Source: Parcubacteria group bacterium
GTDB lineage: Bacteria; Patescibacteriota; Minisyncoccia; Phycocordibacterales; Zambryskibacteraceae
Assembly (NCBI GenBank): GCA_028286465.1
Contig: JAQBRN010000029.1
Location: 1-43,345 of the forward strand
Direction: 5' to 3'
Length of the DNA: 43,345 bases
Of this stretch, positions 1-43,345 are shown in pieces (within the stretch, counting starts at the first letter, position 1; each line of letters opens with the position of its first letter). Both the position numbers and the translations under genes were made by a program. The notes beneath the pieces are model-generated. The model was not told the origin of the DNA. It did not search any database and saw only the letters and a list, made by a program, of their open reading frames with translations.

Positions 1-2
1 GC

Positions 3-107
3 GTGATCTCGGAAGATCCGGACGAGATGTTCGAGATTCGCCCAACGGCGCTCCGGGTGACGCCTCGTCCTGAACTCGACACGTTCGAGCTTCGCCTCGT
101 GAAGTAA
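3..107 (+). CDS. C-terminal 34 residues of an unidentified protein (partial)
   Basis: The reading frame is open from the first complete codon at position 3 to the TAA at 105-107; the rest of the gene lies outside the window. The visible tail (34 residues, ending ELRLVK) is acidic and polar and uses the same codon style (CTC, GAG, ATC, CGC) as genes further in. A strong hairpin terminator follows 14 bases after the stop, which supports this as a real gene end. Too little is visible to assign a family. Confidence 0.6.
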   Translation: MISEDPDEMFEIRPTALRVTPRPELDTFELRLVK

Positions 108-120
108 CTTCGCAGTTCCC

Positions 121-153
121 AGACCGGCGCAAAAACAGCGCGCCGGTCTTTTC
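121..153 (+). terminator. Rho-independent terminator of the partial first gene
   Basis: A 10-bp stem (121-130 with 140-149, core GACCGGCGC) is followed by a T-rich tract. It closes the first transcription unit. Confidence 0.85.
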
Positions 154-169
154 TTTACTCGTTTGTCTA

Positions 170-197
170 TTGACAAAACCTTAAAAATAAGTAAGGT
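170..197 (+). promoter_or_regulatory. Candidate sigma70-type promoter of the 246-446 gene
   Basis: TTGACA at 170-175 is followed after 16 bases by TAAGGT (192-197). The -35 is perfect, but the -10 is weak and lacks the TG extension seen at other cassette promoters in the window. Confidence 0.45.
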
Positions 198-245
198 ATG
201 CGGCGGAAGTTATCGCAGTTCCCGCCGCCATCTTCAGGAGACAGC

Positions 246-446
246 GTGCACGATCCCGCCGAGCCGTCCCAGGATGCATCGATCGCCCTCCTCGAAGGCT
301 TCGATCTCGAGGAGCATAGGGCCCGTTTCTCCGTACTGCGTTTCGCGGCAGCCACTTTCTTCTCGAACGACTCCGTGTCGCTTGAGATCGGAATGCAGGC
401 CATCAAGCGTACGTATCCGGAAGGCAAGGTACCCGTTCCGACTTAA
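246..446 (+). CDS. Small hypothetical protein (66 aa), cassette gene
   Basis: I do not recognise the family. I chose the GTG at 246 because AGGAG (236-240) lies 5 bases upstream. An in-frame ATG at 198 would add 16 residues but would overlap the promoter and has no ribosome-binding site. The product is acidic in its first half (SIALLEGFDLEEHRARF) and ends in a short basic/proline tail, with no signal peptide or membrane segment. Codon use matches the chromosome (CTC, GAG, GCC, ATC). The stop is followed within 2 bases by a hairpin terminator, so the unit is promoter, Shine-Dalgarno, one ORF and terminator. ORFs on the opposite strand here have poorer codon use and were discarded. Confidence 0.6.
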   Translation: MHDPAEPSQDASIALLEGFDLEEHRARFSVLRFAAATFFSNDSVSLEIGMQAIKRTYPEGKVPVPT

Positions 447-447
447 C

Positions 448-469
448 ACGACCCCTACGGGTCGTTTTT
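448..469 (+). terminator. Terminator between converging genes
   Basis: ACGACCC (448-454) pairs with GGGTCGT (459-465) and is followed by TTTT. It ends the 246-446 unit and abuts the stop codon of the opposing 2H phosphoesterase gene. Confidence 0.85.
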
Positions 470-1030
470 CTATAAAGTTTTCCCAAGGAGAATTTCCTTT
501 TCTTTCGTCCACACTCCCGATGCGCCCTCCTGCTTGTAGAGATCCAAGGTCTTCGCTTCGAATGTAAACAACTCGTTAATGCCTCGCGTTCTTTCTTTGA
601 TTTCCTCAAACGAAGCGTCGGGTATATGCGATGCGATCGTCATGTGAGGATTGAATACGGTTTCTGATCGATACTCGCTGTACTTGCCCTTTGTAGTATC
701 CTGAAGAAGCTTGCTGGTGTATGCGAAAAGCTGGGTGAGATATGCGGTGGACACATCGTCCGGTTTGAAGAAGACGGCATTCTGAGCACTGCCGTTGTCG
801 AAGTACCCTACGGAATCAGTTGTCACTGTCGCCGAAGGCATGTTTCGCAAAGATTCCTCAAGCCTCGCCCGCAATTCGCTTTCAGTAATGGAGTCAAGCA
901 CGAACGGCGGATAAATGGTGATATGCGGAGCGACTTGGTAAGAACTGAATTTCGAGAATTTTTTCCGGTACACATCGATCTTCGAGCAGATATCTTCGGG
1001 TGGAGTGACGGCCAGAAAATAAGAATCCAT
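470..1030 (-). CDS. 2H phosphoesterase superfamily protein (2'-5' RNA ligase-like)
   Basis: The two H-x-T motifs that define the 2H phosphoesterase fold are present: H36-I-T38 (APHITIYPP) and H129-M-T131 (NPHMTIAS), about 90 residues apart as in LigT/ThpR-type enzymes. At 186 aa the protein is one complete domain. Family members hydrolyse or ligate 2',3'-cyclic phosphate ends of RNA or related cyclic phosphodiesters; the substrate here cannot be told from sequence. The gene starts 2 bases after the ruvB stop codon on the same strand, so it is the distal gene of a ruvB operon and probably has no promoter of its own. There is no signal peptide, so it should act in the cytoplasm. Confidence 0.85.
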   Translation of the reverse strand: MDSYFLAVTPPEDICSKIDVYRKKFSKFSSYQVAPHITIYPPFVLDSITESELRARLEESLRNMPSATVTTDSVGYFDNGSAQNAVFFKPDDVSTAYLTQLFAYTSKLLQDTTKGKYSEYRSETVFNPHMTIASHIPDASFEEIKERTRGINELFTFEAKTLDLYKQEGASGVWTKEKEILLGKTL

Positions 1031-1032
1031 AT

Positions 1033-2064
1033 CTAGAGTAATTTTTCCTGCAAGTTCTTCGGTACTTTCTTGCCCACATGTTCATATCCGGCAGAGGTCA
1101 GGCAGCGGCCGCGGGGAGTGCGCTCGATGAGGCCGAGCTGAAGAAGGTAGGGTTCGTTGAATTCTTCGATCGTTGCTTCTTCTTCGGAAAGGGCTGCCGC
1201 AAGCGTCCCAAGGCCGACCGGGCTGCCGGAGAATTTCTCCGCCATCGTTTCAAGAAGCTTTCTGTCTGAAGGGGTAAGACCTCGCTCGTCGACGCCGAGA
1301 AGTTCGAGGGCTTCCTGTACGGTTTGTATATCGAGTTCGCGCTTCGAGACCTCGGCGTAGTCGCGGGCGCGCTTCAGGAAGTAGTTTGCCGTACGCGGCG
1401 TGTGGCGGGCGCGCTTGGCGATCTCCGATTCGGCATTGCCGGAGAGCTTGGTATTCAAAATCTTCGCGCTTCTTCTGACGATCTCCTCGAGTTCCTCCTG
1501 AGTATAGAATTCCAAACGGAAGACTCCTCCGGAAAAGCGCGAACGGAGAGGCGAAGAGATCATGGCGACGCGCGTCGTCGCGGCGATGAGAGTGAAGGGC
1601 GGCAGCTCGAGCTGGATGGTGCGCGCCGAAGGACCCTTGCCGATAATGATGTCGAGGACTCCGGACTCCATGGCGGGGTAGAGGACTTCCTCGATGCTCT
1701 TATTCAAACGGTGGATCTCGTCGATGAAAAGGATATCGCCCGATGCGAGGTTCGTGAGGATCGAGGCGAGGTCGCCGACCTTCTCTATGGCCGGTCCAGA
1801 CGTGATCTTCATGCTTCGTCCGGTCTCCTTCGATATGAGGTGGGCGAGCGTGGTCTTGCCGAGGCCGGGAGGTCCGTAGAAAAGGATGTGTTCGGGCACT
1901 GCATCGCGCATGCGGGCGGCTTCGAGGAGGATCCGCAGGTTTTCCTTGATAGCTTTCTGCCCGATGTAACCTGTCCAGGCGCTCGGACGAAGGGTGGAAT
2001 CGAGGACGGAGCCGTCGATTGAATTTTTCTCCGTACCGTCTGCAATTACTTCCTCACTTGACAT
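1033..2064 (-). CDS. ruvB: Holliday junction branch migration helicase RuvB
   Basis: RuvB is the AAA+ motor that works with RuvA to move Holliday junctions. The sequence shows Walker A GPPGLGKTT at residues 64-72, Walker B/DEIH at 115-118, the GPAIEK region, sensor motif TTRVA and arginine-finger region SPLRSRF, followed by the winged-helix C-terminal domain (GLTPSDRKLLE onward). The 343-aa length is normal. No Shine-Dalgarno precedes the ATG; instead TAGAAT lies 7 bases upstream on the minus strand, which fits a leaderless transcript. ruvA is about 13 kb away (14834-15412) and the RuvX/YqgF homologue is at 22054, so there is no ruvABC operon. Confidence 0.97.
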   Translation of the reverse strand: MSSEEVIADGTEKNSIDGSVLDSTLRPSAWTGYIGQKAIKENLRILLEAARMRDAVPEHILFYGPPGLGKTTLAHLISKETGRSMKITSGPAIEKVGDLASILTNLASGDILFIDEIHRLNKSIEEVLYPAMESGVLDIIIGKGPSARTIQLELPPFTLIAATTRVAMISSPLRSRFSGGVFRLEFYTQEELEEIVRRSAKILNTKLSGNAESEIAKRARHTPRTANYFLKRARDYAEVSKRELDIQTVQEALELLGVDERGLTPSDRKLLETMAEKFSGSPVGLGTLAAALSEEEATIEEFNEPYLLQLGLIERTPRGRCLTSAGYEHVGKKVPKNLQEKLL

Positions 2065-2086
2065 AAAATTTATTCTATGATAGACT
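2058..2086 (+). promoter_or_regulatory. Extended -10 promoter reading into the 2.1-2.35 kb intergenic region
   Basis: TTGACA (2058-2063), a 17-base spacer, then TAGACT (2081-2086) preceded by TGA, giving an extended -10. It overlaps the ruvB start region on the opposite strand. The predicted start near 2093 would transcribe the structured region described next. Confidence 0.65.
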
Positions 2087-2092
2087 GCTTCT

Positions 2093-2350
2093 AGCGGTAG
2101 AGAGATCGGGAACAGCCTTCCGGTCTCTCCATTTTTGTCCTCTCCAGATCATAAATCTCTAAGCGACGTACTTTGCGGTATTTGACGCTTCCTCGAGGAC
2201 GCTGTGGCTCGGGTCTCCCGTCGCTGAAGTTATCCTTATTGGACTCGTTTTGCTTTCAAACTTGTTTTGAAAGTGTCGCTTGGAGATTTATGTGCTGGAG
2301 CTCTACTAAATTATCCACTAAAACCGCCCTGTCACAAGGGCGGTTTTACG
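2093..2350 (+). ncRNA. Candidate structured non-coding RNA, family unknown
   Basis: This 330-bp gap between ruvB and the next gene holds no convincing ORF, but it has a promoter and a terminator on the plus strand with strong secondary structure between them. Hairpin 1 pairs 2100-2109 with 2120-2129 and is followed by TTTTT (2132-2136). A long-range 18-bp stem pairs 2150-2167 with 2275-2292 and encloses about 105 bases. An inner hairpin pairs CTTTCAAA with TTTGAAAG near 2253-2273. In both hairpin 1 and the long stem the only non-Watson-Crick position would be G-U in plus-strand RNA but A-C in minus-strand RNA, which supports plus-strand transcription. I could not match tmRNA, RNase P or SRP signatures. 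The rod-like terminal stem resembles 6S RNA only loosely. Confidence 0.45.
2320..2347 (+). terminator. Bidirectional terminator downstream of the RNA candidate
   Basis: AAAACCGCCC (2320-2329) pairs with GGGCGGTTTT (2338-2347). A and T runs flank the stem, so it can also end the opposing gene that stops at 2397. Confidence 0.85.
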
Positions 2351-2396
2351 TACTGACACGCTTTTGCGCAAGTTTCAAACCTGTGTCGGGATTCTG

Positions 2397-2888
2397 TTAT
2401 TTTTCGAGCGGAGTACTTTCTACAATTCCTGCCGCTTTCAGTCTTTTTTCTTCATCGAGCACTTTCTGTATCATTGCTTTAACTTCCGGCGTCATCCCTC
2501 CGGCAAATTCCGGCCCATTGAAGACTGCTGCTGCGTATGAATTGGCGAAGACTTGTGCTTTTTCTCCAGTTTTTTTATTAACAATATTGTACAAACCCTC
2601 TTCTGAACTGCCGCCGTCTGCTTTTGATATCTCGAAGTCCTTCAGAACGCTATCTACAGCTTCGTTGTTGTGTGCGGGGATCTTTGCTTCAAGAACATGC
2701 TCGCTTATCGGAACGCTGGGTATGCGATCTTGAGCTTCAAGGTCTTTCATTGCCGCTTCTCCGGCAAGTGCTCCTCCGGCGAGCATTGTTCCCTGAACTA
2801 AGCGATGAAGTTTGCCTCCGAGACCGCTTTTCTTTGTGCGGATCTCCTCAGATGTTTCTTCTGATGACTGAAATGATTCAAATGTCAT
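2397..2888 (-). CDS. Hypothetical protein with acidic N-terminus and one hydrophobic segment
   Basis: I do not recognise this 163-aa protein. It has an acidic, Ser/Glu-rich N-terminus (residues 1-17), a basic patch (RTKKSGLGGKLHR), a short Gly/Ala-rich hydrophobic stretch (about 31-47) that could be a weak membrane segment, and a soluble alpha/beta C-terminal part containing LYNIVNKKTGEKAQVF. It starts 6 bases after the pilB stop on the same strand, so it is probably the second gene of a pilB operon. TAGAAT overlapping the pilB stop codon lies 8 bases upstream of the ATG, so an internal leaderless start is also possible. The layout (acidic head, small hydrophobic core, soluble tail) resembles the protein at 22815-23678. 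Confidence 0.75.
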   Translation of the reverse strand: MTFESFQSSEETSEEIRTKKSGLGGKLHRLVQGTMLAGGALAGEAAMKDLEAQDRIPSVPISEHVLEAKIPAHNNEAVDSVLKDFEISKADGGSSEEGLYNIVNKKTGEKAQVFANSYAAAVFNGPEFAGGMTPEVKAMIQKVLDEEKRLKAAGIVESTPLEK

Positions 2889-2894
2889 ACATCA

Positions 2895-4574
2895 TTATTC
2901 TATTGCTGATAAATCAACGACACGTTCGAGCTCGCTTAGGGTCGTAATACCCGTCAGTACTTTCAAAACTCCGTCTTGAACAAGGGTCAGCATGTTCTGA
3001 GGTTTCGCTGCTTCGCGGATATCTCGTTCCGATGGGTTCAAGACGACGGCTTTCTCTATGGCAGCATCCACAAGCACCGCTTCGAAGATCCCGATGCGTC
3101 CCTTGTATCCTTCATGGCATTCGGTGCAGCCGACGGCGGTGTAGGCTTTCGTTCTGTCGACGCCCTCGAGATACGTTTGATCGATGATGCCAGCAAGGAT
3201 CTTCTCGATCGTTTCCTTGTCCTTGCCTTCGAGGACGATTTCCTTTTTGCACTTCGGACAGAGCTGTCTCACCAGACGCTGGGCGATGGATATGGAGAGA
3301 GCGGAAGAAATAACCTTCGGATTCACTCCAAGGTCGATAAGGCGGGGGAAGGCGCCGGCAGCATTGTTGGTGTGGAGAGTCGAGAGCACGAGGTGTCCGG
3401 TGAGAGATGCGTTGACCGCCACTTCGGCCGTCTCGTTGTCTCTGATCTCTCCGACCATGATGACGTCCGGATCCTGACGAAGCGCGGAGCGGAGTCCTTC
3501 GGCGAAGGTGTAGCCTTTTTCATTGTCCGTCTGCGTTTGGACGATGCCCGTGATATGGTACTCGATCGGATTCTCGATCGTGATGACCTTGATGTCCGGT
3601 GTATAGATCTTTTTCAAAAAGGCGTAGAGGGTCGTCGTCTTGCCGGAGCCTGTCGGGCCGGTGGTCAGGATCATGCCGTTCGGCTTTTTGATTTCATGCG
3701 AAAGCACCTCCAGAAGGCGGGGATGAATACCAAGGGACTCGAGCTCGACGGCTATGGCATCGGGATTCAATACGCGAAGTACGATCGATTCGCCGTACGG
3801 CCCCGGAAGAAGGGAGGTACGGATCTCGATCTCCTGATCTTTGATGACGATCGAGAAGCGTCCGTCTTGGGCCTTGTCCTTCACATTCAATTTTAATTCC
3901 GAAATGAGCTTCACGCGGGAGACCAAGAGATCATAGATAGATGTCTCGAAGAAAAGGATGTCGGTAAGCACGCCGTCCAAGCGGTAGCGCAAACGCACCT
4001 CCTTGTCTTCGGGCTCGATATGAACGTCGGATACGCCAAGGGCGATAGCGCCGGCGAGGATGATCTCGAGGATCTTCGAGACCCTATAGACCTGCTTCGC
4101 TCCGAGAACGGTCTCGATCTGGGTCTTCACATCCGTGATGGTGTGCACTTCCTTCATGATCTTCAGAATTTCGTCGTTTGAAATGTCGAGGGCGCCGGAC
4201 TTCGTTTCGAAGGAATAGGAGAGATCCTTGTAGCGGTCGTAGACCTTGTTGAGGGAAGCGTGGGAGACCATGAACATGTCGACGGCGTATCCGCGCGTCT
4301 TCAGATCTTCGAGGGCCGTTCTCGTCTTCTCGTTATTCGGCGAGAGAGCGGCCACCTTCAAGTTCTTGTCCGTCACGTCGAAGACGGCGATGCCTGCCTC
4401 GCGGGAAGCGTCTTCTTTCAGTATGCGGAGCGCATCGATATTAATAGAGATTCCGGCGAGATCGAGATACGGAACGCCGTCCCGCTCGGCAAGCGCCTGG
4501 GCAAGTTCTTCTTCCTCGCGGCCATGGAGGGTGTGGATGCGGTCGTCTGAGTTTTCTTCGTCGAATGTGACCAT
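2895..4574 (-). CDS. pilB: Type II secretion / type IV pilus assembly ATPase (GspE/PilB family)
   Basis: This is a hexameric secretion ATPase that powers pilus or pseudopilus assembly. From the N-terminus it has a GspE N-terminal domain (about 10-110), the linker, then the ATPase core: Walker A GPTGSGKTTT at 306-315, Asp box around VITIENPIEY, Walker B DPDVIMVGEIRD at 368-379, and the His box STLHTNN. The zinc-binding CPKC (439-442) and CTEC (483-486) typical of PilB follow. I chose the ATG at 4574 (559 aa) because TACAAT stands exactly 6 bases upstream, matching the leaderless pattern of other core genes. A TTG at 4592 would add six residues. No other pilus genes are visible in the window. 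Confidence 0.93.
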   Translation of the reverse strand: MVTFDEENSDDRIHTLHGREEEELAQALAERDGVPYLDLAGISINIDALRILKEDASREAGIAVFDVTDKNLKVAALSPNNEKTRTALEDLKTRGYAVDMFMVSHASLNKVYDRYKDLSYSFETKSGALDISNDEILKIMKEVHTITDVKTQIETVLGAKQVYRVSKILEIILAGAIALGVSDVHIEPEDKEVRLRYRLDGVLTDILFFETSIYDLLVSRVKLISELKLNVKDKAQDGRFSIVIKDQEIEIRTSLLPGPYGESIVLRVLNPDAIAVELESLGIHPRLLEVLSHEIKKPNGMILTTGPTGSGKTTTLYAFLKKIYTPDIKVITIENPIEYHITGIVQTQTDNEKGYTFAEGLRSALRQDPDVIMVGEIRDNETAEVAVNASLTGHLVLSTLHTNNAAGAFPRLIDLGVNPKVISSALSISIAQRLVRQLCPKCKKEIVLEGKDKETIEKILAGIIDQTYLEGVDRTKAYTAVGCTECHEGYKGRIGIFEAVLVDAAIEKAVVLNPSERDIREAAKPQNMLTLVQDGVLKVLTGITTLSELERVVDLSAIE

Positions 4575-4622
4575 GTGGTTATTGTACTTCAAAAGGGCCC
4601 TTCTTAGGGCTTATTTCTGCTA

Positions 4623-4652
4623 TTGACTTTAAGCTACAAAATGTGATGTAAT
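4623..4652 (+). promoter_or_regulatory. Extended -10 promoter of the lipoprotein gene
   Basis: TTGACT (4623-4628), an 18-base spacer, then TGTAAT (4647-4652) preceded by TGA. Same architecture as the promoters at 12436, 25394 and 36204. Confidence 0.75.
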
Positions 4653-4653
4653 A

Positions 4654-4677
4654 CCTCGAGAACTCTACCCGAGGTGA
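4654..4677 (+). promoter_or_regulatory. 5' UTR inverted repeat overlapping the Shine-Dalgarno
   Basis: CCTCG near 4655-4659 can pair with CGAGG near 4670-4675, which contains the GAGGTG ribosome-binding site of the lipoprotein gene. A short hairpin of this kind could limit translation initiation; it is only a 5-bp stem. Confidence 0.35.
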
Positions 4678-4680
4678 GTC

Positions 4681-5214
4681 ATGAGGAAAATGAAGGCCGT
4701 GTTTTTGAAGATGTTTGTGGCGGTCATCGGCGCCGTGCTGTTGCCTGGCTGTGTCGTGTATGTAATGCCGGGCACGAATGGCCCTGTGCCAGTCGCGCCT
4801 GCCGCCCAGTCCGGCGAGATCTCCTTCACAAACATGTGTGCGCCGATGCTGAGGCTCCTGCTTCCGGTGTATACGGAAGACGGAAGCTCACAAGCCTACG
4901 TCGACTTGCCTTATGGCAAGCCGACGCCGGCCATGCTCCCGCATGCAGCGCCGAGGACGAAGCGAGAGATCGCGCAGTGGCTCCTTTCGAGCCATGATTA
5001 CTCGGACAACCAGCAACAGGAGTTCACCATCCAGGCATTCAATGCCAGACGTGAGCTCTTGGGTGCCGTGAACGGAACGTTCCGGCCCGATCAGAATCAC
5101 TTCGTCACTCGGGCTTCGTATGCGATCAACGCGAATGGCCTCTCGTCGAACTACATCAGTATTCCGTCGCTCATGACGCCGACCGGCCGGTCGCTCTGCA
5201 TCAGCACGGGTTGA
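4681..5214 (+). CDS. Predicted lipoprotein, hypothetical
   Basis: The N-terminus is a lipoprotein signal: basic MRKMK, a hydrophobic core (FVAVIGAVL) and a lipobox LLPGC with the lipidated cysteine near residue 24. The mature part (about 153 aa) has no family I recognise. It contains a proline-rich stretch just after the cysteine and a repeated SSNYIS / SHDYSD style of polar segments. Expected location is the outer face of the cytoplasmic membrane. GAGGTG lies 5 bases before the ATG. The gene has its own promoter and a perfect terminator, so it is a monocistronic cassette. Codon use is slightly different from core genes (more CTG, GCG). Confidence 0.8.
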   Translation: MRKMKAVFLKMFVAVIGAVLLPGCVVYVMPGTNGPVPVAPAAQSGEISFTNMCAPMLRLLLPVYTEDGSSQAYVDLPYGKPTPAMLPHAAPRTKREIAQWLLSSHDYSDNQQQEFTIQAFNARRELLGAVNGTFRPDQNHFVTRASYAINANGLSSNYISIPSLMTPTGRSLCISTG

Positions 5215-5223
5215 CTCATCAGC

Positions 5224-5250
5224 GGACTGGAAGAAATTCCAGTCCTTTTC
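5224..5250 (+). terminator. Terminator of the lipoprotein gene
   Basis: A perfect 9-bp stem GGACTGGAA / TTCCAGTCC (5224-5232 and 5237-5245) is followed by TTTT. Confidence 0.9.
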
Positions 5251-5265
5251 GTTTATAGTAGGGAT

Positions 5266-5700
5266 ATGACCTATACTTCAAAAAATCCTGAAGAGACGAA
5301 GGAACTTGCCTCCCGTTTTATACAAGGCCTCACTGCCCGAGATAGGGCGGTAGTGATCGCCCTCATCGGAGATCTTGGGGCAGGAAAGACCGCCTTCTCT
5401 CAGGCCATCGGTGAAGCTCTCGGGGTCAGAGACCCGATCCAAAGCCCGACCTTTCTTATTGAGAAGATTTACGAACTTCATAAGGCACCCTGGCAGCACT
5501 TGGTCCATATAGATGCGTATCGCTTAGAGAGCGAAAGCGAGCTCACCGCCCTTGGCTGGGATGCCATCATTGCCCGGCCCGAAAATCTTATAATCGTGGA
5601 ATGGGCGGATAAGATCGGGGGAATTTTGCCAGAAGGGACGATTAGAGTAACAATGAAGCATATTGACGAAACAACGCGAGAAATCGACATCCAAAGCTAA
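5266..5700 (+). CDS. tsaE: tRNA threonylcarbamoyladenosine biosynthesis ATPase TsaE
   Basis: TsaE is the P-loop ATPase that assists TsaB-TsaD in making t6A on ANN-decoding tRNAs. Walker A is GDLGAGKT (35-42), followed by the family markers SPTF, HIDAYRL and VEWADK. At 144 aa it is full length. TATAGT (5254-5259) lies exactly 6 bases before the ATG with no Shine-Dalgarno, indicating a leaderless mRNA. The last 38 bases overlap the start of polA, so the two are translationally coupled in one operon. The partner genes tsaB/tsaD are not in the window. Confidence 0.95.
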   Translation: MTYTSKNPEETKELASRFIQGLTARDRAVVIALIGDLGAGKTAFSQAIGEALGVRDPIQSPTFLIEKIYELHKAPWQHLVHIDAYRLESESELTALGWDAIIARPENLIIVEWADKIGGILPEGTIRVTMKHIDETTREIDIQS

Positions 5701-8065
5701 ACTCGTCCTGCTTGATGCGCACGCGATCATTCATCGCGCCTATCATGCTTTGCCCGAATTTTCTAACTCCAAAGGCGAGCCGACGGGCGCGCTCTACGGC
5801 GTCTCGACCATTCTTATAAAGATCATCGACGAGCTGAGGCCTGATTTCATCGTGGCCTGCTTCGACCTTCCCGAGCCGACGCATCGTCACGAAGTGTATG
5901 CGGAATACAAGGCCGGACGCCGGAAGACCGATGACGCCCTTTCGGTGCAGCTTGAAAGGGCCAAGGACTTGTTCCGTGCCTGGGGCATACCGATCTATTC
6001 GTGCCCGGGCTTCGAAGCCGATGACATCATCGGCACGATCGTCGAGGAAACGCTTCCGGATAAGAGCCTCGATGTGGTCATCGCCTCGGGCGACATGGAT
6101 ACTCTGCAGCTCGTCTCGGGGAAGAAAGTGCAGGCCTATATGCCGAAGAAGAGCATCAACGACACGATTGCTTATGACGAAGTGGCTGTCATCGCCCGTT
6201 TCGGCTTCGGCCCGAAGCTTCTGCCCGATTACAAGGGTCTGCGCGGCGATCCGTCGGACAACATCATCGGAGTGAAGGGCATCGGGGAAAAGACGGCCAC
6301 GGCTCTTATCCAAGCTTTCGGTACCGTAGAGAAGATCTATAAAGCTTTGAAGAAAAAGGATGAATATAAGAAGGCCAACATTACCGAACGCATAAAGAAT
6401 CTTTTACTCGAGAACGAGGAAGAAGCCATCTTTTCTAAAACCTTAGCCACGATCCGCACGGACGCCCCGATCAATTTCAAGCTGCCCGATCCGTGGAAGA
6501 CATGCCTCAATATGGATACGCTTCTCGAATTCTTCAAGGAACTTGAATTCAGAACCATGGGGGAAAGAGTGCGCATGGTGCTCAATAATACCTCACCCAA
6601 CCCTCTCCTAGGCGCAAGGAGAGGGCGGAATTCCCCCTCTCCTCAAATCGAGGAGAGGGGAAGGGGTGAGGTGGAAGAAGACAAGGAATTGATGCTCGCC
6701 ACTTGGGTCGCCGACTCGAACATTACTGTCCCGACCATGGAAGACGTCTTCAGATTCACCAATGCGAAAACCGTCGAGGAAGCCTGGAAGGTCGTCAATA
6801 CCGAGCTCGATAAGAGGGATGCGAGGAGGGTGTATGAAGAGATCGAGAAGCCGCTCGAGCCCGTCGTCGAAGAGATGAACAAATGCGGAGTGAAGATCGA
6901 CAAGAAAGAACTCGAGCGACTTTCGAAGGAGTATCATAAGTCGCTTGATGCGCTTGAGAAGCAGATATGGAAGGATGCCGGAGGAGAATTTAATATCGGT
7001 TCGCCTGCGCAATTAGGCGAAGTACTGTTTACAAAACTTAATCTCGGAGAATCCCGTCAGAAGAAGACTTCGACGGGGCAGCTCTCAACTAAAGAAAGCG
7101 AACTTCTGAAGCTTTCGGATAAGCATCCGATCATCGGAAGAATTCTTGAGTATAGAGAACTCTCCAAGCTTTTGTCGACGTACATCGACTCGATCCCGAA
7201 GCAGTTGGATGAGAATAATCGCCTGCACTCGACCTTCATCCTTGCGGGCACGACGACGGGCCGCATGGCGAGTCAGAACCCGAATCTGCAAAACATTCCT
7301 ATTAAGAGCGCGCTCGGCCGGGCTATCAGGAAGGCCTTCATTGCCGAAGAGGGAGCGAGTCTCGTTTCCTTCGACTACTCGCAGATCGAGCTGCGCATTG
7401 CGGCTATCCTTTCCAAAGACAAGAAGCTTATCGACATTTTCAAAAAGGGCGAAGACGTCCATACCGGCGTGGCAGCGAGAGTATTCAACGTGCCGGAAGC
7501 GGAAGTGACGAAGGAGATGCGCGGCCGGGCGAAGACCATCAACTTCGGCATCCTCTACGGCATGGGGGTCAATGCATTGAAGACCAACCTCGGCACGGAC
7601 AGAAAGACTGCTCAGGAATTCTACAACAACTATTTCACTACATTTAACGAGCTTGCGAGTTATTTAGATAGCGTGAAGGCGGAAACGGAAAGAAGGGGAT
7701 ACACCGAAACGATGTTCGGCCGCCGCAGATACTTCTCGGGCTTCAAATCGCCGCTCCCTTTTATCCGCGCTCAGGCCGAGCGTATGGCTATCAACGCCCC
7801 GATCCAGGGAACGGAAGCCGATATCGTGAAGATCGCCATGCGGCGTATCAACGATCTCATCAAGAAGAACAAATGGGAAAAAGATGCCCGGCTCATTTTG
7901 AACGTCCACGACGAAATCGTCTATGAGGTGAAGGATGAACTCGTGGAGAAGGTCTCGACGGAATTCAAAAAGATCATGGAAGATGTCATACCGGAGAAAG
8001 AGACTCTCGGCGTGCCGATCCTCGCCGAGTGCGGTGTGGGCAAGAATTGGGGGGAAACGAAATAA
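5663..8065 (+). CDS. polA: DNA polymerase I with 5'-3' exonuclease and reduced 3'-5' region
   Basis: PolA removes RNA primers and fills gaps. Residues about 12-285 form the 5'-3' nuclease (FDLPEPTHR, ADDIIG, SGDMDTLQL, GLRGDPSDNI, GVKGIGEKTA). The polymerase core carries motif A DYSQIELR at 571, motif B with K624 (RAKTINFGILYG) and motif C HDE at 749-751. Between them only about 100 residues replace the usual proofreading domain, and no exonuclease DxE motif is visible. At 800 aa it is shorter than E. coli PolA (928). Residues 310-337 are encoded by an 81-bp palindromic insertion. The TTG start at 5663 overlaps tsaE by 38 bases; the holA-like gene follows 1 base after the stop. Confidence 0.95.
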   Translation: MTKQREKSTSKAKLVLLDAHAIIHRAYHALPEFSNSKGEPTGALYGVSTILIKIIDELRPDFIVACFDLPEPTHRHEVYAEYKAGRRKTDDALSVQLERAKDLFRAWGIPIYSCPGFEADDIIGTIVEETLPDKSLDVVIASGDMDTLQLVSGKKVQAYMPKKSINDTIAYDEVAVIARFGFGPKLLPDYKGLRGDPSDNIIGVKGIGEKTATALIQAFGTVEKIYKALKKKDEYKKANITERIKNLLLENEEEAIFSKTLATIRTDAPINFKLPDPWKTCLNMDTLLEFFKELEFRTMGERVRMVLNNTSPNPLLGARRGRNSPSPQIEERGRGEVEEDKELMLATWVADSNITVPTMEDVFRFTNAKTVEEAWKVVNTELDKRDARRVYEEIEKPLEPVVEEMNKCGVKIDKKELERLSKEYHKSLDALEKQIWKDAGGEFNIGSPAQLGEVLFTKLNLGESRQKKTSTGQLSTKESELLKLSDKHPIIGRILEYRELSKLLSTYIDSIPKQLDENNRLHSTFILAGTTTGRMASQNPNLQNIPIKSALGRAIRKAFIAEEGASLVSFDYSQIELRIAAILSKDKKLIDIFKKGEDVHTGVAARVFNVPEAEVTKEMRGRAKTINFGILYGMGVNALKTNLGTDRKTAQEFYNNYFTTFNELASYLDSVKAETERRGYTETMFGRRRYFSGFKSPLPFIRAQAERMAINAPIQGTEADIVKIAMRRINDLIKKNKWEKDARLILNVHDEIVYEVKDELVEKVSTEFKKIMEDVIPEKETLGVPILAECGVGKNWGETK
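6591..6671 (+). repeat. Palindromic element inserted in frame in polA (REP/RPE-like)
   Basis: Outer inverted repeats CCTCACCC (6591-6598) and GGGTGAGG (6664-6671) enclose two hairpins: CCCTCTCC/GGAGAGGG (6601-6608 with 6618-6625) and an 11-bp stem 6634-6644 with 6650-6660. The unit is 81 bp, exactly 27 codons, so the polA frame is kept and the element is translated as a Ser/Pro/Arg-rich loop (about residues 310-337). It lies between the nuclease and polymerase domains, where extra residues are tolerated. No second copy is visible in this window. Confidence 0.8.
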
Positions 8066-8066
8066 A

Positions 8067-8513
8067 ATGGCTGAAGAGTTTTATCACAAAGACATATTCG
8101 GATCGATCATCGATCTTGATCTCGGCGAAAGCGAGGGAATTTCAGATGCTGTAAAAAGCGCGAAGACCGGAGCGGATTTCAATACCTTCGCTCTGACCGA
8201 TGCCTTCGGCGAACGCAGGAAGAAAGACGCCTGGGTTTTATATCAAAAGGCGCTTGCCTCGGGCCAGGCTCCGGAACAGGTCTTTTATAAAGTAGTCTGG
8301 CTTGTGAAGTCGATGCTCCTGGCAGCAAGAACGAACGAGAAGGATTCGGGGTTGAATCCGTTCGTATACAAAAAGTCCAAAAGCTTTTTGAAGAATTGGA
8401 AGGAAGGAGAAATAGAAAAACTCTCCGAAGATCTCGTCGTAGGATTTCATAAAACCAGAAGAGGGGAGACGGACATGGAAACGTTGCTTGAGAAAATGCT
8501 TTTGAGTTTATAA
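8067..8513 (+). CDS. DNA polymerase III delta subunit C-terminal-domain-like protein
   Basis: The 148-aa product resembles the helical C-terminal collar domain of the clamp-loader subunit HolA: a predicted helix ending FALTDAFGERRKKDAWVLY, a stretch like the 'G..P..i...l....r.ll' helix (QAPEQVFYKVVWLVKSMLL), then NPFVYKKSKSFLKNW and a final helix. The AAA+ ATPase-like domains I and II of normal HolA (about 340 aa) are absent. The ATG at 8067 lies 1 base after the polA stop; longer frames from upstream GTG/TTG codons run inside polA and were rejected. Its place directly after polA supports a role in replication or repair. This assignment is by pattern only. Confidence 0.6.
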   Translation: MAEEFYHKDIFGSIIDLDLGESEGISDAVKSAKTGADFNTFALTDAFGERRKKDAWVLYQKALASGQAPEQVFYKVVWLVKSMLLAARTNEKDSGLNPFVYKKSKSFLKNWKEGEIEKLSEDLVVGFHKTRRGETDMETLLEKMLLSL

Positions 8514-8537
8514 AAAACGCTCCGTTGTAACGGAGCG
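8512..8537 (-). terminator. Minus-strand terminator for the 8612-9112 gene
   Basis: CGCTCCGTT (8518-8526) pairs with AACGGAGCG (8529-8537). The six T residues follow the stem on the minus strand. The approximately 75 bases between it and the stop at 8612 hold no ORF I can support. Confidence 0.8.
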
Positions 8538-8611
8538 AGAGCTAGCCTTCGGAAGTGACACGGGCAGGTTTGAGCGATCCAGACGAGAGACCTTCTACCC
8601 ACTGACGGATT

Positions 8612-9112
8612 TTACTCTTTTGGGGGGCGAAGAGGCTCTACGGCGATGAAGTAGTAGAAAATCATGAGCCCGTAAGAAAGGGATACGTCCCAAAGCGCGT
8701 CGACGATCGTGTAGACAGGTGATTGCATCTGATAGATGATCGAGAAGGTATCCCAAAGTGCGAAATACAGCCAGGTCGCACGAACTCCGAACGATGATCC
8801 GTTGGTAATACCTGGAATCGCGGTTTTTTCAGCAGAAGTGGATCGAGCCCTGTCCGCTTCATCGAGACCCAAAGCTCTTGAAATGAGAACAGGCATATAC
8901 AGAATGCAGAAGATCATTTCGAGTTTTGACTTCGGATGGTGCGGTAAAGGGTGGAAGTAATTCGCGATACCGAGAGTGACGGCGATCGAGGCGATCAGCA
9001 CTCCCAACTTCGCGATGAAGAAATTCGTTCTTCCCGTAAGCAATTGGAACGCATGTGCAACTTTGGTGCAAAACCGCAGCACCATGGCATCTATGGCCCT
9101 GATATGCTTCAT
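8612..9112 (-). CDS. Hypothetical integral membrane protein
   Basis: The 166-aa protein has about four hydrophobic segments: roughly 32-50 (FIAKLGVLIASIAVTLGI), 66-83, 110-128 and 143-160, with a polar loop (DEADRARSTSAEKT) between the second and third. I do not recognise a family. The ATG at 9112 has GGAG 7 bases upstream, and a clear promoter is present at 9147-9175 on the same strand. With the terminator at 8512-8537 this is another single-gene cassette. Confidence 0.75.
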   Translation of the reverse strand: MKHIRAIDAMVLRFCTKVAHAFQLLTGRTNFFIAKLGVLIASIAVTLGIANYFHPLPHHPKSKLEMIFCILYMPVLISRALGLDEADRARSTSAEKTAIPGITNGSSFGVRATWLYFALWDTFSIIYQMQSPVYTIVDALWDVSLSYGLMIFYYFIAVEPLRPPKE

Positions 9113-9146
9113 CCGCCGTCTCCATGTAAAGGTCTATCTGGGAATA

Positions 9147-9175
9147 TTCATACGTCGTTTCATACTCAAAGTCAA
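9147..9175 (-). promoter_or_regulatory. Promoter of the 8612-9112 membrane protein gene
   Basis: On the minus strand TTGACT (9170-9175), a 17-base spacer, then TATGAA (9147-9152). Confidence 0.75.
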
Positions 9176-9183
9176 TGCTAATT

Positions 9184-9216
9184 AAAAAATCCAGTCTACA
9201 AAAGTGAAGACTGGAT
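9184..9216 (-). terminator. Minus-strand terminator overlapping the end of the 9196-9492 gene
   Basis: ATCCAGTCT (9189-9197) pairs with AGACTGGAT (9208-9216); the T-run follows on the minus strand at 9189-9184. The stem encodes the last residues and stop of the gene. Confidence 0.85.
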
Positions 9217-9492
9217 GGGTGGTTTCCTGAGAATGCGCTGGATTTCTGTGTACGCAGCCGCTTCGGACTGCGTATCGAGCGGTATGTCGCTCCTGATGTC
9301 TCGATCGGAATCGAGGACCGCGAACATCTTTTTGCTCTTCCGATAATGCACGGAGAGCGTGTGTCTTTTTCCTTCGGTATAGACATGCAGGCTGTGGGCC
9401 TGAGATCTCGAGGCACGATGGCCCCATTTGATGCGAACGGCGGGGAATTCCGCTTCAGTGAGCTTCTTGAGCCCGGCAAGCTTTCTTGGCAC
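9196..9492 (-). CDS. Small basic hypothetical protein (98 aa)
   Basis: I do not recognise a family. The protein is rich in Lys/Arg in its first half (MPRKLAGLKKL, RIKWGHRASRSQ), which could allow nucleic-acid binding, and has an alpha/beta pattern without membrane segments. The GTG start at 9492 has AGGAG 5-6 bases upstream. Promoter TTGACC-17-TAGGTT (with TGA extension) and a terminator that overlaps the last codons make it a compact single-gene cassette. Confidence 0.7.
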   Translation of the reverse strand: MPRKLAGLKKLTEAEFPAVRIKWGHRASRSQAHSLHVYTEGKRHTLSVHYRKSKKMFAVLDSDRDIRSDIPLDTQSEAAAYTEIQRILRKPPIQSSLL

Positions 9493-9527
9493 GGTATCTC
9501 CTGAAAGAAGAAGGCGTTTCCATGAAC

Positions 9528-9556
9528 AACCTATCAGCTCCGCAATGCGGGGTCAA
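9528..9556 (-). promoter_or_regulatory. Extended -10 promoter of the 9196-9492 gene
   Basis: On the minus strand TTGACC (9551-9556), a 17-base spacer, then TAGGTT (9528-9533) preceded by TGA. Confidence 0.7.
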
Positions 9557-9609
9557 TTCAATGACAAAGGAAGTTTTTTAGGCTATATTTTGCGAGTTAG
9601 TAGAAAGAT

Positions 9610-9685
9610 GCGCCCGTAGCTCAGTCGGTAGAGCAGCTCCCTTTTAAGGAGATGGTCGTTGGTCCGATTCCAACCGGGCGCACCA
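9610..9685 (+). tRNA. tRNA-Lys (anticodon TTT)
   Basis: The acceptor stem GCGCCCG/CGGGCGC closes a normal cloverleaf. The anticodon loop is CTTTTAA, giving TTT, and the T-arm contains GTCCGATTCC. The 3' CCA is encoded (9683-9685). Confidence 0.95.
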
Positions 9686-9690
9686 AAGAA

Positions 9691-9987
9691 TCATTTTTTC
9701 CGGAAACGGATGATGTTTTCTATCAGAACTAAGAGGAGTATGCCAGCAAGTAACCCAAGCAACACTCGCTTGTTTGAATAAGCGGCAATATTGCCAAGCG
9801 CAGGATCAAAGAGTTTGAAGGCCGCTACCGCAATAAGTATCACGGTTATTGCCAGTCTCCGGCCCTTTCCCAGATCTTGCCGCTCTTTTTTGCTGAGATC
9901 ATTTTCGAACCAGCTTGAGAATCTAATCTTATATATGGCAAAGGCGGCCAATATCGCAAGAAGGGCTATGAGAAAAAGGCTTAACAT
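9691..9987 (-). CDS. Hypothetical membrane protein (98 aa)
   Basis: There are three likely membrane helices: about residues 2-20, 45-62 and 73-92. A charged cytoplasmic-type loop (NDLSKKERQDLGKGRR) lies between the first two, and the C-terminus is basic (IRFRKK). I do not recognise a family. The ATG follows the doxX stop codon by 3 bases on the same strand, so it is the second gene of a doxX operon. The stop lies 6 bases from the 3' end of the opposing tRNA-Lys. Confidence 0.75.
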   Translation of the reverse strand: MLSLFLIALLAILAAFAIYKIRFSSWFENDLSKKERQDLGKGRRLAITVILIAVAAFKLFDPALGNIAAYSNKRVLLGLLAGILLLVLIENIIRFRKK

Positions 9988-9990
9988 AAA

Positions 9991-10395
9991 TTACAGCGGA
10001 AGATCCTTGGCGTAAGCGCCGGCGCCGGTGAGAAGGAGAGACAGGGCGATGGCGAATACCAGCGCATAGAAGACAATGTCGCGGCGGAGGATATTGCCTT
10101 CGGTGTATTCGGTATAGAACTCGATGCCCGAGAGAACGACGAAGGCAAGCGCTGCGGTCTGCGTGTAAAGTCCGATAAGAAGCAGTGCGCCGCCGACGAT
10201 CTCAAACAAGGCAAAGAGCGAGACGAAGAATTTGGCCGGGCGGATCTTGTAGGCATCAAAGGCTTTCACCCAATCAGCGCGCTCGCCTCGGAACTTGAGC
10301 GATCCGACGTCGATAAGGATAATACCGAGTACGACACGCAGGATAAAGGGCGCGTACCAGGAGTAGCTGAGCAGGGATGGGAATGTATTAAGCAT
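9991..10395 (-). CDS. DoxX family membrane protein
   Basis: The 134-aa product has the DoxX pattern: a first helix with RVVLGIILIDVGSLKF, a hydrophilic linker, a second helix FALFEIVGGALLLIGL, a third from TAALAFVVLSGIEF and a fourth near the C-terminus. DoxX proteins are small four-helix membrane proteins; in other bacteria some act with thiol or redox partners, but the role here is unknown. I chose the ATG at 10395 because TATCAT stands exactly 6 bases upstream. It diverges from the RNA methyltransferase gene with only 22 bases between start codons. Confidence 0.85.
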   Translation of the reverse strand: MLNTFPSLLSYSWYAPFILRVVLGIILIDVGSLKFRGERADWVKAFDAYKIRPAKFFVSLFALFEIVGGALLLIGLYTQTAALAFVVLSGIEFYTEYTEGNILRRDIVFYALVFAIALSLLLTGAGAYAKDLPL

Positions 10396-10401
10396 CTGAA
10401 A

Positions 10402-10411
10402 ATGATAGCAT
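10402..10411 (+). promoter_or_regulatory. Bidirectional leaderless promoter core ATGATAGCAT
   Basis: On the minus strand TATCAT (10402-10407) lies 6 bases before the doxX ATG. On the plus strand TAGCAT (10406-10411), preceded by TGA, lies 6 bases before the methyltransferase ATG. The two hexamers overlap by two bases. The same 10-mer occurs at 15419-15428. Confidence 0.65.
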
Positions 10412-10417
10412 ACCCGC

Positions 10418-10885
10418 ATGAAGCAATGCATGCTCATCCTCGATAACGTTAGAAGCGTAGAAAACACCGCTTCCATCTTCCGCACCGCGGACGGCTTGGG
10501 GGTGAAGAAGATCTACCTCATCGGGACGACTCCGACTCCGCTTGACCGCTTCGGTAGGCCGCGAAGCGACTTCGCCAAGGTATCCTTGGGAGCGGAAACA
10601 ACGGTCATGTGGGAATATACAAAAGAACTCATGTCCCTCCTCAAGACTTTAAAAAACGAAGGTTTCAATATTATTTCGCTCGAGCAGGATGCGCGCTCGA
10701 AGGATCTTAAGAGCTTCGTCGCGCCGGAGAAATTCGCGCTCGTTCTCGGCAACGAAGTGGACGGAGTATCGAAAGAGACGCTCGATCTGTCGAACCACAT
10801 TCTCGAAATAGATATGAAGGGCAAGAAGGAATCCTTGAACGTTTCGGTTTCCGCCGGCATCGCGCTTTACGCGCTCCTTGCTTAG
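10418..10885 (+). CDS. TrmH/SpoU family RNA 2'-O-methyltransferase
   Basis: The protein has the three SPOUT/TrmH motifs: motif 1 around NVRSVENTASIFRTADGLGV (residues about 10-29), motif 2 LVLGNEVDGVS and motif 3 IDMKGKKESLNVSVSAGI, which form the knotted SAM-binding site. At 155 aa it is a bare catalytic domain without the N-terminal substrate-binding extension of RlmB. The target could be a tRNA or rRNA ribose. The ATG has TAGCAT exactly 6 bases upstream, so it appears leaderless. Its last 4 bases overlap the end of the convergent dedA gene. Confidence 0.9.
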   Translation: MKQCMLILDNVRSVENTASIFRTADGLGVKKIYLIGTTPTPLDRFGRPRSDFAKVSLGAETTVMWEYTKELMSLLKTLKNEGFNIISLEQDARSKDLKSFVAPEKFALVLGNEVDGVSKETLDLSNHILEIDMKGKKESLNVSVSAGIALYALLA

Positions 10886-11454
10886 CGGTTTTCCTTATGC
10901 TCCTTCACCGAGCGGGCCACCATGGAGTTGTAGAACCAGCTCACTAAGCCGTACATAACGAGAGCCGTGACCACGAAGAGGGTGAAGGTCAGTTCGGCAT
11001 TGTGGACGTATGTCTTGATGATGGTCACCGAGGCGAAGGTTCGCGCGAGGACGTAGAGGAGAGCGAGCCAGCCGATCGAGCCGAGAGCATTCGCTACCGC
11101 CGCGCGTTTGAGAGGGAAATGATGCGCACCGGCCACGATCTGAGCGGGAATGCCGAAGAGATAGACGAACTTCGAACCGAAGAGAATATACGCACCATAG
11201 CTGTCGAGGGCATCGCCGACGGCCTCGAGGCGTTCGGGTTTCTGCTTGAAGAGCGGCAGCTTCTCGAAGCGTTCAAGGCCGATCTTTTGTCCGAGCCAGT
11301 ACCAGAAGAAATCCGGAATGATATCCGCGAGGAATCCGACGACAAGGATGTATCCGAGGGGCAACATGCCGCGCACGGCAAGAAACATTACCGGAATATC
11401 GGCAACTGAGCCGAAGAAGAGGAGGACGAGCGCGACGAATGCGAGCTTGAGCAT
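10882..11454 (-). CDS. DedA / VTT family membrane protein
   Basis: The 190-aa protein has the DedA pattern: an N-terminal hydrophobic helix, re-entrant-loop style segment GYILVVGFLADIIPDFFWYWLGQKIG, the cytoplasmic RFEKL..KQKPERLEAV region, then GAYILFGSKFVYLFGIPAQIVAGAHHFPLKR, which parallels the family's R-F-x-P-G-x(3)-G-x(3)-M motif, and C-terminal helices. Known DedA proteins act as lipid scramblase or flippase-type transporters. The usual arginine/proline signature is modified (KFVYLFGIPA). TAGACT stands 6 bases upstream of the ATG, again a leaderless arrangement. Confidence 0.8.
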   Translation of the reverse strand: MLKLAFVALVLLFFGSVADIPVMFLAVRGMLPLGYILVVGFLADIIPDFFWYWLGQKIGLERFEKLPLFKQKPERLEAVGDALDSYGAYILFGSKFVYLFGIPAQIVAGAHHFPLKRAAVANALGSIGWLALLYVLARTFASVTIIKTYVHNAELTFTLFVVTALVMYGLVSWFYNSMVARSVKEHKENR

Positions 11455-11485
11455 CTTGTTAGTCTACTTATAAAGTTTCGGGTGT

Positions 11486-12400
11486 CTAGCTGAAAAGCGT
11501 CTGATGAACAGGACAGTAATGTGCAGAACGTCCGCCGACCGTAATCCTTTCTAATACTCCCGGGCAGCCAGGTTTCTTGCACTTTTTCTTATGCATCTGA
11601 TAAGCGTTGTGATTGGCTTGGAATTGCCCCCGCTCGCCGAAGATGTTTCTGTAGTCCGAAGTCGAGTCGCCGCCGAAATCAATGCCCTTAAATAATGTTA
11701 CCTTCGTAGCTTTGAATATCAGCTTCAGATTGGCTTCGGGGATCTTCCGGACGACGGAAAGGGGATGAACGTTGGCGCGCCAGAGGATTTCGTCCGAATA
11801 AATATTTCCAATACCCGAGATCACTGACTGATCCATGAGCGCCTGCTTTATTTTACCCTTCGGCTTCTTTAGAAGCCGCTCTTTGAAGAGAGGATAGGTG
11901 AACTTCGCATCCAATGGTTCCGGGCCGAGATTCTTAAGATGCAATGATTCTTCGAGCCTGCCCGTTTCGATGAAGGAGACCTTGGCGAACTTCCTCATGT
12001 CGGAGAAGGCGAGTTGGCCTTTGTCGAGTGAGAAGACGACATGGAGGAATTGATTGAACGGGTCGGTAAGCGGCCCCTTGTCCGCCGCCTTCCATGTATT
12101 ACCTTTCTTCTCGTACGAATATTTCCCGTACATAAGATGGCCCGTCATCTTCATGTGGATGAGGATGGTCTCATTGTTTGAAAGCTTTATTAAAATATTC
12201 TTGGCGCGTCTCTCGGCCTTGACGATCTTCGCACCAATGATCTTCTTTTTGAATTGCTTGAAGTAAGCGGGGGACTTGATGCTCTGCGAGTGCATCTTGT
12301 GCGAGCTTTTATAATCCGTCCAGACATCGATGATCTTCCGGCCTTTAACGGTCTTATTCAATCCATCGACGGTGGTTTGTACTTCGGGGAGTTCGGGCAT
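11486..12400 (-). CDS. mutM: Formamidopyrimidine-DNA glycosylase MutM/Fpg
   Basis: Fpg removes oxidised purines (8-oxoguanine, FaPy) and nicks the abasic site. The N-terminus MPELPEVQT gives the catalytic Pro2 and Glu3. The H2TH region lies around ALMDQSVISGIGNIYSDEILW, and the C-terminal zinc ribbon has CKKPGCPG with YCPVHQ, where the usual last cysteine is a histidine. At 304 aa it is about 30 residues longer than typical, with an insert around YSYEKKGNTWKAAD. TACGCT stands 6 bases before the ATG. The gene is separated from dedA by 31 bases. Confidence 0.95.
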   Translation of the reverse strand: MPELPEVQTTVDGLNKTVKGRKIIDVWTDYKSSHKMHSQSIKSPAYFKQFKKKIIGAKIVKAERRAKNILIKLSNNETILIHMKMTGHLMYGKYSYEKKGNTWKAADKGPLTDPFNQFLHVVFSLDKGQLAFSDMRKFAKVSFIETGRLEESLHLKNLGPEPLDAKFTYPLFKERLLKKPKGKIKQALMDQSVISGIGNIYSDEILWRANVHPLSVVRKIPEANLKLIFKATKVTLFKGIDFGGDSTSDYRNIFGERGQFQANHNAYQMHKKKCKKPGCPGVLERITVGGRSAHYCPVHQTLFS

Positions 12401-12435
12401 ATAAAAAGCGTAACATTTACTGCTCGGAATATTAC

Positions 12436-12465
12436 TTGACTTTCAGCTATTTCGTGTGATATAAT
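12436..12465 (+). promoter_or_regulatory. Consensus extended -10 promoter
   Basis: TTGACT (12436-12441), an 18-base spacer, then a perfect TATAAT (12460-12465) preceded by TGA. It drives the zinc protein gene at 12519. Confidence 0.85.
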
Positions 12466-12518
12466 TAATAAGGACAAATTGTGTAGGTCTACGGCATTCA
12501 CCTTTTGCTTGGAGAGAC

Positions 12519-13478
12519 ATGGGACACCGCACATTGAAACGCGTGCCGCTCAACTTCCGATGGCCGATTGGCAAGCTGTGGAAGGGATATGTCAATCCAT
12601 ATCCCGGTCCACGCATCTGCGAAGTTTGCGACGGGGGCGGTTACAATGCCGCAACCAAAAAAATCGCAGACGAGTACTACGACCACGAAGGGTACGGTGT
12701 ACGGTGGCGCTATATCCACGGGATCGCTCCCGATGGAACGCCAACCACGAGACCTCCCTGGAAGATCGTTGGAAAGTGCCTCTCTTGGGAGCACGACATC
12801 ACTCAAGATGAAGTGGAAGCCCTTGTGGCCGAACACCGGCTCATGGAATTCACTCATACGTGGACTCAGGATCACGGATGGCAGCCGAAGGCGTGGGAAA
12901 CGAAGGGCTTTTGGTGCCCGAAGTGTCACATTGCCGTGCCGCAACTCAGCACGGAACATCACTCGGGGTTCTGTAACGCTTGCGACCAAGACATGCTACT
13001 CCTTCCGGAGAACGATATTCGGCTGCATATCCCGTGGGCCGAGGAGGTTAACCGCTGGTCTCACCATGGCTTTGGTCATGATAGCTTCAACAGCCTGATT
13101 CTGATCAAGGCTCGCGCGAAGCGCCTCGGTGTCTTCGGGGAATGCAGTGCCTGCAACGGAAGCGGCGAGAGTAAACTGCCGCGCAAGATGAAGAAGCGCT
13201 ATCGCAACTGGAAGGAATACGAGCCGCCCACCGGAGAAGGTTTCCAGCTGTGGGAGACGTGTTCCGAGGGCAGTCCCGAGAGCCCCGTCTTCGAAAGCGC
13301 GGAGGCGCTTGCCGAATGGTGCGAGAGCAATGCCAATCTTTGGTCGGAGAACGATACGTTGCCGCGCGAAAGATGGCTCCGCATGTTTACTGGCGAGGAA
13401 GATCTCGAAAATGGAAGTCTCGGGGTCGCCGAAAGAGGGACGGGTTACGTCGGCGCAATGGCGCTTGCACCTCGGTAA
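12519..13478 (+). CDS. Zinc-ribbon protein of a type common in phage genomes
   Basis: The 319-aa protein carries four CxxC pairs: CEVC (about 34-37), CPKC and CNAC in the middle, and CSACNGSGE near residue 209. The first and last resemble DnaJ-type zinc motifs. The opening VPLNFRWPIGKLWKGYVNPY and the C-terminal EPPTGEGFQLWETCSEG with SPVF recall, from memory, a conserved hypothetical protein often seen in tailed-phage genomes. I could not verify this. GGAG lies 5 bases before the ATG. It has its own strong promoter and terminator, with bacterial core genes on both sides, so it looks like an acquired single-gene insertion. Function unknown; nucleic-acid or protein binding through zinc is likely. 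Confidence 0.75.
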   Translation: MGHRTLKRVPLNFRWPIGKLWKGYVNPYPGPRICEVCDGGGYNAATKKIADEYYDHEGYGVRWRYIHGIAPDGTPTTRPPWKIVGKCLSWEHDITQDEVEALVAEHRLMEFTHTWTQDHGWQPKAWETKGFWCPKCHIAVPQLSTEHHSGFCNACDQDMLLLPENDIRLHIPWAEEVNRWSHHGFGHDSFNSLILIKARAKRLGVFGECSACNGSGESKLPRKMKKRYRNWKEYEPPTGEGFQLWETCSEGSPESPVFESAEALAEWCESNANLWSENDTLPRERWLRMFTGEEDLENGSLGVAERGTGYVGAMALAPR

Positions 13479-13499
13479 GACACATTTGCATTATCAAGT

Positions 13500-13525
13500 G
13501 CACAGGGATTCCTGTGCGCTTTTTT
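13500..13525 (+). terminator. Terminator of the zinc protein gene
   Basis: GCACAGG (13500-13506) pairs with CCTGTGC (13511-13517), followed by GCTTTTTT. It meets the 3' end of the opposing murE gene. Confidence 0.9.
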
Positions 13526-14819
13526 ATAACCTCACGCTCAAGACCTTTTCCAATTCTTCATACGCGACTTGATAATCAGACCAAGGAATCTTTCTATTAT
13601 TCGTGATCATGATGTAGGGATCGGTGCCCTTGCCCGTAATGAGCACGGCGTCGCCTGCGTTCGCCCGTGAGATGGCTTCATGGATGGCCGCGCGCCTGTC
13701 CATGATGACGGTCGGAGTGTGGATCTTGATGCCGTCGACCATTTCGTTAATGATCGCGTCGGGATCTTCGTCATACGGATCTTCGTTCGTCAGAATTATT
13801 TCTGAAGCGAAGGTGTCTGCGACGCGCGCCATCTCGGGCCTTTTCCATTTGTCCCTTCCGCCGCCGGTGTTCCCTAAGACCGCGATGATGCGCTGCGTCG
13901 AGAAGGTCTTATAAAGTTCGGTCAGAGATCCCGAAGTATGCGCGTAGTCGACGACGACGTCGAAGGTCTGCTTCGCGAAGAGCGGGTGCTCTTTAGTGAG
14001 CTTCACGAATTCGACGCGGCCTTTGATAAGAGAAAGCTTTTCGAGTCCTTCCTTTATAGCGAGCGGCGTGATGCCGAAGGCGTCCGCGCAGGTCGCTCCG
14101 GCGATGCAGTTATACATATTGAAGATGCCTCGAAGCGGGGAGTTGATCTCGGTGTTCTTCCAGGTGAATTGGATGCCGTCTGGCTTCACCACATGCGGTT
14201 CGCCGTCTGAGAGCGTATACGGGCGCTTCTCAAGAGCGTCGCAGGCGAGGAAGTGGATCGACTCCGGGTCGTCCGCGTTCGCGACGATGATGCTCCTATC
14301 CTTCACTCGTGTGCACAGGGTCTCCGTCAGGGCGAGTTTCGCTTTTCTGTAATTCTCGAACGAGCCGTGCGACTCGATGTGTTCGGGGGTGAGGTTCGTG
14401 AAGATGAGCGCGTCGAGATAGACGTACTTGTGGCGGTACTGCTTGGCCGCTTCGGATGAAAGTTCGAGAATGGCTATGTCGCAGCCGGCAGACAAGCCCT
14501 TCCTCAGCATGCTTTGAATGAAGAAGCGTCCGGGGATCGTCATCTTCCTTGAGTTCGGAATAGACGTCTCGTTTATTTTCCAGCGGATGGTGTTCAGAAG
14601 CACGGTCTTGTGCCCGGCGGCCTCGAAGATGGCGTTGACGATCTCGGTCGTCGAGGTCTTGCCCTTGGTGCCTGTGACGGCGATGACCGTAAGTTTCTTC
14701 GAAGGGAAGCGATAGATGAGTGCTCCAAGAAATGCGAGCGAGTAATGATACAAAGGATTGAGCGCATTGAAGAGGCGCCTCGGGATGAACTTTTTTATGA
14801 ATTTCAGGAAGTCGTCCAT
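13524..14819 (-). CDS. murE: UDP-N-acetylmuramyl-tripeptide synthetase (MurE-type Mur ligase)
   Basis: Mur ligases add amino acids to UDP-MurNAc in peptidoglycan synthesis; MurE adds the third residue. The P-loop is VTGTKGKTST (about residues 46-55), the central domain has LELSSEA and TNLTPEHIESHGS, and the C-terminal domain has DYAHTSGSL, GNTGGGRDKWKRP and TNEDPYDEDP at the position of the MurE DNPR motif. The changed motif means the third amino acid cannot be predicted. I use the ATG at 14819 (431 aa) because longer frames run into ruvA. The short N-terminal domain makes it smaller than E. coli MurE. It follows ruvA by 14 bases. Confidence 0.88.
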   Translation of the reverse strand: MDDFLKFIKKFIPRRLFNALNPLYHYSLAFLGALIYRFPSKKLTVIAVTGTKGKTSTTEIVNAIFEAAGHKTVLLNTIRWKINETSIPNSRKMTIPGRFFIQSMLRKGLSAGCDIAILELSSEAAKQYRHKYVYLDALIFTNLTPEHIESHGSFENYRKAKLALTETLCTRVKDRSIIVANADDPESIHFLACDALEKRPYTLSDGEPHVVKPDGIQFTWKNTEINSPLRGIFNMYNCIAGATCADAFGITPLAIKEGLEKLSLIKGRVEFVKLTKEHPLFAKQTFDVVVDYAHTSGSLTELYKTFSTQRIIAVLGNTGGGRDKWKRPEMARVADTFASEIILTNEDPYDEDPDAIINEMVDGIKIHTPTVIMDRRAAIHEAISRANAGDAVLITGKGTDPYIMITNNRKIPWSDYQVAYEELEKVLSVRL

Positions 14820-14833
14820 GCAGTGTCGTTCTC

Positions 14834-15412
14834 TTAGTTTCTCTGATCCGAGAGTAGTTTCAGGGCATATTTCACGCGTTCGCCCGTGCCTTCGAGTTCC
14901 TTCGGAATCTTTTTCAGTACATCGCGCGCATCGCGCTCTTCGTAGCCGAGTGAGAGAAGGGCTTCCAAGACATCGCCCGCACCCTTCGGCGCGTGTTCGA
15001 GATCGGCTGCGGTCGTGACGAGCTTGTCCTTCAATTCCATGACGATCTTCTCGGCGTTCCTCTTGCCGATGCCCGAGACCTTGGTGAGGTACGACGTATC
15101 CTCTGTGGCCACGGCCTGGCGGAGCATTTCGGGCGTGGCCACATTCAATATGCCGAGGGCCGTCTTCGGACCTATCCCTGAGATGCATATAAGGAGCTCG
15201 AAGAGGGCGAGGGTATCCCTCTCGATGAAGCCATAAAGATCAAGAGCGTTTTCCCTCACGGCGAGGTAGGTCCAGAGGGAGATGGACTCATTAAGAGCGG
15301 CATCGAGGACGGTGTCGGTCGTCGAGAAGACCTTATATCCGACGCCTCCCACATCGACGATCATGAGGGTGAGATCCTTGTGGCGGACGGTGCCCTGAAT
15401 TGCGCCTATCAT
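14834..15412 (-). CDS. ruvA: Holliday junction DNA helicase subunit RuvA
   Basis: RuvA binds four-way junctions and loads RuvB. The 192-aa protein has the N-terminal OB fold (MIGAIQGTVRHKD, VGGVGYKVF), two helix-hairpin-helix motifs (ISGIGPKTALGIL and VSGIGKRNAEKIV, about 78-90 and 112-125) and the C-terminal domain III (DVLEALLSLGYEERDARDVL). TATCAT lies exactly 6 bases before the ATG, so the transcript appears leaderless. It diverges from rpsT, sharing the promoter core at 15419-15428, and is followed by murE on the same strand. Confidence 0.97.
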   Translation of the reverse strand: MIGAIQGTVRHKDLTLMIVDVGGVGYKVFSTTDTVLDAALNESISLWTYLAVRENALDLYGFIERDTLALFELLICISGIGPKTALGILNVATPEMLRQAVATEDTSYLTKVSGIGKRNAEKIVMELKDKLVTTAADLEHAPKGAGDVLEALLSLGYEERDARDVLKKIPKELEGTGERVKYALKLLSDQRN

Positions 15413-15418
15413 GCCGGT

Positions 15419-15428
15419 ATGATAGCAT
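15419..15428 (+). promoter_or_regulatory. Bidirectional leaderless promoter core ATGATAGCAT (ruvA / rpsT)
   Basis: Minus-strand TATCAT (15419-15424) serves ruvA and plus-strand TAGCAT (15423-15428, preceded by TGA) serves rpsT, each 6 bases from its ATG. The 10-mer is identical to that at 10402-10411. Confidence 0.65.
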
Positions 15429-15434
15429 GCCTAC

Positions 15435-15704
15435 ATGCCAATAACCCGTTCAGCCAAGAAGGCTCTCCGTGCGTCAGACAGGAAGCGCGTCTTCAATCTT
15501 GCCCGCGCAGGCAAGGTCTCGAAGTCGGTCAAGACCCTGAAGAAGTTCGTTGCCGAAGGCAAGAAGAAGGAAGCTCTCGCCGAGCTTCGTAATGTCCAAA
15601 AGGCCCTCGACAAGGCAGTGAAGGGGAAGACCATTCTCAAGAACGCCGCTTCGAGAAAGAAATCACGCCTCTCGGCCATGGTGAAGAAGATCGAATCGAA
15701 ATAA
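15435..15704 (+). CDS. rpsT: Small ribosomal subunit protein bS20
   Basis: An 89-aa, highly basic protein with the S20 pattern: MPITRSAKKALRASDRKR at the N-terminus, the KTLKKFVAEGKKKEALAEL helix and a final ASRKKSRLSAMVKKI segment. S20 binds 16S rRNA early in assembly of the small subunit. There is no Shine-Dalgarno; TAGCAT is 6 bases before the ATG. A strong terminator follows, so it is monocistronic. Confidence 0.96.
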   Translation: MPITRSAKKALRASDRKRVFNLARAGKVSKSVKTLKKFVAEGKKKEALAELRNVQKALDKAVKGKTILKNAASRKKSRLSAMVKKIESK

Positions 15705-15711
15705 ACGAAAC

Positions 15712-15735
15712 CTCCCGGACTCCCGGGAGTTTTTG
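15712..15735 (+). terminator. Terminator of rpsT
   Basis: CTCCCGG (15712-15718) pairs with CCGGGAG (15723-15729), followed by TTTTT. Confidence 0.9.
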
Positions 15736-15770
15736 TAGAAGCGGGTCAAATATGATAGCTTGTAGGCGAC

Positions 15771-15842
15771 GTCCTTATAGTTTAATGGATAGAACTCCAG
15801 ATTGCGGATCTGGTAATCCAGGTTCGATTCCTGGTAAGGGCA
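15771..15842 (+). tRNA. tRNA-Arg (anticodon GCG)
   Basis: The acceptor GTCCTTA/TAAGGGC closes the cloverleaf. The anticodon stem CCAGA/TCTGG holds the loop TTGCGGA, giving GCG, which reads CGC and CGU. The T-arm is normal (GGTTCGATTCC). No CCA is encoded. Most bacteria encode ACG here and deaminate it to ICG. Confidence 0.9.
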
Positions 15843-15870
15843 CCTAAAGAGTTATTGTGCCATCTCGAAA

Positions 15871-15895
15871 AAGCCTAGCGTTTGCTGGGTTTTTT
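15871..15895 (+). terminator. Terminator downstream of tRNA-Arg
   Basis: AAGCCTAGC (15871-15879) pairs with GCTGGGTTT (15884-15892, two G-T pairs), followed by TTT. Confidence 0.75.
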
Positions 15896-15916
15896 CGCCT
15901 TAACTCTTGATGAAGA

Positions 15917-15974
15917 GCTCGGGTACCCCGGTGGATATCGAACCACCACGTGTTTCAGACGAAGATCTGCGAAT
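15917..15974 (-). other. Degenerate tRNA-like segment
   Basis: Read on the minus strand, this segment has a T-arm-like GGTGG...CCACC around TTCGATAT and an anticodon-arm-like CAGA...TCTG, in tRNA order. The T-loop has 8 bases, the anticodon loop 6, and there is no matching 5' half or D-arm. It may be a decayed tRNA fragment at the edge of the accessory block. It is not a working tRNA. Confidence 0.25.
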
Positions 15975-16048
15975 TGATTGATGCGATGCCGATGACGTGG
16001 CCGCATACCAATCCTATGATTGCGCCCAAGTATCCTGAAGGCGGTCAA

Positions 16049-16264
16049 TCATGCCGGAGGAGGATCGAAGTCTGAATCCTCGAGACTGACGATCCCTTTG
16101 CCTGGTATCCAGCTCCCATCTCTCAAGCATTCCTCGAGCGCTTCGATGAGAAGCTCTGCGCATTCCTGCCTTGCGAACTCGAGAGCTTCTGCCTCTTCAG
16201 ATGTAAACAATGACTCATCCCGAGGCCCGTCTGATCTCAGCTTGCTTTCGTTTGGATAGGGCAT
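16049..16264 (-). CDS. Small acidic hypothetical protein (71 aa)
   Basis: I do not recognise a family. The protein is strongly acidic with a predicted central helix (SEEAEALEFARQECAELLIEALEECL) and a short polar tail. TAATGT, preceded by TGG, lies 6 bases before the ATG, fitting the leaderless rule. It diverges from the HEPN-type gene at 16300, with 35 bases between starts. A small acidic partner beside a HEPN RNase-like protein recalls toxin-antitoxin layouts, but the divergent orientation is not typical of them. Confidence 0.55.
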   Translation of the reverse strand: MPYPNESKLRSDGPRDESLFTSEEAEALEFARQECAELLIEALEECLRDGSWIPGKGIVSLEDSDFDPPPA

Positions 16265-16299
16265 CAGGAGACATTACCAAGAAATGCTATGATGTCGCT

Positions 16300-17283
16300 G
16301 TGAAAAAGAATAAGTACTTGGTTGGGATAAGGATTGAGGGAGCCCTTCAGGCATACGAAGAGACAGTTTTCGAGTTTCGTGATTCAAAAATCAGGCTTGA
16401 ATTTGGCAACCAATCGCAGGGCCACTTCAAAGCCTACGTTTCAGTAGAAGCTGAACGTGCTGTGGTCGCGATGAACCGGACAAACGAGTTGATTGCCGAG
16501 TTTCTCGATATGATGTCTTTTGCCACCAGCTGTTCTCTTGCCGCTCTGGAGTTTTTTCTGATCCTCAAGGCAGAACCGGGATCGGTGGAACGAATGGTTC
16601 TCAGGCAGATCTCAGAAAATAAGACAGACGACATCTATATCAGGACAGATGTAGAAGTAGCGGCGATCACTCAGATGCTCAACGCTGCCGAATCCAACGC
16701 GGATTACGGTCTGTCTCTTCGTTGGCTGAGATTTGGCTATAGAGCACGGACCTTCGTGGAGCAATACACCTATTATTGGCTCGCCTTTGAGCGACTACTT
16801 GGCGAAACCCAGATTGAAAGAGAGTGCCCCCACTGCCAAAAAATGTTGCCGTCGTATCCCAGTGTGGATTGGAAGAAAGCTCAGGAGATCTTCTCTACCT
16901 ACGACAGTAGCGTCGATAAGAAGTATTTTACAGAGAAGATCCTGAAGGCCAGACATAGAATATTCCATGGGGCAAAACTGGATGCCGAGTTCTACGGGCT
17001 GTTGGCTGAGATATCTCCGAAGGTTCAGAACGTGGTAGAAATGCTACTGAGTGAAAAACACAAACCGACGAGTCGTATTGGCCTCGACCGTCCCAACCAA
17101 CCTAGCCGACCGAATAACAACATAGGTTTCTACAAATTTACCACTAAATCATCCTCTGATGATTTTGCGATGGACTATCCAACCGATGAGTGGCTCAGTG
17201 ATTTCTTGTTATCGAATGAGGCCACAGACACAGCAACTGGTATAGAGCTTCTGTCTTTCGAGGAATACTCTGAGAAGTGGTAG
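16300..17283 (+). CDS. HEPN-domain (Apea-type) protein, putative RNase
   Basis: The 327-aa protein has a C-terminal helical region with RHRIFHG (218-224), which fits the R-x4-H active-site pattern of HEPN RNases and the 'R..i.HG' signature of the Apea-HEPN type. Upstream of it lies an all-alpha segment (WLRFGYRARTFVEQYTYYWLAFERLLGE) and one CPHC (176-179). The N-terminal 100 residues are alpha/beta with no recognised domain, and the last 60 are polar and low-complexity (NQPSRPNNN). I chose GTG at 16300 because TATGAT (16288-16293, preceded by TGC) lies exactly 6 bases upstream. An ATG at 16210 would overlap the divergent gene. HEPN proteins are frequent in anti-phage and toxin systems. Codon use is less biased than in core neighbours, suggesting transfer. 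Confidence 0.7.
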   Translation: MKKNKYLVGIRIEGALQAYEETVFEFRDSKIRLEFGNQSQGHFKAYVSVEAERAVVAMNRTNELIAEFLDMMSFATSCSLAALEFFLILKAEPGSVERMVLRQISENKTDDIYIRTDVEVAAITQMLNAAESNADYGLSLRWLRFGYRARTFVEQYTYYWLAFERLLGETQIERECPHCQKMLPSYPSVDWKKAQEIFSTYDSSVDKKYFTEKILKARHRIFHGAKLDAEFYGLLAEISPKVQNVVEMLLSEKHKPTSRIGLDRPNQPSRPNNNIGFYKFTTKSSSDDFAMDYPTDEWLSDFLLSNEATDTATGIELLSFEEYSEKW

Positions 17284-17288
17284 TAGCG

Positions 17289-17318
17289 AAGGTGGGCCGC
17301 CTGTCGGCCCACCTTTTT
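17289..17318 (+). terminator. Terminator of the HEPN-type gene
   Basis: An 11-bp stem AAGGTGGGCCG / CGGCCCACCTT (17289-17299 and 17305-17315) is followed by TTT. Confidence 0.9.
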
Positions 17319-17372
17319 CATACCCGGCATGATCTGCCCTCCTCTTAAGACCAAACCAATAAGAGACAATAC

Positions 17373-17495
17373 CTACGCGGCCGCATCCACATCGGCCTCT
17401 CCAGGATCGTCCTTCATCTCGCGGTATAATGCGATGACCTCTTCGAAGTATTCGTATAGCTGGTTCGAGCTAATTCCACTGAGGGGCACCAACAT
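17373..17495 (-). CDS. Possible 40-aa acidic small protein or gene remnant
   Basis: The 350-base gap between the HEPN terminator and the HTH gene contains this short minus-strand frame. Its translation is protein-like: a hydrophobic start (MLVPLSG), a helix NQLYEYFEEVIALYREM and an acidic tail DDPGEADVDAAA. TACTTT lies 6 bases before the ATG. The same frame stays open for nine codons upstream to a TAG, so it could also be the tail of a truncated gene. A plus-strand 58-codon frame over the same bases looks less protein-like. Confidence 0.4.
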   Translation of the reverse strand: MLVPLSGISSNQLYEYFEEVIALYREMKDDPGEADVDAAA

Positions 17496-17524
17496 AGGGA
17501 TAAAGTAGTCCGCGTTTGCATCCT

Positions 17525-17554
17525 AGAAAAAGCTCTCAACAGAGAGCTTTTTCT
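17525..17554 (+). terminator. Bidirectional hairpin terminator
   Basis: A perfect 13-bp stem AGAAAAAGCTCTC / GAGAGCTTTTTCT (17525-17537 and 17542-17554) works in either direction. It isolates the HTH gene from upstream transcription. Confidence 0.8.
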
Positions 17555-17573
17555 AATTTTAGGATCGAACCTT

Positions 17574-17602
17574 TTGAAATGACAGGTGCGCTGTGATAGG
17601 GT
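17574..17602 (+). promoter_or_regulatory. Extended -10 promoter of the HTH gene
   Basis: TTGAAA (17574-17579), a 17-base spacer, then TAGGGT (17597-17602) preceded by TGA. Confidence 0.7.
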
Positions 17603-17634
17603 AGCGCGAGAAGCCAGCCATCCCAGAGCAACGC

Positions 17635-18072
17635 ATGCCCAGAACAAAAGATCCGAAGCATGAAGGAAGACTCAAGATTCTCAAGAGACTGCTGAACGCA
17701 GAATTAGCGAAGGCAAAGGAACAGGGAACCGTTTGGTCTAGCGAGAGTCTTGCGGAAGCACTCGGCAATGTGACGCCTCCTGCTATTGCGGCTTGGCGGC
17801 AAGGGCGCCGCGCACCAAAGCCGCCGACCATCCGCAAGCTCGGTGAGATCTTTTATCCCAACGACATTGCGGCTTGTGAGGAGTTCGTCACGGCAATGAT
17901 GCAAGCACGCGAAGGCGAGGCATTGCCGACACAGCCGGAAACGGGTGCGAAAAGATTCCTTACCTATCGACCCGATAACAACGGCGACGCGATCGTGCAG
18001 TTCGCTGGGTTCGAACGGGTGCAGATCGAGGAAGTGAACGACACAGTGACGATTCGATTTCGTCGCCAGTAG
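17635..18072 (+). CDS. Helix-turn-helix domain protein, putative regulator
   Basis: The 145-aa protein begins with a basic segment (MPRTKDPKHEGRLKILKRL), then a region that fits an XRE-like helix-turn-helix: WSSESLAEALGNVTPPAIAAWRQGRRAPKPPTIRKLGEIF (about residues 34-73), where the second helix would read DNA. The C-terminal half is polar, ending in a short beta-rich stretch (VQIEEVNDTVTIRFRR). It could be a repressor or a phage-type regulator. The ribosome-binding site is weak (AGAGC). Own promoter and terminator; it lies next to the HEPN-type gene, so a link between them is possible but unproved. Confidence 0.75.
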   Translation: MPRTKDPKHEGRLKILKRLLNAELAKAKEQGTVWSSESLAEALGNVTPPAIAAWRQGRRAPKPPTIRKLGEIFYPNDIAACEEFVTAMMQAREGEALPTQPETGAKRFLTYRPDNNGDAIVQFAGFERVQIEEVNDTVTIRFRRQ

Positions 18073-18094
18073 TACCTGTTGGCAAACAATGGAG

Positions 18095-18119
18095 AGCATC
18101 TCAAACGAGGTGCTTTTTT
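18095..18119 (+). terminator. Terminator of the HTH gene
   Basis: AGCATCTC (18095-18102) pairs with GAGGTGCT (18107-18114), followed by TTTTT. Confidence 0.85.
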
Positions 18120-18146
18120 CATACTTTATGAGCACCAATACAAAAT

Positions 18147-18170
18147 AAAAAGCACCAGCGAACCGGTGCT
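18147..18170 (-). terminator. Minus-strand terminator of the 18170-18448 gene
   Basis: GGTGCT / AGCACC (18165-18170 with 18151-18156), with a T-run on the minus strand. Confidence 0.7.
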
Positions 18171-18448
18171 TATCTGAGCCAGTGAGGAAGAAGCTCGTCC
18201 TCTTGCCGTTCCTTGTCGCGTGCGTTTTTCAGAATCTCTGCCGCTGCATCCGGCTTGCCCGGCGGATATTCGTACTTCACCCCGCAGCCTTGGCAGTAGA
18301 ACGAGGTGACCGAAAGATGGTAGTGACTCTTCGAGCCTGGTCCTAGAGGTATGAGCTCCATGGGAGTTTGCGTAACAGATTCCAATCGTGCGACGACCAT
18401 GTCGGCCTTGCACACCGCGCACGACACTTCCGTGTTGATCGTTTCCAT
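18170..18448 (-). CDS. Small zinc-ribbon protein (92 aa)
   Basis: Two CxxC pairs, CAVC (about 10-13) and CQGC (about 53-56), make a likely zinc ribbon. The segment between them is beta-rich (VTQTPMELIPLGPG), and the C-terminus is a charged helix (AAEILKNARDKERQEDELL). I do not recognise a family. I chose the ATG at 18448 because GGAGG lies 4 bases upstream; longer frames run through the promoter. Promoter and terminator flank the gene, so it is a cassette. The role is unknown. Confidence 0.7.
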   Translation of the reverse strand: METINTEVSCAVCKADMVVARLESVTQTPMELIPLGPGSKSHYHLSVTSFYCQGCGVKYEYPPGKPDAAAEILKNARDKERQEDELLPHWLR

Positions 18449-18474
18449 TATTCCTCCGGTTCGGATCTTCACCA

Positions 18475-18502
18475 AGCCTACCCGCTTTATGAAAAAGAGC
18501 AA
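18475..18502 (-). promoter_or_regulatory. Promoter of the 18170-18448 gene
   Basis: On the minus strand TTGCTC (18497-18502), a 16-base spacer, then TAGGCT (18475-18480). Confidence 0.5.
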
Positions 18503-18505
18503 CAG

Positions 18506-18973
18506 CTAGAACCCGAAGTACTCAAGGATCTTCTCGACCAAAGAGGGCGAGAGGAAGGCTTCCGGAATCTCCTTCACGAGCATCTCACGAACGTGTTCGC
18601 CATCCATCTGTCCGAGCGGAATAATAATCAAAGGTACGAAGGTCTTCTGAGAACGAAGAATGATCTTCGGATGAGAGTGTTCCTCATCGACCCAGAAGGA
18701 GTGAAGGGTCGCATACGGATAGAGCACGTGTCCGCGCAGCACGCCGCGCTCGTCTATGACGACGTGCACCGTCTCGGGCGGACGGTTGATATATAAGGAG
18801 AGGGAAAAGACCGAAAGCAGAAGAAGGACGCCGAAGATGATGTTGCCGAAGATGATCGAGGCGATAGCGCCCGACACGGCGACGATGCCGACGGCCCAAT
18901 ACCAGTCGGCGCTCCGTTCCTTGTGCTCGTACTCATGAGCGTCCCATTCGATGCGAAAGGTCTGTTTTGCCAC
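18506..18973 (-). CDS. Conserved hypothetical membrane protein (155 aa)
   Basis: Two adjacent membrane helices span roughly residues 25-62 (WYWAVGIVAVSGAIASIIFG, then IIFGVLLLLSVFSLSLYI). They are preceded by a charged N-terminus and followed by a soluble domain of about 90 residues (VHVVIDERGVL, ILRSQKTFVPLIIIPL) that looks beta-rich, PH-like in pattern. I recall similar proteins from other Patescibacteria genomes but cannot name a family. The GTG at 18973 is preceded by TAGAAT (with TGA) exactly 6 bases upstream, so the mRNA appears leaderless. It lies just downstream of tRNA-Ser on the same strand. Confidence 0.75.
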   Translation of the reverse strand: MAKQTFRIEWDAHEYEHKERSADWYWAVGIVAVSGAIASIIFGNIIFGVLLLLSVFSLSLYINRPPETVHVVIDERGVLRGHVLYPYATLHSFWVDEEHSHPKIILRSQKTFVPLIIIPLGQMDGEHVREMLVKEIPEAFLSPSLVEKILEYFGF

Positions 18974-18996
18974 ATAGAAATTCTATCACACGTGTG

Positions 18997-19083
18997 CGGA
19001 GGAGGTGAGATTCGAACTCACGGTACCCTTTCGAGTACGACAGTTTTCAAGACTGTTGCCTTAAACCACTCGGCCACTCCTCC
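18997..19083 (-). tRNA. tRNA-Ser (anticodon TGA)
   Basis: The acceptor GGAGGAG/CTCCTCC closes a class II tRNA with a long variable arm. The anticodon stem ACAGT/ACTGT holds CTTGAAA, giving TGA. The discriminator is G, as expected for serine. No CCA is encoded. Confidence 0.95.
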
Positions 19084-19128
19084 AGTAGGCTTATCAAACC
19101 ATACGGAGAGCCGTTAATCAATCAATGT

Positions 19129-19157
19129 TTGCAAGCCCTATCCGTCTTCACTACAAT
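19129..19157 (+). promoter_or_regulatory. Promoter of the FAD oxidoreductase gene
   Basis: TTGCAA (19129-19134), a 17-base spacer, then TACAAT (19152-19157), 9 bases before the ATG. This predicts a leader of only about 2 bases. Confidence 0.65.
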
Positions 19158-19166
19158 TGGCAGACT

Positions 19167-20561
19167 ATGAATACACCAGCTCAAGAGACATACGACGTGA
19201 TAGTGATAGGCGGCGGGGCATCGGGCACCGCGCTTCTCTATACGCTCGCGAAATATACGGACATTAAACGCCTGGCCCTGGTCGAAAAGTACGCGGATGC
19301 AGGACTCGTCAACTCGAATGCCAAGAACAACAGCCAGACTCTGCACGTCGGCGACATCGAAACGCACTATTCGTATAAGAAGGCGGCGGAGGTGAAGCCT
19401 GCGAGCATGATGGTGGCGCGCTACACCGAGCGCTTGCCCGAAGAGGAGAAACAGAAAATCATCCGCAAGATGCAGAAGATGGCGCTTGCCGTGGGAGAGG
19501 AAGAGGTGAAGGCACTTAGAGACAGGCTGGTTCACTTGAAGGAAATATTTCCTACCATAGAAGGACTGGAAGGAAAGGATATAGCGAAGCTCGAGCCCGA
19601 AGTGATGAAGGGGAGAGATCCGAAGGAACCTGTCTTCGCGCTCTATAATCCGGAAGGCTATGCGGTGAACTTCGGCGAACTTTCTCGTTCGTTCATCCGC
19701 GCGACGAAGGAGCGGGCGTCCGAACGCGCGGACATCCTCTTCAATACCGAAGTCACAAGCATTACGAAAAACGGGGAAGGCTACCGCTTGGAAACTAACA
19801 ACGGGATACTCGAAGCACGCGCGGTGGTCGTTGACACCGATGCCTACAGCCTCGGCTTCGCGAAGTCCCTAGGATACGGAAAGGAGTTCTCGCTCATTCC
19901 TATTGCCGGGACATTCTACTTTGGACCCGAAGTGCTCAGGGGCAAGGTCTATCGCGTTCAGGATCCGAAGATGCCGTTCTCTGCCGCGCATGGCGACCGA
20001 GATATCGATGCCGGAGGCAAGACGCGCTTCGGCCCGACCGCACGCTTCTTCCCGGTGCTCGAAGCGAGGAATTACGGATCCATCGGTGGCTACTTCCGTG
20101 CATCCGGCTTAGGGAAATGGAAGACGTGGAAGAGCTTCTATGACATCCTTCTCGAACCCGTACGCTTCAAGTATCTTTTAAAAAATGTCGCCTATGAATT
20201 CCCGTACTTCGGCAGGTTCCTTTTCTTGCCTGAAGTGAAGAAGATCATCCCGACCATGTCCGGATTCTCGCTCAGGCGCGCCAAGGGCTACGGCGGCATG
20301 CGCCTTCAGCGCGTCGATACCAACACGAAGGAGCTGCTTCTGGGAGAAGGGAAGATCATCGGGCACAACATCATCTTCAACATGACGCCGTCTCCGGGCG
20401 CCTCGGTCTGCCTCTTCAATGCGATGCGCGATGCGTGCGAGATAGAAAAGTTCTTCAAGAACGAATTCGTTTTCGACAAGAATAGGATGCAGCAGGATCT
20501 CGGCTGCGAGAATTTGGAAACAGGTACCGATGTTTCCTTGAAGGCGAATTATCCTGCGTAG
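19167..20561 (+). CDS. FAD-dependent oxidoreductase, malate:quinone oxidoreductase-like
   Basis: The N-terminus has an FAD dinucleotide-binding motif (VIVIGGGASGTALLY, about 11-25). The overall pattern, with LVNSNAKNNSQTLHVGDIETHY, a glutamate-rich middle helix, an inner beta-rich substrate domain and FGPTARFFPVLE near residue 290, resembles the Mqo / L-2-hydroxyglutarate dehydrogenase group. At 464 aa it is slightly shorter than Mqo. Such enzymes pass electrons from 2-hydroxy acids to quinones. The window shows no respiratory genes, so its substrate and acceptor are unknown. I chose the ATG at 19167 because the promoter ends 9 bases before it. It is monocistronic. Confidence 0.75.
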   Translation: MNTPAQETYDVIVIGGGASGTALLYTLAKYTDIKRLALVEKYADAGLVNSNAKNNSQTLHVGDIETHYSYKKAAEVKPASMMVARYTERLPEEEKQKIIRKMQKMALAVGEEEVKALRDRLVHLKEIFPTIEGLEGKDIAKLEPEVMKGRDPKEPVFALYNPEGYAVNFGELSRSFIRATKERASERADILFNTEVTSITKNGEGYRLETNNGILEARAVVVDTDAYSLGFAKSLGYGKEFSLIPIAGTFYFGPEVLRGKVYRVQDPKMPFSAAHGDRDIDAGGKTRFGPTARFFPVLEARNYGSIGGYFRASGLGKWKTWKSFYDILLEPVRFKYLLKNVAYEFPYFGRFLFLPEVKKIIPTMSGFSLRRAKGYGGMRLQRVDTNTKELLLGEGKIIGHNIIFNMTPSPGASVCLFNAMRDACEIEKFFKNEFVFDKNRMQQDLGCENLETGTDVSLKANYPA

Positions 20562-20584
20562 AAACTTGCGATATATACATATAA

Positions 20585-20608
20585 AAACCCGTATATTTAT
20601 ACGGGTTT
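20585..20608 (-). terminator. Bidirectional terminator between the oxidoreductase and coaD-HD genes
   Basis: AAACCCGTA pairs with TACGGGTTT around a TATTTA loop, with A/T runs on both sides. It overlaps the last codons of the coaD-HD gene. Confidence 0.85.
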
Positions 20609-21727
20609 GTCGGAACACAATTTCTCGATGGATCTCAGGAGATTTCTTCGAGCCTGCTTTCCGTATCTTTCATGGAACGTGTCCGTCTGGTAGATACGAG
20701 AGCGGTCAAGGAACCCCTGAAGGATCTTCGTGCGTTCCCGGGCGAACACATCTTCGGATACCCAGGAGTATTCCTTGCGGATGTTCGCTTCGTACTCATC
20801 GAATTCTTCTTGAGACTTGCCGAGAATGGCCAAGTCGAGGTCGCTGATGAGCCGGCCGTCAGGAGTCTGAGGTGCTTCCGCATGCCGCGTATCGAGGATC
20901 AGCTTTGGGATGTTTTCGTTTACTTTCACGATACCATCCATGCAAAGCATTTCCTCGACTGCCATGTCGGCGCTTCGAACCTCGTTGTTCTTGCCGTGCG
21001 TATCGTAGACTGCGTCGTGGAACCAGATCGCAAGAGAGAGCGAAATGAAGTCGTTTGCCAGCACTCGCACCGTCTCGAGCTCATCGAGCATGTTCATGAT
21101 GTGCTCGAGATCGTGATACGCGCGGTGTGGTTCTGAATATTGCGAGAGAAGTCTTACGAACACTCCGTCAGATCCTTTCGGATTCCCGAGCATCGACATA
21201 AGATCGGCCCAGTGCTCGCGAGCTCTCTGTAAGACGAGCTTCTCCCTGAGCTTCGCTGCGACTGCGCGCGGCGTCGAGCGCTCGACCTCCTTTATCCAGA
21301 GAGGATCGGCGCCGATGTGGCTCTTCACGAGACTCGAGCTGACGAACATCAGTTCCGGTCGGCACGGGATCCAGACGGTTTCGACGGTCGGGCAGATCCG
21401 GTGGTTCTCCTCGGCCAGGGCCTGTTCGAATTCGAGATCGCTCGCGGTTCGAATGCCCCTGATAATGGCTTGAGCACCGATATCTCGTGCAAGCTTCACC
21501 ACATAACGTCCGGTGCAAACCTTGACGCGGACGTTCGTGAGATGCGACACGGCAAGGCGTGCCATCTCGGCGCGTTCCTCGGCCGAGAAGGTGTAGGTCT
21601 TGCCATTGGCCACGGCAACCACGACGACAAGCTCGTCATAAAGAGGGGCGACCCTCTCGATGATATTGATATGGCCGTTCGTGATGGGGTCGAGACTTGC
21701 GGCGTATACAGCCCGGCGTACGGACAT
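20597..21727 (-). CDS. coaD: Phosphopantetheine adenylyltransferase (CoaD) fused to an HD-like hydrolase domain
   Basis: Residues 1-160 are CoaD: the nucleotidyltransferase T-x-G-H motif at T16-N-G-H19, a GIRTASDLEFE stretch and FVSSSLVKSH at the position of the IS-S-x-x-R/K motif. CoaD makes dephospho-CoA from phosphopantetheine and ATP. From about residue 190 a second domain begins (YSEPHRAYHDLEHI, WFHDAVYD, DTRHAE, ISDLDLAILG), matching the predicted metal-dependent HD phosphohydrolase group COG4339 as I remember it. Both halves keep their metal or substrate motifs. The junction lies near REKLVLQRAREHW. The ATG has AAGGAG 5 bases upstream, unlike core genes here. An HD hydrolase joined to CoaD could act on CoA-type or nucleotide phosphates, but that is inference. 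Confidence 0.85.
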   Translation of the reverse strand: MSVRRAVYAASLDPITNGHINIIERVAPLYDELVVVVAVANGKTYTFSAEERAEMARLAVSHLTNVRVKVCTGRYVVKLARDIGAQAIIRGIRTASDLEFEQALAEENHRICPTVETVWIPCRPELMFVSSSLVKSHIGADPLWIKEVERSTPRAVAAKLREKLVLQRAREHWADLMSMLGNPKGSDGVFVRLLSQYSEPHRAYHDLEHIMNMLDELETVRVLANDFISLSLAIWFHDAVYDTHGKNNEVRSADMAVEEMLCMDGIVKVNENIPKLILDTRHAEAPQTPDGRLISDLDLAILGKSQEEFDEYEANIRKEYSWVSEDVFARERTKILQGFLDRSRIYQTDTFHERYGKQARRNLLRSIEKLCSDKPV

Positions 21728-21759
21728 GGGATCTCCTTAAAGGGTCAGGTTCTGCCGCC

Positions 21760-21787
21760 AATATATGCTTTCTTGACCAAGAGTCAA
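21760..21787 (-). promoter_or_regulatory. Promoter of the coaD-HD gene
   Basis: On the minus strand TTGACT (21782-21787), a 16-base spacer, then TATATT (21760-21765). Confidence 0.7.
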
Positions 21788-21796
21788 AGGTGTCGT

Positions 21797-22030
21797 CTAC
21801 ACCTCGATCACTTCCACTTTGTACTTTCTCGCGACGAAGAAGAGATAGACGATCTCCACAAGTCCGAAGAGATTCACAATAAGGATGGCGATGAACCACT
21901 TCTTCTGCCTGAGCTCGGCGGATTTCCAGAGCGCGACGCCCTTCCATGCGAAGGACCAGGCGACGAGAGTGAGAACGAAAATCGGATGAGCGGAAGCGAG
22001 AGTTTCCAAGGAGGTCGTATCGGTAAGCAT
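21797..22030 (-). CDS. DUF5652-type small membrane protein
   Basis: The 77-aa protein has two membrane helices (about 17-33 and 45-64) with the pattern WSFAWKGVALWKSAELRQKKWFI and VNLFGLVEIVYLFF, which I recognise as the DUF5652 family, common in Patescibacteria. Function unknown. On the minus strand TATAAT lies 9 bases before the ATG, on the other face of the palindromic ATTATAAT used by ruvX. Confidence 0.8.
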   Translation of the reverse strand: MLTDTTSLETLASAHPIFVLTLVAWSFAWKGVALWKSAELRQKKWFIAILIVNLFGLVEIVYLFFVARKYKVEVIEV

Positions 22031-22039
22031 TGTAAGTGT

Positions 22040-22047
22040 ATTATAAT
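22040..22047 (+). promoter_or_regulatory. Palindromic bidirectional -10 (ATTATAAT)
   Basis: TATAAT at 22042-22047 on the plus strand is 6 bases before the ruvX ATG. Its mirror TATAAT (22040-22045) on the minus strand is 9 bases before the DUF5652 gene. Confidence 0.6.
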
Positions 22048-22053
22048 GCCTTT

Positions 22054-22449
22054 ATGGATTTCCACACGCGATTAATGGGCATCGACTTCGGGGAAAGACG
22101 GGTCGGCATCGCCTCCACAGACGAGTCAGGCGAGTTCGCCTTACCGCGGGCGGTCATTCCCAATACGGACGGTCTGCTCGAAGAAGTGGTCAAGCTCGCT
22201 CGGGAATGGCAGATCCAGAAGATCATCGTCGGGGAGTCGAAGAACCTCGACGGGCTCCATAATCCGATCCACTCGAAGGCCGCGGAGTTCGTCGAACTCT
22301 TGAAAGCGCACGACTTCGAGATAGAATTCCACCCCGAGGTCTACACTTCGATGGAAGCCAAGCTCCTGCAGGGGAAGAACGACATGACCGATGCGTCCGC
22401 CGCCGCGCTCATACTTAAAAGTTATATTGATACCAACAAGCACAGATAA
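22054..22449 (+). CDS. ruvX: Putative pre-16S rRNA nuclease / Holliday junction resolvase-like (YqgF/RuvX)
   Basis: The RNase H-like fold of YqgF is visible: MGIDFGERRVGIA (motif with catalytic Asp), KIIVGESKNLDG, the Glu near EFHPEVYTSMEA, and the final Asp in NDMTDASAAALIL. The 131-aa length is normal. The family processes pre-16S rRNA 5' ends in E. coli, and an alternative role as a junction resolvase has been suggested. The ATG at 22054 follows TATAAT by exactly 6 bases, so a start at 22036 is rejected. The tRNA-binding gene follows 2 bases after the stop. Confidence 0.93.
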   Translation: MDFHTRLMGIDFGERRVGIASTDESGEFALPRAVIPNTDGLLEEVVKLAREWQIQKIIVGESKNLDGLHNPIHSKAAEFVELLKAHDFEIEFHPEVYTSMEAKLLQGKNDMTDASAAALILKSYIDTNKHR

Positions 22450-22451
22450 AC

Positions 22452-22781
22452 ATGATCACCATCGACGAATTCAAAAAAGGGGAGATCACCATAGGTAAGA
22501 TCCTCTCGGTAGAATTGATAGAGGGGAGCGAGAAACTTCTCAAGCTCTCGGTCGACTTCGCCGAAGAGCGCCCGCGCACGATCGTCTCGGGCATCAGGAA
22601 CTTTTTCGCTGATCCAGAGGAGCTCGTCGGGGTGAAGTGCGCCTTCGCCACGAATCTCGAACCGCGACCTTTAATGGGATTCGTCTCTGAAGCTATGATC
22701 CTTGCCGCTTCGACGGACGACGGCAGGTTTTCAGTGCTTCGCGTATCCGACGACATTCCGGAAGGATCGAAGATAAAGTAG
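22452..22781 (+). CDS. tRNA-binding OB-fold protein (MetRS beta / Trbp111 type)
   Basis: The 109-aa protein matches the EMAP/Trbp111-like OB fold: FKKGEITIGKILSVELIEGSEKLLKLSVDF, then RTIVSGIRNFFADPEELVGVKCAFATNLEPRPLMGFVSEAMILAA. This domain forms the C-terminus of MetRS in many bacteria and exists as a free protein in others, where it binds tRNA. It lies 2 bases after ruvX in one operon. No terminator is evident after it. Confidence 0.9.
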   Translation: MITIDEFKKGEITIGKILSVELIEGSEKLLKLSVDFAEERPRTIVSGIRNFFADPEELVGVKCAFATNLEPRPLMGFVSEAMILAASTDDGRFSVLRVSDDIPEGSKIK

Positions 22782-22814
22782 TCCTATATAAGGGCTGTGT
22801 AGCCTCGTTCAGAA

Positions 22815-23678
22815 CTATTCCTTGTGGTGTATCTTGCCGCCTTCGGCCTCGAGCTTTGCCTCGAAGATGGTTGTGCCCGCAACTTCCACTGCCTTGATAG
22901 AAACTACGCGGATATTCTTGAGATAGTTGAGCGCGTCTACGGCCGTAGCTTTTGTGAACTTCTTTCTCACATCTGCATCCACGGATCTCGCGTCGTCCAC
23001 TTCGATGTCTATCGCGTTAACAGAATGTGCCATAGAGAGGTACTTGATCGCTTCGATAATGGCTTCTTCTCGAGTTTTCCCTTGACCGGATGCGCTCAGG
23101 GTGTCGCCCGCGTTCTCGACCTCGGCATCGTTAAGTCGGTCTGTGATCTCGAAAGAAGAGGTCGATAGTGATTCGATCGTCTCGTCGAATTTGGTGCTAA
23201 TGGTTTGGACGCCTCGTTTGATGAGCCTGTCCGATACCTGCACGCCCCGATCGCCGATTTCCATTTCATCCGGCAGGGATCCGGTCGTTTTCTTCTCAAG
23301 CCGATCGTTGTAATTCTCGATGTGGTTTGAAACCGCGATCCTCTGATCCTTTGGGAGGTGGAATGTGTATTCATCGAGTCCGCTCCTGATCTCGCGGAGC
23401 GGCAGGCTGCCCAGTTCTTGAACGACCTTTGATGTCTCTATATCGTGTCGTGCGTTCGGCGCAGTCTGAGCGGCTGCTTCCATGGAGCCGCCCATCAGCG
23501 CAACGAGAGAAAAGAGTTTGACATGTCCTCCGACCGAGTCAATGATGCGTTCGGCGGCAGGGAACTTGGCCTTCAGCTTCTCTACGAAGCTCTCGAGCTC
23601 GGCTTCTCTGGAAGCTGTCTCGAACGCGCTCTCGGGGAGATCCTCTTGTTCTGCTTCGTTCTGTAGTATTTCTTTCAT
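22815..23678 (-). CDS. Hypothetical protein with an acidic N-terminus and one hydrophobic segment
   Basis: I do not recognise this 287-aa protein. Residues 1-40 are acidic (LQNEAEQEDLPESAFE), about 50-70 is a weak hydrophobic stretch (VGGHVKLFSLVALMGGSM), and the rest is soluble and polar. The C-terminal part (GQGKTREEAIIEAIKYLS, IDIEVDDARSVDADV) has an alpha/beta pattern. TACACT, with TGA in front, lies exactly 6 bases before the ATG, so it is transcribed leaderless. Its layout resembles the protein at 2397-2888. It may be an envelope-associated lineage protein. Confidence 0.75.
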   Translation of the reverse strand: MKEILQNEAEQEDLPESAFETASREAELESFVEKLKAKFPAAERIIDSVGGHVKLFSLVALMGGSMEAAAQTAPNARHDIETSKVVQELGSLPLREIRSGLDEYTFHLPKDQRIAVSNHIENYNDRLEKKTTGSLPDEMEIGDRGVQVSDRLIKRGVQTISTKFDETIESLSTSSFEITDRLNDAEVENAGDTLSASGQGKTREEAIIEAIKYLSMAHSVNAIDIEVDDARSVDADVRKKFTKATAVDALNYLKNIRVVSIKAVEVAGTTIFEAKLEAEGGKIHHKE

Positions 23679-23713
23679 GTATATAGTGTATCAGCCGCGG
23701 ACGAAAAAGGTTG

Positions 23714-23788
23714 TGGTGCCTCCGGCAGGAATCGAACCTACATCAAGACCTTAGAAGAGTCCTGCTTTATCCATTAAGCTACGGAGGC
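23714..23788 (-). tRNA. tRNA-Arg (anticodon TCT)
   Basis: The acceptor GCCTCCG/CGGAGGC closes the molecule. The anticodon loop CTTCTAA gives TCT, reading AGA/AGG. The T-arm contains GGTTCGATTCC. CCA is encoded. Confidence 0.93.
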
Positions 23789-23931
23789 GAGTGATGTCCC
23801 AGCAAGCGAAGCCTACAGGGGTGCTCTTAAACTAGCATATTTCCTCGTTATCAACACCCTCGAACGAATCCCTGCTTTTCGGCGTTATAATGACTGGGTC
23901 GAACTTAATAGTAAAAACGACAGATAGTAAC

Positions 23932-24309
23932 ATGGCAAAAACTTGGGCAATGGTGTTCGGCTGGATATTCGTTCTCGTCGGTCTTCTCGGCTTCATTTCG
24001 AATCCGATTGTCGGCGCGACCGGATACTTCCACGCTGACACGATGCACAATATCATCCACATTATTCTCGGTGCGATCCTTCTTTGGGCAGCCTATGGTA
24101 TGCCTGCGAAGGCCGCAGCGGCAATGAAGTGGATCGGTATCATCTATCTCATCCTCGCCATCCTGGGCTTCGTACTCGTTTCGGGTACCGGTACCCTCCT
24201 TGGCATCGCTGAGATCAACGGTGCGGACAACTGGCTGCACCTCGTTCTCGGTATCGTCGTCCTCTGGGCAGGTCTCAAGGCCGGCAAGGGCGGTATGCAG
24301 ACGATGTAG
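23932..24309 (+). CDS. DUF4383-type membrane protein
   Basis: The 125-aa protein has four predicted helices and the DUF4383 pattern: VFGWIFVLVGLLGFI, then HNIIHIILGAILLWAA, WIGIIYLILAILGFV and DNWLHLVLGIVVLWAGL. The two HxxxHxxxG-type helices are typical of the family. Function unknown. I chose the ATG at 23932 as the residue pattern starts there; a TATAAT at 23886-23891 gives a leader of about 34 bases. A good terminator follows. Confidence 0.8.
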   Translation: MAKTWAMVFGWIFVLVGLLGFISNPIVGATGYFHADTMHNIIHIILGAILLWAAYGMPAKAAAAMKWIGIIYLILAILGFVLVSGTGTLLGIAEINGADNWLHLVLGIVVLWAGLKAGKGGMQTM

Positions 24310-24334
24310 TTTTCGAAAGGAAATTATATTTGCA

Positions 24335-24358
24335 AAAACACCCGCAGGGGTGTTTTTG
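24335..24358 (+). terminator. Terminator of the DUF4383 gene
   Basis: AAACACCC (24336-24343) pairs with GGGTGTTT (24348-24355), followed by TTT. Confidence 0.9.
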
Positions 24359-24362
24359 TTTG

Positions 24363-24435
24363 TGGGCGATACAGGACTTGAACCTGTGACCTTCGCTGTG
24401 TAAAAGCGCTGCTCTACCAACTGAGCTAATCGCCC
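24363..24435 (-). tRNA. tRNA-Val (anticodon TAC)
   Basis: The acceptor GGGCGAT/ATCGCCC and the anticodon loop TTTACAC give TAC. The D-arm and T-arm are normal. No CCA is encoded. Confidence 0.93.
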
Positions 24436-24507
24436 GATGGAAGGATACTAGCATATAATGTATGCTCTTTCATGTTGAGGCTTGTCCTGTGCAGCCTCGG
24501 CGAAATA

Positions 24508-24589
24508 GGGCACGTGGCGGAACTGGTATACGCGCACGGTTCAGAACCGTGTGCCGAAAGGATTGAGGGTTCGACTCCCTCCGTGCCCA
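24508..24589 (+). tRNA. tRNA-Leu (anticodon CAG)
   Basis: A class II tRNA with a long variable arm. The acceptor is GGGCACG/CGTGCCC; the anticodon stem CACGG/CCGTG holds TTCAGAA, giving CAG. No CCA is encoded. The pseudouridine synthase gene begins 8 bases after it. Confidence 0.93.
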
Positions 24590-24596
24590 CATTCTT

Positions 24597-25367
24597 ATGA
24601 ATGATCTAAGCCCATACATTATTTACGAAGACGAAGACATGCTGGTTTTAAACAAGCCTGCGGGTCTTGTCGTACACCCGGACGGCCGGACGAAAGAAGA
24701 TTCGGTGTCGCAGTGGTTTCTTGAAAGGTATCCTGACGCAGGCAATGTCGGGGAAAAGATCGTGCAGAAGGACGGTTCCATTATCGAGCGGCCGGGGATC
24801 GTTCACAGGATCGACCGCGACACGTCCGGCGCGCTCCTCTTGGCGAAGACCAATCACGGATACGACGTCCTCAAGGAGCAATTTCAGGAACGTGTTATAG
24901 AGAAGAAATATCTCGCCTTCCTCTACGGCAAATTGAACGACGACCACGGCACCATCTCCTTCCCGATCTCGCGTTCGACATCGGACTTCCGGAAGTGGAT
25001 CGCCCAGACGCGCATCCAGAATACCGAAGGGAGGGGAGAGCTCAGGGATGCCGTGACGTACTTCCAAGTGCTTGCCCGTCTGCCTGCGAGCGAAGGGAAT
25101 CAGGGCGCGACCTTAGTCGAGGCGAAGCCCGTGACCGGCCGCACGCACCAGATCCGCGTCCATTTCAAGGCCCTGCAGCGTCCGGTCATCAAAGACCCTT
25201 TATATGCCATAGGCCAGCCGTCCTTACTCGGCTTCGAGCGTCTGGCCCTTCACTCACGCGAGATTACGTTTAAGGACATTCACGGCAAGTCTCATACAGT
25301 GAAGGCGGATTTTCCTGAGGACTTCCTCCACGCATTCAAAGAGATCGGCTACGAGCCGAAAAAGTAG
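24597..25367 (+). CDS. RluA/RluD family pseudouridine synthase
   Basis: Pseudouridine synthases isomerise uridine in rRNA or tRNA. The catalytic motif HRIDRDTSGALLLAK contains the nucleophilic Asp (about residue 74), and GRTHQIRVH follows as motif III. At 256 aa the enzyme lacks the N-terminal S4 domain of RluD, so it resembles RluA. The first residues SPYIIYEDEDMLVLNKPAGLVVHP are the standard family start. It may be co-transcribed with tRNA-Leu(CAG), which ends 7 bases before the ATG. The exact target site is unknown. Confidence 0.93.
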   Translation: MNDLSPYIIYEDEDMLVLNKPAGLVVHPDGRTKEDSVSQWFLERYPDAGNVGEKIVQKDGSIIERPGIVHRIDRDTSGALLLAKTNHGYDVLKEQFQERVIEKKYLAFLYGKLNDDHGTISFPISRSTSDFRKWIAQTRIQNTEGRGELRDAVTYFQVLARLPASEGNQGATLVEAKPVTGRTHQIRVHFKALQRPVIKDPLYAIGQPSLLGFERLALHSREITFKDIHGKSHTVKADFPEDFLHAFKEIGYEPKK

Positions 25368-25393
25368 CTCAGGATAAGGCTTCTTTACCTATA

Positions 25394-25421
25394 TTGACTT
25401 TGTATCTCTTTGTGATATAAT
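25394..25421 (+). promoter_or_regulatory. Consensus extended -10 promoter
   Basis: TTGACT (25394-25399), a 16-base spacer, then a perfect TATAAT (25416-25421) preceded by TGA. Confidence 0.85.
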
Positions 25422-25483
25422 CCACTCTGGATTCCCAGGCTTGATCCGCAATTCTTCTCCACACTTCAAGGTAAGAGGGAACC

Positions 25484-25741
25484 ATGGAATGCAATAAGGA
25501 AGCGAGGGTATCTACTGTGGAGACCGCGCTCCCGAAACTTAAGACGGGAGAACTCTTCTTTGCGGCAGATGCGGAAAATGAAGAGGTGGTCTGGATGATG
25601 CTTTCGCCAGGCGCTGTTACGCTTTCTGACTCGCTTCGTTTCCAGGTTGTTCAAGTGCGAGGCCCGGCAGTCGGACTGGTACAAGGCGCATCACGTCACG
25701 ATGTGGTGAAAAAGATCACATCACCCGTTACGATTAACTAA
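25484..25741 (+). CDS. Small hypothetical protein (85 aa), cassette gene
   Basis: I do not recognise a family. The protein is acidic to neutral, with a beta-rich second half (SLRFQVVQVRGPAVGLVQG). No signal peptide or membrane segment. GAGGG lies 5 bases before the ATG in a UTR of about 55 bases. The stop codon sits inside a short inverted repeat (TTACGATTA / TAATCGTGA), followed by a strong terminator. Promoter, Shine-Dalgarno, ORF and terminator form a complete cassette. Confidence 0.7.
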   Translation: MECNKEARVSTVETALPKLKTGELFFAADAENEEVVWMMLSPGAVTLSDSLRFQVVQVRGPAVGLVQGASRHDVVKKITSPVTIN

Positions 25742-25763
25742 TCGTGACGGCGCTCTCATCTAT

Positions 25764-25794
25764 GGCGCCGCGGAAACCCCGCGGCGCCTTTTCT
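25764..25794 (+). terminator. Very strong terminator of the 25484-25741 gene
   Basis: A perfect 10-bp GC stem GGCGCCGCGG / CCGCGGCGCC (25764-25773 and 25779-25788) is followed by TTTTCTTT. Confidence 0.92.
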
Positions 25795-25833
25795 TTACAC
25801 AAATAAGCCCATATGTTACATTAGTGTCCACTT

Positions 25834-26235
25834 ATGCAGAGAGTATTTTCACCGGTAGAAGCGGAGACAAGAGCCAAGCTCGACCTCAGGTCGGGCGACA
25901 CGGTGCGCGTCTGGCAGAAGATCCAGGAGAAGGGCAAGACCCGCCTCCAGGCCTTCGAAGGGCTCGTTCTTGCCAGGAAGCACGGTTCAGAAGCCGGAGC
26001 CACCTTCACTGTCCGCCGCGTCGCCTCAGGCGTCGGCGTCGAGAAGACCTTCCCGCTTTACTCGCCGATGATCGACAAGATCGAGGTGACCAAGCGTTCG
26101 AAGGTCCGCCGCGCGAAGCTCTACCACATCCGCGACAAGGCAGCCAAGGACATCCGCCGCCAGATGAGAAACGTGAGAATGGCGAAGGAAGTCGCTCCCA
26201 CCGAAAAGGCAGAAGAAGCCGCAACAGCCGAATAA
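25834..26235 (+). CDS. rplS: Large ribosomal subunit protein bL19
   Basis: L19 sits at the interface of the ribosomal subunits. The 133-aa protein shows the L19 core: [26 protein letters not shown], then [16 protein letters not shown] and [33 protein letters not shown] short acidic/alanine tail ([13 protein letters not shown]) extends the usual 115-residue length. There is no Shine-Dalgarno; TAGTGT lies 6 bases and TACATT 11 bases before the ATG, so it is leaderless or nearly so. Monocistronic, with its own terminator. Confidence 0.96.
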
Positions 26236-26264
26236 AACCGCTCCTTGAAGGAACGGTTTTTTCT
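26234..26264 (+). terminator. Terminator of rplS
   Basis: AAAACCG (26234-26240) pairs with CGGTTTT (26254-26260), with an inner TCCT/AGGA stem, followed by TT. Confidence 0.85.
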
Positions 26265-26281
26265 TGTTAGTGTACTCGTAC

Positions 26282-26366
26282 GCTCGGGTGGCGAAATTGG
26301 TAGACGCACTACCTTGAGGTGGTAGCGCCGAGAGGCGTGCAGGTTCAACTCCTGTCCCGAGCACCA
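26282..26366 (+). tRNA. tRNA-Leu (anticodon GAG)
   Basis: A class II tRNA; the acceptor is GCTCGGG/CCCGAGC and the anticodon stem CTACC/GGTAG holds TTGAGGT, giving GAG. CCA is encoded (26364-26366). Confidence 0.95.
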
Positions 26367-26376
26367 AAGATGAAAG

Positions 26377-26402
26377 GCTCCAGGCTCTCTGGAGCTTTTT
26401 AT
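26377..26402 (+). terminator. Terminator of tRNA-Leu(GAG)
   Basis: GCTCCAG (26377-26383) pairs with CTGGAGC (26389-26395), followed by TTTTTATTTTTT. It overlaps the 3' end of the opposing M16 gene. Confidence 0.85.
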
Positions 26403-27670
26403 TTTTTCTCCCCAGGAAGAATAATTTCCGTAAAGACGAATTCGGGATCGAACATCCGCGTGATGAATTCCCGCACCTTGTCGTAGGTCACCGCTTCAGC
26501 CTTTTTGAGCATTTCTTTGAGCGGTATGATGCGGCCGCGCACCACGAACTCATCCGAGGATTCCTCGATGATGTTCCCTGACAGGCGCTCCTTCGAGCGC
26601 ATCTGGTCGAGCGCAAGAGCATGGATGCCTTCAAAGCGCTTTTCCCAAACACCTTCTTTGATCTCGCGGATGACATTCCATACTTCCTTTTCCACCGTTT
26701 CGATTTTATCCCGTGATGTGTCGACCGAAATGCCGATGATCTCATAATCCCTATACGCGCTTATGCCGACGGATACGCCGTAGCAAAGTGACTGCTCGAT
26801 CCTGAGCCGTTCATATAATGCATCCTTCAGGAATGTCTGGGCTTGCGAACCGACCATCTCCTCTTCGTCGATGGCGCGAGAGAGTGCGCGGCTTATGACG
26901 AAGCTCGCTTGCTCGCTCATATGGCCGATGTCTGCACCCTGTCTCTCGAAGCGGCTCTCAAGAGGCTTCTCTATGGTTCCGGGATGAAGAGTCGCCTTTT
27001 CTCCGGAAGGAATATCCGCGAGGGCTTTCGTCAGGAGTGCGAGATGCTCGTCCTCTACCGCACCGACGAGAAACACCGTCAGATTCTCCTTTATGTATGT
27101 TTCCTTATGGAAGCGGGAGAGGTCGTCCGTGTCTATTTTTTGTACGGTGTCGGGCCAGCCGAGAGGGGAAGCGATGCGCGAGCGCTCGTGTCCGTGGAAC
27201 TGGTTCGTGGAAACTTCCTTGGCGTAGGCGAGGAACTTGGCGTTCTTGTATCTGCTCCAGGCTTCTTCCGTAATGACCTTTCGTTCGTGTTCGGCGTCTT
27301 CCGGACGCAGGTACGGATGGAAGACATAATCCTTCATGGCCTCGAGCACCTTCGGGAAGTGCTCCGGCAGGCACTTGCCGATATAGGCGCTCTGATAATG
27401 CCCGGTGAAGGCATTCTGGCTGTTGAGCATGTAGATGCGGCTGAATTCCTTAATAGCCTTCTTGTCCGGAAGGAGCGGGCTGCCATTCCCGACCATGTGC
27501 TCCAAGAAGTGCGCGAGCCCTTCCTTGCCGACGGGATCCGAGAATGCTCCGACCGAAAAGGTGAAATAGATATGAATGCAGGGAGCCCAGGGCAGATTCT
27601 TGTGGTAGACGTCGATGCCGGACGCCTCCGTTTTCGAGAATTCATAGGGGTCGAAGTCCTTGATATGCAT
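26399..27670 (-). CDS. M16 family zinc metallopeptidase
   Basis: M16 peptidases (pitrilysin/processing peptidase type) cut peptides using an inverted zinc motif. H54-F-L-E57-H58 is present and a downstream glutamate is found in VITEEAW (about 130). The C-terminal half has the inactive-type domain with the family's R/Y pocket (YERLRIEQSLCYGVS). At 423 aa it is one M16 half-unit pair, like bacterial processing peptidases that dimerise. There is no signal peptide, so it is probably cytoplasmic. TATACT lies exactly 6 bases before the ATG, indicating a leaderless mRNA. Confidence 0.93.
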   Translation of the reverse strand: MHIKDFDPYEFSKTEASGIDVYHKNLPWAPCIHIYFTFSVGAFSDPVGKEGLAHFLEHMVGNGSPLLPDKKAIKEFSRIYMLNSQNAFTGHYQSAYIGKCLPEHFPKVLEAMKDYVFHPYLRPEDAEHERKVITEEAWSRYKNAKFLAYAKEVSTNQFHGHERSRIASPLGWPDTVQKIDTDDLSRFHKETYIKENLTVFLVGAVEDEHLALLTKALADIPSGEKATLHPGTIEKPLESRFERQGADIGHMSEQASFVISRALSRAIDEEEMVGSQAQTFLKDALYERLRIEQSLCYGVSVGISAYRDYEIIGISVDTSRDKIETVEKEVWNVIREIKEGVWEKRFEGIHALALDQMRSKERLSGNIIEESSDEFVVRGRIIPLKEMLKKAEAVTYDKVREFITRMFDPEFVFTEIILPGEKK

Positions 27671-27719
27671 GATGCTAGTATATGCGCCGGGCCGATTTTC
27701 TGCTATAAATGAGCGCGAT

Positions 27720-27791
27720 GGTGGCTATGGTGTAGCGGTAGCACAACAGCTTGTGGAGCTGTTTGTCTGGGTTCAACTCCCAGTAGCCACC
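27720..27791 (+). tRNA. tRNA-His (anticodon GTG)
   Basis: The acceptor GTGGCTA/TAGCCAC with the extra G at -1 (27720) facing C73 (27791) is diagnostic for tRNA-His. The anticodon loop TTGTGGA gives GTG. CCA is not encoded. The following gene starts 8 bases after the tRNA. Confidence 0.93.
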
Positions 27792-27799
27792 CAAAAAGA

Positions 27800-28438
27800 A
27801 TGGAGGAAAAAATTATTGATTATATTAAGAATGAGTACAATCCAGAAGTAATTTTACTTGGCGGATCGAGAGCCAGAGGACGGGAAACTGAAAAGAGCGA
27901 TTGGGATCTGTTTCTACTCGGTTCTAAGAAAGAAAATGGGGGATTTCTTGATTTTCAAGGTGCGCGTTTAGATGTCACGTTCAAGAAGTGGCCCGAAGAA
28001 AACAGGCCTTTAACTATTCCGTATGGGCCACTATGGCCAGTAAAAGTACTGTTAGATAATTCTGATGGAAAACTATTGCAAGTTTTGGCTAAAACCGAAG
28101 AAGACTTTGGTAAGGGGCCTTTAACTTTATATAGTGAGGCCGTGTCAGGAAGATTTGAAAGGCTGGATAGCTGGAGACGAAAGCTAGAAAAATACGGAGA
28201 CAATCCAATGGTGGAATATTTCTACGCCGGATTCTTCTATGAAATTGCCATAAGGCTTTGGTTCGAGGTGCGCAATAGATGGCCTCTGACACCAGCCGAA
28301 GCATTCCCGCTTATTCAAAGTGAAGATAAGGGATTTTATGATCTACTAGCTTCTTTCATGACCTCAAACCCAAAAGAAAGAATAAAGTTTGCCGAAGTCA
28401 TTCTGGGTAACTTAAATGTTCTTAGGAAATCTAAATGA
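27800..28438 (+). CDS. Nucleotidyltransferase-fold protein
   Basis: The N-terminus has the pol-beta nucleotidyltransferase signature: GGSRARG (21-27) followed by SDWDLFLL with D34 and D36, and a third acidic strand at RLDVTF (about residue 56). Such proteins transfer NMP to proteins, RNA or small molecules; MNT-type members act in toxin-antitoxin or antibiotic-resistance settings. The C-terminal half (PMVEYFYAGFFYEIAIRLWFEVRNRWPLTP) is helical. It is visibly AT-rich compared with its neighbours and begins 8 bases after tRNA-His, which suggests recent acquisition. Its stop overlaps the next start (ATGA), so both are coupled. The target is unknown. Confidence 0.8.
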   Translation: MEEKIIDYIKNEYNPEVILLGGSRARGRETEKSDWDLFLLGSKKENGGFLDFQGARLDVTFKKWPEENRPLTIPYGPLWPVKVLLDNSDGKLLQVLAKTEEDFGKGPLTLYSEAVSGRFERLDSWRRKLEKYGDNPMVEYFYAGFFYEIAIRLWFEVRNRWPLTPAEAFPLIQSEDKGFYDLLASFMTSNPKERIKFAEVILGNLNVLRKSK

Positions 28439-29079
28439 AAAAAATCGGCAGAGGCTGGCAATATGTCGTGTATGATCTCGAGAACGGCAGAGTACGCAAG
28501 CAGAGATACTCGCCAGTTCTGCAGTATCTTAAGATAAGCAAAGATCTGCTCACAGAAACAAAATTCTTCCCGTTCTTCGAAGCCCGAAGCGAGCAGAGAA
28601 GAATGAGGCGCGATGAAGAGAACGCTGTCGCATATCTGAAAGATCTCAAGGACTTCGATTGGAAATTGCTCGGCAATCCGCATTTCATCTCCGACGGAGT
28701 CTATGAGCAGGATAAGGTTACGGATCTCAATGAGGCATTCAAGGGTGTCACTATCGAAGAGGGCAAAAAGATTTTCAATACATTTCTTGCGCTCACCTAT
28801 GCCACATGGGAATACGGCTTCTCGGATAAAATTTTCAACTTCACTATCAATAATGGGCTTACGAAGAATGGGGAAGTGATACAGCTCGATTTCGGAGAGC
28901 TCGAATTCGATAAGGAAGAAATGCGAAGACATATACGAGAGAAGTGCTGGCTCGAGCGCTATTCGTATTGGAGCTTCCCGAAAGGCGAACTCAAGGACTA
29001 CTATGTAACGATGATGAATCCGGAAGTTATGGAAAGGAAGCTCGACGAAGTCTGGGGGATTAAGTTATATAAGTTCTAA
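28435..29079 (+). CDS. Kinase-like fold protein, partner of the nucleotidyltransferase
   Basis: The 214-aa protein starts with GRGWQYVVYD (5-14), like the glycine-rich loop of protein or aminoglycoside kinases, and it has LDFGELEF with a DFG-type triad at 152-154, preceded by a segment (SDKIFNFTINNGLTKNG) that could hold the catalytic-loop Asp and Asn. The lysine of the small lobe is probably near residue 22. The match is by pattern and needs a structure search. The gene is translationally coupled to the nucleotidyltransferase through ATGA. Codon use is closer to the chromosome than that of its partner. Confidence 0.65.
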   Translation: MKKIGRGWQYVVYDLENGRVRKQRYSPVLQYLKISKDLLTETKFFPFFEARSEQRRMRRDEENAVAYLKDLKDFDWKLLGNPHFISDGVYEQDKVTDLNEAFKGVTIEEGKKIFNTFLALTYATWEYGFSDKIFNFTINNGLTKNGEVIQLDFGELEFDKEEMRRHIREKCWLERYSYWSFPKGELKDYYVTMMNPEVMERKLDEVWGIKLYKF

Positions 29080-29080
29080 A

Positions 29081-29109
29081 TTGACTATATATTTCTACAC
29101 TGCTATTGT
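29081..29109 (+). promoter_or_regulatory. Extended -10 promoter of the DUF4258-like gene
   Basis: TTGACT (29081-29086), a 17-base spacer, then TATTGT (29104-29109) preceded by TGC. The TTGACT is 2 bases after the stop of the kinase-like gene. Confidence 0.75.
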
Positions 29110-29181
29110 CCTCGGCAGAGGGCTCTTCGTTCGGGCTTAGGCCAATGAATGAGCTCAGACATTCTCAAACAGGAGGATACT

Positions 29182-29769
29182 TTGCAGACGCAATTCACCG
29201 ATCATGCATCGGCTCGGGTGTGGAAACGTCTCCACATCAGCAGGCTGGAGGTTGCGAGGATTCTCGAGGATGACCAGTGTATTCTCTTGGGGAAGGATGG
29301 TGCGAGCAGTAAGATACACAAGCTATTCTTCAGCGCACTCGACGACGACTGGTTCGTTGCCGTGCAAGATGAGAGGAGCGGCGTTGTCGTCACCGTTCTG
29401 CCAAGCAATTACCACAATCGCTGGCACATCTCTCCGGAAGCGCTTCAACTCGCTCGCAAGCTCATTGAAAAGGATGGCGAGCATGTTCCGTCATTGACCA
29501 TCGCGAACGCTGTCGGAGTCATGTCATTCTGGTTCACTGCTATTTTCGAGGATTCGAGAGGGATAAGGAGAACGGTGAATCTCGGTTCCATTCCACGCGA
29601 GGGTGAGACGACGATCCTCAGAGTCATGGCCGATACTGATGTCAGAGACTTGGTCAAAGACTGGTTAAGCCAAAAGATCGCTACAGGCGAACGTCCCGTG
29701 GAAGTTCTCGTCCGTCTTGGCAAAAAAGGCGTTCGCACCCCTGTCGATCTGCGCTCCCTCGGATGGTGA
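29182..29769 (+). CDS. DUF4258/RelE-like N-terminal domain protein, hypothetical
   Basis: The first 75 residues, with FTDHASARVWKRLHISRLEV, a middle strand pair and VVVTVLPSNYHNRW, follow the pattern of DUF4258 / BrnT-type small toxins related to the RelE fold. The rest (about 120 aa) is a separate alpha/beta part with no family I recognise. I chose TTG at 29182 because AGGAGG (29171-29176) lies 5 bases upstream; an ATG at 29149 is possible. No antitoxin-like gene is beside it. The NADAR gene follows 31 bases later and probably shares the transcript. Confidence 0.65.
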   Translation: MQTQFTDHASARVWKRLHISRLEVARILEDDQCILLGKDGASSKIHKLFFSALDDDWFVAVQDERSGVVVTVLPSNYHNRWHISPEALQLARKLIEKDGEHVPSLTIANAVGVMSFWFTAIFEDSRGIRRTVNLGSIPREGETTILRVMADTDVRDLVKDWLSQKIATGERPVEVLVRLGKKGVRTPVDLRSLGW

Positions 29770-29800
29770 GTGCATTAAAAGGACCACTCATGGAGGCAGG

Positions 29801-30247
29801 ATGCCCGAAGACAAGGTGCTGTTCTATGAAGGGGCGCACTACATGTACTCGAATTTCTCGGCCTTCGCCTTCTGGTGGAAGGGGATACTCTGGCCGACGT
29901 CCGAGCATGCGTATCAGGCAGAGAAGTTCAGTGACCCGTTGGTGAGGGAAATGATCAGGCTCGCGCTCTCGCCGTATGATGCGAAGAGGATGTCTCGCAT
30001 GCATAGCGAGTTCGTACGTATCGACTGGCACGATGTGAAGCTCGCCGTCATGGAAGAGATCATTCGGGCGAAACTTGCCCAGCACCCGTACATTCTGAAG
30101 AAGCTTCTGGCGACGGGCGATCGAGAGATCGTCGAGGACTCTCCGCACGACGGATTCTGGGGCCGCGGCAGGGAACACGCAGGCAAGAATCACATGGGCC
30201 GCATCTGGATGAAGCTTCGCAGCGAAGCAAGTGAAGTGAGACCTTGA
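29801..30247 (+). CDS. NADAR domain protein (YbiA-like)
   Basis: The 148-aa protein is one NADAR domain: FYEGAHYMYSNFSAFAFWW, WPTSEHAYQAEKF, a middle helical part, and the C-terminal DGFWGRGREHAGKNHMGRIWMKLR. NADAR proteins belong to the YbiA group of N-glycosidases; in published work some hydrolyse ribose-linked intermediates and some remove ADP-ribose from guanine in DNA. GGAGG lies 4 bases before the ATG. It follows the DUF4258-like gene in the same direction and ends with a good terminator. Confidence 0.9.
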   Translation: MPEDKVLFYEGAHYMYSNFSAFAFWWKGILWPTSEHAYQAEKFSDPLVREMIRLALSPYDAKRMSRMHSEFVRIDWHDVKLAVMEEIIRAKLAQHPYILKKLLATGDREIVEDSPHDGFWGRGREHAGKNHMGRIWMKLRSEASEVRP

Positions 30248-30270
30248 ACAGGCATGGCCTGTTCTTTTTA
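30246..30270 (+). terminator. Terminator of the NADAR gene
   Basis: GAACAGGC (30246-30253) pairs with GCCTGTTC (30257-30264), followed by TTTTT. Confidence 0.92.
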
Positions 30271-30336
30271 TAGAAATGTGGTAGTTTGCTGCCAGAGCGG
30301 TTTTTGTTTTTTCACTCGAAAAGGGAAAGGTGATCC

Positions 30337-31278
30337 ATGCAATGTCCATGCATATGCGGCGGTCTGAACTGGCGGCAGGGAGGGGGAAGCTTTTCTCCCG
30401 ATCTCGTCCAGCACTCCAACGAATGCAGCGTTTGTGGCCGACGTGCAGTCGAAATGAGTCATCGCGGCGGGCAGATCTTCATCGTCAACAGGAAGAAGGA
30501 AGAATTTTCTCAGGGAATAAACATCTGGATGGAAGAAGTGCTCCTGCCGACCTGGCGCAACCGCGAGACGGCGCTCAAGGCCGCTCGGCTGCCCATGGAA
30601 GATGAATCCTGGGATCAAGTGTGCGATGCATTGAGTTTGCCGAGACGCACCCGGTCCGATGGGGTACCTGAGGACAAGATGGAGGCCTGGAGGAAGGAGT
30701 GGGACAAGGTCGATCCTCATATGAGGAGCGATCTGCTCTACGTCACTCCGATCGGCTTCGAGGCTCCGGTCGTATATGCCCGGGTGCCGAGAGAACTTCT
30801 GGTCTACGCTCCGGTGCTCGACCGCAGTGGCGCGCTCGTGTGGCGGGTACTGACAAGCAAGGCAACGAAGGATCTTCCTTTGCCGCGCGACCCGGTACGC
30901 GTCCGGCACGACAGGCTCTTCACGAAGATCTTCGCCGAAGTGGAGAAGAAGCTCGGTATGAAGTTCGATCTCGAACGTATCGAGAACCAGTATTGCGGCA
31001 GCATTGCCGAGCCGTGGTACCGGATCATGTTCGGGGAGAACACGGTCGTCGTCGGCCCTCGCAAGCGCGTCGTTGCCGTGAAGGTCTCGGCTCCCGAGGC
31101 AATCCCGATCGACAGGATTCGGATTGCGGCGGAAGGAGCGTCATACTCTGCGGATGGCAGTTGGCAGAGCGAAGCGTCCGCAGCGAAGGAGGTCGAGGTG
31201 CATGCATACACGCCGGAGAAGGTCATCGAGCTTCTGACGATCATCGGAGAAGCGACGCTCGGCATTGAAGTCGGGTAA
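30337..31278 (+). CDS. Hypothetical zinc-ribbon protein (313 aa)
   Basis: The N-terminus carries CPCIC (3-7) and CSVC (about 30-33), a likely zinc ribbon. A central domain (about 100-230) with VYVTPIGFEAPVVYARVPRE-type strands and a C-terminal alpha/beta part follow. I do not recognise a family. AAAGGTG lies about 5 bases before the ATG, and an extended -10 (TGG TAGTTT, 30279-30287) is present without a clear -35. A terminator closes the unit. It sits at the end of the accessory block but has its own promoter, so a link to the NADAR gene is uncertain. Confidence 0.7.
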   Translation: MQCPCICGGLNWRQGGGSFSPDLVQHSNECSVCGRRAVEMSHRGGQIFIVNRKKEEFSQGINIWMEEVLLPTWRNRETALKAARLPMEDESWDQVCDALSLPRRTRSDGVPEDKMEAWRKEWDKVDPHMRSDLLYVTPIGFEAPVVYARVPRELLVYAPVLDRSGALVWRVLTSKATKDLPLPRDPVRVRHDRLFTKIFAEVEKKLGMKFDLERIENQYCGSIAEPWYRIMFGENTVVVGPRKRVVAVKVSAPEAIPIDRIRIAAEGASYSADGSWQSEASAAKEVEVHAYTPEKVIELLTIIGEATLGIEVG

Positions 31279-31283
31279 GGTCC

Positions 31284-31308
31284 AAGGCACGTACAGCGTG
31301 CCTTTTTA
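31284..31308 (+). terminator. Terminator of the 30337-31278 gene
   Basis: AGGCACG (31285-31291) pairs with CGTGCCT (31297-31303), followed by TTTT. Confidence 0.88.
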
Positions 31309-31333
31309 TTTGATAGTGTTATACAATATCCCT

Positions 31334-31546
31334 ATGCAAAACGAAGAACAAGACGAAGAAAAGGAAATCGAAAACATAGAAGAGAACGGCCTTCCGGCAA
31401 CGCCGGAAGAACTCGATCCCCTGGAACCATCGACACCGGCAGGAGAGCCTTCCGGCGGAACGGAGACTTCGATTCCTGAAAATACCGACGGCTTGGCCAA
31501 TGAGAATACCTTTTCTTCGGCACCGGCGACGACCGAGGATCAATAA
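31334..31546 (+). CDS. Small acidic, proline-rich protein (70 aa)
   Basis: The product is very acidic and disordered-looking: blocks of Glu (NEEQDEEKEIENIEENG) followed by a Pro/Thr/Ser-rich half. No family. TACAAT (31322-31327) lies exactly 6 bases before the ATG, so the start is well supported and the mRNA leaderless. The PH-domain gene follows 8 bases after the stop in the same direction, so the two are probably one operon. Confidence 0.65.
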   Translation: MQNEEQDEEKEIENIEENGLPATPEELDPLEPSTPAGEPSGGTETSIPENTDGLANENTFSSAPATTEDQ

Positions 31547-31554
31547 TTAATCTC

Positions 31555-32079
31555 ATGGTCGCTTTGAACATAGAGCAGCATTTGGGCACGAAAGCATTCG
31601 TGCTTTTTGCTTTGGAGAAAATGAAATGGATTCTCGTGCTGATCGCCGTGACGCTCTTTCTTTCTATAGTAAGGGACGCGACGCAGTATCCCGTGCTTGC
31701 GAGCTTTGTTTCTTTTCTCGAACTCGCATCAATGCTCTCGTTCGTATTCGGATTCGTATGGGCGTGGCTTCTTTACCAGCGCTTCACCTTCACCTTCGAA
31801 GAGTTCGACATCAGAATGAGATCGGGGATCGTGATCAAGAAAGAAGTATCTATTCCCTACAGGCAGATCCAATCGGTCGATATCGTCCGAAGCGTGACGC
31901 ACCAGATGCTCGGGCTCTCGAAGCTCGTCCTTCTGACGGCCGGGCACGAAGAGGCCGATGAAAAGCAGCTGACGGAAGTAGTGCTCGAGCCGATAGAAAG
32001 ATCCGTGGCGGAGGATATCAGGGATATGCTCCAAGAAAAGATAGGAGTACAGATTGTGCGCCCTCAGTCGTCTCTATAA
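31555..32079 (+). CDS. Membrane protein with a bacterial PH (bPH2/YdbS-like) domain
   Basis: Two membrane helices (about 25-42 and 53-69, ending FVFGFVWAWLLYQRF) are followed by a soluble domain: FEEFDIRMRSGIVIKKEVSIPYRQIQSVDIVRSVTHQMLGLSKLVLLTAG. This is the YdbS-type bacterial PH pattern (I-P-Y/F-x-x-I-Q-x-V). Function is unknown in most bacteria. It lies between the acidic gene and the YCII gene, spaced by 8 and 2 bases. Confidence 0.85.
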   Translation: MVALNIEQHLGTKAFVLFALEKMKWILVLIAVTLFLSIVRDATQYPVLASFVSFLELASMLSFVFGFVWAWLLYQRFTFTFEEFDIRMRSGIVIKKEVSIPYRQIQSVDIVRSVTHQMLGLSKLVLLTAGHEEADEKQLTEVVLEPIERSVAEDIRDMLQEKIGVQIVRPQSSL

Positions 32080-32081
32080 GA

Positions 32082-32408
32082 ATGAAGACATACATGCTTT
32101 TGTTCTACGGACTTGAATTCAAGCCCGACTCCGTGACGAGCGAGGACTATGCCAAGTCCTGGCAGGATTGGATCGCGGCGCTCGAAGCGACAGGCAACGT
32201 TCTTTCTTCGCTGCCATTCGAATGGAGCGGGAAGAAAGTTACCGGCGCCTCGTCCGAGGATCTTGCGCTCGACGCGGCGGATGCCGGCGGTTACATGCTT
32301 GTGAAGGCCGAATCGATCGATGCTGCGACGGAGATCGCCAAGGGCGCTCCGCACATGGTTCTTGGCGGCACGACGATCGTCAGACCGTGCGTCGAAGGAA
32401 CCAAATAA
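32082..32408 (+). CDS. YCII-related (DGPF) domain protein
   Basis: The 108-aa protein has the alpha/beta YCII pattern (MKTYMLLFYGLEF at the start, GGYMLVKAESIDAATEIAKGAPHMV near the end). YCII proteins form dimers with a His-Asp pocket; their reaction is mostly unknown, though some act on chlorinated or similar small molecules. The gene begins 2 bases after the PH-domain stop. The converging DUF892 gene ends directly after its stop. Confidence 0.82.
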   Translation: MKTYMLLFYGLEFKPDSVTSEDYAKSWQDWIAALEATGNVLSSLPFEWSGKKVTGASSEDLALDAADAGGYMLVKAESIDAATEIAKGAPHMVLGGTTIVRPCVEGTK

Positions 32409-32909
32409 CTATACGGCTTTCTTGTTGATGATCGTTCCCGCTTTCTCGAGCGTTTTGTCCGCTTTCTTTTCTTCCGCAAGCGTGGCGCGCAAGAGGCTCG
32501 CTACCTTGGTTTCCCCGAGCGTTCGCGCCCATTCGAGCGCACCCATGTATCCGGCCATTTCATAATGCTCGACGTATCGTGCCGCGGCGATGAGGTTCGC
32601 ATCGAGTGTCTCCGTACCTTTCACGTTTTTCATGACCCATTTCGCATCCTTCACGAGTCCGCGGATGGCTTCCACTTTCAATTTCTTCGGCTTCTCATTC
32701 ATAAGAGCGAAGGCGTCCTCGATGCGGCAGACGTGGTTCCTCGTCTCGTCCAAGTGATCGCGGAAGCCTTTCTTCAGCGACGGGTTCGACGCTGCTTCGG
32801 CCATATCCGGAAGGGCCTTCACGAGTTCGTGTTCGATATCGGAGAGAGCCTGGAGCTTTTGGATAAGCAGGTCTCTCAAGGTCGTTTCCGTATTCGGTGA
32901 TGTTTTCAT
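32409..32909 (-). CDS. DUF892 (YciE/YciF-like) ferritin-like protein
   Basis: The 166-aa protein is all-helical and follows the DUF892 pattern: LRDLLIQKLQALSDIEHELVKALPDMAEAASNPSLKKGFRDHLDETRNHVCRIEDAF, then DANLIAAARYVEHYEMAGYMGALEWARTLG. Conserved Glu/His residues (E39, H67/E70-type, E121/H123-type) fit a ferritin-like diiron core. Such proteins are stress-linked in other bacteria. I chose the ATG at 32909. TAACGT, 7 bases upstream, is a weak -10. Confidence 0.85.
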   Translation of the reverse strand: MKTSPNTETTLRDLLIQKLQALSDIEHELVKALPDMAEAASNPSLKKGFRDHLDETRNHVCRIEDAFALMNEKPKKLKVEAIRGLVKDAKWVMKNVKGTETLDANLIAAARYVEHYEMAGYMGALEWARTLGETKVASLLRATLAEEKKADKTLEKAGTIINKKAV

Positions 32910-32980
32910 GCTGTATACGTTAGATATAGGGATAGAAGACGCATAGACCAAATAATAGTTACAAATGCTAGAATGCCGCC

Positions 32981-34132
32981 ATGGAACCGCTTGCCAATAA
33001 AATACGGCCGAAATCTCTCGATACCTTCGTGGGACAGACGGATCTTGTGGGCATGGGGAAGCCTCTACGCGTCGCCATCGAGGAAAAGCATCTCTTCTCC
33101 TTCATCCTTTGGGGCCCGCCGGGGACAGGGAAGACCACGCTCGCGAGAATGTATGCCAAGGCCCTGTCTGCCGAGTATCACGAACTTTCGGCGGTTTCTG
33201 CCGGGAAGGACGACATACGGAAGATCATCGATGCCGGCGGGCTTTTCGGGCCGAAAATCCTTTTCCTCGACGAAATCCATCGTTTCAATAAGGCTCAGCA
33301 GGACTTTCTTTTGCCGTTCGTCGAGACGGGGCAATTAACGCTTATCGGCGCGACGACGGAGAATCCATCGTTCGAGGTGAACCCCGCCCTCCTCTCGCGC
33401 ATGCGGGTGTTCGTCCTCAAGGAACTTTCGGAGAAAGATCTTGAAGAAATCATTTCCCGTACCGGGCTCGCCATTACGGACGCGGCGAAGAGGGAATTGG
33501 CGCGGATCGCGAACGGCGATGCCCGCTCGATGCTCTCTATTATCGATAGTACGCAAAGGCTCTATGGAGAGATCACGCGAGAGACCCTGGAGAAGGCAGC
33601 CATCGACCGGCGCTTGCGTTTCGATAAGAACGGAGAAGAGCATTACAACACCATCAGTGCTTTCATAAAGTCGATGCGCGCTTCGCAGCCGGATGCGGCG
33701 CTCCACTACCTTTCGCGGATGGTCGAGGCGGGGGAAGATCCAAAATTCATTGCGAGGCGCATGGTGATCTTCGCATCGGAAGATATCGGCATGAGAGATC
33801 CGCACGCACTTCTTGTGGCCAATGCCGTCTTCCGCGCTGTCGAGATCATCGGCATGCCCGAAGCGGGGATCAATCTTTCGCACGGCGTCGTGTATCTTTC
33901 GAACGCGCCGAAGTCGAAAGCCGCGTACTACGCGTACAACGAAGCGCTTGCAGACGTCAGGAAGGAAGGGAACCTACCGATTCCCTTGAAAATAAGAAAC
34001 GCTCCGACGACCTTAATGAAGGATCTCGAATACGGCAAAGGATATGAGAAGTACGACACGAACGACCTCCTTCCAGAAAAATTGAAAGGCACAAAGTACT
34101 TCCGCCCCGAAGAATACGACGAAGGCGCTTGA
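32981..34132 (+). CDS. rarA: Replication-associated recombination protein A (RarA/MgsA)
   Basis: RarA is a clamp-loader-related AAA+ ATPase acting at stalled forks. The 383-aa sequence has LANKIRPKSLDTFVGQ, Walker A GPPGTGKTT (45-53), Walker B/DEIH (97-100), GATTENPSFEVNPALLSR and the C-terminal tetramerisation part (EDIGMRDPHALLVANA). TAGAAT, preceded by TGC, lies exactly 6 bases before the ATG, so it is leaderless with an extended -10. Monocistronic. Confidence 0.96.
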   Translation: MEPLANKIRPKSLDTFVGQTDLVGMGKPLRVAIEEKHLFSFILWGPPGTGKTTLARMYAKALSAEYHELSAVSAGKDDIRKIIDAGGLFGPKILFLDEIHRFNKAQQDFLLPFVETGQLTLIGATTENPSFEVNPALLSRMRVFVLKELSEKDLEEIISRTGLAITDAAKRELARIANGDARSMLSIIDSTQRLYGEITRETLEKAAIDRRLRFDKNGEEHYNTISAFIKSMRASQPDAALHYLSRMVEAGEDPKFIARRMVIFASEDIGMRDPHALLVANAVFRAVEIIGMPEAGINLSHGVVYLSNAPKSKAAYYAYNEALADVRKEGNLPIPLKIRNAPTTLMKDLEYGKGYEKYDTNDLLPEKLKGTKYFRPEEYDEGA

Positions 34133-34158
34133 CGCCTCAGCTTCAAAGTAGTTATATA
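34129..34158 (+). promoter_or_regulatory. Promoter of the 34227-34580 gene
   Basis: TTGACG (34129-34134) overlaps the rarA stop codon; after 18 bases comes TATATA (34153-34158). Confidence 0.55.
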
Positions 34159-34226
34159 GATACGGGCATCCCAGATCTTTTTCGCAAGCTAGGCGATGCC
34201 TCCTACCTCTATGCACAGGTGTACAG

Positions 34227-34580
34227 ATGCAACAGCGTCAGGGCGTGAGTTCGACCTCATCGTCCACCGTTCCGCGAATGACCGCGGAGCAGATCGACAG
34301 CCAGAACAGCGGCTCACCCGCAGCTCGCCTCGAGTGCCATCTCTTGTTCTTCCATGAATTGAATCATGGCAAGGGCAACGGACAGGTGCCGAGATTGGAA
34401 GCGGACAGGAAGCGCTACTTCGCCGAGGTGAGACGACTTCTCTCCAAAGAGTATCATCTCGACATGTACGACCTCGCACGCCTCGTTGCGCTCTACAACG
34501 AGAAGAACAACGGACCGTCGAAGGTCCGCCGCGAATTGCTCGATCGCACGACGCCCCAGCCAGCAGTCATGCTCTCGTAA
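34227..34580 (+). CDS. Hypothetical protein (117 aa)
   Basis: I do not recognise a family. The N-terminal 35 residues are Ser/Gln-rich and probably disordered; the rest has two to three basic helices (EADRKRYFAEVRRLLSKEYHL, MYDLARLVALYNEKNN), which could bind a nucleic acid or partner. AGGTG lies 5 bases before the ATG. Own promoter and terminator; a cassette gene between two leaderless core genes. Confidence 0.65.
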   Translation: MQQRQGVSSTSSSTVPRMTAEQIDSQNSGSPAARLECHLLFFHELNHGKGNGQVPRLEADRKRYFAEVRRLLSKEYHLDMYDLARLVALYNEKNNGPSKVRRELLDRTTPQPAVMLS

Positions 34581-34584
34581 CTCG

Positions 34585-34612
34585 AAGCTCCGCACGTCGG
34601 AGCTTTTTATTT
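34585..34612 (+). terminator. Terminator of the 34227-34580 gene
   Basis: AAGCTCCG (34585-34592) pairs with CGGAGCTT (34598-34605), followed by TTTATTTT. Confidence 0.9.
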
Positions 34613-34659
34613 TCTTTTTCATCGAGATTTCGAAAGGACAGGTATGATAAGCTTATTCC

Positions 34660-35349
34660 ATGAAATCGTTCATGAGCGTGGTACGCAATCTCCTTTTCAT
34701 TCTCGTCGCGGTCTTTTCCGCAGGGACGCTTATTGTCATTGCGAACGGCATTTCGACGGGCACGGAACTCAGCCCTTTCAATATCGCAGTCGATACGGTC
34801 ATGATGCATTTGCGGACGCCGTTCCTCACGAGTCTCATGCTTTTCTTCACGAATGCCGGATCGCCTCTGGTTCTCTCCGTCCTCGCCGTGTTTCTCGCGC
34901 TGCTTCTCTTCCTGAAGCGCGATACGTATGACGCGCTTCTGTATGTGGCATCGATGGGTGTTTCGATCGTCGCCTTCACCGTGTTGAAAAATACGTTCCA
35001 CATCGCCCGTCCGGTCGGAAGCATCGTCGTTCTCTTGTCGTGGAGCTTCCCTTCGGGGCACGCCACGGTGGCCGCAGCCTTCTTCTTCGCGACCTCATAC
35101 ACCTTCTTTGGCAAGGTGGACAGCGCCTGGAAAAAGACGCTTCTCATCTGCGGTTCCATTCTCGGCGTGTGCCTCATCTCCTTCTCCCGCGTCTATCTCG
35201 GCGTGCACTTCGCGCTCGATGTGCTTGCGGGTATCGCGCTCGGCATCCTCTCTGTCAGCCTGACGGTGCTCGCCTTCAATCTGTTCCTCGAAGAGGAAAA
35301 GTGGAGACACAAGAAACTTTTTAGTAGGATAGGACGACTTAATCGGTAA
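34660..35349 (+). CDS. PAP2 superfamily membrane phosphatase
   Basis: The 229-aa protein has six predicted helices and the three PAP2 motifs: K-x-x-x-x-x-x-R-P (KNTFHIARP), PSGH (SFPSGHA) and SRVYLGVHFALDVLAG. Family members dephosphorylate lipid phosphates such as undecaprenyl pyrophosphate or phosphatidic acid. TAAGCT, preceded by TGA, lies exactly 6 bases before the ATG (leaderless). The SIMPL-domain gene follows 10 bases after the stop. Confidence 0.93.
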   Translation: MKSFMSVVRNLLFILVAVFSAGTLIVIANGISTGTELSPFNIAVDTVMMHLRTPFLTSLMLFFTNAGSPLVLSVLAVFLALLLFLKRDTYDALLYVASMGVSIVAFTVLKNTFHIARPVGSIVVLLSWSFPSGHATVAAAFFFATSYTFFGKVDSAWKKTLLICGSILGVCLISFSRVYLGVHFALDVLAGIALGILSVSLTVLAFNLFLEEEKWRHKKLFSRIGRLNR

Positions 35350-35359
35350 CCACACAAGT

Positions 35360-36148
35360 ATGAAAGATTTTGTATCGAGCACGGACGGGAAGAGAATCAT
35401 GAAGTTCGCGGTAGTGACCGTCGCTCTTCTCGCGGCCTTTCTCGCTCTCGAGGTGGCGACGCTTGCCAAGGGTCTCGACAATCCGGGCCCCGCGATGAAC
35501 ACGATCACTGTTTCCGGTTCGGGCGATGCCACATCGACGCCAGATATCGCCGCATTTAATTTCTCGGTATCCGCCGATGCCAAAGCGGTGATAGACGCGC
35601 AGACTACCGTGACGCAGAAGACGAATGACATTCTTGCGGGACTCAAAACTCTCGGTATCGAGGATAAGGATATTCAGACTTCAGACTACAACGTGTATCC
35701 GAAGTATACGTATCAGCCAAGCATCTGCCCCGCTAATTCTATTTGCCAGCCCGGCAAGCAGGTCGCCGACGGGTACACCGTATCCGAAACCATCTCCGTG
35801 AAGGTGCGAAAAACTGCCGATGCAGGCACCGCTCTCGCGCTTGCAGGGGAGAAAGGAGCCACGAATATCTCGAGCCTCTCGCTCGCGCTCGATGATCCGC
35901 AGGCGCCGATGAACGAAGCCCGTCTCAAGGCGATCGATAATGCAAAAGCGAAGGCGGACTCGCTCGCGGAGCGTCTCGGCGTGCGTCTCGGCAGAGTCGT
36001 ATCGTTTGACGACGGTGCTGCTCAGGGCCCCCAGCCCATCTATGCCGCTTACGACAAGGTCGCGTCTCAGAGCGCCGGAGCTCCTCCCGTTGCAGTTGGT
36101 ACCAACAAAGTTTCCGCGACGGTGAACGTCACCTACGAAATTCGTTAG
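35360..36148 (+). CDS. SIMPL (YggE/DUF541) domain protein, membrane anchored
   Basis: An N-terminal helix (about 14-36, IMKFAVVTVALLAAFLALEV) acts as a signal anchor, followed by an extracytoplasmic SIMPL domain: TITVSGSGDATSTPDIAAFNFSV, NPKYTYQPSICPANSICQPG-type insertion with two cysteines that may form a disulfide, and the C-terminal ARLKAIDNAKAKADSLAERLG. YggE in E. coli is linked to oxidative stress; the molecular role is not settled. It shares an operon with the PAP2 gene. Confidence 0.88.
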   Translation: MKDFVSSTDGKRIMKFAVVTVALLAAFLALEVATLAKGLDNPGPAMNTITVSGSGDATSTPDIAAFNFSVSADAKAVIDAQTTVTQKTNDILAGLKTLGIEDKDIQTSDYNVYPKYTYQPSICPANSICQPGKQVADGYTVSETISVKVRKTADAGTALALAGEKGATNISSLSLALDDPQAPMNEARLKAIDNAKAKADSLAERLGVRLGRVVSFDDGAAQGPQPIYAAYDKVASQSAGAPPVAVGTNKVSATVNVTYEIR

Positions 36149-36171
36149 TCCCAAAAGTTTTCTGTGGTTAG

Positions 36172-36200
36172 AAAGAGCCCTATACATGGGGCTCTTTTTG
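36172..36200 (+). terminator. Terminator of the PAP2-SIMPL operon
   Basis: AAGAGCCC (36173-36180) pairs with GGGCTCTT (36189-36196), followed by TTT. Confidence 0.9.
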
Positions 36201-36203
36201 TCC

Positions 36204-36233
36204 TTGACAAATGACTATAAACTATGGTATAAT
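36204..36233 (+). promoter_or_regulatory. Consensus extended -10 promoter
   Basis: TTGACA (36204-36209), an 18-base spacer, then a perfect TATAAT (36228-36233) preceded by TGG. Confidence 0.88.
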
Positions 36234-36277
36234 ACAAACAGTAGGTGACAGCCACCAATCGCTCCGAGGATACCATC

Positions 36278-36514
36278 ATGTCACGCGAAGATAAGAACGA
36301 GGTCCGCTCGAGGATCAGCCTCATCGCCGAGAACTCGGCATCCGATCAGGAAGTCAAAGTCCGCGTCGAGATCGAGCTCGGGGTGAAGCTCCTCTACGTC
36401 GAGAGCCATTCTTCGCCGGATTCGTTTGGCATTCCGGGCGTCCGGATGCAGAACGGCGAGTTCCTCCATTATCTGGCCGAGGCCAGAGACGGCGACAAGT
36501 TCATCGAGACCTGA
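36278..36514 (+). CDS. Small hypothetical protein (78 aa), cassette gene
   Basis: I do not recognise a family. The protein is charged, with a short beta-rich core (QEVKVRVEIELGVKLLYVES) and a C-terminal helix. I chose the ATG at 36278 because GAGGA lies 7 bases upstream; a GTG at 36245 has no ribosome-binding site. It has a strong promoter, a UTR of about 38 bases and a terminator, so it may be well expressed. Confidence 0.7.
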   Translation: MSREDKNEVRSRISLIAENSASDQEVKVRVEIELGVKLLYVESHSSPDSFGIPGVRMQNGEFLHYLAEARDGDKFIET

Positions 36515-36532
36515 TCGGCTTTCGCCCACGAA

Positions 36533-36558
36533 AACCCACGAGGTTCGTGGGTTTTTGT
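36533..36558 (+). terminator. Terminator of the 36278-36514 gene
   Basis: AACCCACGA (36533-36541) pairs with TCGTGGGTT (36545-36553), followed by TTTG. Confidence 0.9.
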
Positions 36559-36583
36559 TTATTCGAGTCGGCAGCGCGTTTCC

Positions 36584-36613
36584 TTGACTTGCATAGGAAG
36601 TCTCTGGTACTAT
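36584..36613 (+). promoter_or_regulatory. Extended -10 promoter of the secE-nusG operon
   Basis: TTGACT (36584-36589), an 18-base spacer, then TACTAT (36608-36613) preceded by TGG. This core operon uses the cassette-style promoter. Confidence 0.75.
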
Positions 36614-36622
36614 GGGCACGTT

Positions 36623-36641
36623 ACGCCCCGGGGCGTTTTTT
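36623..36641 (+). promoter_or_regulatory. Promoter-proximal GC palindrome with T-run in the secE leader
   Basis: The 14-bp palindrome ACGCCCCGGGGCGT (36623-36636) is followed by a T-run (36636-36641). It starts about 3 bases after the predicted transcription start and looks like a terminator or attenuator ahead of secE. A 5-bp stem with a CCGG loop is the longest hairpin it can form. Confidence 0.5.
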
Positions 36642-36652
36642 ATTAAAAAATT

Positions 36653-36838
36653 ATGTCAAAGATCGGAACCTACATCACCGAGACGAGAGGGGAACTCAAG
36701 CGTGTTACCTGGCCGACCAAAAGGCAGGCGCTTGCGTATACCGTCACTGTCATCCTCATTTCAGTATTCGTGGCGCTCTTCCTGGGCCTCTTCGATTACA
36801 TCTTCACTTTGGGTCTTCAGAAGTTCGTGCTTCGCTAA
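36653..36838 (+). CDS. secE: Preprotein translocase subunit SecE
   Basis: The 61-aa protein has the minimal SecE layout: an amphipathic N-terminal helix (TYITETRGELKRVTWPTKRQ) with the conserved WPT, then one membrane helix (about 28-50). SecE is the essential tail-anchored clamp of the SecYEG channel. It lies upstream of nusG in the standard order. No Shine-Dalgarno is obvious; the leader is A/T-rich. Confidence 0.95.
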   Translation: MSKIGTYITETRGELKRVTWPTKRQALAYTVTVILISVFVALFLGLFDYIFTLGLQKFVLR

Positions 36839-36857
36839 CAGCTCTTTAGCTTTCACT

Positions 36858-37403
36858 ATGGCAAAACAGAAAATAGAAGAAGGACGCAATTGGTACGTCA
36901 TCCACACCTACGCAGGCTATGAGAATGCCGTGCAGAGAAATTTGAAACAGCGCATCGAATCCCTGGGCATGGAAGATAGGATCTTCAACGTGGTCGTGCC
37001 GACCGAAAAGAAGATCAAGATCAAGGGAGGCAAGCGCATCGAGGAAGAAGAGAAGATCTACCCGGGCTACATTTTGGTCGACATGATCGTGACCGACGAC
37101 TCGTGGTACGTCGTTCGTAACACGCCGCGCGTGACGGGCTTCGTGGGATCGGGTGTTTATCCGGTACCTATCGGAGAGAAAGAGGTCGAGCATCTCTTCT
37201 CGCGCATGAATGCGGACAAGGTCATGCACACCATCAATCTCCTTCGCGATGATGCGGTGCTTATCATCGACGGTCCGTTCAAGGATCTCGAGGGCAAGGT
37301 CTCGGAGATCGACGAAGAGCGCGGCAAGGTCAAGGTCTTGGTCAACATGTTCGGCCGTGAGACTCCCGTCGAGCTCGATTTTCTCCAAGTGAAAAAAGCG
37401 TAA
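36858..37403 (+). CDS. nusG: Transcription termination/antitermination factor NusG
   Basis: NusG binds RNA polymerase and modulates pausing and Rho-dependent events. The 181-aa protein has the NGN domain (NWYVIHTYAGYENAVQRNL, YPGYILVDM, WYVVRNTPRVTGFVGSG) and the KOW domain (VLIIDGPFKDLEGKVSEID). I start at the ATG at 36858, 19 bases after the secE stop; a longer in-frame extension runs through secE and was rejected. Upstream bases resemble a weak -10, so internal transcription is possible. Confidence 0.96.
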   Translation: MAKQKIEEGRNWYVIHTYAGYENAVQRNLKQRIESLGMEDRIFNVVVPTEKKIKIKGGKRIEEEEKIYPGYILVDMIVTDDSWYVVRNTPRVTGFVGSGVYPVPIGEKEVEHLFSRMNADKVMHTINLLRDDAVLIIDGPFKDLEGKVSEIDEERGKVKVLVNMFGRETPVELDFLQVKKA

Positions 37404-37411
37404 AGCGAATC

Positions 37412-37440
37412 TTGCGCCAGGCTCATTAATGTAGTATTCT
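37412..37440 (+). promoter_or_regulatory. Promoter of rplK
   Basis: TTGCGC (37412-37417), a 17-base spacer, then TATTCT (37435-37440). It predicts a leader of about 9 bases, although nusG lies only 52 bases upstream. Confidence 0.5.
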
Positions 37441-37455
37441 AGCGCGACAACAAAT

Positions 37456-37878
37456 ATGGCAAAGAAAGTAGTCAAAGTATTGAAACTCCAGATCCCGGGC
37501 GGCAAGGCCGTTCCTGGCCAGGCCCTCGGTCCGGTCTTGGGAGGCGCCGGCATCCCTATCGGCGATTTCGTCAAGCGCTTTAATGACGAGACGAGAGAGC
37601 GCATCGGCGAAACCGTCCCGACCGTCGTTGAAGTCTACGACGACCGCACCTACGGCATGACCTACAAGGTCGAGCCGGCATCCGCTCTCATTTTGAAAGC
37701 GCTCAACAAGGAGAAGGGATCCGGCAAGCCGAATACCTCAAAGATCGGCACCATTACGAAGGCGCAAGTGAAGGCCATCGCCGAGAAGAAGATGCCGGAT
37801 CTCAATGCCGGATCTCTCGAAGCCGCAGAGAAGATCATTGCCGGTACCGCGCGAAGCATGGGGGTGGACGTGAAGTAA
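37456..37878 (+). CDS. rplK: Large ribosomal subunit protein uL11
   Basis: L11 forms the GTPase-associated stalk base on 23S rRNA. The 140-aa sequence has VKVLKLQIPGGKAVPGQALGPVLGGAGIPIGDFVKRFN, the linker, and the C-terminal RNA-binding domain with GTITKAQVKAIAEKKMPDLNAGSLEAAEKIIAGTARSMG. In most bacteria rplA (L1) follows directly; here a terminator follows instead, and no L1 gene is in the window. Confidence 0.97.
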   Translation: MAKKVVKVLKLQIPGGKAVPGQALGPVLGGAGIPIGDFVKRFNDETRERIGETVPTVVEVYDDRTYGMTYKVEPASALILKALNKEKGSGKPNTSKIGTITKAQVKAIAEKKMPDLNAGSLEAAEKIIAGTARSMGVDVK

Positions 37879-37900
37879 GAAACTCAAAGTTTTATAAAAA

Positions 37901-37926
37901 AGTCCCGCAGCAATGCGGGACTTTTG
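37901..37926 (+). terminator. Bidirectional terminator after rplK
   Basis: AGTCCCGC (37901-37908) pairs with GCGGGACT (37915-37922). T-runs follow on both strands, so it also ends the opposing gene at 37928. Confidence 0.92.
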
Positions 37927-37927
37927 C

Positions 37928-38413
37928 TTAGGGAAGCGTGGCAAGCTGCACTTCGTATTTCTGTGCAGTTTCGCCGACGATTTTCACTAATGACTCGATG
38001 CTCCACATCGGAGGTTTATGGAGACCGCTCTGGTTCGTCAGGCCGATGAAGGTGGAGTCGTAGACGACCCGACAGGGAATACCAAGTTTGAGTGTTTCCA
38101 TACGGACCCGTTCCGCATCTTCGCTTCCGTCATGATACAGGCAGAGCAAAGGATTCCACTTGCCCCAAGAGTTGCTCTTTTCGTCGTGGCGCTTTAACCC
38201 AAGCTCTTCCGCGAGTATGCGTGCACTCTCCGGCGAGACGTTCCGAGCCTCGAAAAGTGCTTCTCCGCCATTCCCGTGATTGGCATGAAGACGCAGCACC
38301 TCGGTCTCGGCATCGTAGTGCATGAAGTAGTGTGACTTCTTCAAGAAGTTCTTGATGACTGCCGGGTAGAACACTACGCTTCCGAGGATTACCTTCGAGT
38401 TCTCAGTGCCCAT
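37928..38413 (-). CDS. Hypothetical protein (161 aa)
   Basis: I do not recognise a family. The protein is soluble and alpha/beta, with SHYFMHYDAETEVLRLHANHGN, a short helix (SPESARILAEELG), PLLCLYHDGSEDAERVRMETLKLG and GIPCRVVYDSTFIGL. I chose the ATG at 38413 because GGAG lies 7 bases upstream on the minus strand. It has its own promoter and shares the terminator with rplK. It diverges from the BtpA-like gene, with 125 bases between starts. Confidence 0.65.
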   Translation of the reverse strand: MGTENSKVILGSVVFYPAVIKNFLKKSHYFMHYDAETEVLRLHANHGNGGEALFEARNVSPESARILAEELGLKRHDEKSNSWGKWNPLLCLYHDGSEDAERVRMETLKLGIPCRVVYDSTFIGLTNQSGLHKPPMWSIESLVKIVGETAQKYEVQLATLP

Positions 38414-38451
38414 ATTTCGTCTCCAAAGGGAAAGGGTGCTATCTTCTTTGC

Positions 38452-38479
38452 ATACTATACTTCTCGAAGATATTTTCAA
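38452..38479 (-). promoter_or_regulatory. Promoter of the 37928-38413 gene
   Basis: On the minus strand TTGAAA (38474-38479), a 16-base spacer, then TAGTAT (38452-38457). Confidence 0.5.
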
Positions 38480-38482
38480 CTT

Positions 38483-38510
38483 TTGCTTTATTCCTAGAGA
38501 TACGTAGAGT
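38483..38510 (+). promoter_or_regulatory. Promoter of the BtpA-like gene
   Basis: TTGCTT (38483-38488), a 16-base spacer, then TAGAGT (38505-38510). It sits back to back with the opposing promoter. Confidence 0.45.
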
Positions 38511-38538
38511 AGGAAGAGGCTCTTTTAGGAGGTGGCGC

Positions 38539-39243
38539 ATGTCGCGATTTCGTACAGCTTTTCCAGCGGGAAAAGTGTTTCTACCGGTAGTGCATGTCGA
38601 GAGCAAGGAACAAGCGCTTCGTAATGCCAGTATCGCATTGGATAACGGAGCGGATGGGATCTTTCTTATCGGGCACAGCATGTCTGTCTCCGGTTTGAGG
38701 AGTGTCTATGAGCATGTGCGCGGCACTCTTCCCGAAGCCTGGATCGGACTCAACCAGCTCGGTTTGTCCGTTGAGGAATCCTTTCTTTTTCTGCCGGATG
38801 ACGTTTCCGGCATTTGGGTCGATAACGGCCTTGTCGATCCCGATGTGCCGAACTCGATCGCTGCCGCTCGCATGTTCTGGAAGGTCCTCACAAGTGTCAG
38901 GGAAACTCCGTTCCAAACCCCGCTCTACTTCGGAGGGATCGCTTTCAAGGGGCAGAAGACAGTGAGCGATCCCGGCCTTGCAGCCAAGCTTGCCGCGCCG
39001 CTCATGGATATTGTCACGACAAGCGGACCGGGTACGGGACAGGCGGCAGATCCGGAAAAGATCGCGCTCATGCGCAAAGGCATCGAAGAAGGCATCCTCG
39101 GTCTCGCGAGCGGCCTCACGGCTGAGAATGTGTGGATGTATAAAGAAAACGTCGACGTCTTCTTGGTCGCCACGGGCATCAGTGACTCCTTCACCGAGCT
39201 TAACCCGAAGAAGACACGCGACTTCGGCCGCAACTGCCGCTAG
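38539..39243 (+). CDS. TIM-barrel protein resembling the BtpA/SgcQ family
   Basis: The 234-aa protein looks like a (beta/alpha)8 barrel: PVVHVESKEQALRNASIALDNGADGIFLIG, AWIGLNQLG, SGIWVDNG, TPLYFGGIAFKG, MDIVTTSGPGTGQAADPEKI and the phosphate-binding-type end GLASGLTAENVWMYKENVDVFLVATGIS. This order matches BtpA/SgcQ-type proteins, whose reactions are poorly known (BtpA affects photosystem I in cyanobacteria). GGAGG lies 6 bases before the ATG. The stop codon is inside the terminator stem. A cassette-type gene. Confidence 0.6.
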   Translation: MSRFRTAFPAGKVFLPVVHVESKEQALRNASIALDNGADGIFLIGHSMSVSGLRSVYEHVRGTLPEAWIGLNQLGLSVEESFLFLPDDVSGIWVDNGLVDPDVPNSIAAARMFWKVLTSVRETPFQTPLYFGGIAFKGQKTVSDPGLAAKLAAPLMDIVTTSGPGTGQAADPEKIALMRKGIEEGILGLASGLTAENVWMYKENVDVFLVATGISDSFTELNPKKTRDFGRNCR

Positions 39244-39262
39244 GAAACTAGCGGCTTTTATA
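39236..39262 (+). terminator. Terminator overlapping the stop of the BtpA-like gene
   Basis: GCCGCTA (39236-39242) pairs with TAGCGGC (39249-39255), followed by TTTTA. The stem holds the stop codon. Confidence 0.88.
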
Positions 39263-40168
39263 TAGGCGTCTGCGGCCATGGCCTGCTTTCAGGTTCGTAT
39301 ATTTTCTGAATTCGCAGCCGATGCCCTCCCAATTTTCCGCAGAGAGTCGAAGCGGTTTTCTATCGACGGTAAGGACGGTATCAAATGGAATGCGTGCGAG
39401 CTTTTCTACGAGCAAAGTCGGATCAACAGTTCCATCGATTCGTCGCATGGTCGGCGCTGCACCGGGCCCGATAGGAAAGCGGGCGAAGAGGTCGAGGTGT
39501 TCGGGGAATTGATATGCCGTGTCGATGAGCATTTCCGTCCAAAGGAAATGAAGGTTGAATCCGAACAGAGGAAGGATTTTTTCAACGCCTTCATACACGG
39601 AGAGCTTCTGCCACGATTCGATCTCGCGCGATACTTCCTTCATGACGGCGGGCAGGTATTTCGTAATGAAAAGTTCCCGCGTCGGCGTCGCACTTCGCAT
39701 GATGGTGCTTACGGGGAAGACATACGCATTACCGAATCTCGGGCGGGGAAGGACACAGAGTTTTTTATAAACGAGTTCATTTTCCTTTTCATCGAATGAA
39801 AGCAAGCCGGTAGCATGAATCGTCTCTGGCCGCGCGACCATGCGGCAGTAGAACATGTTCAAGAGCCAGAGCGGGAAATCGTTTCGGATCGGATTGAGAA
39901 GAGTATGGAATTCAATGGTCTGCTTATCGAACTCGCGGAAGATGTTGCAGAAGCGGAATTCGGAAAGGATCGGGTCGTTCGTATAGGGTGCGGATTCTCC
40001 CCGGGTTTTCTTTCTCCAGATCTCGATGCGCTCTTTGATGAATTCGGACATGTCCGTATAGAGGCCGATATCCGAGAAAAGATCGTTCGGATCCGTTGAC
40101 TCGGAAGGCAAAGGAGTGTGTAACGGCCAGTGCCTGTAAAGGGCTTTGAGGTTCTGTGGAAGTTCCAT
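39248..40168 (-). CDS. Helical protein of the thymine-hypermodification / 5-hmdU kinase type
   Basis: The 306-aa all-helical protein has FRFCNIFREFDKQTIEFH (like the F-x-N-x-x-R-x-x-D motif) and, near the C-terminus, TEMLIDTAYQFPE followed by ARFPIGPGAAPTMRRI (GPGA motif). I recall this motif pair from the alpha-glutamyl/putrescinyl-thymine pyrophosphorylase and HMU-DNA-kinase helical families, first described in phages that hypermodify thymine, with bacterial members of unknown role. This needs a profile search. TATAAA, preceded by TGC, lies exactly 6 bases before the ATG. It is divergent from tmk and near dcd, both pyrimidine-nucleotide enzymes. Confidence 0.55.
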   Translation of the reverse strand: MELPQNLKALYRHWPLHTPLPSESTDPNDLFSDIGLYTDMSEFIKERIEIWRKKTRGESAPYTNDPILSEFRFCNIFREFDKQTIEFHTLLNPIRNDFPLWLLNMFYCRMVARPETIHATGLLSFDEKENELVYKKLCVLPRPRFGNAYVFPVSTIMRSATPTRELFITKYLPAVMKEVSREIESWQKLSVYEGVEKILPLFGFNLHFLWTEMLIDTAYQFPEHLDLFARFPIGPGAAPTMRRIDGTVDPTLLVEKLARIPFDTVLTVDRKPLRLSAENWEGIGCEFRKYTNLKAGHGRRRLYKSR

Positions 40169-40246
40169 GAATTTTTTATAGCATATCCTCGCTTTTTTCC
40201 TTGTCTGAATGTACCCTGTTTTGAGATATAAAGAGAGAGGTTCTTT

Positions 40247-40900
40247 GTGGAATATGGTCGGTTCATTGTACTCGAAGGCGGCGAAGGTGCCGGCAAGAGC
40301 AGCGCCATGAAGATGCTCGAAGCCTATCTGCCTAGAGAGAATACTGTCTTCACGCGTGAGCCGGGCGGAACTCCCTTGGCTCAGAAGATTCGGCAGATGC
40401 TCTTGCAGGAAGCTGTGGAAGGTGCACATACCAATGTGATTGAGGAACCGATCGAGATCAGCCCCCTAACTCACTTTGCCCTCTTCTGGGCCGCGCGCCG
40501 CGCTCACGTTGAAGAGATCATCGCCCCTGCTCTCAAAGCGGGGAGGAATGTGGTGTGTGATCGCTTCGATGCCTCGACATGGGCGTATCAGATCTGGGGA
40601 CAGGAACAGCCCGAGCTTATTCCGCTGTTTCGGATGATGCGCGAGCATTTCGTCATCAGAGACGCGCGTCCGTATCTCTATGTGTATCTCGATGTCGAGC
40701 CGGAGGTCGGCATTGCGCGCACCAAGAGGCGCGGCATCGAGAACGAGTTCGATAAGAAAACGATCGAGTTCTATAAACGAGTACAAAGAGGATATCGGGA
40801 ATTCCTCGGATCATACCCGTGCCGTTCGATCGATGCGAATCGGCCCGAGCCCGAGGTGAGCTTGGATGTTCTCGAAGTGGTGATGTCGGCTCTAGCCTAA
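40247..40900 (+). CDS. tmk: Thymidylate kinase
   Basis: Tmk phosphorylates dTMP to dTDP. Walker A GGEGAGKS (11-18), TREPGGTPLAQKIR, CDRFDASTWAYQ (DR-F motif with the thymidine-binding region) and the lid with KRRGIENEFD are present. At 217 aa it is normal length. The GTG start at 40247 has GAGAGG about 6 bases upstream; TATAAA at 40227-40232 could be the -10. The gene is SD-led, unlike most core genes here, and ends in a terminator. Adjacent dcd and the opposing thymine-modification-type gene suggest a dTMP-related neighbourhood. Confidence 0.95.
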   Translation: MEYGRFIVLEGGEGAGKSSAMKMLEAYLPRENTVFTREPGGTPLAQKIRQMLLQEAVEGAHTNVIEEPIEISPLTHFALFWAARRAHVEEIIAPALKAGRNVVCDRFDASTWAYQIWGQEQPELIPLFRMMREHFVIRDARPYLYVYLDVEPEVGIARTKRRGIENEFDKKTIEFYKRVQRGYREFLGSYPCRSIDANRPEPEVSLDVLEVVMSALA

Positions 40901-40922
40901 GATAATTACTTAGGCTTTTTTA
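40894..40922 (+). terminator. Terminator overlapping the end of tmk
   Basis: AGCCTAAG (40894-40901) pairs with CTTAGGCT (40909-40916), followed by TTTTT. The stem contains the tmk stop codon and abuts the dcd stop. Confidence 0.9.
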
Positions 40923-41583
40923 TATCTCTATCGTTGTAGACCTTCGGCAGCATGCTTTCCGGTTTCCAGGTCTTTTTCATTTCCTTGATATCCGTAGAAC
41001 TTTGATACTTTCCTGTTTTCGTATAGTCGCTCTCGATGATCGGTCCCGTTTCGAAGAAGATGATCTGGGCGATGCGCCTTCCGACGACGAGAGGAATCGA
41101 GTAGTGGGAGGAGTTGTTGGTAATTTCCATCGTCCAGCGGTTGGTGTAGCCGACGTCGCCCCAGCCGGCACACTTGCAGACCTCGATGAAGTTCCGCCCC
41201 ATCGAAGAGCGCGCCTTCATCATGGTCGTGATGTGATGCTTGCCTCCGATGAATTCGTTGGTATGCGCAAGGATCGTTTCTCCCGGTTCGAGAAGAATAA
41301 TTTTGTCATTCGGCTCGATGCCCACGTAGTCGAACTTGGTATCTTGGAAGACGTCCTTCGCCCTCTCGGCCTTCGTCGGGATCGTGCCCCAGACGTGGTC
41401 GGTGTGGTGCTTGTCGTAGATATTATAAATATTGTAGAGATGCTTCGGTCGCTGTTCCCTAAAATAGTATTCTCCGAGGGTGACATCGTAGCTTGAGGTT
41501 GCGAGATTCTCCCTCATGAAGGGTTCGATGACGATGTCGCCCTTTTTCATTTCCTCGAGAATCTTTCGGTCGGATAGTGCCAT
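40906..41583 (-). CDS. dcd: dCTP deaminase
   Basis: Dcd converts dCTP to dUTP (or dUMP in bifunctional forms). The dUTPase-like trimer fold is visible: PFMRENLATSSYDVTLG, EFIGGKHHITTMMKARSSMGRN (A-R-S-S motif) and GYTNRWTMEITNNSSHYSIPLVVGRRIAQIIFF with the catalytic Glu in TMEITN. The 225-aa length is slightly above usual. I chose the ATG at 41583 because TATAAT lies exactly 6 bases upstream. It diverges from argS, with 38 bases between starts. Confidence 0.94.
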   Translation of the reverse strand: MALSDRKILEEMKKGDIVIEPFMRENLATSSYDVTLGEYYFREQRPKHLYNIYNIYDKHHTDHVWGTIPTKAERAKDVFQDTKFDYVGIEPNDKIILLEPGETILAHTNEFIGGKHHITTMMKARSSMGRNFIEVCKCAGWGDVGYTNRWTMEITNNSSHYSIPLVVGRRIAQIIFFETGPIIESDYTKTGKYQSSTDIKEMKKTWKPESMLPKVYNDRDIKKPK

Positions 41584-41621
41584 TTCGCCATTATATGCGC
41601 TTGGGGTATTATGGGGCAACT

Positions 41622-43277
41622 ATGAAAGCGGTTATAGAGAAATTGGTCCGGGAAGCCCTCGGCATCATAAGCAAAGGTATGCAGAAGCCGGTCGAGGGCG
41701 AACGTCCTCATCGCGAGGAGATCGTCATCGAGCATCCGACGGATCTTTCGAACGGCGACTACACCACGAACGCTGCCTTGGCCACGGCGAGGCAGTTCAG
41801 AATGGCGCCTTTGGAAGTAGCGCATCTTTTGAAGGATTATATCGACCTTCATAAGCCCGATGCTGTCGAGCGCGTCGAGATCGCAGGGCCAGGGTTCATC
41901 AATTTCTATCTTCAGAAGGACTTTTTCAAAAAGAGCATCGGGGAGATCATCGAGAAGGACGGAGATTTCGGCAAGAGCGCGATCTTTGCCGGAGAGAAGG
42001 TGATCGTCGAGCATACGGATCCGAATCCGTTCAAGAAGCTGCATATCGGCCACTTGATGCCCATGACCATCGGCACGAGCATCGCGAATCTTTTCAGATG
42101 GAACGGCGCGGAAGTGAAGGAAGCGGTCTATCAGGGCGATGTCGGGCTTCATGTGGCGAAGGCCGTGTGGGCCATGCAGAAAGGGATCACCGAAGATCCC
42201 TATGTCTACGGCAACAAGACCTATGACGAGGACGCCGGTGCCAAGCAGGAGATCATCGAACTCAACAAAAAGATCTATGAGCGTACCGACGCCGAAATAA
42301 ACAAGCTCTACGATGCCGGACGGAAGGCGAGCCTCGAATATTTCGAAACGATGTACAAGATTCTCGGCACCAAGTTCGATCTCTACTTCTTCGAATCGGA
42401 TACGGCGAAGATCGGCGAGCGGGTGGTGAGGGATCACGTCGGAGAGATCTTCCAGAAGTCCGATGGCGCCATTGTCTTCCATGCGGAAGAGTATGATCCG
42501 TCGCTTCATACGCGCGTCTTCATCAACAGCGAAGGGCTTCCGACCTACGAAGCCAAGGAACTCGGGCTCGCCAAGGCGAAGTTTCAAAAGTATGCCTATA
42601 CGAAGTCCGTTGTTGTGACGGGGAATGAGATCAGGGAGTACTTCCGCGTGCTTCTCGCAGCCATGAAGTTCATTTATCCGGATCTGCGCGACATGACGAA
42701 ACACTTGCCGCACGGCATGCTCCGTCTTCCCTCGGGCAAAATGAGCTCGCGTACGGGAGATGTCATTTCCATTGAAGAGATCATGTCGGACATCAAGAAG
42801 GCCGTGGAAGAAAAGGGCAACACGGCGACGGACGAGATCGCGGTCGCCGCTTTGAAGTACATGATCTTGAAATCGTCCATCGGCGGGGATATCGTCTTCG
42901 ACTTCGAGAAGTCCGTCTCGACCGAAGGCGATTCCGGCGTCTACCTGCAGTATGCATACGCGCGCACCAATTCGCTTCTTGAGAAGGCGGGGAAAAAGGG
43001 CGATGCACATGCCGAAAGAAGCGAGATGCATGAAGTGGAGAAACTTCTCTATAGGTTCCCTGACATAGTCGAGCGCGCCGGCAGGGAATACGCGCCGCAC
43101 TACATTACGACGTATCTCACCGAGCTCGCGGCATCCTTCAATAATTTCTACGCGCATGAGCAGGTTATCGGCGACGGTCCGGAATCGGCATATCGCCTCG
43201 CCATCGCCGAAGCTTTCAAGATCGTTCTGAAGAATGGCCTCTCCATTCTCGGTATTCCGACGCAGGAGAGAATGTAA
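41622..43277 (+). CDS. argS: Arginyl-tRNA synthetase
   Basis: ArgRS charges tRNA-Arg. The 551-aa protein has the N-terminal Add1 domain, the class I HIGH motif at 141-144 (KKLHIGHLM), the LPSGKMSSRTGDV loop in place of KMSKS, and the C-terminal DALR domain. I chose the ATG at 41622; TATTAT lies 9 bases upstream, which would leave a 2-3 base leader. The stop is 1 base before the next promoter. The window also has two tRNA-Arg genes (GCG and TCT). Confidence 0.96.
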   Translation: MKAVIEKLVREALGIISKGMQKPVEGERPHREEIVIEHPTDLSNGDYTTNAALATARQFRMAPLEVAHLLKDYIDLHKPDAVERVEIAGPGFINFYLQKDFFKKSIGEIIEKDGDFGKSAIFAGEKVIVEHTDPNPFKKLHIGHLMPMTIGTSIANLFRWNGAEVKEAVYQGDVGLHVAKAVWAMQKGITEDPYVYGNKTYDEDAGAKQEIIELNKKIYERTDAEINKLYDAGRKASLEYFETMYKILGTKFDLYFFESDTAKIGERVVRDHVGEIFQKSDGAIVFHAEEYDPSLHTRVFINSEGLPTYEAKELGLAKAKFQKYAYTKSVVVTGNEIREYFRVLLAAMKFIYPDLRDMTKHLPHGMLRLPSGKMSSRTGDVISIEEIMSDIKKAVEEKGNTATDEIAVAALKYMILKSSIGGDIVFDFEKSVSTEGDSGVYLQYAYARTNSLLEKAGKKGDAHAERSEMHEVEKLLYRFPDIVERAGREYAPHYITTYLTELAASFNNFYAHEQVIGDGPESAYRLAIAEAFKIVLKNGLSILGIPTQERM

Positions 43278-43305
43278 TTGACTTGGCGCAGAATTAAGTT
43301 ATAGT
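43278..43305 (+). promoter_or_regulatory. Promoter of the last partial gene
   Basis: TTGACT (43278-43283), a 16-base spacer, then TATAGT (43300-43305). It starts 1 base after the argS stop. Confidence 0.7.
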
Positions 43306-43334
43306 CACCTCAGAATCACAAGTGAGGGAGAACA

Positions 43335-43345
43335 ATGGCCCAAAA
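43335..43345 (+). CDS. Start of a gene cut off by the window end
   Basis: The ATG at 43335 has GGGAG 4 bases upstream and encodes Met-Ala-Gln before the window ends. The cassette-style promoter and Shine-Dalgarno suggest another single-gene accessory unit. The product cannot be identified. Confidence 0.6.

Follow-up and report, generated by a model that had tools for sequence, protein, structure and literature searches.

The locus considered here raises the question of what a helical protein encoded next to two genes of nucleotide metabolism does in a patescibacterium. The window, by which we mean the whole stretch of 43,345 nucleotides that was analyzed (contig JAQBRN010000029.1 of a Parcubacteria group bacterium), contains the following features around the gene in question:

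37879..40246: variable slot from rplK to tmk, defined by synteny with relatives and holding a 183-aa ORF, a BtpA/SgcQ-like gene and the HMUDK_hel gene
37928-38479, minus strand: the 183-aa ORF of the variable slot, with no Pfam match
38539..39243, plus strand: BtpA/SgcQ-like gene, convergent with the HMUDK_hel gene (Pfam, homologue search)
39248..40168, minus strand: HMUDK_hel (PF18723) gene, 306 aa, stand-alone and without a kinase domain (ORF, Pfam, homologue alignment)
40169..40246: divergent intergenic stretch of 78 bp common to the HMUDK_hel gene and tmk (coordinates)
40247..40900, plus strand: tmk, dTMP kinase, a housekeeping copy divergent from the HMUDK_hel gene (PF02223, TIGR00041)
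40906..41583, minus strand: dcd, dCTP deaminase family, 225 aa (PF22769, TIGR02274)

The original prediction had placed a 306-aa protein beside tmk and dcd within 39248-41583, and both the coordinates and the profiles agree with it; the gene itself runs over 39248-40168 on the minus strand. The gene tmk, which sits between the HMUDK_hel gene and dcd, scores 125.8 bits against PF02223 and 136.1 against TIGR00041 (cut-off 83.25), and dcd reaches 114 bits against PF22769 and 92.6 against TIGR02274, just below the cut-off of 92.8; at 225 aa, dcd is longer than the 180-position TIGR02274 model. The reading frame of the HMUDK_hel gene stays open up to 40429, and since the starts of all 18 aligned homologues coincide with the ATG at 40168 (MELP...) or fall close to it, we take this codon as the start, which lies 79 bp from the divergent start codon of tmk. 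A homologue of the BtpA/SgcQ-like neighbor, at 36% identity, is carried by a plasmid of Pseudohalocynthiibacter, where it accompanies phosphoribosyltransferase and PRPP synthetase genes; no such gene is seen in the corresponding slot of the relative G012.

The assignment of the predicted protein to the HMUDK_hel family is solid at the level of sequence. Its match to PF18723 (55.6 bits, E 7e-15, Pfam cut-off 25) lies far above chance, none of 14 control genomes matches the profile, and the family is present in a single copy in the window genome; the PHROGs match is phrog_2396, a family without assigned function. A P-loop kinase domain of the PF18748 type is not found in the 306-aa protein by Pfam. 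The two motifs pointed out originally are present, F-x-N-x-x-R-x-x-D as F73-C-N75-x-x-R78-E-x-D81 and GPGA at 234-237, and they are invariant in the family, although "C-terminal" is a loose description of a motif at this position among 306 residues. Across 38 cellular and viral homologues F73, N75, R78, D81, G234 and G236 are invariant and P235 of the GPG at 234-236 nearly so; in the wider motifs FCNxxRExD, GPG and CExxKY, invariance or near-invariance extends to the viral members among these 38 sequences.

An AlphaFold2 model built from a 38-row alignment (mean pLDDT 94, pTM 0.92) is all-helical, as had been foreseen. Eleven viral models match it at E <= 0.001 (best 7e-9) with TM to the query of 0.50-0.71, among them PhiW-14 C9DG43 and the SP10 5-hmdU DNA kinase. 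Among the solved structures listed by the search, the best match is 8z2n, the PaMx11 5-PmdU glycinyltransferase (PUGT), aligned over 213 residues at 4.2 A with a Z of 8.7, a value that the structure-search tool itself notes as suggestive at most for a helical protein. It is followed by QNG1 (7ulc, DUF2419), a queuine-salvage enzyme of similar fold class (Z 7.1, identity 11%) whose ligand is a free nucleotide, queuosine 5'-monophosphate, and then by the HhH DNA glycosylases AlkA, EndoIII and OGG1 (Z 5-7; Z 4-7 with MutY included; identity 4-11%). A PDB sequence search with the family profile yields nothing credible. The modeled fold class is thus suggestive of a DNA-glycosylase-like protein, at Z values that are modest for a helical protein. 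The aspartate typical of HhH glycosylases could not be assigned, and its candidate, D224, is replaced by N in several homologues, which counts against a glycosylase-like action.

These comparisons separate two families that had originally been named together. Membership of the 5-hmdU-DNA-kinase helical family is borne out by the PF18723 score, by the viral structural models and by the alignment with PaMx11 gp50. Resemblance to the aGPT-PPlase/ADDT family (PaMx11 gp46, the PUGT of 8z2n) is confined to the overall fold and does not extend to the sequence, with an hhalign probability of 0.2 against gp46 and neither PF18724 nor any other ADDT Pfam entry among the matches. The anti-phage DNA glycosylases Brig1 and Brig3 resemble our protein in proposed action, namely in taking a modified base out of phage DNA, but a Brig-type identity is ruled out, as the window protein is all-helical whereas the fold of Brig3 is mixed alpha/beta and similar to that of human AAG (PMC13160076).

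The phage members of the family provide its functional setting. Phage thymidine-hypermodification operons encode a TS-type dUMP hydroxymethylase together with a P-loop 5-hmdU kinase, and 108 ORFs around viral HMUDK_hel genes include 17 of the thymidylate-synthase family, nine YfbR-like, seven TAGT and six HMUDK kinase genes. In PaMx11, gp50 is an HMUDK_hel protein (141 bits) that aligns with most of the window protein, and gp46 (PUGT), encoded in the same cluster, is an ADDT protein. Directly preceding gp50 is the P-loop kinase-like gp49, which falls below the Pfam cut-off for HMUDK_HMUD1 and lies close to a phage kinase profile that itself includes gp49. The SP10 5-hmdU DNA kinase is, judged by its protein name, presumably a fusion of kinase and helical domain. 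This pairing suggests that the helical part may handle the flipped base. With PhiW-14 C9DG43, PaMx11 gp50 and the helical part of the SP10 kinase the window protein shares profile, fold and invariant motifs; it differs from the viral members in having neither a fused or adjacent P-loop HMUDK kinase nor a hypermodification operon, and in about 30 extra N-terminal residues. Identity of the cellular clade to aligned viral members is 20-36%, against 45-63% within the clade.

Could the cell itself produce a substrate of the phage type? In the window genome (729,632 bases, assembly 96% complete) neither ThyA (PF00303) nor ThyX (PF02511) is found, with positive controls, and local tblastn with E. coli queries over all 729,632 bases at E 0.1 returns no DHFR, SHMT or thymidine phosphorylase. 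With a profile built for the purpose from seven phage kinases, no credible HMUDK kinase comes up genome-wide (best 12.7 bits). When the PaMx11 cluster and five plasmid cassettes are used as phmmer queries, the HMUDK_hel gene is the only match in the genome, and PUGT, FAD-oxidoreductase and acetyltransferase partners are absent by the same method; Tet_JBP gives no match here, nor in the control genomes. As no ThyA, ThyX, DHFR, SHMT or kinase was found, the cell has no evident source of 5-hmdU of its own. A thymidine kinase is encoded at C17:3148-3726 on the minus strand (L197, 147 bits), so that dTMP can come via thymidine salvage; eight same-genus genomes tested have none. Thymidine kinase occurs in eight of 21 HMUDK_hel carriers and in none of 19 non-carriers tested, a contrast confounded by descent, since four of the eight are Uhrbacteria. 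The cellular base-modification pathway originally envisaged is not supported in complete form by the gene content: no ThyA/ThyX protein, kinase partner or other phage-operon partner accompanies the gene in this genome.

The gene nevertheless belongs to a maintained cellular lineage. A scan of genome contigs recovers 17 patescibacterial homologues of almost full length at 46-63% identity, with labels that include Paceibacterota, Uhrbacteria, Kerfeldbacteria, Wolfebacteria and WS6; G434 and G389 supply two more and G012 another, which with the window genome makes 21 carriers (L016 and G268 appear to be one genome). The close clade is found in four of 380 sampled genomes of the phylum, the window's own included (about 1%), and the gene in two of 99 relatives. 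In a tree of 61 sequences the 21 patescibacterial members form one clade (support 100/99), in which the window protein pairs with that of G012 (100/85); closest to it outside the clade is a viral contig (L021-L023) at 35% identity. The clade is under strong purifying selection, as dN/dS is about 0.1 in Uhrbacteria (0.085-0.146 among five of them). Identity is flat over taxonomic distance, at 62% with a genome of the same family and 63% with distant ones, and together with the patchy spread this suggests, on sequence grounds, horizontal transfer of the gene within the phylum. The 118 neighbors of patescibacterial members include NUDIX (3), UDG (2) and dCMP deaminase (2) genes, and no fixed gene partner emerges among them.

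The gene sits among core genes. Relatives share the arrangement PAP2-SIMPL-nusG-rplK-[X]-tmk-argS, in most cases together with dcd, where X is ThyX in G002, G006 and G013, ThyA in G010, DHFR in G033, and HMUDK_hel in G012 and the window genome (G000), both of which lack ThyA and ThyX. The linkage of tmk and TS is common within the order, and another carrier (L007) holds ThyA, HMUDK_hel, dCMP deaminase and a NUDIX gene in the slot. A prophage origin of the locus is ruled out by the core-gene neighbors and by a slot that is syntenic in relatives. A link of HMUDK_hel members to thymidylate metabolism is supported, and the idea of a dTMP-pathway connection holds insofar as it recurs in other loci; tmk and dcd here are housekeeping genes that are syntenic also in relatives without the HMUDK_hel gene. 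The exact three-gene cluster is conserved in G012 alone.

Cell-encoded members outside the phylum point in a further direction. Homologues on plasmids (about 24% identity) stand beside dcd in Rhizobium and beside tmk in Haloarcula, near TS in Sinorhizobium and Nostoc (in Nostoc by annotation alone, with no Pfam match for the TS) and near DHFR in Mycobacterium, and several are accompanied by HTH-IrrE, ACP or phosphopantetheinyl transferase, MazG-MazG_C, TIR or patatin genes. The arrangement resembles that of a conflict cassette. Such cassettes (L228, L230, L233-L238) occur in Rhizobium, Streptomyces, Nostoc, Gloeothece and haloarchaea, where they combine HTH, IrrE peptidase, ACP/phosphopantetheinyl transferase, TS/tmk/dcd, HMUDK_hel and MazG-MazG_C in varying ways. 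The domain, its cellular coding and the adjoining thymidylate genes are shared with the window; the cassette partners are not, as phmmer finds no IrrE, ACP, MazG_C or TIR cassette genes in the window genome. The aGPT-PPlase, MazG and MazG-C domains have been listed as predicted, unvalidated defense domains in a 2026 paper (PMC13092281). No PADLOC model of known anti-phage systems matches, and the locus, a ribosomal and nucleotide-metabolism region and no defense island, counts against defense. Cell-encoded members as such are already known: plasmid records carry them, some as "putative DNA base hypermodification protein".

We favor the reading that the protein is a cellular, kinase-less HMUDK_hel member acting on modified thymine in DNA, probably in defense or DNA sanitation, and give it a probability of about 0.4. 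The protein would bind DNA and flip out a modified thymine, a 5-substituted deoxyuridine, and the flipped base might then be acted on or marked, much as is done by the phage 5-PmdU transferase and by DNA glycosylases of the HhH type. Its substrate would most likely be external, either hypermodified phage DNA or scavenged nucleosides, or might arise from thymine damage. Defense or sanitation is preferred over modification of the own genome because the cell makes no such base. The PF18723 profile, the fold matches and the retained residues common to phage members speak for action at the DNA level, as do the other cell-borne members in conflict-type cassettes (IrrE, TIR, MazG, patatin); against it, the linkage to tmk, dcd and TS would fit a free-nucleotide substrate too.

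This last point leads to the reading that ranks next, possible by analogy with QNG1 but doubtful, in which the protein would be a nucleotide-level hydrolase or salvage enzyme for free (modified) dTMP or dUMP. QNG1 as second-best structural match, tmk and dcd as neighbors in the window and G012, and the slot of L007 agree with it, as do a dCMP deaminase gene adjoining in L011 and a NUDIX gene in L018; the thymidine kinase contrast might further mean that carriers import thymidine analogues. Yet a Z of 7.1 is weak, the viral relatives sit in DNA-hypermodification operons, and the confounding by descent noted above applies here as well. We find it unlikely that the protein modifies the DNA of its own cell by attaching a group to thymine or by helping to do so. 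It shares its family with proteins of phage thymidine-hypermodification operons, and one other carrier genome (G472, carrier L004) has a TS-like gene, L154, that lies less close to ThyA than to the type found in phage hypermodification, but the window genome lacks a TS-family hydroxymethylase, an HMUDK kinase and the PUGT, FAD-oxidoreductase or acetyltransferase partners. Low-scoring TS-like genes also occur in the non-carriers G034, G046, G064, G075 and G019.

The swap of genes within the slot invites another reading, in which the clade would be a previously unrecognized enzyme of thymidylate metabolism, non-homologous to thymidylate synthase, that can take its place in the rplK-tmk-argS slot and makes or rescues dTMP by a route unrelated to ThyA/ThyX. 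ThyA or ThyX is present in 82 of 99 relatives and both HMUDK_hel carriers are among the 17 without, which two random draws would give with a chance of 0.028, kinship ignored. Still, 14 of 21 carriers retain TS, so the protein is no general TS substitute and replacement as a rule is ruled out; in L007 ThyA lies directly beside HMUDK_hel. The thymidine kinase of G000, unique in its genus sample, explains the supply of dTMP, and with neither DHFR nor SHMT there is no evident folate one-carbon donor, which leaves this reading very improbable. Long frames of 430-640 aa are common among the patescibacterial ThyX matches (G003, G028, G038, G064, G069, G090 and others), and some of them contain two Thy1 stretches. 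We give least credit of all to a phage-derived relic or functionless passenger: the nearest outgroup is viral, but the protein is full length with its family invariants intact in one cellular clade, no phage genes are recognized in the window slot, GC is ordinary (51% vs 52.6%), and the dN/dS and conservation disfavor it. A role outside all of these readings seems somewhat less probable than the nucleotide-level one.

Altogether, a protein family that owes its name to phage DNA hypermodification extends into minimal genomes as a conserved cellular branch, which does without the eponymous kinase, and cell-borne members recur beside genes of thymidylate supply. Should the helical domain act on DNA that contains modified thymine, the branch may represent a new enzyme of defense or repair; should its substrates be nucleotides, it could be a new enzyme of the thymidylate pool.
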